The notes below the pieces were generated by a model. The model was not told the DNA's origin and made no database searches. It saw only the letters and a list, made by a program, of their open reading frames with translations. This document shows, piece by piece, positions 1 to 64,000 of a DNA stretch of 64,000 bases; the stretch's first letter is position 1; each line of letters opens with the position of its first letter. The position numbers were made by a program, and so were the translations under genes. This DNA is from Marinitoga sp. 1197. GTDB taxonomy: Bacteria > Thermotogota > Thermotogae > Petrotogales > Petrotogaceae. The stretch is taken from the NCBI RefSeq assembly GCF_001021165.1, contig NZ_AZAY01000010.1:1-64000 (forward strand). The letters run 5' to 3'.

Positions 1-54
1 ATATCACTTTCTTATTTTTTGTCCAAATCTTGTAAGGGGTGAATACGATATGAA

Positions 55-528
55 ATGACAGTATTAAACATATTAAAAGAAAGTAGTATAGAATACAACA
101 AAATAATAAGATTACTGATAAATGGGAAAAAAATAGGATTTACAAAAGAATTTAAGGACATAGTAAAAGAAAGTATGAGTTATTACGATATAAGCGGAAA
201 AGAACCAGAAAGATTCTATCATGGATTAATATTAGGAATGAGTGTAGGACTACAAAAAGAATATATAATAAAAAGTAATAGAGAAGCAGGATATGGAAGA
301 GCAGATTTAATATTAATCCCCAAAGAAAAAACAAAACCAGGGATAATAATAGAATTCAAAAAGTTTAAAACAGATTATGATAAAAATCTAAAAGACAGTG
401 CAGAAAGAGGGATGAAACAAATAGAAGAAAAGGAATATGAAAAAGAAATAAAGAGTTACGGAGTAGAAAAAGTAATAAAAGTTGCTATTGCCTTTGATAA
501 AAAAGATGTTGAAATAATTGTAAAATAA
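55..528 (+). pseudogene. PD-(D/E)XK nuclease domain, probable remnant of an AAA-ATPase-like protein
   Basis: The 157 residues match only the C-terminal nuclease-like domain (PDDEXK_9 / DUF1703 type) usually carried behind an AAA-ATPase-like domain in proteins of about 500 or more residues. Visible motifs are FYHGLILG near residue 54, SNREAGYGRAD with D84, and the IIIEFK strand with E100 and K102, so the nuclease core looks intact. Just upstream, a good ribosome-binding site (AAGGGGTG, 34-41) precedes ATGAAA at 50, which runs at once into TGA; the domain re-opens in another frame at ATG 55. This looks like an internal deletion joining the original start to the 3' third. It may still be translated. 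Function unknown; some relatives lie in defence or mobile contexts. Confidence 0.6.
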
Positions 529-570
529 AAAATTAAAAGCTTATAGTAAATTTTTTGTGGGGGTGTAAAA

Positions 571-1791
571 ATGGATATTATTAATCATGTAGAAAATCTT
601 AAAGAAGATATAATCGAAGGATTAAAAAAATTTATTTCTATTAATTCTGTAAATCCAAGAGGTGGAGGGCCTGGAGAAAAAGAGGTTGCAGAATATCTTG
701 AATCATATATGAAAACTATGAAATTCGATGAAATAAAACGTTACAATGCTCCAGATGATGCTGTAAAATATGGCTTTAGACCTAATATTGTTGCGTTATA
801 TAAAGGGAAAAATCCAAAAAGAACCATCTGGTTCATTACTCATATGGATAAAGTTCCAGCGGGAGATCTCTCTTTATGGGAAACAGACCCTTTTACACCA
901 GTAGTAAAAGATGGTAAAATTTTTGGAAGAGGAGCAGAAGACAATGGAAGTTCTTTAATAGCAACACTTTTTGGTTTAAAAACTATTATGGATTTAAATA
1001 TAAGACCAGAAAATAATATTGGTTTAGTATTTGTATCTGATGAAGAAACTGGAAGTGATTATGGCATAAAATATCTGTTAAAACAAGGGATTTTCAATAA
1101 AAATGACTGGTATTACGTGCCTGACTCTGGAAACGATGAAGGTTCATTTATTGAAATAGCAGAGAAATCCATATTATGGTTAAAAATCATAACTGAAGGA
1201 AAGCAGGCTCATGCTGCTACGCCAAATGTAGCCAGAAATGCTCATAGAGCTGCGATATATTTTGCGAAGGAGTTGGATGAATTTTTACATGAAAAATATA
1301 ATGCTATAGATAAAATGTTTGGGAGAGTTCCTATTTCAACCTTTGAACCAACAAAAAAAGAATATAATGTTGATAATATAAATACAATCCCAGGAACAGA
1401 TATACTCTATTTTGATTGCAGAATACTCCCCCAATATGATTTAAGTGAAATACTCGATGATATAAATAAAATCAAAGAAAAATATGAAATTAAATTCGAT
1501 GTTAAAATAAATATTGAAACGCCTCAAATTGAAAAAGCCCCTGCTCCCACACCATCAGATCATCCAATGGTTATAAAATTAAAAGAAAGTTTAAAAGAAT
1601 TAAGAAATATTGATGCATTTGTCGGGGGGATTGGTGGCGGTACATGTGCTGCAATATTAAGACACGAAAATCTTCCAGCTGTTGTATGGGGAACAATGGA
1701 TCATACAGCGCATCAACCAAATGAATATATAAAAATAGCGCATTTAATTTCAGACACAAAAGTTTATGCGCATTTAATGAGAAATTTATAG
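571..1791 (+). CDS. M20 family metallopeptidase (ArgE/DapE/dipeptidase-like)
   Basis: A cytosolic zinc amidohydrolase of 406 residues, the usual family length. The metal-site motifs are all present: H91 and D93 in THMDKVP, D124 in GRGAEDNG, E158/E159 in DEETGS, D185 in YVPDSG and the C-terminal HQPNEY with H381. The dimerisation (lid) domain sits between them. A strong GGGGGTG site precedes ATG 571. Exact substrate (acylated amino acid or dipeptide) cannot be read from sequence. It is followed at 12 bases by a small unknown gene and then the lytS/lytR pair, so it may be co-transcribed with a sensor system placed before a CstA-family transporter; that would fit peptide use, but this is inference. 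Confidence 0.85.
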   Translation: MDIINHVENLKEDIIEGLKKFISINSVNPRGGGPGEKEVAEYLESYMKTMKFDEIKRYNAPDDAVKYGFRPNIVALYKGKNPKRTIWFITHMDKVPAGDLSLWETDPFTPVVKDGKIFGRGAEDNGSSLIATLFGLKTIMDLNIRPENNIGLVFVSDEETGSDYGIKYLLKQGIFNKNDWYYVPDSGNDEGSFIEIAEKSILWLKIITEGKQAHAATPNVARNAHRAAIYFAKELDEFLHEKYNAIDKMFGRVPISTFEPTKKEYNVDNINTIPGTDILYFDCRILPQYDLSEILDDINKIKEKYEIKFDVKINIETPQIEKAPAPTPSDHPMVIKLKESLKELRNIDAFVGGIGGGTCAAILRHENLPAVVWGTMDHTAHQPNEYIKIAHLISDTKVYAHLMRNL

Positions 1792-1803
1792 GAGGTAATA
1801 GAT

Positions 1804-2079
1804 ATGAAAACACTTATTTTATATGGATTTGGTCTTGGAGTTGTTGACATTAGAAGTATAAAAAAAGTGATGCACAATTATGACAAAATAATTGTATACA
1901 TATCAAAATCTCCTCAGGGAAAAGCTATTGAAATGCTTAAAGATTTAGAAAATATAGAAATAAACGAAACCTTGAATTTTTATAAAGAAGCAAAAAAGAA
2001 ACGTAAAGAAATTAAAAATTCTGAATTAAAAGACCTCGGAGATTTTGGAGATAGGGCGATGATGAGAGACCCATGTTAG
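1804..2079 (+). CDS. Small hypothetical protein, 91 aa
   Basis: Not recognised. It starts with a hydrophobic strand-like segment (MKTLILYGFGLG) that could open a small alpha/beta fold, then becomes Lys/Glu-rich. An excellent AGGAGGT site stands before ATG 1804, and its end overlaps the start of the next gene by 7 bases, so it is very likely expressed as part of the M20 peptidase - lytS - lytR transcription unit. No transmembrane helix, no cysteine pair and no catalytic motif is apparent. Confidence 0.7.
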   Translation: MKTLILYGFGLGVVDIRSIKKVMHNYDKIIVYISKSPQGKAIEMLKDLENIEINETLNFYKEAKKKRKEIKNSELKDLGDFGDRAMMRDPC

Positions 2080-3731
2080 AAAATATCAGTCTCATATTAC
2101 TTGAAAGAGTATCTTTAATACTAGTAATTACATATATAATCTTTCAAACATATTTTATAAAAAATATATTTGGCAAAACATTAGTTGCCAGAAATAAGAT
2201 TATTCTTGGTATTATAGGTGGGTTATTGGGAATTTTAGGAACAATATTTGGTATTGAATACAGTGGTGCAATAGTTAATTACAGAGATATTGGTGTAATT
2301 TTGGCAGGTATGACAGGTGGAATTCCATCAGGTTTGATAGCTGCAGGGATCTCATCAATATTTAGATTATCCTTTGGTGGAATAACAGCATTCCCTTGTT
2401 TTTTGGGAACCGTAACAGCTGGAGTATTAAGTGGACTTATATCCCAACATTTTGGAAGAAAACATTTTACTTTTTTTAATACGTTATTTTATACGACAAT
2501 TATTGAAGTAATACATCTGACCTATGTTTTAATTATGGTAAAACCTTTTAGTCTTGCATATGATATAACTTTCAATATATTATTTCCTATGGTTGTAACA
2601 AATGCTCTTGGGGTTTCTTTTTTAAATTTTATGATAAAAAATTTAGAAGAAAACCTTGAACTTACAGCTGAGAATGCTATGACATCAATATTTATTATTA
2701 TGGAAAATAGTTTAAATACAATAGAATTTGGTTTTGATGAAAAAAGCGCAAATATTATAGCCAGAACTATCCTTGAGAATAGCGACTTCGATGCTGTAGC
2801 ATTAACTGATAAAAGAAAAATATTATCTCATGTTGGTATAGGAAGCGATCATCATGTTTCTGGATTAAAAATAAAGACTGGAGCAACAAAAAAAGTTATA
2901 AAAAGCGAAAAAGGTTTAAAGATTATTGGAAAAAATGGAATAAATTGTGAAAAAAAAGATTGCCCTTTACACTCGGCAATAATATTGCCATTAAAAGATT
3001 TAAATAATAACTTAATAGGTACCTTAAAACTATATTATTCAAAAAATAAAACCATAAAAAATACAGATATTGTTTTTGGGAAAAAGTTATCTCAAACGTT
3101 ATCTTTGATAATATCTATATCAAAAATGAATGAAGCTTTAAAACTTGCTACAGAAGAAAAATTAAGAGAATTAATGGCAAATTTGAGCCCGCATTTTTTA
3201 TTCAATACTTTAAATGCCATCAAATATATATCAAAAAAAGAACCTGATAATGTAAACAAATTTATAGATAATCTCTCTAATTTACTACGGTATACATTAT
3301 ATGAAAATGCAAAACTTGTTACTATAAAAGAAGAAATAGATTTTACAAAAAACTATTTAGAATTAATGAAATTAAGGTTCAAAGACAAGCTGGATTATGA
3401 AATAAAATGCAACAAAAATACAGAAAGTAAAGAAATTCCTCCATTTATTCTCCAACCACTTATAGAAAATTCCATAAAACATGGTATGAAAGACAGTAAA
3501 CTTCTCATAAGTTTAACAATAAAAGAAAATAATGATTCCATTTCTATTGTGGTAGAAGATAATGGAAAAGGTTTTTTAGGAAATAAACCTAAAGGGAAAG
3601 GTTTAGAATTGATAAAAAACAGATTAAATGCAATATATAATGAAAATTATGAATTAAGCATAAAGTCTGGAATATTTGGCGGAGCAATTGTTGAAATAAA
3701 AATAAAAAATAAAGTTGGTGAATTAGTATGA
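2073..3731 (+). CDS. LytS/BtsS-type membrane sensor histidine kinase
   Basis: 552 residues in the order expected for the family: a 5-6 helix membrane sensor (5TM-5TMR_LYT type, residues about 1-190), a GAF-like region (about 200-350), a His_kinase domain with NLSPHFLFNTLNAIKYI (phospho-acceptor H374), then the HATPase with the N-box around LIENSIKHGM (about 463-472) and the G-box EDNGKGF. It overlaps its response regulator by four bases (ATGA), typical of translational coupling. The related E. coli BtsS and B. subtilis LytS sense extracellular pyruvate or related states and control a pyruvate transporter; a CstA-family gene lies just downstream here. The ligand here is inferred, not shown. 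Confidence 0.9.
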   Translation: MLENISLILLERVSLILVITYIIFQTYFIKNIFGKTLVARNKIILGIIGGLLGILGTIFGIEYSGAIVNYRDIGVILAGMTGGIPSGLIAAGISSIFRLSFGGITAFPCFLGTVTAGVLSGLISQHFGRKHFTFFNTLFYTTIIEVIHLTYVLIMVKPFSLAYDITFNILFPMVVTNALGVSFLNFMIKNLEENLELTAENAMTSIFIIMENSLNTIEFGFDEKSANIIARTILENSDFDAVALTDKRKILSHVGIGSDHHVSGLKIKTGATKKVIKSEKGLKIIGKNGINCEKKDCPLHSAIILPLKDLNNNLIGTLKLYYSKNKTIKNTDIVFGKKLSQTLSLIISISKMNEALKLATEEKLRELMANLSPHFLFNTLNAIKYISKKEPDNVNKFIDNLSNLLRYTLYENAKLVTIKEEIDFTKNYLELMKLRFKDKLDYEIKCNKNTESKEIPPFILQPLIENSIKHGMKDSKLLISLTIKENNDSISIVVEDNGKGFLGNKPKGKGLELIKNRLNAIYNENYELSIKSGIFGGAIVEIKIKNKVGELV

Positions 3732-4408
3732 TAAAGGTTGTAATTATAGATGATGAATATTACGCAAGAGAAAGTCTGAAAGAATTAATAAAAGAAATGA
3801 CTTCTTTTGAAATATTAGGTTGTTTTGAAAATGTTGAAAATTTTCTGAAAAGCAAAATAAAAAATGATACTGATGTGGTCTTTCTTGATATAGAATTACC
3901 AAAAATAACAGGAATAAAAGCCTCAAAATATTTAGAAAAATATAAAATCGTTTTTGTTACAGCTTATTCTGAATATGCAGTTGATGCTTTTGAAGTACAT
4001 GCATTGGACTATTTGACAAAACCAGTCTCGGAAATAAGATTTATAGAAACAATTAATAGAATAGAAAAAGAATTCAAAAATACAAAACTCAACAAATTAG
4101 CAGTAGAAAATAATAAAGAAATAATATTTTTAGATTTTGAGGAAATATATTATTTTGAATATTTTAACAAAAAAATACTGGCAATTACAAAAAATGGTGA
4201 ATATACACTCAAACACTTTAAAAATTTAAATAAATTTGAAAAAGAAATTCCTTACTCTTTTTTAAGAGTACATAAATCTTATATAATAAATCTCGAATAT
4301 GTTGATAAATTTATCAAAGACCTAAATTCACTTGAAATGAGAAATGGAAAAATTATTCCTATAGGAAAAACATATATAAAAAATATTAGAAATATTTTGA
4401 ATATTTAA
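3728..4408 (+). CDS. LytTR-family response regulator
   Basis: 226 residues: an N-terminal receiver domain with the acidic pair IIDDE, phospho-acceptor D54 in FLDIELP and the conserved K98 in YLTKPV, followed by a C-terminal LytTR DNA-binding domain (FLRVHKSYIINLEYV, then IPIGKTYIKNI). It pairs with the overlapping LytS-type kinase and is followed by a terminator, so the natural target is the CstA-like gene starting about 145 bp downstream. LytTR proteins bind imperfect direct repeats; only one consensus-like half-site was seen nearby (4455-4463). Confidence 0.92.
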   Translation: MIKVVIIDDEYYARESLKELIKEMTSFEILGCFENVENFLKSKIKNDTDVVFLDIELPKITGIKASKYLEKYKIVFVTAYSEYAVDAFEVHALDYLTKPVSEIRFIETINRIEKEFKNTKLNKLAVENNKEIIFLDFEEIYYFEYFNKKILAITKNGEYTLKHFKNLNKFEKEIPYSFLRVHKSYIINLEYVDKFIKDLNSLEMRNGKIIPIGKTYIKNIRNILNI

Positions 4409-4445
4409 TTTATTTTTGTCAAGAAAATTTAATATCGTTTATTCT

Positions 4446-4475
4446 AAAAAAATGACCGTTCAGGTCATTTTTTTT
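4446..4475 (+). terminator. Rho-independent terminator after lytS/lytR-type operon
   Basis: Stem AAAATGACC / GGTCATTTT with the loop GTTCA, followed by a run of T. It separates the sensor operon from the cstA-like gene, which therefore needs its own promoter. Confidence 0.85.
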
Positions 4476-4552
4476 CATGTTTAAGTATTAAGGAATAATT
4501 CTTATGATATAGTAAAAATTGCAAATTAAAATTCTGAAAGGGGGAACTTTTG

Positions 4553-6238
4553 ATGAACTCATTGCTTTTAGCAATATTAGCATTTGTTGGATATTGGATA
4601 GCCTATAACACTTATGGAAAATGGATATCCAGAAAGATTTTTAAATTGGATGATAAAAATCCTGTACCTTCAAAAGAATTTGAAGACGGTGTTGACTATG
4701 TTCCTACTAAAAAACATATATTATTTGGTCATCATTTCACAACCATAGCTGGTACCGGACCGATAGTTGGTCCTGCAATTGGTGTAATATGGGGTTGGGT
4801 TCCTGCATTTATATGGGTATTTTTAGGTTCTATATTCATGGGAGCAGTTCATGATTTTACATCCCTCATAGTATCTGCAAGAAATCAGGGAAAGACTATA
4901 GGTGAATTAACAGGAAATTTAATAAACGAAAGAACAGCTAAAATATTCCTTGTATTAATACAATTCCTATTATGGATAGTATTAGCTGTATTTGGATTAA
5001 TAGTTGCCTTATTATTTAATATGTATCCACAATCTGTATTTCCTGTATGGATGGAAATACCGATAGCAATGTGGCTAAGTTATATGATATATAATAAAGG
5101 AAAAAATGATACAGTATATTCTATTATAGCTGTTATATTAATGTATGTAACAATAGCAATAGGAGTAATCTTCCCAATAAAAGGTATTTCTGTTGTTACA
5201 TGGATTTATATATTAATGGCATATGTATTTTTTGCCTCAACATTGCCTGTTCACAAGTTACTACAACCAAGAGATTATATAAATTCACATGAATTATTGA
5301 TAGCCATTGCCCTATTAGTATTGGGTATTATAGTTGGTCACCCTAAAATAGTTGCTCCAGCATTTCAAACAGTACCTGATGCACCACCAATATTCCCTAT
5401 ATTATTTATAACAATAGCCTGTGGCGCTATTTCTGGATTCCATAGTTTGGCTGCTTCTGGAACAACTGTTAAACAACTTGAAAAGGAAACAGATGCACAT
5501 GCAATAGGTTACGGCGGAATGATAATGGAAGGTGTTTTAGCAACGATAGTAATAATTGCAGTTACTGCTGGTTTAGGGATGAATGGAGGAGGAGTTGAAG
5601 CATTTACATCACATTATGCATCATGGGCAGCAGCAAGTGGTTTGGGAGCAAAATTATCTGCTGTAATTAATGGTTCAGCGAACTTAATGAATTCATATGG
5701 TATCCCTCTTGATCTTGCAAAAACAATAATGGCTGTATTCATTGTTTCATTTGCTGGAACAACTATGGATTCATCAGCAAGAATTCAAAGATTCGCATTA
5801 CAGGAATTATTTACAAATAAAGAAAAAGAAATAGTTATAAAGCCTTTAAAAAATAGATTTATTTCTACAGCAGTAGTTATATTGGCAGCAATGGCATTAG
5901 CATTATCAGCTGATGGAGGTAAGGGAGCATTAATTTTATGGCCTGTATTTGGTGCATTAAACCAGCTTTTAGCAGGTTTGGCATTATTAATAGGAACAGT
6001 ATATCTTGCTAAAAAGAAAAAACCTATATGGATTACAGGATTACCCATGTTATTTATGATGATTATAACATTATATGCAACAACTTTGAACTTAAAGAAA
6101 TTCATTGCGGCAAATAATGGTCTTCTTATCTTTGTAACTGTGGTTACCCTTATAATAGCTTTCTGGATTTTAATAGAAGGATTTATTGCAATAGCAAAAG
6201 CAAACAAAGAACCTGAAGTAGTAGAAGAGGAAATTTAA
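4553..6238 (+). CDS. cstA: CstA-family carbon/peptide transporter
   Basis: A polytopic inner-membrane carrier of about 561 residues, shorter than E. coli CstA (about 700) but a usual length for the compact bacterial members. Recognised by GYWIAYNTYGKWI at the N-terminus, HHFTTIAGTGPIVGPAIG (a family signature), GAISGFHSLAASGTT, and FAGTTMDSSARIQRFALQE near residue 400-415. I chose ATG 4553 over the in-frame TTG 4550 because it lies 8 bases after a GGGG site. Family members move pyruvate or peptides. The adjacent LytS/LytR pair mirrors E. coli BtsSR-BtsT, which favours pyruvate, while the M20 peptidase upstream leaves peptides possible. Confidence 0.88.
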   Translation: MNSLLLAILAFVGYWIAYNTYGKWISRKIFKLDDKNPVPSKEFEDGVDYVPTKKHILFGHHFTTIAGTGPIVGPAIGVIWGWVPAFIWVFLGSIFMGAVHDFTSLIVSARNQGKTIGELTGNLINERTAKIFLVLIQFLLWIVLAVFGLIVALLFNMYPQSVFPVWMEIPIAMWLSYMIYNKGKNDTVYSIIAVILMYVTIAIGVIFPIKGISVVTWIYILMAYVFFASTLPVHKLLQPRDYINSHELLIAIALLVLGIIVGHPKIVAPAFQTVPDAPPIFPILFITIACGAISGFHSLAASGTTVKQLEKETDAHAIGYGGMIMEGVLATIVIIAVTAGLGMNGGGVEAFTSHYASWAAASGLGAKLSAVINGSANLMNSYGIPLDLAKTIMAVFIVSFAGTTMDSSARIQRFALQELFTNKEKEIVIKPLKNRFISTAVVILAAMALALSADGGKGALILWPVFGALNQLLAGLALLIGTVYLAKKKKPIWITGLPMLFMMIITLYATTLNLKKFIAANNGLLIFVTVVTLIIAFWILIEGFIAIAKANKEPEVVEEEI

Positions 6239-6242
6239 TAAT

Positions 6243-6276
6243 AAAAAATAGCAGCTCTTTTGAGCTGCTATTTTTT
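6243..6276 (+). terminator. Rho-independent terminator after cstA
   Basis: Stem AATAGCAGCTC / GAGCTGCTATT with a short T loop and a T-run. Confidence 0.9.
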
Positions 6277-6293
6277 ATTATTAAATCAAAATT

Positions 6294-6346
6294 AACACAT
6301 ATGTTGTGTAACAAAACTAAGAAAACACAACATATTGTGGTATAAT
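6294..6346 (+). promoter_or_regulatory. Tandem NrdR-like boxes with an extended -10 promoter of nrdJ
   Basis: Box 2 (6325-6340, ACACAACATATTGTGG) matches the NrdR consensus acaCwAtATaTwGtgt at 14 of 16 positions. Box 1 (6294-6309, AACACATATGTTGTGT) has a perfect right half and a left half shifted by one base. Their centres are 31 bp apart, three helical turns, the spacing typical of NrdR operators. Box 2 runs into an extended -10 (TGGTATAAT, 6338-6346), so bound repressor would block RNA polymerase. NrdR itself is not encoded in the window. Confidence 0.75.
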
Positions 6347-6382
6347 AACATCTAGAGAAAAAATATGGGGGTGTTATTTATT

Positions 6383-8884
6383 ATGAATCTTGACGAATTT
6401 TTGGATATTTATAGCGATATAAAACCATCAGAGAATGCCGAAAGAATATTAAGAGACAGATATCTATTAAAAGATGGTGAAGGGAATTACATAGAACATA
6501 CATGGAAAGATATATCAAAAAGAGTATCGAGATACATAGTAAGTTCTGAAACATTATATACTGATGATTTGGAATTCATAAAAAATACTGAAATAAAATT
6601 TTTTAAATTACTAAATAGCAGAGTTTTTTTGCCAAATAGTCCAACATTATTTAACGCGGGAAAAACTTTGCCAAATGATTTATTTTCAAAAAAAATAGAC
6701 GAAATGACATTTGAAGATTATAAAAAAATATATAATTCAAGAACAAGACATAATATGTTATCAGCATGTTTTGTAGTTCCGCTTGAAGACTCGATGGATG
6801 GCATTTTTGAAGCTGTAAAAAATGCAGCTTTAATTCAAAAATATGGTGGAGGTGTGGGTTATGATTTTTCAGTATTAAGGCCAAAAGACAGTTCAATTGC
6901 TGGTACAGGCGGAAAATCATCTGGTCCCATAAGTTTTATGCATGTATTTAACACTACAGCCTCAACTATAGAACAGGGAGGTGCAAGACGCGGAGCTCAG
7001 ATGGCAGTAATGCGTTATGATCATCCGGATATTATTGATTTTATAAATTCGAAAAAAAATAATGATGGAAAATCTGTATTAAATTATTTTAATATCTCGG
7101 TTAATTTTGATGATCCTAAAGAATTTTTAAAAAAATTAGAAAATGATGAAGAAATAGAATTATCTCATCCTAATTCAAATATAAAAAAAACAATTAAAGC
7201 AAGAGAATTATTTGATTTAATTGCTAATAATGCGTGGAAATCTGGAGATCCTGGAATGCTATTTTTAGGGCGGCATAATAAATATTATGCTTTAGAGGAT
7301 GTTACACCTGTAAGCGCTACTAATCCCTGTGGAGAAGAACCTTTACCGCCATATGGGAGCTGTAATTTGGGTTCTATCGATATATCAAAGGTTGTAGATT
7401 ATGTAGAAACTGGCAATCCTGATGGTGATAATAAAGAATTATTTAAAGAATTAATATACTGGACTGTAAGGTTTCTGGATAATGTTATCGATATAAATGT
7501 ATATCCTCTAAAACAAATAGATAAAGTATCAAAAGAACAGAGATTTATAGGACTTGGAATAATGGGACTTGCTGATGCTATGTACAAAAAAGAACTGCCA
7601 TATAATTCTGATGAAGGTAGAAAATTTATGGCAGAAACCTTAGCACAATTTGCGTATTATTCTCATCTTGCAAGTGCAGAATTAGCCAGAGAAAGAGGAA
7701 ATTTTCCATTATTTGAAAAATCAAAATATAAAAATGGATTTATACCATTTCCTATGTTGTCAGATAAATACTCTGAAAATATCAGAACCTGGAATTCACT
7801 TATAAAAGAACATTTTTATGGAGAATCAAAAAAATATAAAAGAAATGTTCAGGTAAATACAATAGCTCCAACTGGATCAATTTCTAACTTAGCCGATACA
7901 TCAAGTGGAATAGAACCGAATTTTATGCTCGCCTACATTAGATATATGACTGATAAAGAAGGAAACAGAGTTCCATTATCCTACATGAATAAAATATTGA
8001 GAAAAAGGTTAGATGGGATATTAACAGAGGAATTAGAAGCCGAAATAATAGAAAAAGGATCTATTCAAAATATAGAAAATATACCCTCGAATATAAAAAA
8101 AATATTTGTAACTGCAATGGATATAACAGGTATGGATCATTTGCTGGCTCAAAATGTTATACAGAGTTATTTAGATGCATCGTGTTCAAAAACAATAAAT
8201 TTACCCAAAGAAGCAAGTGTTGAAGATATAAAAAATATTTATAAAAGAGCCATGGAATTAAATTTAAAAGGGATTACAATATATAGAGATGGATCATTAG
8301 AAACACAGGTTTTAACTAGAACAAAAAAAGAAGATAAAAAAGTAACATTTTTTGTACTTGATGAAAAACATAAGTTACGCGCAAAGCCAAGGAAAGAAAC
8401 ATTAAAAAGTGTAACAAGAAAATACAAAACAAAGTCTGGGACGGTTTATATTACCGTATCTTTTGATGATAATAATGAAGCTATAGAAATTTTCTTATCT
8501 GACGGAACAGAAACAGCAGAAATAATAGGAAGATTATCTTCAATAGCATTAAGGTCAGGTGTTTCTGTAGATGAAATATTGGAACAACTTTCAAAAGTAA
8601 AAGGAACATATTGTAAAGGAATTTCAAAAGAAATAAGACTTGCGCTTAAAGATTTTGAAGAACTTTGGAAAGACAATGAAATTGAAATTTTTCATATTGG
8701 CAAACCTTTGAGTAGAGAAGAAGTTGAGAAATTTGTTCATGCAAATAAACTTGAATATACAAAAGGCTATTATATAGATAATGAAGGAAATACTTACTGT
8801 CCAACATGCTTAAGTAAAAATTCATTATTAATGGCAGAAGGATGTATTTCATGTAAAACATGTGGATGGTCAAAATGTTCATAA
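6383..8884 (+). CDS. nrdJ: Class II (adenosylcobalamin-dependent) ribonucleotide reductase
   Basis: Reduces ribonucleotides to deoxyribonucleotides, using B12 to make the thiyl radical, so no R2 or activase partner is needed. About 833 residues. Visible: the N-terminal cysteine region NMLSACFVVPLEDS, the active-site loop NPCGEEPLPPYGSCNLG (NPCGE with catalytic Cys), TIAPTGSIS and the C-terminal tail with YCPTCLSKN and CKTCGWSKC, which carries the re-reducing or zinc-binding cysteines. The first ATG (6365) overlaps the GGGGGTG ribosome site, so ATG 6383 is the likely start. It is a single-gene unit behind NrdR-like boxes. The thioredoxin-type system at 12-13.7 kb could supply electrons (inference). 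Confidence 0.95.
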   Translation: MNLDEFLDIYSDIKPSENAERILRDRYLLKDGEGNYIEHTWKDISKRVSRYIVSSETLYTDDLEFIKNTEIKFFKLLNSRVFLPNSPTLFNAGKTLPNDLFSKKIDEMTFEDYKKIYNSRTRHNMLSACFVVPLEDSMDGIFEAVKNAALIQKYGGGVGYDFSVLRPKDSSIAGTGGKSSGPISFMHVFNTTASTIEQGGARRGAQMAVMRYDHPDIIDFINSKKNNDGKSVLNYFNISVNFDDPKEFLKKLENDEEIELSHPNSNIKKTIKARELFDLIANNAWKSGDPGMLFLGRHNKYYALEDVTPVSATNPCGEEPLPPYGSCNLGSIDISKVVDYVETGNPDGDNKELFKELIYWTVRFLDNVIDINVYPLKQIDKVSKEQRFIGLGIMGLADAMYKKELPYNSDEGRKFMAETLAQFAYYSHLASAELARERGNFPLFEKSKYKNGFIPFPMLSDKYSENIRTWNSLIKEHFYGESKKYKRNVQVNTIAPTGSISNLADTSSGIEPNFMLAYIRYMTDKEGNRVPLSYMNKILRKRLDGILTEELEAEIIEKGSIQNIENIPSNIKKIFVTAMDITGMDHLLAQNVIQSYLDASCSKTINLPKEASVEDIKNIYKRAMELNLKGITIYRDGSLETQVLTRTKKEDKKVTFFVLDEKHKLRAKPRKETLKSVTRKYKTKSGTVYITVSFDDNNEAIEIFLSDGTETAEIIGRLSSIALRSGVSVDEILEQLSKVKGTYCKGISKEIRLALKDFEELWKDNEIEIFHIGKPLSREEVEKFVHANKLEYTKGYYIDNEGNTYCPTCLSKNSLLMAEGCISCKTCGWSKCS

Positions 8885-8906
8885 AAAGATATTTTTATTT
8901 TAAATT

Positions 8907-9103
8907 TACGATGTCCAAAAAGTAAAGTCGCTCAAACCTTGATTGTTAATCCTCAAAAATAGCTCATTCTTGCCGGTCGTATCAGACTCACATCCGTGTT
9001 CGGCTTCACTCAATTTTGCATCCGTGCAAAATTGACCGGCTTCATTCGCTATTTTTTCGGACAATCTGCGAGTTTTCGCTCGCTTTACTAATTGGACACC
9101 CTA
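8907..9103 (+). repeat. Palindromic TA-bounded repeat, subgroup A copy 1 (197 bp)
   Basis: Begins TACGATGTCCAAAAAGTAAA and ends TTGGACACCCTA; the two halves are reverse complements over most of their length. Two apical hairpins are nested inside: CACATCCGTG and the longer stem TTTTGCA / TGCAAAA around TCCG. A second subgroup A copy of identical length and direction is at 11770-11966. No ORF of note inside. This plus the structured stretch that follows fills the 395-bp gap between nrdJ and the next gene. Confidence 0.85.
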
Positions 9104-9177
9104 ATTTTAAATTTAAAGTATATAATTATTTATAGATACTTTAAAAAGTTTTAATAAAATTTATAAAACTATAACTT

Positions 9178-9258
9178 GCCGTAGGCGTGTAACACCATAG
9201 GCGAGCGATAGCTCAATAATGTAAAATATTATTGTCCGATAGCCCACCGCAGGAGAGC
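9178..9258 (+). repeat. Structured GC-richer stretch with CACCRTAGGYGAGC-like repeats
   Basis: In an otherwise very AT-rich gap, this stretch holds two copies of a 14-mer (CACCATAGGCGAGC at 9193-9206, CACCGCAGGAGAGC at 9245-9258), a central hairpin CAATAAT / ATTATTG, and two CGATAGC repeats. A related copy lies in inverse direction at 11683-11719. It is a degenerate palindrome, perhaps an old mobile-element remnant or a leader structure of the following gene; I could not match it to a known riboswitch. Confidence 0.4.
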
Positions 9259-9279
9259 CAAGATTGAGAGGTGAAATAA

Positions 9280-9777
9280 ATGGCAAAATGTAAAAATTAT
9301 CATGAAGCAGCTATAGAAGGAGCAAATGATGGAATATTTCATGGTGATCATATTCATCCAACAGTTATGATATGGGCTTCATTAAATGGCGAAAAAATAA
9401 AAAAATTAGTAGAAAAAGTGGCAGAATATGATGCTGATTATGCAGATGATTTAAAAGAAATGCTTGAAGAATATGATACTGATGTAGAGGATATTCCTAT
9501 TCCCTTTCCTTTTTCATTTGCAACAGAGAAAGAGTTTGAAGATGCAGAAGTATTATTAAAAGACGTAGCAACAATAACAGAAGCAAAAGCATATTCTTTC
9601 ATTGTTGAAGCAATGAGTGTAGAAGATGAAGAAGATACCGTACCTTCAGTATTTACAGAATGTAGAGAAGGGAAAATATATTTAACTTTATTTAATTGGG
9701 AATATAAAAAACTTGATGAAGAAGAATACGAAAATATAGATGAAGATATTCAAAGTTTTAGATTAAAAATATTATAA
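9280..9777 (+). CDS. Acidic hypothetical protein, 165 aa
   Basis: Not recognised. 42 of 165 residues are Asp or Glu, giving a strongly acidic cytosolic protein. Near the N-terminus there is a His-rich stretch (FHGDHIHP, residues 20-27) that could bind metal, and cysteines at 4 and about 128. No transmembrane segment or signal peptide. A GAGAGGTG site precedes ATG 9280, and a terminator follows directly, so it is a monocistronic gene. It sits between two directly repeated palindromic elements together with the antiporter gene on the opposite strand. Confidence 0.75.
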   Translation: MAKCKNYHEAAIEGANDGIFHGDHIHPTVMIWASLNGEKIKKLVEKVAEYDADYADDLKEMLEEYDTDVEDIPIPFPFSFATEKEFEDAEVLLKDVATITEAKAYSFIVEAMSVEDEEDTVPSVFTECREGKIYLTLFNWEYKKLDEEEYENIDEDIQSFRLKIL

Positions 9778-9779
9778 AC

Positions 9780-9806
9780 AAAAAACCGGAGGAATCCCGG
9801 TTTTTT
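9780..9806. terminator. Bidirectional terminator between converging genes
   Basis: Stem AAAAACCGG / CCGGTTTTTT with A-run on one side and T-run on the other, so it can stop both the acidic-protein gene and the antiporter gene coming from the opposite strand. Confidence 0.85.
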
Positions 9807-9830
9807 GTTTTTTAAAAATTATGTTATTAT

Positions 9831-11513
9831 TTAGGCTTTTAAATCCTCTAATTTTGTAGATTTCCCGTAGAATCTCAAAACAGCCCAGAGAGAAACTACA
9901 CCTAAAATCAAAGAAATCCATACAGGCATTCCCAGACCAACAGGAATATACCCAACTATTGCAGCAATAAGTGCGGCTGTTAAAGCGTAAGGCAACTGTG
10001 TTTTTACGTGATCAATATGATCAGCGGATGATGCCATTGATGACATAATAGTTGTGTCTGAAATTGGAGAGCAATGGTCTCCAAATGTTGCTCCTGTTAA
10101 TACAGCTCCTAGTGTTGCATAGATTAATGGAGTCAATTCATTGCCAGTATAATGTGCTGCTAAAGGAATTGCTATTGGTAACATTATAGCCATAGTTCCC
10201 CATGAGGTACCTGTTGCAAATGCAACTATTGAAGATAAAATAAATACTAAAACAGGAATTGTCCAACCTGGTAATGAATTCGAAACAATCTGAACCAGAT
10301 AATCAGCTGTTCCTAAATCTGTTGCTATAGAACCAATTGACCATGCGAGTATTAATATAATTGTGGTAATTATTAGGGATTTGGCTCCTTCAACCCAAGC
10401 TTCTATTGCTTTTTTCAATGTCATAATTCCCTGTGACACTGCCATAACAATAGCAACAATACTTGCTAAAGCTGAAGCCCATATTAATGCTGCTGAAGCA
10501 TCAGCATCACCAAAAGCGTCTCTGATGCCATCCCATGTAAAAGGTTTATCAAGTCCACCACCAGAATACCATAATCCAATAAAAGCAAAAATAATCAAAG
10601 TGAGAATTGGGACCAAAGCATTTGAAACTTTTAAAGGTATATTATCTTTTTCAAGATCTTTTTCAAAATCTGTTGATAACATAGGTTCTGCACCATCTGC
10701 TAAAACCTTTCCTGTTAATCTTGCCCTTTTTTCTGCTTCATACATTGGTCCGAAATCCCTCATCATAAAACCAACCATAAACACCATAACTAAGGCAAAT
10801 AATCCATACATTCTATAAGGTATTGATTGGAAAAATACAGAATATGGATTAACATCTACGTTTATTGATTTAAATGCGTCACCAATTAAACCAAGTTCAT
10901 ATCCTATCCATGTGGAAATAGCTGCCATAGTTGCAACAGGTGCGGCTGTAGAATCAACAATATAAGATAACTTTTCCCTTGAAACCTTTAATTTATCTGT
11001 TAATGGTCTCATTGTAGGTCCAACAATTAAAGTATTAGCATAGTCATCAAAAAAGACGACAACACCCATTAAAGCTGTAGCTAATTGTGCGCTTTTTGCT
11101 GTTCTAGCCTTTTTAGCAAGAGCATTTGCTATTGCTCTCGTTCCTCCCATTTTAGCTATAACACCAACCATACCTCCAATGGTTAATGTAAAGATAATAA
11201 TTCCAGCATGCCATCCATCAGCTAAAGCATTTACAGGATATTCAAATGTTTTAGTATAACTTTCCACTAATTTCATAAAAAATCCTGAACTAGAATTAGC
11301 AAAAACACTAATTAATGCTCCTGAAAAAACACCTAACAATAATGATAATATAACCTCTTTAGTAATAAAAGCCAAAGCAATAGCTAATAGAGGTGGAATT
11401 AACGACCAGAATCCATAAACTACTTTTGCCGCTTCTCCGCCATCAGCAAAAGCCAGAGTCGCCATTAAAACAAACACCACCATGATAAAAAAAACTGTGA
11501 GTTTCTTTCTCAT
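9831..11513 (-). CDS. nhaC: NhaC-family Na+/H+ antiporter
   Basis: An inner-membrane antiporter of 560 residues with about 12 or more hydrophobic segments. The family core is clear: FFDDYANTLIVGPTMRPLTD (about residue 153-172), DSTAAPVATMAAISTWIGYE, ATGTSWGTMAIMLPIAIPLA and GDHCSPISDTTIMSS. A signal-like N-terminus ends in TLAFA. RBS AAAGGGGGG precedes the start. It would exchange Na+ for H+ (some relatives take organic substrates such as malate/lactate). Single gene, with a bidirectional terminator after it. It fits the sodium-based energetics suggested by the decarboxylase-pump and Rnf/Nqr-like genes further along. Confidence 0.88.
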   Translation of the reverse strand: MRKKLTVFFIMVVFVLMATLAFADGGEAAKVVYGFWSLIPPLLAIALAFITKEVILSLLLGVFSGALISVFANSSSGFFMKLVESYTKTFEYPVNALADGWHAGIIIFTLTIGGMVGVIAKMGGTRAIANALAKKARTAKSAQLATALMGVVVFFDDYANTLIVGPTMRPLTDKLKVSREKLSYIVDSTAAPVATMAAISTWIGYELGLIGDAFKSINVDVNPYSVFFQSIPYRMYGLFALVMVFMVGFMMRDFGPMYEAEKRARLTGKVLADGAEPMLSTDFEKDLEKDNIPLKVSNALVPILTLIIFAFIGLWYSGGGLDKPFTWDGIRDAFGDADASAALIWASALASIVAIVMAVSQGIMTLKKAIEAWVEGAKSLIITTIILILAWSIGSIATDLGTADYLVQIVSNSLPGWTIPVLVFILSSIVAFATGTSWGTMAIMLPIAIPLAAHYTGNELTPLIYATLGAVLTGATFGDHCSPISDTTIMSSMASSADHIDHVKTQLPYALTAALIAAIVGYIPVGLGMPVWISLILGVVSLWAVLRFYGKSTKLEDLKA

Positions 11514-11682
11514 AAACTCCCCCCTTTAATGGATTTTTAATTATTATATCATATTCAAGCCTCTTTTGTCAAAGAAAATTAACATATCGCTATTTGTGAT
11601 AATATTAACGTGTTTCGAAGTTACATTTAATTTAAAAATATGTCAAAAAAACGAAATAATTAAAAATTTAAAATTCATCAAT

Positions 11683-11719
11683 GCTCACCTACGGTGATAC
11701 ACGCTGCCGCGGGCATCGG
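11683..11719 (-). repeat. Inverse copy of the CACCRTAGGYGAGC repeat
   Basis: Read on the minus strand, GCGTGTATCACCGTAGGTGA followed by GC matches the stretch at 9184-9206 (GCGTGTAACACCATAGGCGA + GC) with only three differences. It lies in the 518-bp gap upstream of the antiporter gene, beside the second subgroup A palindromic repeat. Confidence 0.5.
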
Positions 11720-11769
11720 TTAAAAACTTTTTGTATGAATGTAAAATCTGTACGTTTTTTATCAAGTGA

Positions 11770-11966
11770 TACGTTGTCCAAAAAGTAAAGCCGCTCAAAC
11801 CTTAATTGCTAATCTTCAAAAATAGCATATTTTCGCCGGTCGTATCAGACTCACATCCATGTTCGGCTTCACTCAATTTTGCATCCGTGCAAAATTGTCC
11901 GGCTTCATATGCTATTTTTTCAGGCAATTTTCGAGTTTTCGCTTACTTTACTAATTGGACACCCTA
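11770..11966 (+). repeat. Palindromic TA-bounded repeat, subgroup A copy 2 (197 bp)
   Basis: Same length and direction as 8907-9103, starting TACGTTGTCCAAAAAGTAAA and ending TTGGACACCCTA, with matching hairpins (CACATCCATG and the TTTTGCA stem). The rest of the 11514-12031 gap holds the antiporter's AT-rich upstream region, the inverse small repeat at 11683-11719 and a terminator; no further gene seen. Confidence 0.85.
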
Positions 11967-11985
11967 ATCAAGCGAGATAAAAAAT

Positions 11986-12009
11986 AAAAAGGGGTTTTAA
12001 CCCCTTTTT
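11986..12009 (-). terminator. Terminator of the PadR - PDO - trxB operon
   Basis: Palindrome AAAAAGGGGTT / AACCCCTTTTT, followed on the minus strand by a second T-run. It sits just downstream of trxB. Confidence 0.85.
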
Positions 12010-12031
12010 ATTTTTTTGAATTTATCAAATT

Positions 12032-12988
12032 TTAATTAAAATATTCTCTTACTGCAAACGATGCTGCGATTGCTCCATCAGCAGCTGCAGTTATGATTTG
12101 TCTCAATTCTTTTTGTATAACATCTCCTGCAGCAAAAACACCTTTTACATTTGTTTCTCTATGTTCGTCTACTATTATATATCCATAATCATCCAATTTT
12201 ATTTTATCTTTAAATAATTGAGTTACAGGTAATAAACCCACAAATACAAATACACCATCAACATCAAAATTTGATACTTCACCATTTTCTCTGTTTTCAA
12301 GTACTAATTGATTTACCTTTTTATCTCCTTTAATTTCTTTAACAACAGAATTCCATATAAATTTTATATTAGCTGTATTAAATGCTTTATCCTGATAGAT
12401 TTTATCGGCTCTTAATTTATCTCTTCTATGAATAATATAAACTTCTTTGGCTATTTTTGAAAGATATAATGCTTCTTCTACCGCGGTATTTCCCCCGCCA
12501 ATTACAGCAACTTTCTGATTTTTGAAAAAATGTCCATCACAAGTTGCACAGTAAGAAACTCCACGACCTGCAAATTCTTTCTCGCCTGGTACGTTTAATT
12601 TCCTCGGTGTTGCGCCAGTAGCTATAACTACTGTTTTTGCTTTTACAATATTTCCATCATCAAGAGAAATTATTTTTTCTTCTTTCTCAAAATTTACATT
12701 AATAACCTCACCATAATGAAATTCAACACCAAATTTCTTAGCATGTTCTCCCATTTTTTCTGCTAATTCTTCACCAGTAATTGATGAAAAACCAGGATAA
12801 TTCTCAACATATTCGGTTAAATTAATCTGACCACCATCTAAATCCTTTTCTATTATCAACGGCTTGATTCCACCTTGAACAGCATATATACCAGCTGCAA
12901 CACCAGCAGGACCTCCACCTATAATAATCATATCATAATATTCTTTTATATTGCTTTTACTTTTAGAGGTTCCCAAATCAAAAAACAT
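12032..12988 (-). CDS. trxB: Thioredoxin reductase
   Basis: FAD- and pyridine-nucleotide-dependent reductase of thioredoxin-like proteins; 318 residues, of which about the first 18 (MFFDLGTSKSKSNIKEYY) extend past the usual start. Motifs: FAD site IIGGGPAGVAAG, redox-active disulfide CATCDG, nucleotide site VIGGGNTAVEEA, HRRDKLRA (favours NADPH), and C-terminal FAAGDV. GGAGGG precedes the ATG. It follows the protein disulfide oxidoreductase gene by only a few bases and should be its reductase, a pairing known in hyperthermophiles. Confidence 0.95.
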   Translation of the reverse strand: MFFDLGTSKSKSNIKEYYDMIIIGGGPAGVAAGIYAVQGGIKPLIIEKDLDGGQINLTEYVENYPGFSSITGEELAEKMGEHAKKFGVEFHYGEVINVNFEKEEKIISLDDGNIVKAKTVVIATGATPRKLNVPGEKEFAGRGVSYCATCDGHFFKNQKVAVIGGGNTAVEEALYLSKIAKEVYIIHRRDKLRADKIYQDKAFNTANIKFIWNSVVKEIKGDKKVNQLVLENRENGEVSNFDVDGVFVFVGLLPVTQLFKDKIKLDDYGYIIVDEHRETNVKGVFAAGDVIQKELRQIITAAADGAIAASFAVREYFN

Positions 12989-12991
12989 TGT

Positions 12992-13669
12992 TTATCCCTC
13001 CACAGCTTTTAATACTTCTTCAACAAAGTTTGGTTCAGGATATGCACCTATGAATTCACCTTTTACTACCCATTCGCCATTTTCAAATACTTCTATAACA
13101 GTATGTGGGACAGAACTTACGTTATGTTTTGAAGATATTTCGAAAAATTCATTTGCTTCAACCATTTCACCATTGATGTTTTCATTTATCATTGCAGCTT
13201 GTTGTGCTGATAATACTGCTCTTGGGCAGTATGGACATGTTGGGGTAACAAAAACTCTTAATCTCATTTTTTTATTTATATTTCTTAATTTTGCTACAGC
13301 ATCTTCGGATAATTCTACTTCGCCATTTTTGGATAATAATATCAAATCCTGTAATAATGTGCTGAATTCGTGTCCGGATGGTATACCATAAAATCTTACA
13401 CCTAAATCTGTCCCATTTGAGGCTAATATAACTGTAGCTGGAGCTAAAGTTTTATCTATTTCATATTCTTCGGCAATAGGTGAGTTTATATCATAAATAT
13501 CCAAATCTACGTTTTCAACACCTTCTTTTAATTCTGTGTATAACTGTTTTGTTACATCACAATATTCGCAATTTTCCTTTTCAAATAATATTATTTTTAC
13601 TCTGCCTTTCATTTCTGATAATAATTCCCTAACTTGTTCTAATGTTTTTTCATCTAATAATTTTTCCAC
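12992..13669 (-). CDS. Protein disulfide oxidoreductase (two glutaredoxin/thioredoxin folds)
   Basis: About 225 residues in two thioredoxin-fold halves, each with its own active site: CEYC (residues 34-37) in the first and CPYC (145-148) in the second; the second half also has SVPHT with the cis-proline. This is the thermophile PDO family, which forms and reduces protein disulfides in the cytosol. The upstream GTG (13678) lies inside the GGAGGTG ribosome site, so GTG 13669 (spacing 8) is the likely start. It is sandwiched between a PadR regulator and trxB in one operon. Confidence 0.92.
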   Translation of the reverse strand: MEKLLDEKTLEQVRELLSEMKGRVKIILFEKENCEYCDVTKQLYTELKEGVENVDLDIYDINSPIAEEYEIDKTLAPATVILASNGTDLGVRFYGIPSGHEFSTLLQDLILLSKNGEVELSEDAVAKLRNINKKMRLRVFVTPTCPYCPRAVLSAQQAAMINENINGEMVEANEFFEISSKHNVSSVPHTVIEVFENGEWVVKGEFIGAYPEPNFVEEVLKAVEG

Positions 13670-13685
13670 AAAAAACACCTCCGAA

Positions 13686-14045
13686 TTATATATTTTCTTT
13701 TGCTTTTTTAATAAAATTCTTCAATACTACAATTTGCTCTTCCATCTCTATAATAAAATTACTTATTCTTTCTTTTCCTTTTTTAGTAACTTTATATATT
13801 TTTCTTGGTGGGCTAGATGTGATATCCCAATCAAATTCTATTTCTTTTCTTTTTTCCAATTCAGATAAAGCTCTGTATACCCTTCCTTTTTGACCAATTC
13901 CTTCTGGTATAGTTATTCCCATCTCACATAATCTATTTGATAATTCATAGCCATAACTGGCTTTCTCTGCAATTAGTATCAACAAAAGATCACATATTAA
14001 TTTCCCGCTTTTATTAAAGACTTTACATTTATTCATGGATTCCAT
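13686..14045 (-). CDS. PadR-family transcriptional regulator, three cysteines
   Basis: A winged-helix regulator of 119 residues: LLILIAEKASYGYELSNRL is the N-terminal PadR signature, followed by GRVYRALSELEKRKEIEFDW and the wing SSPPRKIYKVTKKGKE, then a short C-terminal dimerisation helix. I start it at ATG 14045 (GGAGGG just upstream) rather than at the far upstream ATG 14135, which overlaps the promoter. Cysteines at 7, 18 and 40 are unusual for so small a regulator. It leads the operon with the disulfide oxidoreductase and thioredoxin reductase, which suggests thiol-redox control, an inference. Confidence 0.88.
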   Translation of the reverse strand: MESMNKCKVFNKSGKLICDLLLILIAEKASYGYELSNRLCEMGITIPEGIGQKGRVYRALSELEKRKEIEFDWDITSSPPRKIYKVTKKGKERISNFIIEMEEQIVVLKNFIKKAKENI

Positions 14046-14090
14046 TTTTCCCTCCAAATATAACAAAAAAAGTCTGATATCATCAATCAT

Positions 14091-14119
14091 ATTATATACA
14101 AAATGTATATATTTGTCAA
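14091..14119 (-). promoter_or_regulatory. Consensus promoter with internal operator for the PadR operon
   Basis: On the minus strand TTGACA (14114-14119) and TATAAT (14091-14096) are separated by exactly 17 bases. Within the spacer and touching the -10 is a perfect inverted repeat ATATACA / TGTATAT with a 3-base centre (14094-14110), the right kind and place for an autorepressor site of the first gene. Confidence 0.8.
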
Positions 14120-14184
14120 CAAAGAAAGATAACAATACTGTATTTGTTATATTTAAAAAGAGTTACAAAATTAATTTAGTATTA

Positions 14185-16611
14185 TTAATCCGAAAATGAA
14201 TTATATATCTCCTTAATTTCATTGGAATATTTTCTGAAAATTTTTAAAATTTCCGGATTAAAATCTTCAGGAGAAGTTCTATCATCACCTTCTAATATAA
14301 TTTTCATAGCAGATTCATGCGATAATGCTTCTTTATATGGCCTTTTTGAACGAAGTGCGTCATAAACATCTACTATTGAAACTATCTGTGCCTCTATTGG
14401 TATTTTTTCACCTTTTAAGTTAAAAGGATAACCTCCACCATTATATTTTTCATGATGATATATAGCTATTTTTAAGGCGGTATCAAAATAAGGATCGTCG
14501 CCCAATAATCGCTCAGCATAAATTGTATGTTTCTTCATAATCTCATATTCTTCATCTGTTAGTCTACCTTTTTTATTTAATATTTCAAGTGGAATAAAAA
14601 TTTTTCCTATATCATGCAACGGAGCAAATTCTCGTATTTCAAGAATTCTTTCAGAAGGTAAATTTAATTTTTTTGCAATAAAAGATGCTAATTCTCCTAC
14701 TCTATATATATGCTGTCCAGTTATATCATCATGTGCTTCCGCTATTAATGCCAATTTACTTGCAAAATTAAGATATGCATTTTTTACCTGATCTATATTT
14801 AATTTGGAAGATAGCGTTGTTTTTGCAATATTAATAAATGCCTGAAATATTATTTTATCATTATCATTAAAAGATTTTTTGTTATCATCTGATGTTTCTA
14901 AAGAAAAACTCAATAATTTGTCTTTACTGATTCTTATAGTAGCAATCATTATTTCATTAATTGGTTTAGTTATTTTTAAAAATTCATGTTTTATTTTTTC
15001 ATTATCAAAGACTTTTTTATTATATTTCTCTAAATCTTTGCCTTTCATTACTTTTAGTTTTTCACCTGTTTTTATCATATATTTACTTTTAAGTGGTAAA
15101 TTTTTTAATTTTTCAATATCATAACCCACAGCAGAAATAAATTCCCAGTGTTCTCCATCAGAAATGGAAATACTACCATAATCTGCTGTTTCAGAAAGTT
15201 CTATAGCAAATTTTAATAAATAATCAAAATAACTATGAAGATCAATTTCCTTATTACCGAGATATTGTATTAAATCGATTATTTTAAATAATTTTTGATT
15301 TATCAACTGCAATTCAGCATTTGTAATCTCCAGTTTTTTTTGATGATTAATATTTTCTGTTATATCTACCCATAAAACCAAAAGTCCATTTTCTTTGTTT
15401 GGTAAAGTGATTGCTGTTTTATAATCTTTAAAGTAAAGCTTTTTATTATTTATATTTAACATAAATATGTTAATAAACCCTTTTTTATTCGAAGATAGAA
15501 TATTAATGTCTTCTATTATTGATTCTTCTAAAAGGTTTTTATTTGTGTCGTTAAATAAATCCAATAACGATTTACCTATAATATTTTCTTTTTTTAATCC
15601 CAGTAAATTTGCAAAAGCATTATTTGCAAATACAATTTCCTGTTCTATATTTTTGATGTATATTGGATTAGGAGATAAATTTACAATTTCTTCTATAAGC
15701 TTTTTTGAACTATTCAATTCTATAACTTTGTTTTCTAATTCTAAAAGTGTTTTTTTCAATGCAGTAGTTCTACTTTTCACTCTTTTTTTTAATATTTTTG
15801 AATGCAAATAAAATATTGCGATTATCAATATTGCTATTATTAAACCAAAAAGAATCATGTATTTTAACCAGGTGGGTATTTTTTCTCTAATAATTGGTTC
15901 AAAATATTTATCAAAAGTTCTATAGTAAAATGAATTATTATCCTCTTTTAATTTTTTTAATTGTTTATCAATCAAATCAAAAATATTTTTTAAATTATTA
16001 TCCTTATACATAATATATCCGCCAATTGGCTTAAATATTATAGAAGTCTTCTTTACATTATATTTTTTTCCCTGATCAAGTCCAAAAAATCTTGGAACAA
16101 CACCAGCATCAATTTCTTTTTTATCCAACATTTTAAATATATCATCATATGTATCGAGTTCAACAAATTTAGCCTTAATATTAAAACCTTTTAATATATC
16201 TTTTATTCCGCCATTTCCTTTATAAAAAATATCTGTTTTCATTACACCAATTTTTTTATTTTTTAAATCAATAATAGATGAAAGATTAAGATTTTTTCTT
16301 GTATAAATAACAGCCCATTCAAAAAATACAGCCTCTTGATTAAAATGAAAAAATTGAGATCTTTCGGGCGTAAAAGCTAATGGGGCAACACCATCGATTT
16401 TGCCACCTTTAAGTTTTTCTATCAAATTTTGTTGTGAGTCAATAATTATGTTCAATTCTATACTATTACTATTTGCAATAAATTCAAGAATATCATTTAA
16501 AAAACCATTATTTTTATCAATAACAATAGGTGGAGCTTTATACAAACCTATTGTTATTGGAAAGGAAAAAATGTTTATTATTATTATAATTATAAAAAAT
16601 ATTTTTTTCAT
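14185..16611 (-). CDS. HD-GYP cyclic-di-GMP phosphodiesterase with periplasmic binding-type sensor and PAS domain
   Basis: 808 residues. Order: signal/TM segment (1-20), extracytoplasmic solute-binding domain of the SBP_bac_3 type (about 20-240, IGVMKTDIFYKG, EIDAGVVPRF), a TM helix (about 250-272), coiled coil, PAS (about 305-420, NPIYIKNIEQEIVFANNAF), a GAF-like region, and a C-terminal HD-GYP domain with LHDIGKIFIP and HHEKYNGGGYP. The full HD and GYP motifs suggest an active phosphodiesterase that is driven by a small ligand bound outside the membrane. Closely parallels the protein at 29566-31470, which lacks the PAS domain. RBS AAGGTG. Confidence 0.9.
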   Translation of the reverse strand: MKKIFFIIIIIINIFSFPITIGLYKAPPIVIDKNNGFLNDILEFIANSNSIELNIIIDSQQNLIEKLKGGKIDGVAPLAFTPERSQFFHFNQEAVFFEWAVIYTRKNLNLSSIIDLKNKKIGVMKTDIFYKGNGGIKDILKGFNIKAKFVELDTYDDIFKMLDKKEIDAGVVPRFFGLDQGKKYNVKKTSIIFKPIGGYIMYKDNNLKNIFDLIDKQLKKLKEDNNSFYYRTFDKYFEPIIREKIPTWLKYMILFGLIIAILIIAIFYLHSKILKKRVKSRTTALKKTLLELENKVIELNSSKKLIEEIVNLSPNPIYIKNIEQEIVFANNAFANLLGLKKENIIGKSLLDLFNDTNKNLLEESIIEDINILSSNKKGFINIFMLNINNKKLYFKDYKTAITLPNKENGLLVLWVDITENINHQKKLEITNAELQLINQKLFKIIDLIQYLGNKEIDLHSYFDYLLKFAIELSETADYGSISISDGEHWEFISAVGYDIEKLKNLPLKSKYMIKTGEKLKVMKGKDLEKYNKKVFDNEKIKHEFLKITKPINEIMIATIRISKDKLLSFSLETSDDNKKSFNDNDKIIFQAFINIAKTTLSSKLNIDQVKNAYLNFASKLALIAEAHDDITGQHIYRVGELASFIAKKLNLPSERILEIREFAPLHDIGKIFIPLEILNKKGRLTDEEYEIMKKHTIYAERLLGDDPYFDTALKIAIYHHEKYNGGGYPFNLKGEKIPIEAQIVSIVDVYDALRSKRPYKEALSHESAMKIILEGDDRTSPEDFNPEILKIFRKYSNEIKEIYNSFSD

Positions 16612-16697
16612 ATTAAAATCACCTTACTATTGTATTATGGTATATTCTATAATATCATTTTAAAGTAAATTTTCAGGTTGTGAAAAGGTTAAAAATT

Positions 16698-18356
16698 TTA
16701 ACATATTATCTTATTTTTTCCTTTGTTTTTAGCTCTATAAGCTTTTTTATCAGCTACTTTTATCAGTTTTAAAATAGAAGTTTTTTTGTTATCCTCAATT
16801 CCAACACTAAATTTCACATGAACTTTTAAAAGTTTTTTTCTTATTCTTTTTAGAATATTACGAGCAGTAAATTTGTCTACATCTTCAAAAATAATTACAA
16901 ATTCATCTCCACCATACCTATAAGCTTTATCCTTCTCTCTGATAGAAACTTTTATAATATCGGAAATCTCTTTTAAAATCTTATCCCCTTTTAGATGCCC
17001 GTATTTATCATTAATGTGTTTAAAATTATCTAAATCTATAAAGGCTAAAGCTATTAATTTTTCTCTTTTTTCATATATTTCTAAATCTTTTTTCAATTTT
17101 GATGAATTATATAATCCGGTTAAATGATCTATTTCGCTTAATTTCTTTATTTCAGTAAAATAATTTCCATGAATAAGTATCATAGATACTATTTTTGCCA
17201 ATACTGATAATGTTTGCATATCTTCTGTTGTTGGTCTTAAACCATCTTCCGGAGTGTCGCATGAGATATATCCAATTATTTCATCATTCTTATCTCTCAG
17301 TGTAAGTGCCAGTAAATCTTTTTCATTCCATAAATAATCTTTATTATAAATATTTGCTGTTATATTTTGCTCAAAAATAAAATAGTTATTTTCGTTTATA
17401 TTTTCTGCAAAATTAGGTATAAAATATACCTCACCATGTCTGTACTCATTTTTAAATACATTCTCAATAATTTCTGACGCTCTTACTTTTCTTTTTATTA
17501 ATTTTTCAAAATCCTCTTTTGAAAAACCTGCATATGTAACTCTTTTAATTTCATCGTTTTGATAATCGATCTCTGAAATTAATACATATTTATATTGAAA
17601 TTTTTCATTAAGAAGCTTCGCAACCTCTTTTAAAATAACTTCTTTTGATGCTTTAATAGAATATGCATGTAATAAATTAGAGAATTCCAGCATAATTTCA
17701 TTAAATTTTTTTAATCTTTTATTTTTAACTCGTTCTTCTTCCTTTTCATAAAGATATTTGGTTATAAAAAAATATATACCTAAAAATAACAAATTTTGAA
17801 GTAAAAAATAATGTCTTACTAAAAGATTTTTGGATATCAAATATAAATATATACTTGGTAATGTGGCAATAAAAAATATATATTCTATAAAAAACATATT
17901 CAATTTAAAGTTTTTGCTATCAACAAAAATTGTATTTAGTATCTTGGCAATAGTAACAAACAAAAATAATTCAAAATAAATATTTATATTAAATTCAAGT
18001 TTTTCAACAATTATATACGAACCATAATACATTATAAAATATACAAAGAATTTTCTAATTCTCTGTATAAGACTAACTTTATTATCTATTCTTAATATAG
18101 TAATCGCAGCGGAATAGAATATATATTGTGGTCCTAATAAAAATGCAATTAAAAATCCAGGAATATTTGATACAAGACGCTTCTCGTTTTTCCATTTCAC
18201 ATTGATATTATCTGATATAAATGTTATTAATAAAACGCCAAAAAGTTTGTGTAAATCAAAGTTGAAATCAAAAGGAAAATAAATTAAAATAAAAAAACTC
18301 AAAATTGCTTCAAAAATTATTTTTTTTGTATATCCCCAAGTAATCTTTTTAACCAT
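16698..18356 (-). CDS. Membrane GGDEF diguanylate cyclase with GAF domain
   Basis: 552 residues: about seven hydrophobic segments in residues 1-200, a GAF-like domain (about 230-390) and a C-terminal GGDEF domain beginning IDHLTGLYN. The active site is YRYGGDEFVIIFE, so it should make cyclic-di-GMP. Five residues before GGDEF is REKD, a fitting RxxD inhibitory site. A GGGGGG ribosome site precedes ATG 18356. It follows two alpha/beta hydrolase genes with only 18 bases between, so the three are probably one transcript. Confidence 0.92.
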   Translation of the reverse strand: MVKKITWGYTKKIIFEAILSFFILIYFPFDFNFDLHKLFGVLLITFISDNINVKWKNEKRLVSNIPGFLIAFLLGPQYIFYSAAITILRIDNKVSLIQRIRKFFVYFIMYYGSYIIVEKLEFNINIYFELFLFVTIAKILNTIFVDSKNFKLNMFFIEYIFFIATLPSIYLYLISKNLLVRHYFLLQNLLFLGIYFFITKYLYEKEEERVKNKRLKKFNEIMLEFSNLLHAYSIKASKEVILKEVAKLLNEKFQYKYVLISEIDYQNDEIKRVTYAGFSKEDFEKLIKRKVRASEIIENVFKNEYRHGEVYFIPNFAENINENNYFIFEQNITANIYNKDYLWNEKDLLALTLRDKNDEIIGYISCDTPEDGLRPTTEDMQTLSVLAKIVSMILIHGNYFTEIKKLSEIDHLTGLYNSSKLKKDLEIYEKREKLIALAFIDLDNFKHINDKYGHLKGDKILKEISDIIKVSIREKDKAYRYGGDEFVIIFEDVDKFTARNILKRIRKKLLKVHVKFSVGIEDNKKTSILKLIKVADKKAYRAKNKGKNKIIC

Positions 18357-18374
18357 TATGTCCCCCCATTGTTT

Positions 18375-19397
18375 TTATTTTTTTAGTATTTCATCATCGA
18401 GAACTTCATCAATCTCATCGAATCCATAAAGTCTGGCTTTTATTCTCAAATCATCGATGTTTAGCAAGTTCATGATATTTTTAGCCAGTAAAAATTCAAA
18501 GGGCAACCACGTTACATGTCCCGTTGGGATTATATAATATCTTGCCTCTTTAAATTCGCCTGCTAACATCCTTCTGCTTTTTTTTGAAAGTGTTTTATCA
18601 AAAATTGCTTCAACAAACGTAACCTTTTTAGAATCAATTAAGTGCGCGTACGACAGCGGATCAACCTTAAATAAAGGGTGAATATTATCTGATTCAATTA
18701 ATTCTTTTAAAGACATTTTTCTTACAAATCCAAACTGTTTTTTATAAATTTCAAAAATTTTTTCAGGATTATGCAGATCACAATCTTCTCTAAAACCCTT
18801 TTCTATCAATCTTTTTACAAATTTTGTTGCAGGAGAATTATATAATATCTCCGGTAAATTTCCCCCTGTTGTCATAAGTAAAAGATGTTTTAATTGAGGA
18901 TTTAAAGCTTCAACAATAGTTCCAACCATTCCACCAAGACAATATCCTATAAGAATATTTTCTTTTTTCCATAACCCTTCCTGTTTTAAAAAATCAATTG
19001 TAGATAATGCATCGACAACACCATGTTCCCAAAATTTATACATTGTTTTTATATTCGGCCACAAATAATTTCTCCCGCTGACAGAGTTTTTATCCACTCT
19101 TGTATAATTCCCAGGCAAAATTAAAATAGATGTATTTATCCCCACACTTGCAAGTCTTCTTGCCATCCATAACATGTATTTAACATTTGCACTACCGAGT
19201 CCATGTAAAATTAAAGCAGATGCATATGTTTTGTCTTTTGGCATAAAATTATATATTTCAACAATTTCTGTGCCTTTGGCTGGATTTTTATAAAGTGTAT
19301 TGAATCTGATATAATTGCATCTATAGTGCTTTCCTTTAAAAATAAAACCGGAAATATAATCAATTTTTTTCTTTTCATATGAAAAATCAATCTTCAT
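18375..19397 (-). CDS. Alpha/beta hydrolase (ABHD18-like)
   Basis: 340 residues. The oxyanion-side strand ALILHGLGS, the nucleophile elbow GYCLGG (a cysteine or an adjacent residue in the position usually Ser: G-Y-C-L-G-G) and a late GHVTWLPFE with the candidate His are visible. The GxCxG elbow suggests a Cys nucleophile as in dienelactone- or PHB-synthase-like hydrolases, rather than a serine esterase. Substrate unknown. Overlaps the upstream hydrolase gene by 11 bases. Confidence 0.75.
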   Translation of the reverse strand: MKIDFSYEKKKIDYISGFIFKGKHYRCNYIRFNTLYKNPAKGTEIVEIYNFMPKDKTYASALILHGLGSANVKYMLWMARRLASVGINTSILILPGNYTRVDKNSVSGRNYLWPNIKTMYKFWEHGVVDALSTIDFLKQEGLWKKENILIGYCLGGMVGTIVEALNPQLKHLLLMTTGGNLPEILYNSPATKFVKRLIEKGFREDCDLHNPEKIFEIYKKQFGFVRKMSLKELIESDNIHPLFKVDPLSYAHLIDSKKVTFVEAIFDKTLSKKSRRMLAGEFKEARYYIIPTGHVTWLPFEFLLAKNIMNLLNIDDLRIKARLYGFDEIDEVLDDEILKK

Positions 19398-20352
19398 TTT
19401 TCATCAATCCCCTTATAAACTTTATTGTTTCATTTAATATCTTTATAGTCTGAATATCATTATTTTCAAATTCAAAGGCATGATCTCCATTTTTATGGAC
19501 TAATATTTTAGTCTGTATTCCTTTTTCTCTTAATTTTTTTAACAGCTCAATTGAAGATGAAAATGGGACGGTTTTATCCTCTTTTCCATGAACCAGCAAC
19601 ACAGGTTTCATATTTTCATTAATCCAGAAAATTGGTGAATAATATAAATATTCCCCTTCTTTAGATGGGGTTGGAAGCCCTTTTAATGTAGTTGCTGTTG
19701 CAACCTTTGCAAAAATAGATTTTACTTCTTTATCGAATAAATGTTTTAAATTAGCAGGAGTATAATACAGAATAACCCCTTTTATACCTTCAACATGTTG
19801 TATATTCTTTACAAATGTATTGTATGCGTAGTATAATAATGTAAGATGCCCTCCAGCAGACAACCCCATTAAGAGAATGTTATTTTTATCTAAAAATAAA
19901 TTCTTTGAGTTATTTTTTATATAATTCAGAGCATCTGTATAATCAGATAATATTTCATTCATAGTATGTGAAATACCAAGCCTATAATCAATAGAAACAA
20001 CGGCAAATCCTCTGGAGGCTAAAAATTTACACCATGATACATTGTTTTTTTGATTTCTAAAACCGGAAACCCATCCACCACCATGTGCAAAAAAGATTAT
20101 CGGATACAATTCTTTTTTCCCTTCTGGATAATATATATCCAGTTTCAATTCTTTATTTTTAATCTTTTTATATACATAAGTTTTTACAATACCAGAGTAA
20201 TTTGTATCTATAGGTAGTTTCCTAAATAACAAATTTGAAATATATATAATAGACCATAAAACAAATCCATATATTAAGACAATTCCTCCCCATGAGAATG
20301 AGAGAATTATAATAAATATTGTGTATACCTTTTTTAGTTTTTCTTTATTCAA
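19387..20352 (-). CDS. Alpha/beta hydrolase / carboxylesterase with N-terminal membrane anchor
   Basis: About 321 residues. One hydrophobic segment near the N-terminus (FIIILSFSWGGIVLIYGFVL), then an HSL/BD-FAE-type esterase domain: HGGGWVSG (oxyanion hole), GLSAGGH (nucleophile Ser), KEDKTVPF (acid region) and GDHAFEF (His). Full triad therefore visible. The annotated GTG at 20361 overlaps the AGGTG ribosome site; TTG 20352 is a better start. First gene of the operon with the second hydrolase and the GGDEF protein; might act on lipid or envelope esters (inference). Confidence 0.82.
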   Translation of the reverse strand: MNKEKLKKVYTIFIIILSFSWGGIVLIYGFVLWSIIYISNLLFRKLPIDTNYSGIVKTYVYKKIKNKELKLDIYYPEGKKELYPIIFFAHGGGWVSGFRNQKNNVSWCKFLASRGFAVVSIDYRLGISHTMNEILSDYTDALNYIKNNSKNLFLDKNNILLMGLSAGGHLTLLYYAYNTFVKNIQHVEGIKGVILYYTPANLKHLFDKEVKSIFAKVATATTLKGLPTPSKEGEYLYYSPIFWINENMKPVLLVHGKEDKTVPFSSSIELLKKLREKGIQTKILVHKNGDHAFEFENNDIQTIKILNETIKFIRGLMKNED

Positions 20353-20450
20353 AATAATCACCTGTAATCATTTAAATCTTAATAGATTTTTATTTTTTAA
20401 AATACTGATAATCTAATTATACAATAAAAAATCAAAAGGAGCAAATAGAT

Positions 20451-21443
20451 ATGAGTTTTGGTAAGATATTAAAAATAATAGAAGAAAAAGATTTTTCTAT
20501 TCATAATCAAAATACAAGAAGAGAAATATCAAAGATAAACAAATGGTTATTAAAACCACAAGAATTAACGCATAGAAAATTATTATCCATACTTAAATTT
20601 TTAAGCAAAAATGCTGAAAGGAAAATATTGAACAAACATTTAAATGATTTGCAATTTTTACTGATTCATATAGTAGAAAAACCAAAAGAAAACAGAATAA
20701 ACGATTTGAAAAAATATTACAACCTATTAGAAGAAGATATTGAAACAATAAAATTCCTGATGTATCCAGAAAAATTTCCGCCGGGAGGTTATGAAAAAAA
20801 ATTAAAAAAATATGGTATAGAATTATATTTCCCAAAAGTAATCTTTAAAAAATTACCTTTTAAAGATTATATTGATTTATATGCCTTGATGACATATGTG
20901 CCTCTCGATGAAAAAAATCCATTCATTCAAAATCTGCTTGATGAAATCCTGAATCTTGACTTTCTTGAGGATAAAAAAGCATATTTTAAAAAACTTATGG
21001 ATATTTATAAAAGTCTTAATGATTTTGAACAACATATTTTAAATATTCAATTAAAAAATTTTTCTTATTATCATTATAAATTATTCAATACAAATTCCGT
21101 AAAAGGTATTGTTATTGACGGAAGCAATGTAATTAGATATGAAAACAAAAATTCAATTCAACAATTAATAGAAATACTTGACAACATGTTTCTTGAAAAA
21201 ATTGTATTTTTCCCGGTTCATATAGTTTTTGATAATAATATAGAATATTTTCTAAATGAAGATGATAGGAAAGCCTTAAAAAGATTAGCTGAAAAGAAAA
21301 GAGTTTATTTTAATTCACCTGCAGATGAAATGATAATATATATCTCCAAAAAATTTGACTATTATATACTTTCCAATGATAGATTTAAAGAATATAAAGT
21401 TGATGAAAATAAATTATTGAAAATTGAAAAATTTAAACTTTAA
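20451..21443 (+). CDS. Protein with C-terminal NYN/PIN-like ribonuclease domain
   Basis: 330 residues. The N-terminal 210 residues are Lys-rich, mostly helical and unrecognised. The C-terminal 110 look like a NYN/Zc3h12a-type PIN domain: IVIDGSNV (D223), HIVFDNN (D261), SPADEMI (D292) and ILSNDRF (D310), the four acidic positions that hold the metal. So an RNase role is plausible but the domain is divergent. Single gene, with AAAGGAG before ATG 20451, divergent from the hydrolase operon. The 284 bp downstream hold no clear gene, only an AT-rich stretch and a possible -10 for the next gene near 21642. Confidence 0.6.
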   Translation: MSFGKILKIIEEKDFSIHNQNTRREISKINKWLLKPQELTHRKLLSILKFLSKNAERKILNKHLNDLQFLLIHIVEKPKENRINDLKKYYNLLEEDIETIKFLMYPEKFPPGGYEKKLKKYGIELYFPKVIFKKLPFKDYIDLYALMTYVPLDEKNPFIQNLLDEILNLDFLEDKKAYFKKLMDIYKSLNDFEQHILNIQLKNFSYYHYKLFNTNSVKGIVIDGSNVIRYENKNSIQQLIEILDNMFLEKIVFFPVHIVFDNNIEYFLNEDDRKALKRLAEKKRVYFNSPADEMIIYISKKFDYYILSNDRFKEYKVDENKLLKIEKFKL

Positions 21444-21727
21444 TATTAACTATATTTATAGTGTCATTAATAATGTGTGCGCATTATATAGACTGAAAAA
21501 AGGTTGTTTATCAGGTGAAGAATAATATAAGAGTTAATAGGGGAAATATATTATCCTTTTTTGCACCTTTTAATGTTAAAGTTTAGTTAAAAGAGGTCGA
21601 ATATAAATAAAGAATATATCAAAATAAAGATATCTATGATAAAATTATAGAGAATATTATTCATTATAAAGGATTCTAAAAGTAAAATTTAGACATTCTA
21701 TAAAATTTTATACTCGGGGGTGTTATT

Positions 21728-23827
21728 GTGAAAAAGTTTGGGATTTCACTATTTTTGCTAATTTCTTTATTGGTATTTTCAGTAAATTCTCCAAAGCAAC
21801 CTATATTGTTTTTTAATGTTGATGATTCAGTTAAAGGATTACCGACAAATTTGCAGAATTTAATAAATATTGCTTTATATGAAAATCTTGATTCTGAAAC
21901 AAATTTTCCAGTATTTGACTCAAGATTTTCATATAATTTTTATCCACAGGATAATGTATATACAGTAGAAGTTGCTGTTTCTGCAGCTAGAATTCTGGGA
22001 TTAGAAAATCAAATATTAAAAAAGTATCCACTTTCTTCACCGACATTTGAAGATATAAAATCCGATTTAGAAAAAATTTATATTCAAAACGGTTATGATT
22101 TTTCAAGAAACTTTGGATATATGGAATATATTAATGAATATTTTAAAAGCAAACTTGGAGTACCTCTTTTTGATTCTTATATTCCATTAAAAAAAATAGA
22201 TAAATCTGATGCAATAAAATATATTTTAAAAATATTTACACTATATGCTTTGGAAAACAACTGGAATTTTGGCTATTATATTCCAATGACAAATACGAAA
22301 AACATGATTACCTATGCAGAAGAATTAAATTATAGACTCGGTGCAGGGATAAGCTCTCCTGATGATATTGGTTATATTTCGGTATTTGAAAAATACTTTT
22401 TTATAAAATATGATGGTAAGATTATACCTGTTATAAAACTACCTTATTTTCAGGAAAATAACACATTTAAAGGTGACAGTTTGATCAATAGAGCACAGTT
22501 TTATTCATTAATCAGTGTAATTTTTGGAAATATTCCAAAGCAGATAAATAAAGATGAATTAATTCCTGTAAGAACTTTAAACAATATGATATCTTATTTA
22601 CCAAAAACAACTTTAACAGGAGAACCTATATTGTTTGAAATCAAATCAACTTCCAGTTCAATAGTAAAATATATAGAACCATATAAATTTTCCAATGATG
22701 TTGTAAAATTCAAAACCAAAGATGGCGAATTGATAACACTTGATAATTCTAAAATTACAGTAAAAACAAATTATTATATTGAAAATATTGTAGAAAATAC
22801 ATCACACACAAAAACGTTAAAAAGGCAAAAAGAAGATTATTATAATGGTAAATCCTTTGCTATGAATTATAAATATCTTGATGAAAAAGATGAAAATACA
22901 GCTAAATTCGAATTTTTAAGTTCAGGTACAATAAAAAGAGATGAAAATGGAATCTGGATAGTAAACACAACACACGATTATAACAGGAAAATAAAAATAC
23001 CGAATAATTTGGTTTTATCCAAAAAATTTAAAATAGATGGAAATAATATAAAAATAAAATGGTATTCTGTTGATGTTGAAACACTATCTGAAATGAAAAA
23101 GATTGCTACAAAGAGAATTCCTGGTATTCCAGAAAAATACATAAAATTGCACAGAGAAGTGAAAGCTGAAGATATACCGGATAATATAGGAATACTTTTT
23201 AAAACAGAAGTAAAATATAATTATAGAAAGAAAATCATAAAATCAGACTATCAAAATTCAACTGTAAATTATTTCAATGTAAAAGATAGGCTAAATGCAA
23301 AAAGAGAATATGCAAATTTAAGTTCTTTAAACGAATTTTTGAGTCATTATAATAATTTTGAAAAAATAGATTCTGAAGAAAATTATTCATTTGTAAATTA
23401 CTGGAAGGATATTTCAAAAAAATTAAATGAGTTAAAAACTGATGAAAAAGCTCATTTTATTCCTGAAATGAAAATAAATATAGATTTAGTTGAAGAAACG
23501 TTCTATCAAAAACCTAAAGATATGGAAATATATTTCTGGACATTTTATGGTGGGAAACTTGTATCCTTTGAACCTGCAACATATAGACTATTCACGCAAA
23601 AATTTGTAGCTCCACTAAAATACAATCCTAATGCATATTTATATGTAAAATATAAGGATGGAACAACAAAAAGTGGAAAAATAAGAGAAATTGGTAAGAA
23701 ATTGCTATATAATGATACACATGAATATTTAAGAGATATGCTTCTGTGGTTTCAGGTTGCTTTAAAAGTTGATAAATATGGAAACAGATATCTCGAAATA
23801 GTATATATTATTGCAGAAGAAATTTAA
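21728..23827 (+). CDS. Large exported protein of unknown function, 699 aa
   Basis: Starts at GTG 21728 behind GGGGGTG. The N-terminus is a clear signal peptide (MKKFGISLFLLISLLVFSV), so it is periplasmic or surface located. Residues about 60-280 contain helical stretches reminiscent of S-layer-homology repeats (for instance DSLINRAQFYSLISVIFG), but the match is weak. A later part contains beta-rich sequence with many Tyr, Lys and Asn. It is followed after 27 bases by the anchored beta-helix protein and then manC, suggesting an envelope role in an operon. I do not recognise a catalytic motif. Confidence 0.7.
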   Translation: MKKFGISLFLLISLLVFSVNSPKQPILFFNVDDSVKGLPTNLQNLINIALYENLDSETNFPVFDSRFSYNFYPQDNVYTVEVAVSAARILGLENQILKKYPLSSPTFEDIKSDLEKIYIQNGYDFSRNFGYMEYINEYFKSKLGVPLFDSYIPLKKIDKSDAIKYILKIFTLYALENNWNFGYYIPMTNTKNMITYAEELNYRLGAGISSPDDIGYISVFEKYFFIKYDGKIIPVIKLPYFQENNTFKGDSLINRAQFYSLISVIFGNIPKQINKDELIPVRTLNNMISYLPKTTLTGEPILFEIKSTSSSIVKYIEPYKFSNDVVKFKTKDGELITLDNSKITVKTNYYIENIVENTSHTKTLKRQKEDYYNGKSFAMNYKYLDEKDENTAKFEFLSSGTIKRDENGIWIVNTTHDYNRKIKIPNNLVLSKKFKIDGNNIKIKWYSVDVETLSEMKKIATKRIPGIPEKYIKLHREVKAEDIPDNIGILFKTEVKYNYRKKIIKSDYQNSTVNYFNVKDRLNAKREYANLSSLNEFLSHYNNFEKIDSEENYSFVNYWKDISKKLNELKTDEKAHFIPEMKINIDLVEETFYQKPKDMEIYFWTFYGGKLVSFEPATYRLFTQKFVAPLKYNPNAYLYVKYKDGTTKSGKIREIGKKLLYNDTHEYLRDMLLWFQVALKVDKYGNRYLEIVYIIAEEI

Positions 23828-23854
23828 TAAAGGTGGCTCTCTCTGGAGGTAAAT

Positions 23855-26509
23855 ATGAAAAAAAAATACATATTCTTTATTGTTATACCGTTAATATTGT
23901 TGGTTTTAATATTTAAACCAATAAAAGTGGTTTTAAACTTAAATACACCATTTGAAAATATGACTTACACAATAAAAATCGATAATAAAACATATGATAT
24001 ATCGAAAGATATATGGATGTTTCCAGGAAAGCACAAAATTGAAATTAACTTAAGCAAAAATACATTTAAAAAAGAAATTAAAGTACCTTATTTTTCTTTT
24101 TCAAAGCAGTATTATAACATAGTTTTAAAAGAACCTATTATAAATGTCTCTTATGAAAGAAAAGATTATAATAAAATATTACTTTATCTTAATTCAAAAA
24201 ACTATATTCTGGATTATTGGAAAATTTCATATAATGATAGAGAATACCAAACAACATTATCAACATATAATATCTATATATCTCCATATGTAAATACTTC
24301 ATTAAAAGTAAAAGGTTATATTCAAAACAAAAAGATATATGAAAAAATATTTGACATAAAGGCTCCTCTATCTGAAATTATAGATTATAATATAAAGATA
24401 GATAATTATATAAATCTATCATTTGAATTAAATAATAAGATGATAAAGCCTGTTAAATATGACATTTATAAAAATGGTGAATTTATTGAAACTATAAAAA
24501 ATAATAGTTATAAAGACAAATTCACATATGACGTAGTAAAATATGAAATTATTCCAATTTATCCTTCAGGGTATAGAGGAAAAAAATATGAAATTATAAA
24601 ACCAGCTTTACCAGAAATACCTGATGAAATCAGTAAAAAAGAATTGAATCTGAATTATGACGAAATAACCCTAAACGGTAAAAAATATTCAAAAGAAAAC
24701 TTTATAGAAGGTAAAAACGCATTAATAATTAAGATAAATAAAAATATAACGTGGTATAAAACAATTACACTTGATACAACTCCGCCAAAAATAGAAAAAG
24801 TAACATTAAAATACAATGGTAAATATAAAATCAATATTATCTCTGATGAAAGGGCAAAATTTGAATTAATTACAAAAGAAAATACATATACATTTGAAAG
24901 CAACGAATTTGAATTTAAATCAACTGGGAAAGATGCAACTTTACTGGCATATGACGAATTAAACAATAGGACAAACCCTATTATTATTAATTTAAATCCT
25001 TTTCCAGAATATAGAATAAATGTTCAGAAAAACTTAATTTCTTTTAAATTTAAAAAAAATAATATTTCTGAATACTGTGAATTAAAGATTCTTGATGAAG
25101 AAAATAAATTAATCACCAGAATAGACATAAAAAAATTAAATGACTTTACATTTTCAAATTTATCTCCAGGAAAAGAATATAAATTCATTTTGTATATTGA
25201 TAATACTTTTAAAAAAACAATATATACAAAAATCACAAAACCACCAGAATTACAAATAAAGAAGTTTGAGAATATAAAAATAGGAACATTTTATATTGAG
25301 CTTTTAAATGATTATAATTATAATTATTATTCAATTGAATTTGAAGATTATTCCAAAACAGGCAATTTTTCTGGAAACTTTTTCAATTTGGAAATTCCAC
25401 TTGAAAAATTAACCAGTGAAGGCACTTTAACCTTATGGAGAGAATTTAAAAATCTAAAAACAAAGAAAATTAAATTAAAATTAAAAGATAATTTTTTATA
25501 CAAAAAAAAGATATATAAAAAACTTCCAGATATTTTAAAGGAAGAAGATGCTCCATATATTGTCTCTGAAGATCAAAATTTTAAAAACATAAAAATAAAA
25601 GGAAAAGTAGAAATATTAATGTTTCCAGATAAAAAAATCGTAGTAAATGGAATAGTTTTTAATAATAAAAGTTCCAAATTAATAATAAAACCTATTAAAG
25701 GGAGTTTTAAAGGTATTGAATTAAATTCTGGAATATTAAAAAATACAGAAATATATAATGCTTATACCGGCATCACTATAAATAAAAAGTTTGATTTATA
25801 TAACCTTGTTATAAAAAATTGTAAAACAGGCATTTATGGAAAAGATGCAATTGGTACAGCGTATAATATATTATTATACGATAATAATATAGGGGTTAAT
25901 CTTATTAAAAGTTCTGTTGAAATAAAAAATTCCTTGTTTTTTGACAATACAACTGCTTTTAGTTTTTATGACTCGGATATATATCTATACAATCTCTCTA
26001 TTGCGGATTCAAAACTTGATATTGATTTATATAGTTCCAATTTAAAAATTAAAAGCTCGGATTTTTTAAACAGCATCAACTCAATCAAGAGTAATCTCAG
26101 CAATATATATATAAATTCATCTACATTTAGAAATAATAATAAAACAATTAAATCACTTAAAGATGAAAAATTGAAAATAGAAAAATCCAGATTTATAAAC
26201 AATAATATTTCTCTGGATATATTTGAAACTCCTTTTAATATATACCTTTCAAGTTTTTTAAATAATGAAGTGGCTGTCAAAGTTTTCAATCCAAACAGTA
26301 ATAAAAAAACAAATATAGAAAAATTTACAATAGAAAATTCAACATTTAAAAATAATAAAATGGATATATATATTGCTGGAAGCAATGATATATATTTAAA
26401 AAATACTAACATAAAAAATTATCTGGATGGAACTATATCACCAACATGGGTGGACGAAAGAGGGAAAATTCTAAACAGAGGAATTATAATTAGTGGAGGT
26501 GTGAAGTGA
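23855..26509 (+). CDS. Membrane-anchored protein with Ig/FN-like repeats and a parallel beta-helix
   Basis: 884 residues. An uncleaved N-terminal anchor (KYIFFIVIPLILLVLIF) is followed by a long beta-rich region with repeated short sandwich-like modules (about 40-560, e.g. two LDTTPPKI-type joins) and a C-terminal region (about 580-850) with a regular ladder of short strands and Asn-rich turns such as LKNTEIYNAYTGITI, ENSTFKNNKMDIYI: a right-handed parallel beta-helix of the NosD/pectate-lyase-like type. Extracytoplasmic sugar binding or surface structure is plausible. It overlaps the manC gene by four bases (GTGA), so they are translationally coupled. Confidence 0.72.
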   Translation: MKKKYIFFIVIPLILLVLIFKPIKVVLNLNTPFENMTYTIKIDNKTYDISKDIWMFPGKHKIEINLSKNTFKKEIKVPYFSFSKQYYNIVLKEPIINVSYERKDYNKILLYLNSKNYILDYWKISYNDREYQTTLSTYNIYISPYVNTSLKVKGYIQNKKIYEKIFDIKAPLSEIIDYNIKIDNYINLSFELNNKMIKPVKYDIYKNGEFIETIKNNSYKDKFTYDVVKYEIIPIYPSGYRGKKYEIIKPALPEIPDEISKKELNLNYDEITLNGKKYSKENFIEGKNALIIKINKNITWYKTITLDTTPPKIEKVTLKYNGKYKINIISDERAKFELITKENTYTFESNEFEFKSTGKDATLLAYDELNNRTNPIIINLNPFPEYRINVQKNLISFKFKKNNISEYCELKILDEENKLITRIDIKKLNDFTFSNLSPGKEYKFILYIDNTFKKTIYTKITKPPELQIKKFENIKIGTFYIELLNDYNYNYYSIEFEDYSKTGNFSGNFFNLEIPLEKLTSEGTLTLWREFKNLKTKKIKLKLKDNFLYKKKIYKKLPDILKEEDAPYIVSEDQNFKNIKIKGKVEILMFPDKKIVVNGIVFNNKSSKLIIKPIKGSFKGIELNSGILKNTEIYNAYTGITINKKFDLYNLVIKNCKTGIYGKDAIGTAYNILLYDNNIGVNLIKSSVEIKNSLFFDNTTAFSFYDSDIYLYNLSIADSKLDIDLYSSNLKIKSSDFLNSINSIKSNLSNIYINSSTFRNNNKTIKSLKDEKLKIEKSRFINNNISLDIFETPFNIYLSSFLNNEVAVKVFNPNSNKKTNIEKFTIENSTFKNNKMDIYIAGSNDIYLKNTNIKNYLDGTISPTWVDERGKILNRGIIISGGVK

Positions 26510-27516
26510 AAGCAATAATATTAGCCGGTGGTTCAGGAGAAAGATTCTGGCCATTGAGTACATCAAAAAAACCAAAACAGTTTTTAAAAATTTTTTCCAA
26601 CAAATCATTAATCCGAGAGACTTTTGAACGATTAAATTACAGATTGCATTCAGAAGATATATACATAGTTACTGCTGAAAAATATAAAAATGAAACATTA
26701 AAAGAATTGCCTGAATTAGATGAAAAAAATATATTGCTGGAACCCGTTGCGAGAAATACTGCTCCGGCTTGTTTTCTTGGAACATTGGTTGCGGATGATA
26801 ATGAAGTTGTATTTATACTACCAGCAGACCATTATATACCAGATAAAGAAAAGTTCTGGGAAACTGTAGAAAAAGGTGTATATGCTGCTGAAAAATATAA
26901 TGGATTAATTACAATGGGGATATCCCCTACAAGGCCAGAGACTGGTTATGGATATATAGAGGTTGAAAAGGAAATAGAAAAAAAAATATTAAAAGTTTCC
27001 AGTTTTAAGGAAAAACCAGATTTAGAAACAGCATTAAAATATTTAAAAGAGGGGAATTATTATTGGAATAGCGGTATGTTTTTTTGGAAAAAATCGATAT
27101 TTTTAGAGGAAATGAAAAAATACAATGAAGATATATATAACTCATTAATAAAATTGAATCCTTTTAACACAGACCAATTGAATCAAGTATATCCGGATTT
27201 AAGAAAAATTAGTATAGATTATGCATTAATGGAAAAATCAAGCATAGTATATACAGTAAAAGCTGAATATGAATGGTCAGACGTAGGAAATTGGGTATCA
27301 GTAAGGGATATGGAAGGATTTTCTGATAAAAATGATAATGTATATCTCATAGACAGTAAAAATGTATTTGTAAAATCTGAAAAAAATGTTGGTATTATAG
27401 GTCTTGACAATATCATAGTAATAGATACAAAAAATGGTATTTTAGTTGTAAAAGATAATAGAATAAATGAGATACGCGAAATAGTAAGTAGGTTAAAAGA
27501 AAAAGGTGAGTTTTAA
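26506..27516 (+). CDS. manC: Mannose-1-phosphate guanylyltransferase
   Basis: Makes GDP-mannose from mannose-1-phosphate and GTP for surface polysaccharide or glycoprotein. 336 residues with the nucleotidyltransferase signature LAGGSGERFWPLS, KKPKQF, EPVARNTAPA, LPADHYI and YWNSGMF, and EWSDVGNW. There is no fused isomerase domain; the separate isomerase gene (manA) lies at 38930. GTG start overlapping the previous stop. The following terminator closes the envelope operon. Confidence 0.9.
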   Translation: MKAIILAGGSGERFWPLSTSKKPKQFLKIFSNKSLIRETFERLNYRLHSEDIYIVTAEKYKNETLKELPELDEKNILLEPVARNTAPACFLGTLVADDNEVVFILPADHYIPDKEKFWETVEKGVYAAEKYNGLITMGISPTRPETGYGYIEVEKEIEKKILKVSSFKEKPDLETALKYLKEGNYYWNSGMFFWKKSIFLEEMKKYNEDIYNSLIKLNPFNTDQLNQVYPDLRKISIDYALMEKSSIVYTVKAEYEWSDVGNWVSVRDMEGFSDKNDNVYLIDSKNVFVKSEKNVGIIGLDNIIVIDTKNGILVVKDNRINEIREIVSRLKEKGEF

Positions 27517-27530
27517 AACTCTCCTTTTTT
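27501..27530 (+). terminator. Terminator overlapping the end of manC
   Basis: Stem AAAAGG-T-GAGTTTT / AAAACTC-T-CCTTTT, with a T-run; the left arm lies in the last codons of manC. Confidence 0.8.
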
Positions 27531-27638
27531 ATATATTCAAAAAATATTTAAGTTTCTTAACTTTTCTTTTTAGCATATTTAAAAAATAAGTGCTATATGA
27601 TAAAATAAAGAAGATATATAAAAGTGGGAGGTGTTAAA

Positions 27639-29300
27639 ATGAGTATAAAATGGAAAATATGGAGTTTGGTTTTATTATTGTTACTATTACAATTTGTTTT
27701 ATTTATTATATCTAACAATGCTTTTTTAAACATTTACAACAATGAAAAGTTATTGGGTGAAAAGTATATATTTAATATGAAAAATATAGGGTTTTATTCA
27801 ACAAAATTTATGGAAGCCAGAAAAAATGTAGCAGAATATATGGCCTTTAATGATGAAAGCTTAAAAATATCAGCTGAAAATAAAATGCAGGAAGTAATAG
27901 ATAATATTTCAAAATTAAATTTAGATGAAGATTTAAAGTCTTTGAAATTAAAAGCTATTGATGATATTTCAAATTACTTAAATTTATTAAAAAATTATAA
28001 ATCTATAGATGCTATAAAAAATGATGCAGATAATTTTAAAATTATAGCTTCAAACGCTATACAGTCATTTAATGAACTTCAAAAGGCTATTGAAGATAGT
28101 GAAGAAAAAATAATGAAAAAAAACCTTGATTTAATAAATAAATCGCAAAATTTTGGTGTTATAATAATAATAACTTCTCTGATATTCAGCATTATTCTAT
28201 CTGTAATAATTATAAGAGTTATTTTAAAAACATTAAATATCTTAATGAATTATGCTAAACATTTATCCGAAAAAGATTATTCCGTGGAAATTCCAGAGAT
28301 AAAAAATAAAGATGAATTTGGGAGATTGATACAAGTATTTAAAAACATGCATTTACAACTGATAAATGATATGGCGAAAATAAAAGAAGAAAGTTTGACA
28401 TTAACAACATCTATGGAAGAAATCACACAGGCTATGAATGAATCTGCCGTATCTCTTGAAAAAGTTTCGAGTTCTGTTAATTCCATATCTTCCGAAGTAG
28501 AAAATATAACAGCAGCCGTCCAGCAAACAACAGCCTCTGTTCAAGAAATTTCATCTGCAACAAAGTTAATTGCAGATAACGCAACAGAAGCTGCTGAATT
28601 CGGACATCTTTCAACAGAGGATGCTGAGAAAGCTGGACATACAGTAAAAAAATCTATTGATAAAATGAAAGAAATTAAAGAAATAACCATTGATATAGAA
28701 AAAGTTGTAAAAAGCTTTAATGAAAGTTCTATTAAAATAAGTGATTTTGTTGATACAGTTGCAAATATAGCAGAACAAACCAATTTATTGGCTTTAAATG
28801 CTGCAATAGAAGCAGCAAGAGCGGGAGAGGCAGGAAAAGGTTTTGCTGTTGTTGCTGATGAAATTAGGGTTTTAGCTGAAGAAAGCAGAAAAGCTGCAGA
28901 TGAAATCAGGGAAGTAGTTGAGGGGATACAAACAGTTTCAAATGAAGCTATAAATGTTTCTAATATAATTAACGAAAAGGTAAAAGAAGGCTCTATGCTT
29001 TCATCTGAAGCTGGTGAAAACCTCGAGAAAATATTAAAAGCAATAAAAGATATTACTGCAAGATTGGAAAGTATTGCTGCAAGTGTTGAAGAACAAACAG
29101 CTGCTGTGGATGAAATAGCTACTGCTATGACAGAATTATCTCAGAATACTATGAGTATAAATGAATTTATTCAGGAAATAAATGCATCAACCGAAGAACA
29201 AACTGCAAACATAGAAAACGTTACTGCTGAAGTCAACAGTATGTTAGATCTTGCTAAGAGATTAAAAAATATTGTAAATCAATTTAAATTAAAGGATTGA
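27639..29300 (+). CDS. Methyl-accepting chemotaxis protein
   Basis: About 553 residues: TM1 (about 7-27), an extracytoplasmic helical sensor of about 150 residues, TM2 (about 170-190), a HAMP segment, and a long cytoplasmic signalling domain with the hairpin tip [23 protein letters not shown] 27624 overlaps the GGAGGTG ribosome site, so ATG 27639 is the start. Signals to the CheA/CheW array; ligand unknown. A 201-bp palindromic repeat follows within 35 bases and then an HD-GYP sensor gene. Confidence 0.93.
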
Positions 29301-29332
29301 ATTGTATAACATTTATAAATTAAATTTTCTTA

Positions 29333-29533
29333 TACGGTGTCCAAAAATTCAAATTCACTCAGGCAGCTTGATTGCTTATCCTTAAAATTATTTATTCTCA
29401 GCCGTCGCTCAGATTTTTCATCCATGAAAAAGCTTCACTCAAAAAAACGTCCTGTTTTTTTGACGGCTTTCATTCATAATTTTAAGGGCAATCTTCGAGC
29501 CTTCGTTTCATTTGAGACTTTTTAGACAGCCTA
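29333..29533 (+). repeat. Palindromic TA-bounded repeat, subgroup B copy 1 (201 bp)
   Basis: Starts TACGGTGTCCAAAAATTCAA and ends TTTTTAGACAGCCTA. Two apical hairpins: TTTTTCAT / ATGAAAAA and AAAAAAAC / GTTTTTTT, between a long outer stem. A 62-codon open frame runs across it but is matched only because the copies are alike. It ends 32 bases before the start of the following gene. Confidence 0.88.
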
Positions 29534-29565
29534 TTTTCTTAGACAAAATGATTGGTGGTGGAATT

Positions 29566-31470
29566 TTGAAAAGAATTACAACAATTATTGTTATATTATT
29601 CGCAGTAATTGTTTTTCCAATAAAAATAGGTTTATATTATAATCCACCAAAAATAATAGACGAAAAAAACGGAATTTTTCCTGAACTTTTAAATTATATT
29701 TTCGAAAAAGAAAATATTAAACCAGATTATATTTTTGACACATTTCCAAATTTGATAAAAAAATTGGAAAGTGGAGAAATAGATGCTCTTGCATGTTTGG
29801 GATATTCAAAAGAGCGGGCGGAAAAGTTTGAATTTAATAAAGAGTTTATTTTATCAGACTGGGCTGTTGTATATATAAATCATAAATCAAATATAGTTAA
29901 TATCTTTGACCTTGAAAATAAAAGAATAGGTGTTTTAAAAGATGATGTATATTATGCAGATGAATATAAAGGGATAAAAAAAATATTGGAAAATTTCGAT
30001 ATTAAAGTGCGTTTTTATGAATTTAATTCATATGAAGATATATTTAAAGCTTTATCAAAAAATAAAATTGATGCAGCTGTTGTTAACAGGACATTTGGTC
30101 TGGCTAATTCAGATGAATATAATTTAATACCAACAGATATAGTTTTTTCTCCATTAAAAATATACATTGCTTTTAATAAAAATTATTCAGAAAAAAATAA
30201 GATAATAAAAATATTAGACGAAAACATACGTTTATTAAAATATGATTATAATTCAATATATTATGAAATATTAAATAAATACCTTTATGTTCAAAAAGAA
30301 AATATTATACCTAAATGGGTTAAGTTATTTGTTTTCATTTCTTTTTTTCTTATTATAACCTTAATTATTAACCATTATATTTTGGTAAAATTAGTTGAAA
30401 AAAGAACGAAACAGTTAAGAAAACTGAATATGGAATTAAGGAAAAAAAATGAAGAATTAGAATCATTTAATGAAGAAATAACCTCGCAAAATGAAGAATT
30501 AGAAACATTATATATTCATAATGAAAAATTACAAAATTCATTAAAAATACTTATTAAAACTATATCAAACATAGAAAAAGAAAAATATCTATCAGAAGAT
30601 CTTTATTTAATCGAATTGTTTGATGCGGTTACTTTTATTTTAGAAGGAATTGAATATGCTGAATTAATCAAATATGAAAACTCAAAGAAGATATTTTTAA
30701 AAAGATTTGGAAAGAAAGCTTTAAGAGAAAGTGCTTTAAAAGACAGACATATTATTTTATCAATGGATAATACAATAAAATATTCTGCGTTTTTCAAATT
30801 GAATGAATCACTAAACAATCTCGAAATAACCAATGAAACATTAGAATCTTTTAAAACCCTGGCATATGCATTCTTAAAAATAAAAGAAGAAGCAAAGTTA
30901 GAAGAAAAATTTAGAGAAGATATTATCAAATCATTAATATCTTTTCTTGAACAACATGACGAATATACAAAAAACCATTCTAAAATGGTAGCAGAATATT
31001 CCAGAAAAATAGCTCAAAAGTTGAATTTGAGCGAGGAATTACAAAGTAAAATATTTTGGTCTGCATTACTGCATGATATTGGGAAAATACTTATACCAAA
31101 TAATATTCTGAATAAAAATGGTGGGTTAACAGAAGAGGAATATAATCAAATAAAAATGCATCCAGTTTATGCATATAATGCTTTGATTAATTCAGAAGGA
31201 TTAAAAGAAATTGCAATTGGAGTCAGACATCATCACGAAAGATGGGATGGTAAAGGCTATCCTGATGGACTAAAAGGAAAAGAAATTCCTTTGATTTCAC
31301 AAATAATAGGAGTAGCTGATGCATGGGATGCTATGACATCAAGCAGAGCATATAGAAAAGCAATGGATAAAGAAAAAGCTATCGAAGAAATAGAAAAGAA
31401 TTCTGGAAAACAATTTTCTCCAGAAATTGTAGAAGTTTTTTTGGCAATTATTAGAGATGAAAATAATTGA
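29566..31470 (+). CDS. HD-GYP cyclic-di-GMP phosphodiesterase with periplasmic binding-type sensor
   Basis: About 634 residues. The likely start is TTG 29566 behind GGTGGTGG; upstream in-frame codons lie in the repeat and lack a ribosome site. Signal/TM segment, SBP_bac_3-type ligand-binding domain (IKIGLYYNPPKII, SGEIDALACLGYSKERAEKF, NKIDAAVVNRTFG), TM helix (about 265-285), coiled coil rich in Glu/Asn/Lys, and HD-GYP with LHDIGKILIP and HHERWDGKGYPDGLKG. All catalytic motifs present. Paralogous to the 808-residue protein at 14185-16611 but without PAS. Confidence 0.92.
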   Translation: MKRITTIIVILFAVIVFPIKIGLYYNPPKIIDEKNGIFPELLNYIFEKENIKPDYIFDTFPNLIKKLESGEIDALACLGYSKERAEKFEFNKEFILSDWAVVYINHKSNIVNIFDLENKRIGVLKDDVYYADEYKGIKKILENFDIKVRFYEFNSYEDIFKALSKNKIDAAVVNRTFGLANSDEYNLIPTDIVFSPLKIYIAFNKNYSEKNKIIKILDENIRLLKYDYNSIYYEILNKYLYVQKENIIPKWVKLFVFISFFLIITLIINHYILVKLVEKRTKQLRKLNMELRKKNEELESFNEEITSQNEELETLYIHNEKLQNSLKILIKTISNIEKEKYLSEDLYLIELFDAVTFILEGIEYAELIKYENSKKIFLKRFGKKALRESALKDRHIILSMDNTIKYSAFFKLNESLNNLEITNETLESFKTLAYAFLKIKEEAKLEEKFREDIIKSLISFLEQHDEYTKNHSKMVAEYSRKIAQKLNLSEELQSKIFWSALLHDIGKILIPNNILNKNGGLTEEEYNQIKMHPVYAYNALINSEGLKEIAIGVRHHHERWDGKGYPDGLKGKEIPLISQIIGVADAWDAMTSSRAYRKAMDKEKAIEEIEKNSGKQFSPEIVEVFLAIIRDENN

Positions 31471-31498
31471 AGTTTATTATATTAGATTGTCTAATTTA

Positions 31499-32866
31499 TT
31501 ATATAATAGCTTTTTTCCAATTTCCAAAATGAACAAAAAGCCAGGCTATAATCATAGCAAGGATATTGCTTATAATCATTGCATAAAAAATACCTAAAAA
31601 TCCCCATGTATTAGCCATAATAGCGATTAAAGGTATTCTTATACCCCATAATCTTGTAACGTTTATAATCATAGATTGTCCAGTTCTTCCAGCACCTACC
31701 AGAGTATTTACAAATACACTCATAGATGAAAAAAATGGTAATGAAAAAGATACATACTTAAAGAAAATTTTTCCTATTTCTATTACTTCTGGTTCATTAA
31801 TAAAAAAACGTGTTAGATGCGCACCGAAGAAAAAAGTCAATGTGCTTAAAAAGGCTATGATTGTAAAATTAGTTATAAAAGCAATTTTAACAGTTTTTTG
31901 GGCATTTTTTATATCATTTGCGCCTAGAAACTGCCCAATCATTGTTGTTACCGCAGCACCAATACCAAAAGATATCATTGTAATAAGATTAATTATTCTA
32001 TTTCCGATTCCGTATGCACTAACAACAGCAGGGCCAAAACTTGATACAAATTTCATTATCACAACGAACCCAAAAGATGTAAAAGTATAACTCATAGATC
32101 CCGGAAACCCAATTGAAAGAATCTTTTTTACTATATATGAATCAAATATCAAATCTGATAAATTAACCTTAAATCCTCTTTCGCCCTTAAAAACAAGATA
32201 TGAAGATATTAATCCTGTAAATATTCTTGCAGTTGTAGTTGCCCATGCAGCGCCAGCTACCCCTAATGTTGGGAAAGGTCCAAAGCCAAAAATTAACAGA
32301 GGATCAAGGATTATATTTATAACAGTGGAATAAAACATCATATGCATGGAAAATTTCGAATCTCCCCAGCCCCTTAAAATAGCTCCAGAAATATTAAATA
32401 AAAAAGCAAATGGCATACCAATCATTATAATATTAAAATATTTAATTGCATAAGGAGCTATCTCCTTGCTGTTTTCTCCAGTGATAAGGTTAATTACCGG
32501 ATTAGATACTAAAACACCTATAAACGCCAGGGTTATTCCTAAAATTATAGCAATAATATAAGCCTGTCCAGCAGTTTTTTGTGACATTTTTTTATTATTC
32601 GCACCAGTATATTGAGATACAAGAGAAACTGTAGCATTTGAAAAACCTATTGTAAATGAAATAAAAACAAAAATAACCGGCCACGTTACTGTAGTGGCTG
32701 AAAATTCAATCTTACCCAATTTCCCTAAAAAATATGCATCCACTATATTATACATAGTTTGCATCAAATTCGAAATTATTATAGGCCAGCTTAGTAAAAA
32801 TAGTGACATGATAATGGAATTATTAAAAATATCTACTTTAGTATTTTTTAAAACTTTCTGTGACAT
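31499..32866 (-). CDS. MATE family efflux transporter
   Basis: 455 residues with 12 hydrophobic segments in two related halves (SWPIIISNLMQTMYNIVDAYFLGKLG opens the first, GFPGSMSYTFTSFGFVVIMKF the second). MATE pumps export cationic drugs or metabolites in exchange for Na+ or H+; Na+ would fit the other genes here. Single gene, convergent with the HD-GYP gene; a weak TTAGA / TCTAA hairpin at 31481-31493 may end both. Confidence 0.92.
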   Translation of the reverse strand: MSQKVLKNTKVDIFNNSIIMSLFLLSWPIIISNLMQTMYNIVDAYFLGKLGKIEFSATTVTWPVIFVFISFTIGFSNATVSLVSQYTGANNKKMSQKTAGQAYIIAIILGITLAFIGVLVSNPVINLITGENSKEIAPYAIKYFNIIMIGMPFAFLFNISGAILRGWGDSKFSMHMMFYSTVINIILDPLLIFGFGPFPTLGVAGAAWATTTARIFTGLISSYLVFKGERGFKVNLSDLIFDSYIVKKILSIGFPGSMSYTFTSFGFVVIMKFVSSFGPAVVSAYGIGNRIINLITMISFGIGAAVTTMIGQFLGANDIKNAQKTVKIAFITNFTIIAFLSTLTFFFGAHLTRFFINEPEVIEIGKIFFKYVSFSLPFFSSMSVFVNTLVGAGRTGQSMIINVTRLWGIRIPLIAIMANTWGFLGIFYAMIISNILAMIIAWLFVHFGNWKKAII

Positions 32867-32914
32867 AATCTCCTCCTAAAATTCGCTTTGCTAACTATTA
32901 TAACATATAATAGA

Positions 32915-33745
32915 TTAATTGTCAATAATTGCCATGATTGCGGCCATTCTTCCTGTATTTTTTTCTTTTCTATATGAAAACAACAAATCTGTATTTTTAT
33001 ATGTATCAATATTTGAATTTAAGATATGTTCTTTTCTTATACCGGTATTAATAAGCGTATATTCTATTGTCTTCCATATATCTATTAAATATTTTTCATT
33101 TTTACCTGGTTTTATAATCTCATTTGAAAAACTAAAATTTTTTTCATTAAAAATTTTTTCAAAAATATTTTTCACATCTTCTTTGACCTCAAAACTTTCC
33201 GGTCCTATAGATGGTCCCAGTGCAACTAAAATATCCTTTGGGTTACAACCAAATTCTTTAATCATTTTTAATACAGTTTTTTCACCAATTTTTTTAACCG
33301 TTCCTTTCCAGCCTGAATGCGCCAGAGCAATAACCTCCTTTACTGGATCAAAGAAATAAATAGGTGTACAATCTGCATATAATGTCACTAAAAATAGATT
33401 CTTCTTGTTTGTAATTAAACCATCCGCATTTTTAACCTTCCTTTTAAAAAGAAAATTATTTGATTTGAATGATTCATCTATAATTAAAATATTATCTTTA
33501 TGTACTTGATCAGAAAGTATTATACTATCTTGTTTTATATTAAAAGTTTCGCATAATTTTAAATAATTCATATAAACATCATTTAAAGCTGTTTGTGTAT
33601 TAACTCCCAGGTCTAATTCTTTACCATTATATCCTGTTTTTCTTGTAGTAAATATATGAAATAAATTCCCATAATTCTCAAATATGGGAATAGTAAAATA
33701 ATAAATATCATCTTTTTTCTTTAAAGTGAAATTACCAATTTTCAT
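32915..33745 (-). CDS. pgeF: YfiH/LACC1 family protein (purine nucleoside phosphorylase / polyphenol oxidase-like)
   Basis: 276 residues, usual family length. Motifs: DQVHKDNI with the first ligand His, LYADCTPIYFFD with the Cys, and AHSGWKGTVKKIGE with the second His, the zinc/copper site of the family. Known members have purine nucleoside phosphorylase or adenosine deaminase activity, and E. coli PgeF edits a peptidoglycan error. A single gene, with TAAAGGAGGA before the start. Confidence 0.88.
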   Translation of the reverse strand: MKIGNFTLKKKDDIYYFTIPIFENYGNLFHIFTTRKTGYNGKELDLGVNTQTALNDVYMNYLKLCETFNIKQDSIILSDQVHKDNILIIDESFKSNNFLFKRKVKNADGLITNKKNLFLVTLYADCTPIYFFDPVKEVIALAHSGWKGTVKKIGEKTVLKMIKEFGCNPKDILVALGPSIGPESFEVKEDVKNIFEKIFNEKNFSFSNEIIKPGKNEKYLIDIWKTIEYTLINTGIRKEHILNSNIDTYKNTDLLFSYRKEKNTGRMAAIMAIIDN

Positions 33746-33788
33746 ATTATCCTCCTTTAGATTTTCTAATAATCAATATATTATATCA

Positions 33789-33989
33789 TAGGTTGTTTAA
33801 AAAGTCTCAAATGAAACGAAGGCTCGAAGATTGCCCTTAAAATTATGAATGAAAGCCGTCAAAAAAACAGGACGTTTTTTTGAGTGAAGCTTTTTCATGG
33901 ATGAAAAATCTGAACGACGGCTGAGAATGAATAATTTTAAGGATAAGCAATCGAGCTGCCTGAGTGAATTTGACTTTTTAGACATCGTA
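33789..33989 (-). repeat. Palindromic TA-bounded repeat, subgroup B copy 2 (201 bp)
   Basis: Same length as copy B1 and nearly identical, but inverted (B1-like strand reads from 33989 down to 33789). Lies in the gap between the divergent pgeF and MFS genes. Confidence 0.88.
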
Positions 33990-34087
33990 TATATAATTTA
34001 AATATAATATTTTTAACTTTTATTAACATAACGAACCTTTTTTTGATGTATAATATAGTTTGTAAAACTAACAATTGGAGTGATTAG

Positions 34088-35272
34088 ATGAAAAAATTAT
34101 TATATTACACATTTTTAAGCAGTCTTGCACAATCCATATATAGAATAGTTTTTAACTTGTTTTTAAGGGATTTAGGTTTTAATAATACGTTTATAAGCCA
34201 TATAACATCACTTGAAATGATAGGTTCCGCTTTTCTAGGATTATTAATTGGAATAATGGGGGATAAATTTGGAAAAAAAATAATGTTAATATTTTCATCG
34301 GTAACATTTGCTGCCATTACATTTTTAAGAATTTCAATACCCTCAGAAACAATGTTAATATATACAGCTTTAATTAATGGTGGAGTGTTAACTTCAAGGA
34401 TGATTTTGCTTAATTCATTAATTGTGGATATTACAACACATGAAAATAGAGGGAAATATTTTGGATACAATTTTGGATTATTCATGGGAAGTGGTTTAAT
34501 AGGTAACTTAATAGGTGGGTCAATTGGAGAAGTCTTTGGCTTTAGTGCGGCGCTATTGATTACAGGAATTACACATTTATTTTCCAATTTTTTCTTACTA
34601 CTGGTACATGAAGACAAAAAACACCATTCGGAAGTTTCTATAAAAGAAATCTTCAGTCTAAAAGATTTTGATGAATTGCAGAGTCATATTGTAAAAATAC
34701 ATTTAATAAGAACATTTTTAATAGGGTTTGGTGCAGGATTATTTGTTAATTTTGGAAATGTCATATTCAAAGATTTGTTTAATATGCAACCAACTATTAT
34801 AGGTGTGGCCCTTGCTTTTGCACAGCTTGGGGCTTCGCTGGGTTCTATATTTTCATCCAAACTTTCAAAAAAGTTTGGAGCATATCAATTTACACTTTTC
34901 TTAAATATACTTGTTATACCTTTAATAATATCCTTTGCATATGTACGAGACCCATATTTATTTACTGTATTGTATGCTTTGAGATTTTCGTTTATGAATA
35001 TGACCAATCCCGTATCTACAACAATTATTATGAGTTATATACCTCAAAATAAGATAACAACAATAAGCAGTTTCAGAAATTTTTTAAATTTTATATCTCG
35101 TTCTCTTGCAGCTTTAATATTTGGATATATAACATCTTTTACAAATGGATATACATATCTATTTTTAATTAGTGCATTATTTTATTTTATTTCTTTAATA
35201 TTATTAAAGTTTCTGTTTAAACCCATTCTGAACGATAAAATATTTATGAGCTTATATAAAAAGAATATATAA
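34088..35272 (+). CDS. MFS transporter
   Basis: 394 residues, 12 hydrophobic segments. The loop GIMGDKFGKKIMLIFSS between helices 2 and 3 is the MFS signature. SYIPQNKITTISSFRNF precedes the last helices. Substrate unknown, sugar or drug class. Promoter candidate TATAAT near 34050; GGAGTG before ATG 34088. It converges on the HD-GYP gene with two bases between. Confidence 0.85.
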   Translation: MKKLLYYTFLSSLAQSIYRIVFNLFLRDLGFNNTFISHITSLEMIGSAFLGLLIGIMGDKFGKKIMLIFSSVTFAAITFLRISIPSETMLIYTALINGGVLTSRMILLNSLIVDITTHENRGKYFGYNFGLFMGSGLIGNLIGGSIGEVFGFSAALLITGITHLFSNFFLLLVHEDKKHHSEVSIKEIFSLKDFDELQSHIVKIHLIRTFLIGFGAGLFVNFGNVIFKDLFNMQPTIIGVALAFAQLGASLGSIFSSKLSKKFGAYQFTLFLNILVIPLIISFAYVRDPYLFTVLYALRFSFMNMTNPVSTTIIMSYIPQNKITTISSFRNFLNFISRSLAALIFGYITSFTNGYTYLFLISALFYFISLILLKFLFKPILNDKIFMSLYKKNI

Positions 35273-35274
35273 TA

Positions 35275-36621
35275 CTATTTTTTCTCGTTTTTAAGAATCT
35301 CAATAAATGAAATAACAACCTTTTCATCAAATTGACTACCAGCTAATCTTTTTAATTCATCTATTGCCTGTTCTTTTGTTAAAGGTTTTTTATATGGTCT
35401 TTCACTAATCATTGCATCAAAACTATCAACAACTGTTAAAATTCTTGATTCCAGCGGAATATTTTCTCCTGAAAGATTATCTGGATATCCTTTTCCATCC
35501 CATCTTTCATGATGATGTCTTATTATTTTAGATATATCTTTCATATCTTCGACTTTGCGTATTAATTCTTCACCTTTTACAGGGTGAAGTTTTATTTTTT
35601 CATATTCTTCTGATGTTAATTTATTGGCTTTATTTAATATAGACTGAGGAACAAAAATTTTACCAATATCGTGTAGAATACCAGCCCAATATATTCTCTC
35701 TATTCTTTGTTTGTCGATATTCATTTTTTCAGCAATTAATGAAGCCCATGTTGCTACCCTTTCTGAATGACCTCTGGTGTAATCATCATAATATTCCAGG
35801 GCTTTTACAAGCGTTAAAGCTATATCTTTATGGAATTTTCCTTCTTGTTTTATAAAGTTTAGCATCTTTAAAAAACCGGCAAATGTCTTACCAAAATAAT
35901 TCATTATTTTTGTATGATAATTTTCAAATGTATTTATATGATCATTTTTTAAAATATCAAGTGTAATAAGGCCAAAAATCTCTTTATTAAACATTATCGG
36001 TGTAATAAGCGTTTCTTTTAAATCTCCTCCCAATTTTTTAAACTCTTTGTATTTTCGTTTTGACATCTGTTTTTTATTGCTTTCATGAATGTCTTTTATT
36101 ATTGTTGAATTTTCTGGAATTATTAAATCATCTTTTTTTAATTTAAGAGCATTAATTTTTTCATAATTATAACCCTTTGCAAATACCATTTTCGCATTAT
36201 TATCATCAAATAAAAAAATTGAGCCATATTTTGCCGGTTCAATTATTTCAAGTGCCAACTCTAAAACCCTTTTTTCAAAATCCTTTTCCATTAATTTTGG
36301 AGCTGCAAAAAAAGAAGATAATTCTAATGTTTTTATTACAGAATTATTCAATTTTTCTATTTTTTTATATGATGCCTCTAACTCTTTGTTAGTTTCTTCC
36401 AGTTCCATATTCAGTTTTTTTAATTCTTTAGTTTTATTATCATATTTTTTCTGCAATGCCTTTCTGTCTATAATAAGAATGATAATTGATGTTATAATAA
36501 TAAATGCTATAATAACAAAAAACACAGCACTATGAAATACAATGCCGTTATTAGAAATATTATTTCCAAATATTATTACGCTTGAAACTATTAGTAAAAC
36601 CCAGAGTATGAACTTTTTCAT
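35275..36621 (-). CDS. Membrane HD-GYP phosphodiesterase with GAF domain
   Basis: About 448 residues: two TM helices (about 5-25 and 32-52), coiled coil (about 53-90), GAF-like domain (about 100-235), HD-GYP with LHDIGKIFVP, HHERWDGKGYPDNLSG and DSFDAMISERPYK. Unlike its two paralogues here it lacks the periplasmic binding domain, so it should sense an internal signal. TTG at 36624 is just before ATG 36621. A terminator and the small secreted-peptide gene lie immediately upstream on the same strand. Confidence 0.9.
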   Translation of the reverse strand: MKKFILWVLLIVSSVIIFGNNISNNGIVFHSAVFFVIIAFIIITSIIILIIDRKALQKKYDNKTKELKKLNMELEETNKELEASYKKIEKLNNSVIKTLELSSFFAAPKLMEKDFEKRVLELALEIIEPAKYGSIFLFDDNNAKMVFAKGYNYEKINALKLKKDDLIIPENSTIIKDIHESNKKQMSKRKYKEFKKLGGDLKETLITPIMFNKEIFGLITLDILKNDHINTFENYHTKIMNYFGKTFAGFLKMLNFIKQEGKFHKDIALTLVKALEYYDDYTRGHSERVATWASLIAEKMNIDKQRIERIYWAGILHDIGKIFVPQSILNKANKLTSEEYEKIKLHPVKGEELIRKVEDMKDISKIIRHHHERWDGKGYPDNLSGENIPLESRILTVVDSFDAMISERPYKKPLTKEQAIDELKRLAGSQFDEKVVISFIEILKNEKK

Positions 36622-36650
36622 CAATTCACCAGCCTTTATAAAACTTTATA

Positions 36651-36672
36651 AAAAAGGGGAGAAAATCCCCTT
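36651..36672 (-). terminator. Terminator of the secreted-peptide gene
   Basis: On the minus strand AAGGGG / CCCCTT with a T-run directly after; left arm begins at the peptide's stop codon. This shows that the peptide has its own short transcript. Confidence 0.85.
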
Positions 36673-36826
36673 ATTGATTGATAATGCTATTTAGTGCAAA
36701 AGATGTTGAACTTTGGGTAATATCTGTAGAATCTGATGTATCCAGCGGACCCGCAAAAGTAATGGAAGAGAATAATATAATAAACAAAAATGTCAAAATA
36801 ACGATTATTTTTGTAATTTTTTTCAT
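36671..36826 (-). CDS. 51-residue secreted peptide precursor (candidate signalling peptide)
   Basis: Starts at ATG 36826 behind AAGGAGTG. Residues 1-5 are MKKIT, 6-22 hydrophobic, and TFA at 23-25 is a good signal-peptidase site, leaving a 26-residue tail GPLDTSDSTDITQSSTSFAL + NSIINQ that is rich in Ser, Thr and Asp and has no Cys or Lys. The size and plan are those of Phr-type signalling precursors. Its own consensus promoter and terminator argue for a real, strongly expressed gene of about 200 nt. Divergent from a helical-repeat protein with an HTH. No family recognised; another option is a small envelope peptide or toxin. Confidence 0.7.
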   Translation of the reverse strand: MKKITKIIVILTFLFIILFSSITFAGPLDTSDSTDITQSSTSFALNSIINQ

Positions 36827-36860
36827 AGTTTCACACTCCTTATTTTTTATTTTCAACTAT

Positions 36861-36888
36861 ATTATACACTATATCATATGACTGTCAA
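36861..36888 (-). promoter_or_regulatory. Consensus promoter of the secreted-peptide gene
   Basis: Minus-strand TTGACA (36883-36888), 16-base spacer, TATAAT (36861-36866), both perfect hexamers. Predicted start of transcription is about 25-30 bases before the ATG. Confidence 0.85.
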
Positions 36889-36890
36889 AT

Positions 36891-36951
36891 TATGCTATAT
36901 TCAGAAGTTTGATTATTACCCGATTTACATATAAAAAATATATGCTATATT
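36891..36951. promoter_or_regulatory. Two direct repeats TATGCTATATT 50 bp apart
   Basis: The 11-mer TATGCTATATT occurs at 36891-36901, directly behind the -35 of the peptide gene, and again at 36941-36951, in the same direction. They lie between the peptide gene and the divergent HTH gene, where a regulator of both would bind. Confidence 0.5.
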
Positions 36952-37030
36952 GTAACATTAATATTTTTGGTATTATAACTTCCCATATGTTATTAAATAT
37001 TATATAATAGTAAAAAAGTGAGGTTAAACG

Positions 37031-38602
37031 GTGAGCAGAAAAAATCAGGAGATTTTTAATATTTTATCAAATTATGGTTCATTTGCAAAACCATTTCTAA
37101 ACTTTATGATAATAAAAACAAAACACGATGGATGGAAACATCTATTTAAAAGTATAGAATATCGATGGGAAGATGAAAAAAACAAAGCATTAGAAGAAAT
37201 CGAAAAGGGGTTAAAGCATAAAAATTCGAAAACATTGTACTATATATTACTGGCAAAAAAATTATCTTATCTTTTTTTAATACGTGATTATACAGAGTCC
37301 AGAAAATTATATTTATTTTTAAAGGAGAATTATTCAAAAATCCCCAAAAAAGCAAGAAAAATCGTTTCATCTGTCTTAGTTAATGCTGAAAATATAATGA
37401 ATTGGAATATCAAAACCAGATTATGGAGCAAAACGTATGAAGCAGATCCTCCAACTAAGTTATATATAAATCTTGGAATGGCCTTAAAAAATATAAAAGA
37501 AAAAAATTTTAAAAATGCATGGGAAAATTTTAAATCATCTTATTATATATCTATAAATATTCCACATCGAGTTGGGATTATTAGTTCTTTAAACAACTGG
37601 TCATGGTATTTAAAAGATTTTGATTTAAAAAAATCAATGGCACTTTCAAAAGAATTGATGTATTATGCAGGATATTATTTTGAAGATAATGAAAAAAGGT
37701 TTGATATTTTCGACACATTTTTTGAAATAAATAAAGAAAATATAGATACATTGTATTTATATTCAAACATAATTAGTTTCTATTGGAATAGATTACCAGA
37801 AAAGGGAAAAAGAAATTCGAAAGAGAATTATGTAAATATGTTTAATTATTTAAATAAATTTGTTATAGAGGATAGATCCATTTATAAAAATACCGAAAAT
37901 TTAAGAGCATATTTAAAAAAATATGTGTCAAATATTTCTGAAGTCTCTAAAAAAACAGGAATTTCAAGAAAAAGTTTATCATTGATATTAAAAGGAAAGG
38001 TTAAAGAAATAAAAGGAGATACTATTAAAAAACTAATTTCAGGATTAAACATTATTCCTGATATATATTCGCCCAAAGCTATTATAAACGAATACGGCAA
38101 ATTATATATAGAAGGATTATATAGAGAAAGTTTCAGCAAATTAAAATCAATGCCACCTGAACAACAAAAAAGACTATTTTTTATTACATATATTTCATGT
38201 GTAAAAAAATTTGATTTTAATAATAAAGAAAATATATTTTTCGAAAACGACTTTCATAAAAAATGGTTTATAATAGAAATGTTATACGGTAATGAATATA
38301 TAAATTCAAGGAAAATTTTGGCAAAGCATTTTTTTGAAAGGATGAAAAAATCACGTTTTGAAGAATTTGTATCCAAATACTTTAAATTAAGTAAAAAGGA
38401 AAAAGAAATTCTTGATGTGTTTATTAGAAACTATTCAAGATACGATATTAAATGGAATGTCAGAATAGAATTGCCGGAATTTTTGAATAAATTTGCAGAC
38501 AAATATTCTTTAAAAAAAATGCCATTATCATTAGCTTATTGGTATTATGAAAATGGTGCAGATAGAAGAAAATTAGTAAATATCTTAGATTTTTTTGACT
38601 AA
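37031..38602 (+). CDS. Helical-repeat protein with an internal Cro/C1-type HTH (RRNPP-like regulator candidate)
   Basis: 523 residues, GTG start. Residues 1-280 and about 350-523 are almost wholly helical with the spacing and aromatic pattern of TPR-like repeats. Between them, residues about 291-345 look like an HTH: NISEVSKKTGISRKSLSLIL + KGK, followed by TIKKLISGLNI, much like HTH_3. RRNPP regulators (Rap, Rgg, PlcR) combine these parts but with the HTH at the N-terminus, so this order is unusual. A divergent secreted-peptide gene sits 200 bp away. Function inferred; a plain TPR scaffold is the alternative. A TATAAT at 37003-37008 may be its -10. Confidence 0.6.
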   Translation: MSRKNQEIFNILSNYGSFAKPFLNFMIIKTKHDGWKHLFKSIEYRWEDEKNKALEEIEKGLKHKNSKTLYYILLAKKLSYLFLIRDYTESRKLYLFLKENYSKIPKKARKIVSSVLVNAENIMNWNIKTRLWSKTYEADPPTKLYINLGMALKNIKEKNFKNAWENFKSSYYISINIPHRVGIISSLNNWSWYLKDFDLKKSMALSKELMYYAGYYFEDNEKRFDIFDTFFEINKENIDTLYLYSNIISFYWNRLPEKGKRNSKENYVNMFNYLNKFVIEDRSIYKNTENLRAYLKKYVSNISEVSKKTGISRKSLSLILKGKVKEIKGDTIKKLISGLNIIPDIYSPKAIINEYGKLYIEGLYRESFSKLKSMPPEQQKRLFFITYISCVKKFDFNNKENIFFENDFHKKWFIIEMLYGNEYINSRKILAKHFFERMKKSRFEEFVSKYFKLSKKEKEILDVFIRNYSRYDIKWNVRIELPEFLNKFADKYSLKKMPLSLAYWYYENGADRRKLVNILDFFD

Positions 38603-38699
38603 TACTATTTAGATTTCAATTGATGTTTAACAGACATTATGAATCTACTGGAAAATAGAAAAATGAAAATTCATTATAGAAAAATGTATTCTCAATTTA

Positions 38700-38900
38700 T
38701 AGTTTGTCTAAAAAGTCTAAAATGAAATGAAGGCTCGAAGATTGCCCTTAAAATTATGAATGTAAGCCGTCAAAAAAACAGGATGTTTTTTTGAGTGAAG
38801 CTTTTTCATGGATGAAAAATCTGAGCGACGGCTGAGAATGAATAATTTTAAGGATAAGCAATCGAGCTGCCTGAATGAATTTGACTTTTTAGACATCTTA
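38700..38900 (-). repeat. Palindromic TA-bounded repeat, subgroup B copy 3 (201 bp)
   Basis: Begins TAGTTTGTCTAAAAAGTC, ends TTTTTAGACATCTTA, 201 bp, in the same direction as copy B2 (inverted to B1). It ends 29 bases before manA. With AT-rich sequence on its left it fills the 327-bp gap between the HTH gene and manA. Confidence 0.88.
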
Positions 38901-38929
38901 TCAATTTATAATAAAAGTGAGGTGTGAAA

Positions 38930-39736
38930 ATGGATGAAGTTTTGATATCAAAACCCCTATTTATAGAAAAAATATGGGGAAACAGAAGATTAAATGACCT
39001 TTTCAACAAAAAAAATATGGGTAAAATAGGGGAAGTGTGGTTATTTTCAGGTGTTGAAAATTATGAAACATCGCTTATAGGTATTGATAGCGGTAAAAAT
39101 TATGGAACGCCATCAAAATTGATAAAAGAATTGACAGGACTTGATTTTGAAAGATTTCCTTTACTTTTAAAATTAATATCTGCAACACAATGGCTTTCTA
39201 TTCAAGTTCATCCTGATGACAAATTTGCAAAAGAAATAGAGAATGAACCATGGGGAAAAACAGAAGCATGGTATTTCTTAAACGAAAAAAATGAAGTTTT
39301 CATTTCTAATGATATTGAAGAAAATAAAAAAGCTATATTAGAACAAAATTGGGATGGAATATTCAAACCAAAGATTTTAAATAAAAATGATTTGTTATTT
39401 ATACCAGCCGGAGTTGTTCACACCCTTGGACCTAATTCTATGATGTTGGAAATACAACAAACATCGAATTTAACATATAGATTATATGATTGGGGACGCC
39501 CCAGAGAGATTCATATTGAAAAAGGATTGCGCGTATTAAAAGATAGTCCTTATATTATTGCAAACAATTTTAACGAATTTAAAACACAGTATTTTAATAT
39601 AAAAAGAATAAAAAATAAAAATGCCAAAATAAAAGGATTTGGTGTATATGTATCTTTAAATGGCTTTAAAACTGTGGTTATTCCATATAATGTTGAATAT
39701 AAAACTGATGAAGAGGGATTATTATTTTTTCTTTAA
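38930..39736 (+). CDS. manA: Mannose-6-phosphate isomerase (type I, short)
   Basis: Interconverts fructose-6-phosphate and mannose-6-phosphate, feeding GDP-mannose synthesis with manC at 26506. 268 residues; motifs LSIQVHPDD and GKTEAWYFL (zinc ligands) and FIPAGVVHTLG, LEIQQTSNLTYRLYDWGR. ATG 38930 is preferred to GTG 38924, which overlaps the GAGGTG ribosome site. Shorter than E. coli ManA (391) but normal for the Gram-positive-like class. Confidence 0.92.
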   Translation: MDEVLISKPLFIEKIWGNRRLNDLFNKKNMGKIGEVWLFSGVENYETSLIGIDSGKNYGTPSKLIKELTGLDFERFPLLLKLISATQWLSIQVHPDDKFAKEIENEPWGKTEAWYFLNEKNEVFISNDIEENKKAILEQNWDGIFKPKILNKNDLLFIPAGVVHTLGPNSMMLEIQQTSNLTYRLYDWGRPREIHIEKGLRVLKDSPYIIANNFNEFKTQYFNIKRIKNKNAKIKGFGVYVSLNGFKTVVIPYNVEYKTDEEGLLFFL

Positions 39737-39771
39737 ATTTAAAAAATATTGACTACCTGCGATTAGATATA

Positions 39772-39800
39772 AAGTAAGGCGGTAAAGCCTTGCTTTTTTT
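39772..39800 (+). terminator. Terminator after manA
   Basis: AAGTAAGGC / GCCTTGCTT stem and a T7 tail. Confidence 0.85.
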
Positions 39801-39894
39801 ACTTTACTTTAATATAATTAGTTAAAATGTTGCTTGAATTATTTTTAAGAAAGTTTTATAATTACTGTGAAATAACTTGCAAGGAGGATAAAAT

Positions 39895-41034
39895 ATGGAT
39901 TTTTCAAATTTTTTGGCTTTTTTTACAAATAGCGGATTTGCATACTTTACATGGCAACATATTCTTATGCTTTTTATAGGTTCTATCTTGATTTATATAG
40001 CAATAGTAAAACACGCTGAACCTTTACTTTTAATTCCAATAGGATTTGGAATAATACTTGCAAATATACCACCGGAAGTTACGGGTTTATTAAACCCTCC
40101 AACCTCGAATCAGGTAGGTGGATTATTGTGGTATATTCAACGTGGAATGTTTTTGGGTATATATCCTCCGTTAATATTTTTAGGGATAGGTGCATTGACT
40201 GATTTTTCATATTTAATAGCCGATCCGAGATTAATCTTTTTAGGTGCAGCAGCCCAGGTAGGTATTTTTGGCACATTTGTTGTAGCTAATTTAATAGGAT
40301 TTAATATAAAAAGCGCAGCATCGATAGCTATTATTGGTGGTGCAGATGGTCCGACATCAATTTATCTGGCATCAAGATTTTCTCCTGAATTATTGGCAGT
40401 TATAGCAATAGCTGCTTACTCGTATATAGCGTTAATTCCTATTTTACAACCTCCAGTTTCTAAATTGCTAACCTCAAAAGATGAAAGAAAGATAAGAATG
40501 AAAAAAATGAGACATGTTAGCAGAAAAGAAAAAATAATATTTCCTATAGCAACAACCATAGTTGTAGCATTGCTCGTTCCAAAAGCTTTATCATTAGTTG
40601 GGTTATTAATGCTTGGAAATTTATTAAAAGAATCAGGTGTAACAAAAAGATTGGCAGAAGCAGCATCGAGATTTATCCTTGATTCAGTAACTATTTTATT
40701 AATGCTGTCAGTTGGTAGCACTGCAAGGGCAGATTTGTTCTTAAAACCTACAAGTTTAAAGATTTTCTTATTAGGAGCTGTTGCGTTTATTATTGCAATG
40801 ACATCAGGGATTTTATTCGCAAAATTAATGAATCTATTTTCAAAAAATAAAATAAATCCTTTAATTGGTGCAGCTGGTGTATCTGCTGTTCCTGATTCAG
40901 CAAGGGTTGCACAAACAGTTGCTCAAAGCGAGGACCCAAGCAACTTTATATTAATGCATGCTATGGGGCCAAATGTGGCGGGAGTTATTGGTTCTGCTGT
41001 TGCAGCTGGTGTATTTCTATCAATACTTTCATAA
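39895..41034 (+). CDS. oadB: Na+-pumping decarboxylase beta subunit (OadB/GcdB/MmdB family)
   Basis: 379 residues, about nine hydrophobic segments. Motifs: IIGGADGPTSIYLASRFSPE (ion-site region), DSVTILLMLSVGSTARADLF and SAVPDSARVAQTVAQSEDPS, HAMGPNVAGVIGSAVAAGVF. It drives Na+ export from decarboxylation of a biotin-bound carboxyl group in the membrane. The carboxyltransferase alpha and biotin carrier partners are not in the window, so the substrate (oxaloacetate, methylmalonyl-CoA or glutaconyl-CoA) is open. AAGGAGG before ATG 39895; the korDA genes follow within 16 bases. Confidence 0.93.
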   Translation: MDFSNFLAFFTNSGFAYFTWQHILMLFIGSILIYIAIVKHAEPLLLIPIGFGIILANIPPEVTGLLNPPTSNQVGGLLWYIQRGMFLGIYPPLIFLGIGALTDFSYLIADPRLIFLGAAAQVGIFGTFVVANLIGFNIKSAASIAIIGGADGPTSIYLASRFSPELLAVIAIAAYSYIALIPILQPPVSKLLTSKDERKIRMKKMRHVSRKEKIIFPIATTIVVALLVPKALSLVGLLMLGNLLKESGVTKRLAEAASRFILDSVTILLMLSVGSTARADLFLKPTSLKIFLLGAVAFIIAMTSGILFAKLMNLFSKNKINPLIGAAGVSAVPDSARVAQTVAQSEDPSNFILMHAMGPNVAGVIGSAVAAGVFLSILS

Positions 41035-41049
41035 TGAGGTGGCGAATAT

Positions 41050-41274
41050 ATGGCTAAAAAAAGTTACAAAATAGAGATTAATTACTATTTCTGTAAAAAC
41101 TGTGGTATATGTTACTCAGTATGTCCAACAAAAGCTTTAGATTCTGCTGAATTAGGTAAACCTATAGTTTCTGATGCAGAAAAGTGTATAGGATGTTTAA
41201 TGTGTGAAAGATTATGTCCCGACATTGCAATAAACGTGGTTGAAAATGTAAAGGTGGTTGAGAACAATGGGTAA
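41050..41274 (+). CDS. korD: 2[4Fe-4S] ferredoxin subunit of a 2-oxoacid oxidoreductase (KorD/OorD)
   Basis: 74 residues with two CxxCxxCxxxCP clusters, CKNCGICYSVCP and CIGCLMCERLCP. Typical of the delta subunit that passes electrons from a 2-oxoacid:ferredoxin oxidoreductase. It overlaps the alpha subunit gene by eight bases. Nearby beta subunit missing. Confidence 0.9.
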   Translation: MAKKSYKIEINYYFCKNCGICYSVCPTKALDSAELGKPIVSDAEKCIGCLMCERLCPDIAINVVENVKVVENNG

Positions 41275-42427
41275 AATTGTTTTTATGCAGGGAAATGAAG
41301 CAGTTGCAAAAGCTGCGATTAAAGCTGGTTGTAGATTTTTTGCTGGGTATCCAATAACCCCATCAACTGAAGTAGCAGAAACTATGGCAAGAGAGTTGCC
41401 AAAAGTTGGCGGAAGATTCATTCAGATGGAAGATGAAATTGCAAGTGCTGCGGCAATAATAGGTGCGTCATTAGCAGGTATAAAATCCATGACTGCTACC
41501 AGTGGCCCAGGATTTAGTTTAATGCAAGAAGCACTTGGTTATGCAACAATGACAGAAACTCCATGTGTATTTGTTGATGTAATGAGAGGTGGACCAAGTA
41601 CAGGATTGCCCACGAAGCCTTCACAAAGTGATATTATGCAAATAAGATGGGGGCGTCATGGAGATCAGCAAATAATAGCATTATATCCTTCAACAGTAGA
41701 AGAGGCATATAAGTATACAATAAAAGCGTTTAATTATGCAGAAACATATAGAACTCCAGTTGTTTTGGTTATGGATGAAACATTAGGGCATATGAGAGAA
41801 AGTTTTTATTTAAGCGATGAAGATGAAAATCCAGAAATTATCCAGAGGCTTTCAGAATCTGAGATTGAAGAAGAAGATTTATTCCATCCATTTGGGTTTC
41901 AGGACGAAAATTATCCTGTAAATCCTTTGATTGAGATGGGTAAAGCAAGATTTCATGTATCAGGTCTGGTACATGATGAAACAGGATTCCCTGTTGGTTC
42001 AAGCCATATTGCGGATAAAGTTATTAAACATCTTGATTCAAAAATAAGGTTGTATGCAGAAGAAATTGCTATATATGATGAATATATGACAGATGATGCT
42101 GAGATAATAGTAGTAGCTTACGGTACTGTAGCAAGAAGTGCTATGAAAGCTGTAAAAATGGCAAGAGAAGATAGAATTCCAGTTGGTTTATTTAAACCAA
42201 TTTCCATATGGCCATTTCCTGTTTCAAAAATGAAAAATATTTTGAAAAAGTCGCAGGCTATAATTATTGCTGAAATGAATTTAGGTCAAATGGCTTTAGA
42301 GATTTCAAGAATCAATAAGTTTGGGAAGCATCTGGAATTAGTTAATAAAGTTGATGGGGATTTAATAAGCCCAAGAGAAATATTAAATTCAATAACAAAT
42401 GTTTGGCGAAGAATAATAGAATTTTAA
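41267..42427 (+). CDS. korA: 2-oxoacid:ferredoxin oxidoreductase, alpha subunit
   Basis: About 386 residues: GNEAVAKAAIKAGCRFFAGYPITPSTE (split over several blocks), SAAAIIGASLAGIKSMTATSGPG and MRGGPSTGLPTKPSQSD, DETLGHMRES, then a transketolase C-like region. ATG 41267 is taken because TTG 41258 overlaps the AAGGTGG ribosome site. This subunit needs a TPP-binding beta subunit (KorB) for oxidative decarboxylation of 2-oxoglutarate or a related acid. Here a terminator follows at once and no korB or korC is present, so the partner is elsewhere or the gene has been separated from it. Confidence 0.92.
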   Translation: MGKIVFMQGNEAVAKAAIKAGCRFFAGYPITPSTEVAETMARELPKVGGRFIQMEDEIASAAAIIGASLAGIKSMTATSGPGFSLMQEALGYATMTETPCVFVDVMRGGPSTGLPTKPSQSDIMQIRWGRHGDQQIIALYPSTVEEAYKYTIKAFNYAETYRTPVVLVMDETLGHMRESFYLSDEDENPEIIQRLSESEIEEEDLFHPFGFQDENYPVNPLIEMGKARFHVSGLVHDETGFPVGSSHIADKVIKHLDSKIRLYAEEIAIYDEYMTDDAEIIVVAYGTVARSAMKAVKMAREDRIPVGLFKPISIWPFPVSKMKNILKKSQAIIIAEMNLGQMALEISRINKFGKHLELVNKVDGDLISPREILNSITNVWRRIIEF

Positions 42428-42453
42428 AAAATCCTGCGTCCGCAGGATTTTTT
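42426..42453 (+). terminator. Terminator after korA
   Basis: Stem AAAAATCCTGC / GCAGGATTTTT with a GTCC loop. Confidence 0.88.
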
Positions 42454-42462
42454 AAAATAAGA

Positions 42463-42512
42463 ACAATCATTTTCAAGCGAAGCTTGAAAATGATTGTGTT
42501 TTATGGTAAAAT
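42463..42512 (+). promoter_or_regulatory. 16-bp-arm palindrome overlapping the spoVS promoter
   Basis: Arms at 42463-42478 and 42482-42497 are perfectly complementary (ACAATCATTTTCAAGC and its complement) around a GAA triloop, so the apex is GCGAAGC, a very stable mini-hairpin. The -35 TTGAAA (42484-42489) lies within the right arm; the -10 TAAAAT (42507-42512) follows at 17 bases, with TG before it. Either an operator that covers the -35, or a second hairpin ending upstream transcription. Confidence 0.65.
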
Positions 42513-42549
42513 TAAACTTAGAAAACAAATAAAGGGGGCTGAACTATCC

Positions 42550-42834
42550 ATGGAAGTTTTAAAAGTTGGTCATTCTTCGTCACCAAACAAAGTAGCTGGA
42601 GCTATAGCAGGAGTTTTAAGTAAAACAGATGAAGTTGAAATTCAGGCAATTGGGGCGGGAGCTGTTAATCAAGCGGTTAAAGCTATTGCCATTGCAAGAA
42701 GATTTGTTGAAACAAGAGGAAAAAGGATTTTTGTAGTTCCTGGTTTTGTTGAGGTAACCGTTGGGGAAGAAAAAAGAACGGGAATTAAATTTAGGGTATT
42801 TGCAGAAATTACCGAAGAAGAAACAGAAGCTTAA
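42550..42834 (+). CDS. spoVS: SpoVS family (Alba-like nucleic-acid-binding) protein
   Basis: 94 residues, the whole family length: MEVLKVGHSSSPNKVAGAIA, then EIQAIGAGAVNQAVKAIAIA and PGFVEVTVGEEKRTGIKFRV. SpoVS affects sporulation in Bacillus but is widespread in non-spore formers such as Thermus and Thermotoga and has an Alba-like fold. AAGGGGG precedes ATG 42550; the far upstream in-frame ATG (42403) lies within korA and across a terminator, so it is rejected. Confidence 0.93.
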   Translation: MEVLKVGHSSSPNKVAGAIAGVLSKTDEVEIQAIGAGAVNQAVKAIAIARRFVETRGKRIFVVPGFVEVTVGEEKRTGIKFRVFAEITEEETEA

Positions 42835-42851
42835 TTTAAGGAGTATTATAA

Positions 42852-43106
42852 GTGATAGATAACAAAATTATTAATGAAATAGTTACCGCGTGCAAAAAAG
42901 ACGCGCGGCTTTTTTCTATAGTAAAGGAAATTTCTCAATTGAATAAAGAGGAAAGATTAAAAATAAGACGAAAAGCTTCTATTGTTTTAAAAAAAGAAAA
43001 AAGTGTGGACAAAGAGGCGCTGACTTTTTATTTTGTTATAACAGAAGGAGATGTTGTAGAGGAAATACTGAGGAGGATAAATAATGGAGAAAAAGAAAAT
43101 GCCTAA
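42852..43106 (+). CDS. Small hypothetical protein, 84 aa
   Basis: Not recognised; helical, Lys- and Glu-rich, no membrane segment. GTG start 10 bases behind AAGGAG. It sits between spoVS and the DUF1385 gene, overlapping the latter by 23 bases, so it is part of that operon. No obvious motif. Confidence 0.7.
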   Translation: MIDNKIINEIVTACKKDARLFSIVKEISQLNKEERLKIRRKASIVLKKEKSVDKEALTFYFVITEGDVVEEILRRINNGEKENA

Positions 43107-43968
43107 ATATGTTGGGGGTCAAGCTGTTATAGAAGGCGTAATGATGAAAGGAATAAACACCGTTGTTGCTGTAAGGAGACCTGATGGTAAAATACAGGTG
43201 AAAAAATTAAAAGAGGGTTCTTTTGGTGTATGGGAAAAAATACCCTTCATCAGAGGATTTTTTGTTCTTTTAAAAGCCATGATTATTGGAATGGAGGCGC
43301 TATCTTATTCTGCAAATGTATCTGGTGAAGAAGAAATAACGAAAAAAGATATGATTATTTCAATTATACTTGCTTTTTTATTTGCTATTGGTGGTTTTGG
43401 TGTTGGACCGATGTTTGTAACCAAGTTGTTTAATATACAAAATGAATTCTGGTTTTCTTTTATAGAAGGGTTTGTTAGAGCTGTATTTGTAATATTATAT
43501 ATATGGGTAATATCGTTATTTAAAGATGTCAAAAGAGTGTTTGAATACCATGGTGCAGAACATAAAACAGTGTATAATTATGAAGATGGTAAAGATTTAA
43601 ATGTTAATAATGCAAAAAATTATACAACATTGCATCCAAGATGTGGAACCAGTTTTTTGATTATAACAGTTTTTGCTTCAATTATAGTTTTTTCTATAAC
43701 TGGTGCATTAGGATATACGACATTATGGGAAAAAGTTATAACAAGAATTATACTACTTCCGTTAGTAGCGGGATTTGCATATGAATTTCAGAGATTTACA
43801 GCTAAAATTATAGATACGTGGATAGGAAAAATTTTGGCCTGGCCAGGATTAGCATTACAAAAAATCACAACATCTGAGCCAGATGAAAATCAGCTTGAAG
43901 TTGCTATTATTTCATTAAAATATGCATTAAAAGATGATTTTGATGGTGAAGAAATTGTTGAAGTTTAA
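43084..43968 (+). CDS. DUF1385 membrane protein (YqhQ-like)
   Basis: 294 residues; KYVGGQAVIEGVMMKG near the start and FEYHGAEHKTVYNYE with LHPRCGTSFL are diagnostic of the family. Four or five hydrophobic segments between 90 and 240. Function not established; in Firmicutes the gene often precedes prfA and prmC, whereas here it precedes rpsO. GAGGAT before ATG 43084. Confidence 0.88.
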   Translation: MEKKKMPKYVGGQAVIEGVMMKGINTVVAVRRPDGKIQVKKLKEGSFGVWEKIPFIRGFFVLLKAMIIGMEALSYSANVSGEEEITKKDMIISIILAFLFAIGGFGVGPMFVTKLFNIQNEFWFSFIEGFVRAVFVILYIWVISLFKDVKRVFEYHGAEHKTVYNYEDGKDLNVNNAKNYTTLHPRCGTSFLIITVFASIIVFSITGALGYTTLWEKVITRIILLPLVAGFAYEFQRFTAKIIDTWIGKILAWPGLALQKITTSEPDENQLEVAIISLKYALKDDFDGEEIVEV

Positions 43969-44017
43969 AATAATATCAATTGATTTTTAACATAATATGT
44001 AATATAATATTATTACC

Positions 44018-44054
44018 TTAGCTCAGATAACGGCAAAGACCTTATCTTGGCTAA
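44018..44054 (+). promoter_or_regulatory. Leader hairpin of rpsO (candidate S15 autoregulation site)
   Basis: A TATAAT at 44003-44008 is followed by a 13-pair stem, TTAGCTCAGATAA / TTATCTTGGCTAA (11 of 13 paired), with loop CGGCAAAGACC, ending 29 bases before the rpsO start. Many bacteria use a leader structure bound by S15 here. The structure is visible; the binding is inferred. Confidence 0.55.
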
Positions 44055-44082
44055 TGGAATATGAATACGGAGGTAGAGAAAT

Positions 44083-44358
44083 ATGTCAAGAGGATTGGAT
44101 CCAGAAATTAAAAACAAGGTAATTGAAGAATTTAAAATCAACGAAAAAGACACAGGTTCAGTGGAAGTTCAAATTGCGTTATTAACAGCAAGAATCAGAC
44201 ATTTAACAGAACACTTAAAGATTCACTCAAAAGATTTTCATTCCAGAAGAGGATTAATGAAAATGGTTGGTAAAAGAAGAAAGATGTTAAAATATTTAAA
44301 GAAAGAAAGACCAGAAGTTTATAAAGAATTAATTTCAAAGTTAGGAATTAGAGGATAA
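44083..44358 (+). CDS. rpsO: Ribosomal protein S15
   Basis: Binds 16S rRNA in the central domain of the small subunit. 91 residues, slightly over the usual 88-89. Conserved [39 protein letters not shown] and the C-terminal [16 protein letters not shown]. Own promoter, leader hairpin, GGAGGT site and terminator, so a monocistronic gene. Often next to pnp, which is not seen here. Confidence 0.97.
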
Positions 44359-44388
44359 ACAGCTTCCTTACGGAAGCTGTTTTTTTTT
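44359..44388 (+). terminator. Terminator after rpsO
   Basis: ACAGCTTCC / GGAAGCTGT stem, loop TTAC, T8 tail. Confidence 0.95.
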
Positions 44389-44398
44389 AAAAATAAAA

Positions 44399-44427
44399 TT
44401 GTAATTATTATAAAATTGTGCTATAAT
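44399..44427 (+). promoter_or_regulatory. Promoter of the Rnf/Nqr-like operon
   Basis: TTGTAA (44399-44404), 17-base spacer, TATAAT (44422-44427). Starts the five-gene unit; the first start codon is about 52 bases on. Confidence 0.75.
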
Positions 44428-44478
44428 TAATTTAAATATTATTTTTTATTTTTTACATTGTCAATTGGGGGTGGTGTA

Positions 44479-45378
44479 GTGAAAAAACCGTTTTTTCTTA
44501 AGCAGGTAATGATGAGACGTGTTCTGTATTCTTTAATTCCCATATATTTATTTGCTCTTTACTTCTACGGGATAAGACTTATTTTTTTAAGTATAGTAGT
44601 TTTTTCAGGTGGGATTTTAACAGAATACATTATGGAAAAAAGAGTTAAAAAAAACGTTTCTGAAGCAGTTTTGGTAACTTCGCTATTGTTTGTCCTGTCT
44701 TTACCTCCGTTAACACCATGGTGGGTTGCTTTAATAGGAATAATCTTTGGTGTTTTATTTGGTAAGGAAGTATTTGGAGGGTTTGGAAGAAATCCATTTA
44801 ATCCCGCTATTGTAGGAAGATTATTTATATATATAACCTTCCCTAATATTATGACTTTAAGCTGGATGGTTCCGGGAAAATTTGGTATTGATGTTATAAC
44901 AACAGCAACACCTTTAAAATTAATGCGAGAATCAAATGAAGCTTTTGATATTGTAAAAATGTTTTTTGGATTTAGAGCAGGGTCAATGGGAGAAAGTTTC
45001 ATATTCTTAATTTTATTGGGTGCAATTTATCTTATCTACACCAAAACTGCCAGTTGGAGAATAATGCTTTCTACCTTTTTAACTTCATTTATACTAATAT
45101 ATGCATTCTATTTTTCAGGAATAGTTAATTATCCACTTCAGTATTTGATGTCTGGAAGCCTTATTTTTGTTATAGTATTTATGGCTACCGATCCAATTAG
45201 TGCGCCAAAAAAGCAAATATCCCATTGGTATTATGGGATAATAATTGGAGTAGTGGCTGTACTTATAAGAACCTTTTCTCTCTTTCCAGAAGGTACAAGT
45301 TTTGCTGTATTATTTGCCAATACTTTTGCGCCTTTAATTGATGAACTTGTATCTTTAAAAAAGAAGGTGAAAATATGA
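44479..45378 (+). CDS. rnfD: RnfD/NqrB-type membrane flavoprotein subunit
   Basis: About 299 residues with 8 or more TM helices. GTG 44479 is chosen: GGGGGTGG lies 8-10 bases before it, while TTG 44458 has none. Family motifs: FGGFGRNPFNPAIVGRL and VITTATPLKL (T144, the position of the covalent-FMN Thr in the S/TxAT motif), then MATDPISAP. Its short length is closer to RnfD than NqrB. Membrane part of an electron-transfer-driven Na+ (or H+) pump. Confidence 0.88.
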   Translation: MKKPFFLKQVMMRRVLYSLIPIYLFALYFYGIRLIFLSIVVFSGGILTEYIMEKRVKKNVSEAVLVTSLLFVLSLPPLTPWWVALIGIIFGVLFGKEVFGGFGRNPFNPAIVGRLFIYITFPNIMTLSWMVPGKFGIDVITTATPLKLMRESNEAFDIVKMFFGFRAGSMGESFIFLILLGAIYLIYTKTASWRIMLSTFLTSFILIYAFYFSGIVNYPLQYLMSGSLIFVIVFMATDPISAPKKQISHWYYGIIIGVVAVLIRTFSLFPEGTSFAVLFANTFAPLIDELVSLKKKVKI

Positions 45379-45989
45379 AAGACAACAAATTATATGTTGT
45401 TATTTTCACATTTTTAATTTCATTTATCCTTGTTTTCATACTTGCTCTTGCAAATGAAATGACAAAAGAAAAAGTAAAAATCAATGAAGAGCTTTATTTG
45501 AGGAAAGCTGTGTTATCAGCGATGGGAATAGAATATAAAAATGATATCGAAGCGTATAAGTTGTTTGATGAAAAAATAAAAATAGAAAAAATCAAAGATA
45601 TAGATGTATATAAAAGTAATGTAAATGGTGAAGATGTATATGCTGTAATTTTTGTTGGAAATGGATTATGGAGTACAATAAGGGGAGTATTGGCAGTTGA
45701 CAGAAACATTTCTAAAATTATCGGTATTGATTTTATTACTCAGAGTGAAACACCTGGACTCGGAGGAAGAATAGAAGAGAGTTGGTTTAAAGAACAGTTT
45801 AAATTCGAAAAAATTATAGATGGAAAAATAAAAATGATTGTTGGCGGTTCAGGTAAAGGTGATTTTAATCATGATAATGGCGAAGTTGAAGCTATCACCG
45901 GTGCAACAAGAACTTCTGAATCTGTACTTAATATGATAAATTCATATTTAAACATATTAAAAAACCTCTTAGGAGGTGAGTTGGGATGA
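45375..45989 (+). CDS. rnfG: RnfG/NqrC-type FMN-binding subunit
   Basis: 204 residues: one N-terminal TM helix (about 7-25) and an extracytoplasmic FMN-binding domain. ITQSETPGLGGRI and the flavinylation motif AITGATRTS with T178 are seen. Overlaps its neighbours by four bases at both ends, so tightly coupled. Confidence 0.9.
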   Translation: MKDNKLYVVIFTFLISFILVFILALANEMTKEKVKINEELYLRKAVLSAMGIEYKNDIEAYKLFDEKIKIEKIKDIDVYKSNVNGEDVYAVIFVGNGLWSTIRGVLAVDRNISKIIGIDFITQSETPGLGGRIEESWFKEQFKFEKIIDGKIKMIVGGSGKGDFNHDNGEVEAITGATRTSESVLNMINSYLNILKNLLGGELG

Positions 45990-46588
45990 GTGAATACAAA
46001 AAAATAATGAAGGATAATATCTGGTATAATAATCCTGTTTTTATTCAGATTTTAGGCATATGTTCTGCTCTGGCGGTTACAAATAATTTAATAAATACAT
46101 TGATTATGACGATAGCAGTAAGTCTGGTTACGGCATTTTCAAGTTTTACCGTTTCAACAATTAAAAGTTTAATCCCAAGAAAGGTTAGAATGATAATTCA
46201 AACACTTATAATTTCTTTCTATGTTATTATAGTGGATATCATATTAAGAGCATATATGCCAGGTATTAGTAAAGCACTTGGACCCTATGTGGGGTTGATT
46301 ATTACAAATTGTATAATTATGGGTCGTGCAGAAGGATTTGCTCAATCAAATAAACCTATTATTTCATTCTGGGATGGTTTTACATCAGGAATAGGATATC
46401 TTGTTGTATTGATAGCAGTGGCTTTTTTCAGAGAATTACTTGGATTTGGAACATTATTTGGTTATAGAGTTTTACCTGAAGGTTTTATTTCATGGACAAT
46501 AATGTTAATGGCACCAAGTGCATTCTTTATGCTTGCGATATTCATATGGATAGCAAAAGGTTATATGTTGAGAAAGGAGGCTAAATAA
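45986..46588 (+). CDS. rnfE: RnfE/NqrD-type integral membrane subunit
   Basis: 200 residues, six TM helices. NNPVFIQILGICSALAVTNN at the start and GPYVGLIITNCIIMGRAEGF mark the family (cysteine that helps bind the membrane-buried FeS centre). Paired in an inverted manner with RnfA. Start overlaps the RnfG stop. Confidence 0.93.
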   Translation: MSEYKKIMKDNIWYNNPVFIQILGICSALAVTNNLINTLIMTIAVSLVTAFSSFTVSTIKSLIPRKVRMIIQTLIISFYVIIVDIILRAYMPGISKALGPYVGLIITNCIIMGRAEGFAQSNKPIISFWDGFTSGIGYLVVLIAVAFFRELLGFGTLFGYRVLPEGFISWTIMLMAPSAFFMLAIFIWIAKGYMLRKEAK

Positions 46589-47184
46589 TGGCTCCACAAA
46601 TCAGCCCGTTCATATTATTTTTCGCTTCAATATTTACCAGTAATATTCTTCTTGCGAATTTTTTAGGAATGTGCTCATTTATATCTGTTTCAAAAGATAT
46701 AACTTCATCAAATGGATTAGGTATGGCTGTAACTCTTGTTATGACCATAACCACAGCATTAAATTGGATAGTATATAATAAAATAATAATACCTTTTGGA
46801 CTGGAATATTTAAGATATATTGTCTTTATAATAGTTATTGCTGCGGTTGTTCAAATTCTAGAAATGTTGATAGATAGAATTTCTCCAAATTTATATATGA
46901 GTCTTGGTATATTTTTGCCTTTGATAACGGTAAATTGTGCAATATTAGGAGTTTCATTATTTATGCAATTAAGATATTACACATTAATCCAATCTGTATT
47001 TTATGGTCTTGGTTCCGGGCTTGGATGGTGGCTTGCTATTATGGCGTTAGCAGCCATTAGAAAAAAAGTTGATAAAAGTCCAAATGTACCACCAGCATTA
47101 AAAGGACCTGGAATAACTTTAATTATTATAGGTATTATGGCAATGGCATTTATAGGTTTTTCAGGAATGCTCAATGTACAGTGA
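46588..47184 (+). CDS. rnfA: RnfA/NqrE-type integral membrane subunit
   Basis: 198 residues, six TM helices. FTSNILLANFLGMCSFISVS and FLPLITVNCAILGVSLF carry the paired Cys in the family's membrane FeS site. RBS AAAGGAGG inside the end of rnfE. Confidence 0.93.
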   Translation: MAPQISPFILFFASIFTSNILLANFLGMCSFISVSKDITSSNGLGMAVTLVMTITTALNWIVYNKIIIPFGLEYLRYIVFIIVIAAVVQILEMLIDRISPNLYMSLGIFLPLITVNCAILGVSLFMQLRYYTLIQSVFYGLGSGLGWWLAIMALAAIRKKVDKSPNVPPALKGPGITLIIIGIMAMAFIGFSGMLNVQ

Positions 47185-47193
47185 GGTGATACG

Positions 47194-48306
47194 ATGAATA
47201 TATTATTAGCACCTTTAATAGTTTCTATTATCAGTGGATTGTTGGCGGCTGTTATAACTATTATAGATGGAATTGTAAACAATTATGGAGATATAAAAAT
47301 AAATATTAATGGGAAGAAAGATGTTATAGTAAAAGGCGGCGCGTCATTATTAACAACTTTATCAGAAACAGGTATCTTTGTTCCTTCAGCCTGTGGTGGA
47401 AGAGGAAGTTGTGGTGCATGTAAGGTAAAAGTGTTATCTGATATTGGACCTCATTTGCCTACTGAAACACCATTGCTTACACCCGAAGAAATAAAGGAAA
47501 ACATAAGATTATCCTGTCAGGTAAAACTAAAAAAAGATATAGAAATATGGCTTCCAGAAGAATTGTTCAATGTAAAAAAATATAAAACAACTGTAGAAAA
47601 AATAAAAGATGTCACACACGATATCAAGGAAGTGAAATTCAAATTGTTAGAACCTGCAGAAATAAACTTTAAAGCAGGGCAATATATGCAAATAGTAATT
47701 CCGCCTTATGAAAAAATAAAAGAGGATACACAGAGAGCATATTCCATATCATCTGTTCCTTCAGAAAAAGATAGTGTTGAATTTTTAATCAGACTTGTTC
47801 CTGGAGGAATTGCAACAACATATGTACATAACTATTTAAAAGAAGGAGACGAACTCGAATTAATTGGACCTTTTGGGGAATTTTATTTACGGAATACAAA
47901 TGCTGATGTAATAGGGGTGGCCGGTGGATCTGGTATGGCGCCATTAAAATCCATAATACTTGACATGTTTGAAAAAAATATAACAGACAGAAATGTATGG
48001 TTCTTCTTTGGGGCTCGTTCTTTAAGAGATTTATACTATGTTGAAATATTTAAAGAACTTGAAAAAAAATGGCCTAAATTTCACTTTGTTCCGGCATTAT
48101 CAGAGCCATTACCTGAAGATAATTGGGAAGGAGAAACAGGTTTTATTACTGATGTTTTAGATAAATACATAAAAGAAAAAATGGATCCATCAACTCCAAA
48201 AGAAGGATATTTGTGTGGTAGTCCGGGGATGATAAACGCATGTGTTAATGTATTGACAAAAAATGGAATTTCTGAAGAAAAAATTTATTATGACAAATTT
48301 GCATAA
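47194..48306 (+). CDS. nqrF: NqrF-like NADH-oxidising [2Fe-2S] flavoprotein
   Basis: 370 residues: an N-terminal TM helix (5-27), a [2Fe-2S] domain with C67, C73, C76 and C108, then an FAD domain (RAYSIS) and a nucleotide domain (VAGGSGMAPLKS, YLCGSPGMINACVNVL). This is the NADH entry module of the Na+-NQR, about 35 residues shorter than Vibrio NqrF. Rnf operons instead end with RnfB and start with RnfC; neither is present, nor NqrA. The cluster therefore appears to be a mixed type, BCDEF-like without A. Confidence 0.9.
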   Translation: MNILLAPLIVSIISGLLAAVITIIDGIVNNYGDIKININGKKDVIVKGGASLLTTLSETGIFVPSACGGRGSCGACKVKVLSDIGPHLPTETPLLTPEEIKENIRLSCQVKLKKDIEIWLPEELFNVKKYKTTVEKIKDVTHDIKEVKFKLLEPAEINFKAGQYMQIVIPPYEKIKEDTQRAYSISSVPSEKDSVEFLIRLVPGGIATTYVHNYLKEGDELELIGPFGEFYLRNTNADVIGVAGGSGMAPLKSIILDMFEKNITDRNVWFFFGARSLRDLYYVEIFKELEKKWPKFHFVPALSEPLPEDNWEGETGFITDVLDKYIKEKMDPSTPKEGYLCGSPGMINACVNVLTKNGISEEKIYYDKFA

Positions 48307-48349
48307 TTTGTAAGGTATCCAAGTTTCATTCGAACTTTTTTATAATTAG

Positions 48350-48439
48350 TACGATGTTTAAAAAGTCAAAATGCTCAAACTTTGATTGTTAATCTTCAAA
48401 AATAGCTCATCTCGCTTGCTTGACTTTTTGGACATGTTA
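48350..48439 (+). repeat. Internally deleted subgroup A palindromic repeat (90 bp)
   Basis: Begins TACGATGTTTAAAAAGTC, continues as subgroup A left arm (GCTCAAACTTTGATTGTTAA), loses the hairpins and ends GACTTTTTGGACATGTTA. TA at both ends as in complete copies. Part of the 370-bp gap between nqrF and the next gene, which otherwise holds only the complete repeat next to it. Confidence 0.75.
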
Positions 48440-48452
48440 ATAATTAAAAGAG

Positions 48453-48642
48453 TGTCCAAAAAGTCAAATTCACTCAGACAGCTTGATTGCTAATCCTTAA
48501 AATTATTCATTCTCAGCCGTCGCTCAAACAATACATCGTGTATTGTTTCGCTCAAAATTACGTCCATGTAATTTTGACGGCTTTCATTCATAATTTTAAG
48601 TGCAATCTTCGAGTCTTCGTTTCATTTGAGACTTTTTAGACA
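48453..48642 (+). repeat. Palindromic repeat, subgroup B copy 4, with new hairpin stems
   Basis: Same outer arms as B1-B3 from TGTCCAAAAAGTC to GACTTTTTAGACA (190 bp), but both apical hairpins are different: ACAATACA / TGTATTGT and AATTAC / GTAATT. It lacks the TA ends; instead the 13-mer TAATAATTAAAAG flanks it at 48438-48450 and 48649-48661. The next gene starts 35 bases after its end. Confidence 0.85.
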
Positions 48643-48676
48643 ATAATCTAATAATTAAAAGTAAGGGGGGAAAATT

Positions 48677-49147
48677 ATGAAAATGACACCTGAGTTTCAA
48701 AAAGCTCAGGAAAATATGAAACCAGGAATAATAACAGCTGAAGGTTTTCTTGGAAACGATGATAGAAATATATTGGATATAATTATAGATGATGAAGAAA
48801 TGATTTCTAATCTAAATTGTTCAATTGAAAAAATTGTAGAAAGGTTAAAATATTTAAAAAAACATGGTGAAAAAGGTATGGGAGAGCCTATAACTGTAGA
48901 TAAAAAATGGGAAGTTCAGGTGGGGGAAGCAAGAGGACATTTGCCCTGCCCATTTGAGGATGGTTTTTTTAGAAAAGTCGTAACTAAAGTTATAAACTTA
49001 AATACAAAAGAAAGTATAATATACAGTGATCTTTCAATACATTTAATCGAGAAACACCATTTTTTTCAGGGGAAAGGATCACCATTTAGGTTGGAACCTG
49101 CCAAATTGATAAAAATATTGGAAATTTGCCCATTTGAGGGGATATAA
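48677..49147 (+). CDS. Hypothetical protein, 156 aa, coupled to a GlpA-like dehydrogenase
   Basis: Not recognised. Soluble, acid/base-mixed, with two PCPF or CPFE stretches (LPCPFEDGFF and EICPFEGI, cysteines about 112 and 152). AAGGGGGG precedes ATG 48677, and it shares one base with the start of the FAD dehydrogenase gene, so a shared function is likely, perhaps as a small accessory subunit. Confidence 0.7.
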   Translation: MKMTPEFQKAQENMKPGIITAEGFLGNDDRNILDIIIDDEEMISNLNCSIEKIVERLKYLKKHGEKGMGEPITVDKKWEVQVGEARGHLPCPFEDGFFRKVVTKVINLNTKESIIYSDLSIHLIEKHHFFQGKGSPFRLEPAKLIKILEICPFEGI

Positions 49148-50610
49148 TGTATGATGTCACAATTATTGGTGCTGGTGTTGTTGGTGCAGCAATAGCCAGA
49201 GAATTATCAAGATATAATCTTAAAATTTTAATTCTTGAAAAATCTGATGATGTAAGTAATGGGGCATCAAAAGCTAACAGCGGTATTGTTCACGGAGGAT
49301 ATGCTTCTAAACATGGAACGCTAAAAGCAAGATTATGTTTTGAAGGCAATAGAATGTATAAACAATTAAATGACGAATTAAATTTTGGTTATAAAAAAAC
49401 TGGTGCATTGGTGCTTGGTTTCAATAGAGAAGACGAGTTTAACATAAATAACTTATATGAAAACGCCTTAAAAAACGGTGTAAAAGAGGAAGAAATTGAT
49501 ATAATATATAAAGAAAAAATTTTAGAATTAGAACCAAATGTAAGTCCAGATGTAAAAATTGCGTTATATGCTAAAGATGTAGGAATAACCTCACCATATG
49601 AAATGACTATAGCATTGGTAGAAAATGCTATAAAAAATGGTATAGAATTAAAACTTGAAAATGAAGTTATAAGTATAGGAGAATTCAGTGATTACTATAA
49701 TATAATAACAAACAACTCATCATATAAAACAAAATATATAATTAACGCTGCAGGTGTATATAGCGATAGAATTTCATATATGTTGGGAATACTAAATTTT
49801 TATATAAAACCAAGGAAAGGGCAATATATTATATTTCATAAAGGTTATGGTAATATAATTGATAGAGTAATATTTCAAACTCCAACAAAAAAAGGTAAAG
49901 GTATTTTAGTTACGCCTACTTTTCATGGAAATTTAATGATAGGGCCAAATGCAGATGAAAATAGCGATAAGGATGATACATCTACAGATATAGAAACATT
50001 AAAATATATAATAAAAACTGCAAAAAAATCTGTTCCTGATATTGATTTAAGAAAGGTATTAACTTCTTTTTCTGGAATACGGCCAACACCATCAACAGGA
50101 GATTTTATAATTGAAGAATCAAAAGAACGATTTATTAATGTTGCTGGTATAGAGTCGCCGGGATTAACCTCATCACCGGCAATTGCGAAAATGGTTGTAA
50201 ACATACTAAAAAAATCCGGCTTAAAATTGATTAAAAAAAGCGATTTTGACCCTTACAGACCACCAATAATCATTAAAAAAAATTTGACCTATAAAGAAGT
50301 AAATAAAATGCTAAACTTAAATAATAATGATCAAATAATATGCAGATGTGAAATGGTTAGTAAAAAAGAAATTATAGATGCTCTAACAAGAGAAATTCCT
50401 ATAAAGTCCATAGATGCTGTAAAAAAACGAACAAGAGCAACTATGGGATTTTGTCAGGGTGAATTTTGCATACCAAGAATAAAAAAGGTTATTTCAGAAG
50501 TACTGAATATTCCAGAAAATAAAATACCAGAAAAAAGCAAAGGTTCTGGAATTATACCAAAAAAAGTAAATTTAAATTACTTCAAGAATCTTGGAATTAA
50601 AGAAAATTAA
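49147..50610 (+). CDS. FAD-dependent oxidoreductase with C-terminal BFD-like [2Fe-2S] domain (GlpA-like)
   Basis: 487 residues. N-terminal FAD fold IIGAGVVGAAIARELSRY and the DAO-type core with SKANSGIVHGGY, INAAGVYSD and SFSGIRPTP. C-terminal BFD-like [2Fe-2S] domain with CRCEMVSKKEI and MGFCQGEFCIPR (four Cys). This layout is that of anaerobic glycerol-3-phosphate dehydrogenase-like proteins and amino-acid or 2-hydroxy-acid oxidases. glpK, glpF and GlpB/C partners are not in the window. Confidence 0.85.
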   Translation: MYDVTIIGAGVVGAAIARELSRYNLKILILEKSDDVSNGASKANSGIVHGGYASKHGTLKARLCFEGNRMYKQLNDELNFGYKKTGALVLGFNREDEFNINNLYENALKNGVKEEEIDIIYKEKILELEPNVSPDVKIALYAKDVGITSPYEMTIALVENAIKNGIELKLENEVISIGEFSDYYNIITNNSSYKTKYIINAAGVYSDRISYMLGILNFYIKPRKGQYIIFHKGYGNIIDRVIFQTPTKKGKGILVTPTFHGNLMIGPNADENSDKDDTSTDIETLKYIIKTAKKSVPDIDLRKVLTSFSGIRPTPSTGDFIIEESKERFINVAGIESPGLTSSPAIAKMVVNILKKSGLKLIKKSDFDPYRPPIIIKKNLTYKEVNKMLNLNNNDQIICRCEMVSKKEIIDALTREIPIKSIDAVKKRTRATMGFCQGEFCIPRIKKVISEVLNIPENKIPEKSKGSGIIPKKVNLNYFKNLGIKEN

Positions 50611-50612
50611 AA

Positions 50613-50642
50613 AACAACAACTCCCTGGTGGGAGTTGTTGTT
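50613..50642. terminator. Bidirectional terminator between GlpA-like and hsp20 genes
   Basis: Stem ACAACAACTCCC / GGGAGTTGTTGT with loop TGGT. The minus-strand side has a clear T-run, so it mainly serves hsp20. Confidence 0.85.
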
Positions 50643-51093
50643 AGTCTATATTGATTTGTTTGAATTTTTTAACCTTTTCTGCAAGTTTGGGTATCTCTAT
50701 CTTTAAAACGCCATCTTTAAATTTAGCTTTAATCTTTTCAAAGTCTATATAATCTGGTAGTCTAATAGATCTTTCGAATTTTCCAAAATATCTTTCTCGT
50801 TTTATGTAATTTCTACCTTTTTCTTCTTTATTATCTTTTTTCTCGGCTGATATAGTCAATATGTCATCATCTAATCTAATGTTTATATCTTTTTTATCAT
50901 AACCTGGAACATCAGCTTCAATGACTATATCTTTTTCTGTTTCATAAATATCAAGAGATGGCATTGCAAAAGCTTTTGGATTTTCAAACATATCTAAAGT
51001 ACCAAAATCATCGAATAATCTTTCAATTTCCCTTTTCAATGTTTCAAATGGTTCAAAAAAGTTACCTCTTTCATATCTTTTGATTTCACTCAT
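50641..51093 (-). CDS. Hsp20 / alpha-crystallin family small heat-shock protein
   Basis: A holdase chaperone, 150 residues: variable N-terminal part (MSEIKRYERGNFFEPFETLK), then the alpha-crystallin domain from about 45 to 135 with VIEADVPGYDKKDINIRL and GVLKIEIPK (the latter the classic G-x-L motif), and a short tail ending IN-I-D. AAGGAGGGG before the start. The 200 bp upstream is AT-rich with no clear CIRCE or other heat-shock operator seen. Confidence 0.95.
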   Translation of the reverse strand: MSEIKRYERGNFFEPFETLKREIERLFDDFGTLDMFENPKAFAMPSLDIYETEKDIVIEADVPGYDKKDINIRLDDDILTISAEKKDNKEEKGRNYIKRERYFGKFERSIRLPDYIDFEKIKAKFKDGVLKIEIPKLAEKVKKFKQINID

Positions 51094-51292
51094 ATTTTAT
51101 CCCCTCCTTTTTCAAAATTTTTCTTTTTTATCGACTTCCATTTTTTATGACGAAAAAAATTTCATCAGGTTCAAAAATTTTTTCTTTCTTAAAAAATCTT
51201 TATATATCTTATAATAAAAATATTATAAATTATTTAAATTTAATATTTACTAAATTGTATAGCACTTTTTACTTTTAATTGATAATACTTAA

Positions 51293-51327
51293 TCAAAAAA
51301 ATAACTGCGATTTAAATCGCAGTTATT
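51293..51327 (-). terminator. Terminator of the Crp/Fnr-like gene
   Basis: AATAACTGCGATTT / AAATCGCAGTTATT, with a T-run on the minus strand side. Confidence 0.85.
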
Positions 51328-51952
51328 CAAATAATTTTAGATTTAATAATTTAATATGATTTTTATCTATTTCTTCAATTATACCTTCATTTATCAGTTC
51401 TTTTATTTTTTTTGAAACTACTTCTCTAACGCTTCCAATATCACTTGCTATTTTCTGCTTTGATTTAAAGTAAATAATTTCAGTTTTTTGTTGTTTATGT
51501 AATAATGAAAAATACTTTATAATTCTTTCTTTAATAGATTTTATTATGAGGATATCTATTATGTTGGATAAATTCATTAATTTTCTTGAAATTTCATTTA
51601 AATATAAAACAAGGAAATCTTCATTCTTTTTAAATAAGTTTAAAACACCTTTGCTTGATATTTCGAAAATCTTAGAATCCTGTTCAGCAATAATGAATGA
51701 TGGATAATTTTCTCCAGAAAAGATTAATCCTTCACCAAAACTTTCGTCTTTTTTTATATATTTCAGAACCTGTTCATTTCCTTCTGAAGTGAATTTTACC
51801 ACTCTTAAGAGTCCTTCCAATACTATACTCATCTGTTGCAGTTTTTCATGTGGCGAATGCAGGATTTCATTTTTTTTAATATTTAATATTTTACTATATT
51901 TATTTATATCTTCATCGAATGATGCAATTTTTTCTATTATAAATTTATTCAC
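51323..51952 (-). CDS. Crp/Fnr-family transcriptional regulator
   Basis: 209 residues: a cyclic-nucleotide-binding-like beta barrel (about 15-125, GLLRVVKFTSEGNEQVLKYI), a long dimer helix, and a C-terminal winged HTH (about 150-205, IASDIGSVREVVSKKIKELI). No cysteine at all, so it is not an FNR-type FeS sensor; signal unknown. Lies 12 bases after the HExxH protein gene on the same strand and may be co-transcribed with it. Confidence 0.9.
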   Translation of the reverse strand: MNKFIIEKIASFDEDINKYSKILNIKKNEILHSPHEKLQQMSIVLEGLLRVVKFTSEGNEQVLKYIKKDESFGEGLIFSGENYPSFIIAEQDSKIFEISSKGVLNLFKKNEDFLVLYLNEISRKLMNLSNIIDILIIKSIKERIIKYFSLLHKQQKTEIIYFKSKQKIASDIGSVREVVSKKIKELINEGIIEEIDKNHIKLLNLKLFE

Positions 51953-51964
51953 AGAATCCCTCCG

Positions 51965-52528
51965 TTAAACTTTAGAATCTAATATTTTCCCCCAGGTTAC
52001 CCCGCCAGTATACACAAGTCTTCCTTCTGAATCATATGATGTAAAATATCTCACATAAACTTGTGCCATTTTACCTTTAAACATGGCTTCTTTTATAATT
52101 TCTCTTGCGTGTTCTCCTTCGTGAGAACTTATGAAAAGAAAAGATGCACTTTCTGGTATAGCAGTTGGATATTGAAAAGAAACAGCAGAATCAGGAGAAT
52201 TATCTTGTAGATAAATGTTATTTTCTTTAGAGTCATATATTTTTTCTTTCTTTTTATCATTTGTAGTTTTTTGAACTATATTAATAACATTTTTATTAAT
52301 AACGCTTTTTTTGTTTATATCTTTAAAAGATATGGTTTTTTCTGCATTTTTTATTTCTTTTTCCGCTGCATCCAGATTGCCAGATTTTATTAAATTATTT
52401 ATATTACCGAGTTTTAAAAGTAAGTTGTTATTCTTGCTTTTAATAGCTTCTAATAATAATTTTCTTAATTTTGATTCTAAGTATATACTTTTACTATCAA
52501 GTTGAGGTAATGAATTGCCAATTCTCAT
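51965..52528 (-). CDS. Hypothetical protein with a C-terminal HExxH-containing domain
   Basis: About 187 residues starting at MRIGNSLPQ (GAGGGTG site; the upstream in-frame start lacks one). Residues 1-115 are a Lys/Asn-rich helical and linker region. The C-terminal 60 contain FLFISSHEGEHAREIIKEA, in which HEGEH fits the HExxH zinc motif, then VYVRYFTSYDSEGRLVYTGG. Similar to proteins annotated as SprA-related putative metalloproteases; weak match, no third metal ligand identified. Confidence 0.55.
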   Translation of the reverse strand: MRIGNSLPQLDSKSIYLESKLRKLLLEAIKSKNNNLLLKLGNINNLIKSGNLDAAEKEIKNAEKTISFKDINKKSVINKNVINIVQKTTNDKKKEKIYDSKENNIYLQDNSPDSAVSFQYPTAIPESASFLFISSHEGEHAREIIKEAMFKGKMAQVYVRYFTSYDSEGRLVYTGGVTWGKILDSKV

Positions 52529-52668
52529 AATAACACCCTCTATTATTATTTTACTACTATATATTTCTTTTTCAAAATGAAATATCCTTTTTAACAATGT
52601 TATTTTTTTGACAGAGGGATATAAATATGATAAAATAATTAGTAATACGAAATATTGGGGGGATGTAT

Positions 52669-53499
52669 GTGTTTAAGGCATATTTTTTATTGATCCTGGT
52701 AACATTTATATGGGGAAGCACATTTCCTTTAGTGAAGATGACAGTTGGAAGTGATGATGTATATATATATCTAACTTTGAGATTTGCTATAGCTTCTTTT
52801 TTATCTTTTTTAATATGGAAAAAACAAAATTTTAAATATGGAATGATTATAGGACTATTTATTGCATTAGGTTTTATAACCCAGACAATAGGATTAACTT
52901 TGACAACAGCATCTAAAAGTGGATTTATAACGTCATTATATATAATAATGGTTCCTTTTTTTTCATATATAGTAGAAAAAGAAAAAGCGCATATAAATCA
53001 TATAATAGCTTTGCCTATTGCAATTGTAGGATCTTATTTGTTATCTGGAGGAATAAAAGGATTTAATCTCGGAGATTTTTTAACAGTAATTTGTGCAGTA
53101 GCTTTTGCCTTATCCATGGTATATATAACAAAGTTTTCTAAAATTGAAGAAGAAACAGCATTATTGGGATATCAATTTTTGACCGTAGCATTATTAAATG
53201 GAATGCTATCATTTACTAAGCCGATAAATATTACTTTACCTATGATTGGAGTTGCTTTGTTTACTGCTGTTTTAGCTACAATTTTTGCAACATTAATTCA
53301 ATTAAAATATCAAAAGGTTGTTTCAACCAATACTACAGCATTTATCTTTGTGGGAGAGCCTATATTTGCTATGTTATCAGCATATATATTTTTAAGTGAA
53401 AGAATGACAACTCAACAAATAATAGGAGCGATTATATTGTTGTCTGCGTTGATAATAGCATCTGTTAGATTTGGTATTAATGAAATAAGGGAAATGTAG
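52669..53499 (+). CDS. EamA/DMT-type transporter
   Basis: About 276 residues, 10 TM helices in two EamA halves (LVTFIWGSTFPLVKM opens the first; TNTTAFIFVGEPIFAMLSAY in the second). GTG 52669 is preferred: it lies 6 bases after GGGGGG (52657-52662), while ATG 52663 abuts it. Exports metabolites or amino acids; substrate unknown. Converges with the Nudix gene with three bases between. Confidence 0.85.
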   Translation: MFKAYFLLILVTFIWGSTFPLVKMTVGSDDVYIYLTLRFAIASFLSFLIWKKQNFKYGMIIGLFIALGFITQTIGLTLTTASKSGFITSLYIIMVPFFSYIVEKEKAHINHIIALPIAIVGSYLLSGGIKGFNLGDFLTVICAVAFALSMVYITKFSKIEEETALLGYQFLTVALLNGMLSFTKPINITLPMIGVALFTAVLATIFATLIQLKYQKVVSTNTTAFIFVGEPIFAMLSAYIFLSERMTTQQIIGAIILLSALIIASVRFGINEIREM

Positions 53500-53502
53500 A
53501 AG

Positions 53503-54048
53503 TTAAATTTGTTCGATGTTTAGTATTTTAGCCTTTTTATTATTATCGTAATTTATTTCGATAAAGAATATCCCGTGCTTTTCGTATAAGTATGGGATAA
53601 TTTTTTTATCGATTTCAGTAAGGTTTTCTTTTAGTAGATTATCTTTATTTACCCATTTTAAAATCCCTTCATTACACTTTTTCAATTCTTTTTTTTCGGG
53701 ATTTTCTAATTTAATATTTGCTAAAAAAATAAATAAAATCCAGTTATAATATTCTGGTCCTTCTTCTGATGTAAAAATCTTTAATTTCAAATTATTTAGT
53801 TTAAATCCTGTTTCTTCAAAAAATTCTCTTTTTATTGCATCTATTATTGGTTCATTATCTTTAACCTTTCCACCAGGTGGAACAAGTTTTCCTGAAAAAG
53901 GTTCTTTGAATCTTTCGAGCATTAGAATTTCATTAAATTGATTTTTTGCATAACACATTACAGCTATTTTTTGTTTTTCGTTTTTTAAAAGTCTTTTAGT
54001 ATCAAAATTTAAATTGAGAAAATTGAAAAACTCTTTAATATTATTCAT
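53503..54048 (-). CDS. Nudix hydrolase
   Basis: 181 residues. The Nudix box is complete: GGKVKDNEPIIDAIKREFFE then ETGF, matching Gx5Ex7REUxEExGU. It hydrolyses a nucleoside-diphosphate-linked compound (MutT-like 8-oxo-dGTP or ADP-ribose types); target not readable. AAAGGAG before the start. Confidence 0.92.
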   Translation of the reverse strand: MNNIKEFFNFLNLNFDTKRLLKNEKQKIAVMCYAKNQFNEILMLERFKEPFSGKLVPPGGKVKDNEPIIDAIKREFFEETGFKLNNLKLKIFTSEEGPEYYNWILFIFLANIKLENPEKKELKKCNEGILKWVNKDNLLKENLTEIDKKIIPYLYEKHGIFFIEINYDNNKKAKILNIEQI

Positions 54049-54193
54049 AAATCGGCTCCTTTCTGAAGAAATGTTTTTAAAAGAAGTGTTTTTAAAATTA
54101 TATCATATTTCTATTAGTTTTTTGAACGCCTTAATATATCTTTTAAATTTTTAGTTGTTTCAATTGAGTAATAACTTCTTAATCATTAAGTAA

Positions 54194-54222
54194 TTGACAG
54201 TATGGTATTTATCTGGTATAAT
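54194..54222 (+). promoter_or_regulatory. Consensus promoter of the tRNA - rpmG - secE - nusG unit
   Basis: TTGACA (54194-54199), 17-base spacer, TATAAT (54217-54222), both perfect. Start of transcription near 54229, ten bases before the first tRNA. Confidence 0.9.
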
Positions 54223-54238
54223 AATCCCCGGATGAGTT

Positions 54239-54314
54239 GCCGACGTAGCTCAATTGGCAGAGCGGCTGACTTGTAATCAGCAGGTTGGGGGTTCAAGTCC
54301 CTTCGTCGGCTCCA
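54239..54314 (+). tRNA. tRNA-Thr (anticodon TGT)
   Basis: Acceptor stem GCCGACG / CGTCGGC, D-arm AGCTCAATTGGCAGAGC, anticodon stem GCTGA / TCAGC around CTTGTAA, and the TTCAAGT T-loop; CCA is encoded. Reads ACN codons, mainly ACA. Confidence 0.97.
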
Positions 54315-54332
54315 TAATTTTTTTCTATAGGT

Positions 54333-54419
54333 GGTGAGGTGCCCGAGTGGCCAAAGGGGGCGGACTGTAAATCCGCTGGCGGATTGCCTTCGAAGGTTCG
54401 AATCCTTCCCTCACCACCA
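54333..54419 (+). tRNA. tRNA-Tyr (anticodon GTA)
   Basis: Acceptor stem GGTGAGG / CCTCACC, anticodon stem GCGGA / TCCGC around CTGTAAA, a long variable arm as in class II tRNAs, T-loop TTCGAAT and encoded CCA. 87 nt. Confidence 0.97.
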
Positions 54420-54455
54420 TTTCATTAATTACAATGTTATGTGAGGTGAAATAAA

Positions 54456-54620
54456 ATGGCAGCAAAAAGTCCTGTTTTAACCGTATCATTAAAATGCACC
54501 GAATGTAATAGAAGAAATTATTACAAACAAAGAAAAAGAACCTCTAAGAAAAAATTAGAATTTAGAAAATATTGTCCTCATTGTAATAAGCATACTTTAC
54601 ATGTTGAATCAAAAATATAA
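54456..54620 (+). CDS. rpmG: Ribosomal protein L33
   Basis: 54 residues in 165 bp, short but clear: VLTVSLKCTECNRRNYYKQR and YCPHCNKHTLHVESK. Two CxxC pairs make the zinc ribbon, so it is the zinc-containing C+ form. GAGGTG before ATG 54456. Usual place in the tRNA-rpmG-secE-nusG cluster. Confidence 0.96.
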   Translation: MAAKSPVLTVSLKCTECNRRNYYKQRKRTSKKKLEFRKYCPHCNKHTLHVESKI

Positions 54621-54648
54621 ATTGTAAGACTTCTTCTAAAAAGAAATC

Positions 54649-54669
54649 AACCCCCTGATATAGGGGGTT
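54649..54669 (+). terminator. Hairpin between rpmG and secE
   Basis: AACCCCCT / AGGGGGTT stem without a T-run; rather an attenuator or processing site than a full terminator, as secE-nusG follow. Confidence 0.6.
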
Positions 54670-54694
54670 ATGATTAAATTCTGGGGGTGTTTTA

Positions 54695-54922
54695 ATGTCG
54701 AAATTTTGGTTATTTTTAAGTTCAGTTATGCAAGAAGCTAGAAAGGTTAAATGGCCAAATAGGAAAGAAGCTGTAAATTCAACGTTAATAGTACTGGTAA
54801 TATTGATTTTTGTATCATTATATTTATTTATAGCTGATTATGGATTATTAAATCTATTTTCCAAAGTTGTTTATCCTTTGATAGGTATTAAAAGTGGATT
54901 GGGAACTGGCGCTACTCAATGA
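54695..54922 (+). CDS. secE: Preprotein translocase subunit SecE
   Basis: 75 residues: a short amphipathic segment with EARKVKWPNRKEAVNST (family signature) and one TM helix (about 28-50). The single-TM form is the normal one in most bacteria other than E. coli. Stabilises SecY in the translocon. GGGGGTG precedes ATG 54695; nusG follows 22 bases later. Confidence 0.95.
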   Translation: MSKFWLFLSSVMQEARKVKWPNRKEAVNSTLIVLVILIFVSLYLFIADYGLLNLFSKVVYPLIGIKSGLGTGATQ

Positions 54923-54943
54923 AAATAAAGCAGGTGAATAAAC

Positions 54944-56002
54944 ATGCGTAAGAAATGGTATATTTTACAAACTTTCTCTGGCATGGAGTATAAAGTTAAA
55001 GAATTAATTGAAGAAAAGGCGAGATTATATGAGAAAGAAAAGATGTTTGGAAAGATATTAATACCAGAGGAAAGTGAAATCGATTTAACTAATAAAAGAA
55101 TTGAAAGAATGGTCGTATCAGAAGAAGCGATTGTTTTTGTAAAAAATGGAGAAAATGTAAAAAAAGGTGATTTATTGGCAGAAGAACCGCCGATAATTGT
55201 GAAAAATTCAGGAACAATTATTGAAGTGAAAAATTTCAGGAAAATAATAGTGGAAACAAAGGATAAAAAATTCACAAAAACATTTTTAATTCCTGAAAGT
55301 GCAAAGATAATAGGAGGTTTAAAAGTAAATTCCAGAATACATGCTGGAATACCTCTTGCACGAGAAGAAGGATATGAGGCTGATTTAGACGGGATTGTAA
55401 TTTCTATTGATAAGTTAAAAAGGGTTACTATACAAACCGATTCTAATGCAAAAGATGTATATTTTGTGTTTAAGGATAATTTTGATTCTAATGCATTTAG
55501 AAAAGGGACATATGTGGAAAAAGGTCAAATTCTGGGAAATAAGAGACAATATAAAACAAAATCTTCAGGAAAAGTGGAAATAAGGGATTTTGCGAGTAGG
55601 AAGGAAATTATAATCTTAAAAACCAGAGTGTCAAGATTATTTCCAGGATATATGTTTATTGAAATGATATTAAATAAGGAAACACAGGAAATGGTAAAAA
55701 ATATCCCTTATGTTATTAATTTTATTAATATAGGTGGAACGCCTGTTCGGTTAAAAACAAAAGAAGTCAAAGCGCTGTTGAGGCTTACAGGTGAAGAAAA
55801 TTATGAAGTTAAAGAAAGTAAGTTAAGAGTGGATTATCAGGTTGGAGAACATGTGCGTATTGTAAGTGGGCCGTTTGAATTTTTTACTGGGAAAATTACT
55901 CATATAGATTTGCATAAGCAAAGTGTAAAAGTTACAATAAATATGTTTGGTAGAGAAACAGAAGTAGAATTAGGTTTAACAGAAATAGAAAAGATAGATT
56001 AA
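54944..56002 (+). CDS. nusG: Transcription elongation factor NusG with a large domain insertion
   Basis: 352 residues against about 180 in most bacteria. The NGN half starts WYILQTFSGMEYKVKELIEE, is interrupted after about residue 44 by roughly 190 residues of beta-rich sequence (ISGTIIEVKN-like biotinyl/hammerhead strands) and resumes with LFPGYMFIEMIL; the KOW domain at the end (VGEHVRIVSGPFEFFTGKIT) is intact. An insertion of this size in the same place is characteristic of Thermotoga NusG. Binds RNA polymerase and helps couple transcription and translation. Confidence 0.96.
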   Translation: MRKKWYILQTFSGMEYKVKELIEEKARLYEKEKMFGKILIPEESEIDLTNKRIERMVVSEEAIVFVKNGENVKKGDLLAEEPPIIVKNSGTIIEVKNFRKIIVETKDKKFTKTFLIPESAKIIGGLKVNSRIHAGIPLAREEGYEADLDGIVISIDKLKRVTIQTDSNAKDVYFVFKDNFDSNAFRKGTYVEKGQILGNKRQYKTKSSGKVEIRDFASRKEIIILKTRVSRLFPGYMFIEMILNKETQEMVKNIPYVINFINIGGTPVRLKTKEVKALLRLTGEENYEVKESKLRVDYQVGEHVRIVSGPFEFFTGKITHIDLHKQSVKVTINMFGRETEVELGLTEIEKID

Positions 56003-56006
56003 CAAA

Positions 56007-56034
56007 GGTGGGAGGGAAACCCCGCTAATACCAC
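56007..56034 (+). promoter_or_regulatory. Leader motif before rplK
   Basis: Sequence GGTGGGAGGGAAACCCCGCT followed by AATACCAC, with GTGG / CCAC ends, as commonly found ahead of rplK in many bacteria and probably contacted by L11 or L1. 15 bases before the start site region. Function inferred. Confidence 0.45.
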
Positions 56035-56049
56035 AAAGGAGGGAATTGT

Positions 56050-56478
56050 ATGGCAAAAAAAGTAGCAAGAATGGTGAAGTTGCAGTTGCCAGCAGGTAAA
56101 GCAACACCTGCGCCACCAGTTGGTCCTGCGTTAGGTCAGCATGGTGTAAATTTAATGGAATTTTGTAAAAAGTTTAATGCAGCAACAGCTGATAAGGCAG
56201 GAATGATTATTCCTGTTGAAATTACTGTGTATGAAGACAGATCATTTACATTTGCATTAAAAACCCCCCCAGCTTCCTTTTTAATTTTACAGGCAGCTGG
56301 ATTGAAAAAAGGTGCTTCGAATCCTGGTAGAGAGATTGTCGGAAAAATAACATTATCTCAGGTAAAAGAAATTGCAGAAATCAAAATGCCCGATTTAAAT
56401 GCAAAAACAATTGAAGCAGCTATGGAAATAATAAAAGGTACTGCAAGAAATATGGGCATAGAAGTAGTCGAAGGTTAA
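56050..56478 (+). CDS. rplK: Ribosomal protein L11
   Basis: 142 residues: [20 protein letters not shown] then [15 protein letters not shown]-terminal half with [16 protein letters not shown]. Binds the GTPase-associated 23S rRNA. Normal length and position after nusG. AAAGGAGGG before the ATG. Confidence 0.98.
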
Positions 56479-56492
56479 GGGGGTGTGTGTGA

Positions 56493-57194
56493 ATGCCAAG
56501 ACATGGTAAGAGATATTTAGAAGCAAAAAAAACAATTGATAGAGAAAAATTTTATACATTGGATGAGGCATTAGAAGTACTTCCAAAAATAGCAACAGCG
56601 AAGTTTGATGAAAGTATAGAATTACATATGGTTTTAGGTATAGATCCAAGAAAAAATGATCAACAGGTTAGAGGAAATATATCCTTACCTCATGGAACAG
56701 GAAAAAAGGTTAGAATTTTAGTATTTGCTAAAGGTGATAAAGTAAAAGAGGCATTAGAAGCAGGAGCAGATTATGCAGGTTCCGATGAATTTATTCAGAA
56801 AATACAGGGTGGCTGGACAGATTTTGATATAGCTATAGCAACACCTGATATGATGAGAGAAATTGGAAGGTTAGGTAAAATATTAGGGCCAAGGGGATTA
56901 ATGCCTTCTCCAAAATCTGGAACAGTTACAAATGATGTTGCTGATGCGGTAAAGGAATTCAAAGCAGGTAAAATAGAAGTAAGAAATGATAAAACAGGAA
57001 ATTTACATATAGCAGTAGGTAAAAAATCATTTGATGCTGTAAAATTAAGAGAAAATATAGTAGAAGCTTTACAACAAATAGAAAAAATGAGACCATCTGG
57101 AGCAAAAGGGAAGTTTATAAGGAAAGTTTCATTAGCTCCAACAATGGGTCCTGGATTGAAATTAAACGTTTCTGATTTTTTAACTGAAAAGTAA
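56493..57194 (+). CDS. rplA: Ribosomal protein L1
   Basis: 233 residues. [39 protein letters not shown] and the C-terminal [14 protein letters not shown] are family motifs. Also the translational repressor of the L11 operon in many bacteria. GGGGGTG site before the start. Confidence 0.98.
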
Positions 57195-57203
57195 CGATAC
57201 TTG

Positions 57204-57342
57204 TGTTATAATACTCACGTAAATATGTACTGAAGACAGCAGGTAATATATAATGTGGTGGAAACCCGCCTGCCGAGGTACGCTGAAGATAAAACAATAA
57301 TGTTTTAGCCTTTCTGCGGTCCTCGGGACCGCAGATTTTTTT
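57204..57342 (+). ncRNA. L10 leader with promoter and attenuator
   Basis: Extended -10 TGTTATAAT (57204-57212) is followed by the typical L10(L12)4-binding leader: ACTGAAGACAGCAGG, GTGGTGGAAACCCGCCTGCC, GAGGTACGCTGAAGA; then a strong terminator hairpin TCTGCGGTCC / GGACCGCAGA with T7 (57313-57342). L10 bound to the kink-turn stem is expected to control the rplJ-rplL level by attenuation. Confidence 0.85.
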
Positions 57343-57359
57343 AGAGGAGGTGTGAGTCG

Positions 57360-57908
57360 GTGTTAACAAGAGCGCAAAAGGCTGAGTTGTTAAAAGAATT
57401 AGAAACTGTATTCAAAGAATCTTCAATTATTACCTTTGTTGATTTTAAAGGTATGACAGTTGCTCAATCAAATGCATTTAGAGGTGAATTATACAAAAAG
57501 TTCGAAGATAAAGTTGTATTTAAAATCACAAGAAATGCTTTGATAAAAACTGCAATAAAAAACGCAGGGTTAAACTTAGAAGATTTTGAGAAATATTTAG
57601 AAGGAAACACAGCTTTACTTTACACTAAAGAAGCTGATCCAATTGAAACATTAAAAGTTTTAGTGGAATTTAAAAAGAAAAATAAGTTAGATGTTCCAGT
57701 TATTAAAGCTGGAATTTTAGAAGGTAAAATCTTTTCTTCAGAAGAAGCAGAAGAATTGGCAAAATTACCATCAAAAGAACAATTATTGGCTATGTTGGTG
57801 GGTGGCTTAAATGCTCCTATATCCGGCTTGGTTGGTGCATTAGGTGGAATATTAAGGAAATTCTTATATGCGTTGAACGCAATAAAAGAAGAGAAGGAAA
57901 AACAATAA
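57360..57908 (+). CDS. rplJ: Ribosomal protein L10
   Basis: 182 residues starting at GTG. Conserved FVDFKGMTVAQSNAFRGELY, KITRNALIKTAIKNAG, and the C-terminal L7/L12-binding helix from about 150. Base of the ribosome stalk. GAGGAGGTGTG before the start. Confidence 0.97.
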   Translation: MLTRAQKAELLKELETVFKESSIITFVDFKGMTVAQSNAFRGELYKKFEDKVVFKITRNALIKTAIKNAGLNLEDFEKYLEGNTALLYTKEADPIETLKVLVEFKKKNKLDVPVIKAGILEGKIFSSEEAEELAKLPSKEQLLAMLVGGLNAPISGLVGALGGILRKFLYALNAIKEEKEKQ

Positions 57909-57938
57909 TACTTAAATAATTTCAGGAGGTGTATTTAA

Positions 57939-58319
57939 ATGACAAGAGAAGAATTAATTCAAGCAATTAAAGAAATGACAGTAGCAGAATTAGCAGAATT
58001 AGTAAAAGCTTTAGAAGATGAATTTGGTGTATCAGCAGCAGCACCAGTTGCAGTTGCAGCAGCACCAGTTGCAGGAGCAGCTCCAGCAGCAGAAGAAAAA
58101 GATTCATTTGATGTTGTATTAAAGAGCTTTGGCGCAAAGAAAATAAATGTAATTAAAGTTGTTAGAGAAATAACAGGATTAGGATTAAAAGAAGCTAAAG
58201 ACTTAGTGGAAAAAGCAGGTACTCCAGATGCTGTTATAAAAGAAGGAGCAGCAAAAGACGAAGCAGAAGAATTAAAGAAAAAATTAGAAGCAGCTGGCGC
58301 AGAAGTAGAATTGAAGTAA
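57939..58319 (+). CDS. rplL: Ribosomal protein L7/L12
   Basis: 126 residues: N-terminal dimer part ([20 protein letters not shown]), Ala/Pro-rich hinge (about 32-52) and C-terminal domain with [45 protein letters not shown]. Confidence 0.98.
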
Positions 58320-58359
58320 TTTCTTAAAGAAATATAAACTTTTATATGATATAATTTAC

Positions 58360-58385
58360 CCGCATCAGACTATAGTCTGATGCGG
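58360..58385 (+). promoter_or_regulatory. Perfect hairpin between rplL and rpoB
   Basis: A 26-bp perfect palindrome of CCGCATCAGACTA and its complement, without a clean T-run; possible attenuator or processing site that sets the stalk:polymerase ratio, as in E. coli rplL-rpoB. A TATAAT (58350-58355) just upstream could be a weak promoter. Confidence 0.65.
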
Positions 58386-58429
58386 TATTGTTTTGCTAAT
58401 AAAAAATTAGGAAGACGAGGTGATTCTTT

Positions 58430-61400
58430 GTGAACACCCGAGTGTTAAAGGTGGGAAAAAGAGAAAGGCATTTTTTTGGCAAAGTTAAAGAAGATTTGAC
58501 GCTTTTTCATGATTTATTGGAAATTCAGCTTAATTCGTTTGAATGGTTTGTAAAAGATGGAGTAAAAGAAGTATTAGACAAGTATTCGCCAATTACGGTT
58601 GAATTAAAAGGTAAAAGGAAAAGTAAGGTTTCACTTGAGTTTACTGAAGTGTGGGTGGAAGGTCCGCTTTTTGAGGAAATGGAATGTAAAGAAAAAGGTC
58701 TTTCTTATACAGTTCCATTGAAGGCTAAAATCAGAATAACAGATCATAGTACTGGGGAGATAATAGAACCCAGTGATTCGTTATTTTTTGGAAATATACC
58801 AAAAATAACTGATAGAAGTACATTTATAATAAATGGTGCAGAAAGGGTTGTTGTTAACCAGCTTGTCAGGTCACCAGGTGTATATTTTGTAAGTGAAGAA
58901 CAAAAAAGTGTTAAACAAACAAGACCTTATTTTGTTGCCCACTTTTTACCTGTTAAGGGGGCATGGTTAGAAATAATATATAATCCCAATCCAGGTAAGG
59001 ATTTCTTACAAATAAGAATAGATAGAAAAAGAAAATTCAATTTCTTCTTATTTTTGAGGGCGCTTGGATATGATTCGGATTTAGCAATATTAGATTTATA
59101 TCCACAAAAAATTAATTTAAATTATGATTTAACAGAATATCTTGAAAAAAATATAACAATACTTTCTGATATTGCTGTACCTGAAAGTTCTGAATTGTAT
59201 AAAGAAAATAAAACATACAGAGGTATTCGTTTAACAGATAAAATCGTTGATGAATTGATTGATTTAGGAATTTCAGAAATTACTGTTGCTCATATTGTTG
59301 CGCAGAATACCTTAGACCTGTTCAAAAAATCATATGAAACAGAAGATTCAATATTGGCTCCAGAAGAGGCTTATAAAGAATTATTTAAAAAATTAAGACC
59401 TGGTGAAATTCCAAGAGTAAACATTGCTACTGATTATATAAATAATTTATATTTTAATCCTAATACGTTTGATTTTTCGATGATTGGAAGAAAGAAAATA
59501 GTTAATAGAATGGAAGATGTTTATAAAAAATATTTGATAGATGTTGAAAAGAAAAATGTCGAAAAAGGTGAAGATATAGAATATCCTCATAAAGATGAAA
59601 AGACTTTAACAAAACTCGATTTAATATTAGCTTCAAGACATTTGTTAGAAATGAAAGAGAATCCGGAATTACTCGATACCAGAGATCACCTTGGGAATAA
59701 AAGAGTTAGATCTGTTGGGGAATTAATGCAAATAGAATTTGAAAGATCATTTTCTAAAATGCTTCCAATACTAAATGAAAAACTAAGTGTTATTCCAAAT
59801 ATTCAAAAATTGACACCTAATTCTTTGATAAATTCTAGAGCTATAATGACAACCATAAATCAATTTTTTGCAACCAGTCAATTATCACAGTTTATGGATC
59901 AGGTAAACCCATTATCTGAATTAACTCATAAAAGAAGATTATCGGCTATTGGACCAGGTGGATTAAAAAGAGAACATGCAAAATTTGAGGTTCGTGATGT
60001 TCATCACTCGCATTATGGAAGGATGTGTCCTATTGAAACACCAGAAGGAGCTAATATAGGGTTGATTACCTCATTAGCAATACTTGCCAGAGTTGATGAA
60101 TTTGGTTTTCTGGAAACACCTTATTATAGGGTAAAAGAAGGTAAGGTTTTATATGATAAAGGTGTTTATTGGTTAACTGCAGATCAAGAAGAAGAAAAGA
60201 TTATTGCACCAGCATCTGTAGAAATAGATGAAAATGGAATAATAAAATCAGAATATGTTGAAATCAGGCATGCAGGAAAGGTTACATATGTTCATAGAGA
60301 AGATGTTGAATTTATTGCTGTTACTCCAAAACAAATTGTTTCAGTTTCAACATCATTGATACCATTCCTTGAACACGATGATGCTAACCGTGCTTTGATG
60401 GGATCAAACATGCAGAGACAGGCGGTTCCTTTGATGATTACAGAGGCTCCATACGTAGGTACTGGTGTGGAATGGCTTGCAGCAAGAGATTCGGGTTATG
60501 TAATCAAGGCGAAACATAGAGGAAAGGTATCATATATTGATGGTAAAACAATAATTATAAATAGAATAGATGAAAATGGAAAAGAAATAGTTGATAATTA
60601 TGGGAATCCTGTTCAAGATAAATATACATTATGGAAGTTTATCAGATCAAATCAGGATACGACAATAAATCAAAGGCCAATAGTTGAAATGAATGAAATA
60701 GTAGAAAAGGGCGCACCGATTGCCGATGGGCCAGCGATTGATATGGGAGAGTTAGCTTTAGGGAAAAATGTATTAGTGGCCTTTATGCCATGGGAAGGAT
60801 ATAATTTTGAAGATGCCATACTTGTAAATGAAGAATTACTTGAAAGGGATACATTTACTTCTTTACATATAGAAGTTTATGAAACAAAAGCTATGGATAC
60901 ACAACTTGGGCCAGAAGAAATCACAGCAGATATTCCGAATGTAAAAAAAGAATCTTTAAGAAATCTAGATGAACATGGTATTGTTAGAGTAGGAGCATAT
61001 GTTACCTCAGGAGATATTTTAGTAGGTAAGGTTACTCCAAGAGGAGAATCAGAAACATCACCAGAAGAAAAATTAATAAGATCAGTATTTGGAGATAGAG
61101 GTAAAGATGTTAAAGACACTTCATTAACCGTTCCACATGGTATTGAAGGAAGAGTTATAGATGTAAAAGTATATACAAGAAAAGATATTCCAGATCTTGA
61201 AACAGGTGTAAATCAATATGTAAAAGTATATATTGCTTCGAAAAAAACATTGAATGTTGGAGATAAATTAGCAGGAAGGCATGGTAATAAAGGTGTTGTT
61301 TCTAATATTTTAAGAAAAGAGGATATGCCTTTCTTGCCAAATGGAAAGCCTATTGAAATGATATTAAGTCCGTTGGGTGTTCCATCACGTATGAACCTTG

Positions 61401-62038
61401 GACAGGTATTAGAAATGCATCTTGGATGGCTGGCAAAACTAACAGGAAAACATTTTGCAACGCCAATTTTTGATGGTGCAAAAGAAAAAGAAATAATGAA
61501 AGCATTATATGAAGCAAGGAAAAATAATAGAATGGATGAGTTAGATGAAGTGCGTAAAGAATATGGACTTGATTTAGGAGATTCGCCGGAAATTGAAAGT
61601 GGTAAAATAGTATTAAGAGATGGAAGAACAGGAGAACCTTTCGACTATCCAATTGCTATTGGATATATGTATATGCTTAGATTGGTTCATATTGCAAAGG
61701 ATAAAATGCATGCTCGTTCAACAGGTCCATATTCATTAATTCACCAACAACCACTTGGAGGTAAAGCTCATTTCGGTGGTCAAAGATTTGGTGAAATGGA
61801 AGTTTGGGCTTTAGAAGCTTATGGTGCCGCTCATACATTAACAGAAATGCTTACATATAAATCTGATGATATAAAAGGTAGGAATGAAGTTTATAAAGCA
61901 ATATTAAATGGGAAAAATCTTCCAGATCCTGGAATTCCAGAAAGTTTTAAGGTTTTAGTTAAGGAATTACAAGGATTAATGTTAGATGTTCGTTTGTTTG
62001 ATGAGGACGGTAATGAATTAGATGTTGATAAATTATAA
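58430..62038 (+). CDS. rpoB: RNA polymerase beta subunit
   Basis: 1202 residues, GTG start (GAGGTG site). All conserved blocks are visible: the rifampicin region [20 protein letters not shown] followed by [10 protein letters not shown] (with the Ser, Asp, His, Arg and second Ser residues of rif-sensitive enzymes), [40 protein letters not shown] and [20 protein letters not shown]. Two lineage-specific insertions of E. coli are missing. Followed by rpoC after 23 bases. Confidence 0.98.
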
Positions 62039-62061
62039 ATTCCCCTCAAGGAGGGTAAAGC

Positions 62062-64000
62062 ATGGGTAAAATGACATCATCATTTAAAAGGAAAATTGCA
62101 AAGATTAAAGTGGGAATTGCTTCTCCAGAAAGAATTAGAGAATGGTCAAGTGGAGAAGTAAAAAAACCGGAAACTATTAATCACAGAACATTTAAACCAG
62201 AAAGAGACGGTCTTTTCTGTGAAAAAATTTTTGGTCCTGTAAAGGATTATGAATGTACCTGTGGAAGATACAAAGGAAAAAAATATGAAGGAACAGTATG
62301 TGAAAGATGTGGAGTAAAAGTAGAATCAAAAGAGTCAAGAAGAAGAAAAATGGGGCATATTGAATTAGCAGCTCCTGTAGTACATATATGGTTCTTAAAA
62401 TCATCACCTTCTATTTTATCCATACTTTTGAATATATCTGTAAAAGAACTTGAAAACATCATATATTATGGTTCAAAAAGGGTTGTAGAAAAAATCTGGT
62501 TAATAACAGATCCAAAAGATTCTGATATGTTTGATTATGGAGATATGCTCCATAATACAGAATATGAAATATTTAAAGAAAAAATGAATTTTGAAGTTGA
62601 ACAGGCTGTTAAAGTGCTTCATATTAAAGAAAAACCTATTGCCAGAAGAAGTGGTGTTGTAAGTATAGAAACAGAAATGACGCAGGCAAAACATGAAGTA
62701 ACCTGGATAAAAATTAAAGATGAAAATGGCGTAGAAGAAAAATGGCCTATTTTTGAAGGTTCTACGTTATTTGTAGAAGATGGTGATGAAATAGAAGAAG
62801 GAACACAGCTTGCTGACACATTTTTATACGAGGAAGAAATATTAACTGCAAGTGAATATTTAATTTTTGAACAATTCTATCCATCATCAATAGAGATTGA
62901 AAGAGATATAGAAAGAGATACGCCAATATTGGTTATTACAGAAATAGATCCTGAAATTGAAAAAGAAATAGGAAAAGGTGTTGGAAATACATTATTACAG
63001 GAAGAATATGAAGCATATAAAGAATTATATGATGATAAAATTATTGCTGATTATGGTGGAGAAGCAATAAAAAAATTATTAAGAACTATAGATTTGCATT
63101 CTTTGAAAATACAATTAGAGGCAGAATTAGCCAAATTAGATAAAAAAAGTGCTAAAGCATTAAAGCTAATTAAGAGGTTAAAAGTAGTAAAGGATTTTCT
63201 GAAATCAGGGAATAAACCAGAATGGATGATTATTGAAGCATTGCCTGTTGTTCCTCCAGATATCAGACCATTAATTCAGATAGATGGTGGAAGATTTGCA
63301 GCAACAGATTTAAATGATTTATATAGAAGGGTAATCAACAGAAATAACAGACTTCAAAAATTATTTGAAATTGAAGCTCCGGAAATTATTATAAGAAATG
63401 AAAAAAGAATCTTACAGCAGGCTGTGGATTCGTTAATATATAACGGTCGCGTTGGAAAGGCTATGACAGATAGAAGTGGAAGGCCATTAAGATCATTAAC
63501 AGATTTGATTAAAGGTAAAAAGGGAAGATTTAGAAGAAATCTTCTTGGAAAACGTGTCGATTATTCTGGAAGGGCTGTTATTGTAGTTGGTCCAGAACTT
63601 AAAATTCATGAATGTGGTCTTCCGAAAAAAATGGCAATGGAATTATTTAAACCATTTGTATTGAATAAATTATTAAAAGATTCAAATGCATCAAGTAAAA
63701 ATGCCAGAAAATTAAAGAAAACAATTATAGAAAAAGAAATGCCAGAAGCATGGGAAATGCTTGAAGAGGTTATAAAAGGGCATCCTGTAATGTTAAACAG
63801 GGCCCCAACGCTGCATAGAATATCAATTCAAGCATTTATTCCAAAATTAATTGAAGGTAATTCAATACAATTACATCCACTGGTATGTCCTCCATTTAAT
63901 GCAGACTTTGATGGAGACCAGATGGCTGTGCATGTTCCATTATCCAATATAGCTCAGGCAGAAGCAAAATTCTTGATGTTATCAAGATATAACATAATAT
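62062..64000 (+). CDS. rpoC: RNA polymerase beta' subunit, 5' part (runs off the window)
   Basis: Starts at ATG 62062 behind AAGGAGGG and continues without a stop to the window end, 646 codons. Seen: zinc ribbon [37 protein letters not shown] (clamp), then about 190 residues of acidic beta-rich insertion (about 120-310, e.g. [19 protein letters not shown]) that splits the N-terminal region as in other Thermotogota, [43 protein letters not shown] and the catalytic [15 protein letters not shown] close to the window end. Remaining 3' half is outside. Confidence 0.97.

Follow-up and report, generated by a model that had tools for sequence, protein, structure and literature searches.

Repressors of the PadR family are known mainly as small-molecule sensors. 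The PadR/LmrR-type proteins are autoregulated through an inverted repeat that overlaps the promoter and respond to phenolic acids or drugs; the regulator described here, from the heat-loving, sulfur-reducing marine bacterium Marinitoga, shares their fold and differs from them in its target genes. A redox switch of comparable genomic layout has been described in the archaeal regulator SurR (PF0095, TON_0318). In excerpts of three reports, SurR is a small winged-helix protein of S0-reducing thermophiles that has sites both at the surR gene itself and at pdo/glutaredoxin genes, is oxidized by S0, and is reduced in vitro by TrxR-PDO (PMC12162507, PMC7278568, PMC9426492). According to the same partial texts, surR and pdo/glutaredoxin share SurR sites in the Thermococcales and the TrxR-PDO pair reduces SurR in vitro (PMC12162507), whereas oxidation of the SurR CxxC motif by S0 leads to the loss of specific DNA binding (PMC12162507, PMC7278568). 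In T. onnurineus, an excerpt of PMC4463584 gives an increase of PDO on sulfur. Within the PadR family, RosR of Halobacterium has a PadR-type winged helix and is needed in oxidative stress (excerpts of PMC9426492 and PMC3443676). In contrast to the Marinitoga protein, RosR is described in the excerpt of PMC3443676 as being without cysteines, and its sensing must therefore differ. As for the host, an excerpt of PMC7795431 states that Thermotogae reduce S0, thiosulfate or polysulfide, lists Marinitoga species as S0 reducers, and notes that M. hydrogenitolerans growing on glucose gave undetected H2 when S0 was available.

The locus compared here with these systems lies in a 64,000-nucleotide stretch of DNA from Marinitoga sp. 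1197, hereafter the window, and comprises padR followed by the genes for a disulfide oxidoreductase (PDO) and a thioredoxin reductase (TrxR) (Table 1). We consider it probable, on the evidence of sequence comparison, that this PadR works as a dimer to repress a small thiol-disulfide regulon, its own gene included, through a thiol switch that would be reset by its own PDO and TrxR. The operon regulator is a PadR by both domain and fold. A profile search recovers the PF03551 winged-helix domain at 51.6 bits (cut-off 27), and the top Foldseek matches of the structure model are PadRs; LmrR and Rv3488 are among the structures matched. The closest structure, TM0937 (2esh), belongs to the same family and is 43% identical over the aligned part. 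The model was built on four sequences and has a mean pLDDT of 75, with residues 1–10 below 50; it includes a long C-terminal helix (residues 88–117), which is a dimerization feature of the PadR family. Counted from the ATG at 14045, the only cysteines are residues 7, 18 and 40, as the preliminary description had stated, and a CxxC motif is absent. Cys7 is located in the low-confidence N-terminal tail, Cys18 inside helix 12–28, and Cys40 close to the end of helix 32–41. In this model, Cys18 and Cys40 would be close together if the two helices pack antiparallel. The assignment of the next two genes to a CxxC/CxxC disulfide oxidoreductase and a thioredoxin reductase likewise holds: profile searches give 235.8 bits for PDO against TIGR02187 (cut-off 185) and 404.6 bits for TrxR against TIGR01292 (cut-off 343.45). 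For PDO, the codon at 13678 is the less likely start; the GTG at position 13669 lines up with the ATG of three relatives and is preferred.

Table 1 Features of the padR-pdo-trxR locus, in window coordinates.
Feature	Position	Strand	Basis
−35 element, TTGACA	14114..14119	-	12/12 consensus promoter; invariant in 7 Marinitoga
Operator, ATATACA-TTT-TGTATAT, 3-nt overlap with −10	14094..14110	.	exact; arms invariant in 7/7 genomes, centre varies
−10 element, TATAAT	14091..14096	-	12/12 consensus promoter; invariant in 7 Marinitoga
PadR-family regulator, 119 aa, Cys7/Cys18/Cys40	13686..14045	-	PF03551; model matches PadR structures, best 2esh/TM0937
PDO, two-domain glutaredoxin-like (CEYC, CPYC)	12992..13678	-	TIGR02187
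Thioredoxin-disulfide reductase (CATC)	12032..12988	-	TIGR01292
Intrinsic-terminator-like hairpin, likely operon end	11986..12008	-	

The padR promoter consists of TTGACA and TATAAT separated by 17 nt and, as previously noted, matches the consensus at all 12 positions. The perfect repeat that had been placed in its spacer is confirmed as the 17-base inverted repeat ATATACATTTTGTATAT (14110–14094), and the placement was nearly right: the repeat occupies the downstream part of the spacer, and its right arm continues 3 nt into the −10 element. An operator that spans the −10 element is in a classic position for a repressor. In addition, one operator heads both the regulator gene and pdo, a feature of the SurR type, in which sites are present at the regulator's own gene and at pdo. 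Several further elements were observed around the operon. A gene for a solute-binding-PAS-HD sensor protein (14185–16611 of the window) is located upstream and adjoins padR at all seven Marinitoga loci. Another perfect promoter, TTGACA-18-TATAAT (11543–11572), precedes a gene of the Na+/H+ antiporter family. A dispersed repeat, about 200 bases long as judged by eye, has a 25-base core that is exact at 11936–11960 and carries two mismatches at 9073–9097; the same repeat seemingly also occurs upstream of the hydrogenase in this genome (L098).

The palindrome alone is weak evidence and was dropped as a stand-alone argument, because 23 perfect 7-3-7 inverted repeats can be counted in the AT-rich window when any sequence is allowed. 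Occurrence of the exact motif is well beyond chance, since base composition predicts 0.20 copies per 2.27-Mb genome and 18 sites were found in seven Marinitoga genomes (two or three in each), with 0 for a reversed control pattern. These 18 sites comprise the seven padR promoters, eight positions ahead of glutaredoxin genes, two ahead of hydrogenase genes, and one within a gene. The seven padR promoters align as TTGACAAATATATACA-nnn-TGTATATAAT, where the central three bases alone vary and the flanks have drifted. This distribution also bears on the possibility that the palindrome is read by another regulator and that the operon PadR is a passenger gene. At least one other PadR is encoded in each of the seven Marinitoga genomes, and binding of the operator by the operon PadR is a prediction, both of which leave room for a different reader. 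The motif and the operon PadR are nevertheless co-distributed in the family, with both present in 7/7 Marinitoga genomes and 0 exact sites in the 14 same-family genomes outside the genus, which lack this PadR; moreover, the motif is absent upstream of the PadR paralogues in two Marinitoga genomes (G000 and G043) and overlaps the operon PadR's own promoter. A passenger role is thus considered very improbable.

Sites with one mismatch are mostly noise (49 in the seven genomes versus 39 for the control) and were rejected at large as evidence of a regulon. In the genome of strain 1197, the motif occurs 14 times with no more than one mismatch. When placed on mechanical ORFs, of which the longest were kept, 11 of these sites are within ORFs, including 10 of the 11 one-mismatch sites. 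The remaining three are intergenic and lie ahead of padR, the glutaredoxin gene, and a gene for a ferredoxin-DUF1858-DUF2249 fusion. From the other six genomes, 14 of 38 one-mismatch sites were inspected, picked for recurrence or for closest likeness to the motif. Nine are in ORFs, among them obg-, thrS-, glgC- and sugar-phosphomutase-like genes (named by eye), and five are intergenic: two precede the ferredoxin fusion, one precedes the hydrogenase, and two (L109 and L110) lie ahead of genes in which no redox role is apparent and count against the regulon.

Outside the operon, the operator recurs at the glutaredoxin gene, which the exact motif precedes by approximately 17–21 bp in all seven Marinitoga genomes, with an additional exact copy 161 bp further upstream in one of them (G039). 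The −10 element of this gene likely lies within the operator. The product is a 79-residue CPWC protein of the YruB family (TIGR02196, 106.1 bits versus 88.55 for the one of the seven proteins that was tested). The ferredoxin-fusion gene was found in three of the seven genomes, and each copy has a one-mismatch site 58–64 bp upstream, inside a conserved block that contains TATAAT. In strain 1197 the product has 623 residues, and its orthologue in G043 consists of ferredoxin, DUF1858, DUF2249 and an SsuA-like part; genes for fusions of this type were located at L114:1233-3104 and L129:1689-3560. The unlinked glutaredoxin and the ferredoxin fusion extend the link to thiol-redox genes beyond the operon to which the preliminary description had confined it. 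A possible member of this candidate regulon is the bifurcating [FeFe] hydrogenase, which a profile search assigns to group A6 (908.9 bits versus 765). Exact sites are present upstream of it in two of the seven genomes (−249 and −252), a one-mismatch site at −361 is present in one genome, and the best sites of the other four have at least two mismatches within 520 bp. Because approximately 1.2 to 1.4 exact sites are expected by chance in the seven genomes and three are left after removal of the padR and glutaredoxin sites, chance suffices to explain exact sites in 2/7 genomes some 250 bp upstream, and the hydrogenase was rejected as a firm member. A repeat with two mismatches close to the hydrogenase start in six of the seven genomes may be just the −10 element. 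Separately, TTGTGAAAAAA-(A/G)TATCTA boxes are repeated upstream of hydCBA in most of the seven Marinitoga (L094–L100), which we take to be reminiscent of Rex sites.

All three cysteines, which the preliminary description had singled out for comparison among orthologues, are retained in 7/7 PadRs linked to the same operon. One of these, the M. lauensis PadR (87% identical), is frameshifted near residue 79 (L012 / L003), with the cysteines in the intact part; as the assembly contains further genes that look broken, the frameshift is probably a sequencing error. Across the six intact orthologues, which are 87–92% identical, 92 of 119 columns are invariant, so cysteine retention adds little, and, because the orthologues are close relatives, conservation alone is no proof of a switch. 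By sequence comparison, the stronger argument is that the three cysteines are present in just the lineage with the thiol operon and absent elsewhere. In a set of 26 other PadRs from fetched loci (23 from other Thermotogota genera, two Marinitoga paralogues and one from Erysipelotrichaceae), Cys18 and Cys40 are each found in 0/26 and Cys7 in 3/26, and the 3,152 residues of the set include 13 cysteines.

This comparison weighs on an ordinary ligand-sensing PadR, in which an aromatic or drug-like molecule bound in the dimer pocket would release the repressor, the cysteines would be incidental, and the redox genes would answer a toxic electrophile or quinone. Such a reading would fit the presence of the multidrug-binding LmrR among the matched PadR-fold structures, and in orthologues that are this similar the cysteines may be merely carried along. 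Against this, Cys18 and Cys40 are missing from all 26 other PadRs, the operon is without a transporter or catabolic enzyme, and the intergenic sites of strain 1197 with at most one mismatch all precede thiol or electron-transfer genes, although one of the products, the ferredoxin fusion, includes an SsuA-like part as well; we therefore regard ligand sensing as unlikely. Less likely again, and in our judgment distinctly improbable, is that a metal, metalloid or Fe-S cluster is coordinated by the three cysteines and governs DNA binding through its loss or gain, with the thiol-redox genes being induced by metal stress. Three conserved cysteines per subunit could serve as ligands, the metal-binding PadR Rv3488 is among the structure matches, and one target contains a ferredoxin domain; a CxxC motif and a metal exporter in the operon are, however, both absent, and Cys7 is in the low-confidence tail of the model.

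The linkage of padR to the redox genes is itself confined in its distribution. PDO is present in 100 of 103 Thermotogota genomes, and padR, pdo and trxR are adjacent in 7/7 Marinitoga genomes. At 23 PDO loci of other Thermotogota (L059–L081), a gene other than padR lies upstream in every case and no PadR is present within 1.5 kb; at the same-family loci the upstream genes look like those of a band-7 protein and a small membrane protein. Similarly, neither PDO nor TrxR is encoded within 1.5 kb at any of 23 PadR loci of other genera (L013–L035), and these 23 aligned homologues lack Cys18 and Cys40. A comparison of positions by eye showed PadR and PDO close together in a single genome from outside the genus (G101). 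This case was rejected as a second PadR-PDO operon: the PadR (L130:1418-1798) is outside the PDO-TrxR operon, a divergent gene separates it from TrxR, and cysteines are absent at the start of helix 1 and the end of helix 2. The distant PadR of G101, from another Thermotogota family, adjoins a gene that by eye resembles an alcohol dehydrogenase, and in the sister genome G102 no PadR match was present within the fetched stretch. A search of the contig database for PadR relatives returned only M. lauensis and three distant PadRs, and none were found in the viral contigs searched. Given the wide occurrence of PDO and its linkage to PadR in Marinitoga, this genus seems to have placed an old PDO-TrxR pair under PadR control.

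The preliminary description had proposed an autoregulated repressor of thiol-redox genes, and sequence comparison bears out its promoter-overlapping site and its redox-gene link and finds the cysteines conserved; the steps of regulation that would connect them are proposed as follows. Reduced PadR would occupy ATATACA-N3-TGTATAT across the −10 element and block RNA polymerase, repressing PadR-PDO-TrxR, the unlinked CPWC glutaredoxin and, where present, the ferredoxin-DUF1858-DUF2249 fusion. Upon thiol oxidation, two PadR cysteines, which we guess to be Cys18 and Cys40, would form a disulfide or persulfide and PadR would leave the DNA. Newly made PDO and TrxR would then re-reduce PadR and close the loop. 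The signal would most plausibly be elemental sulfur or polysulfide, owing to the SurR precedent and the reduction of S0 by Marinitoga, with oxygen as the alternative. By analogy, PadR seems to switch on disulfide-repair genes upon thiol oxidation in the manner of the unrelated SurR. In contrast, SurR is archaeal and, in the excerpts of its reports, is of the ArsR type with a CxxC motif, recognizes the operator GTTn3AAC, activates its own gene and the hydrogenases, and represses pdo, whereas the Marinitoga protein is presumed to be self-repressing. With its PadR domain and separated cysteines, and without the ArsR fold or CxxC, the Marinitoga protein is not a SurR. A broader version of this proposal is tentative: a sulfur/redox master switch of Marinitoga, built on a PadR scaffold and converged on SurR, in which S0 or polysulfide would oxidize Cys18-Cys40, PDO, TrxR, glutaredoxin and a ferredoxin-fusion electron carrier would be derepressed, the [FeFe] hydrogenase would be adjusted, and metabolism would shift from H2 to H2S.

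No thiol-switch PadR was found in the titles and abstract openings of the open-access papers that the literature searches listed, and such a switch is thus likely new to the PadR family. If the proposal is correct, a PadR with a thiol switch and with its reductant encoded in its own operon would add a mode of sensing to a large family. It would also be an equivalent of SurR that arose independently in bacteria, and would open the control of H2 versus H2S production by Thermotogota to direct testing.
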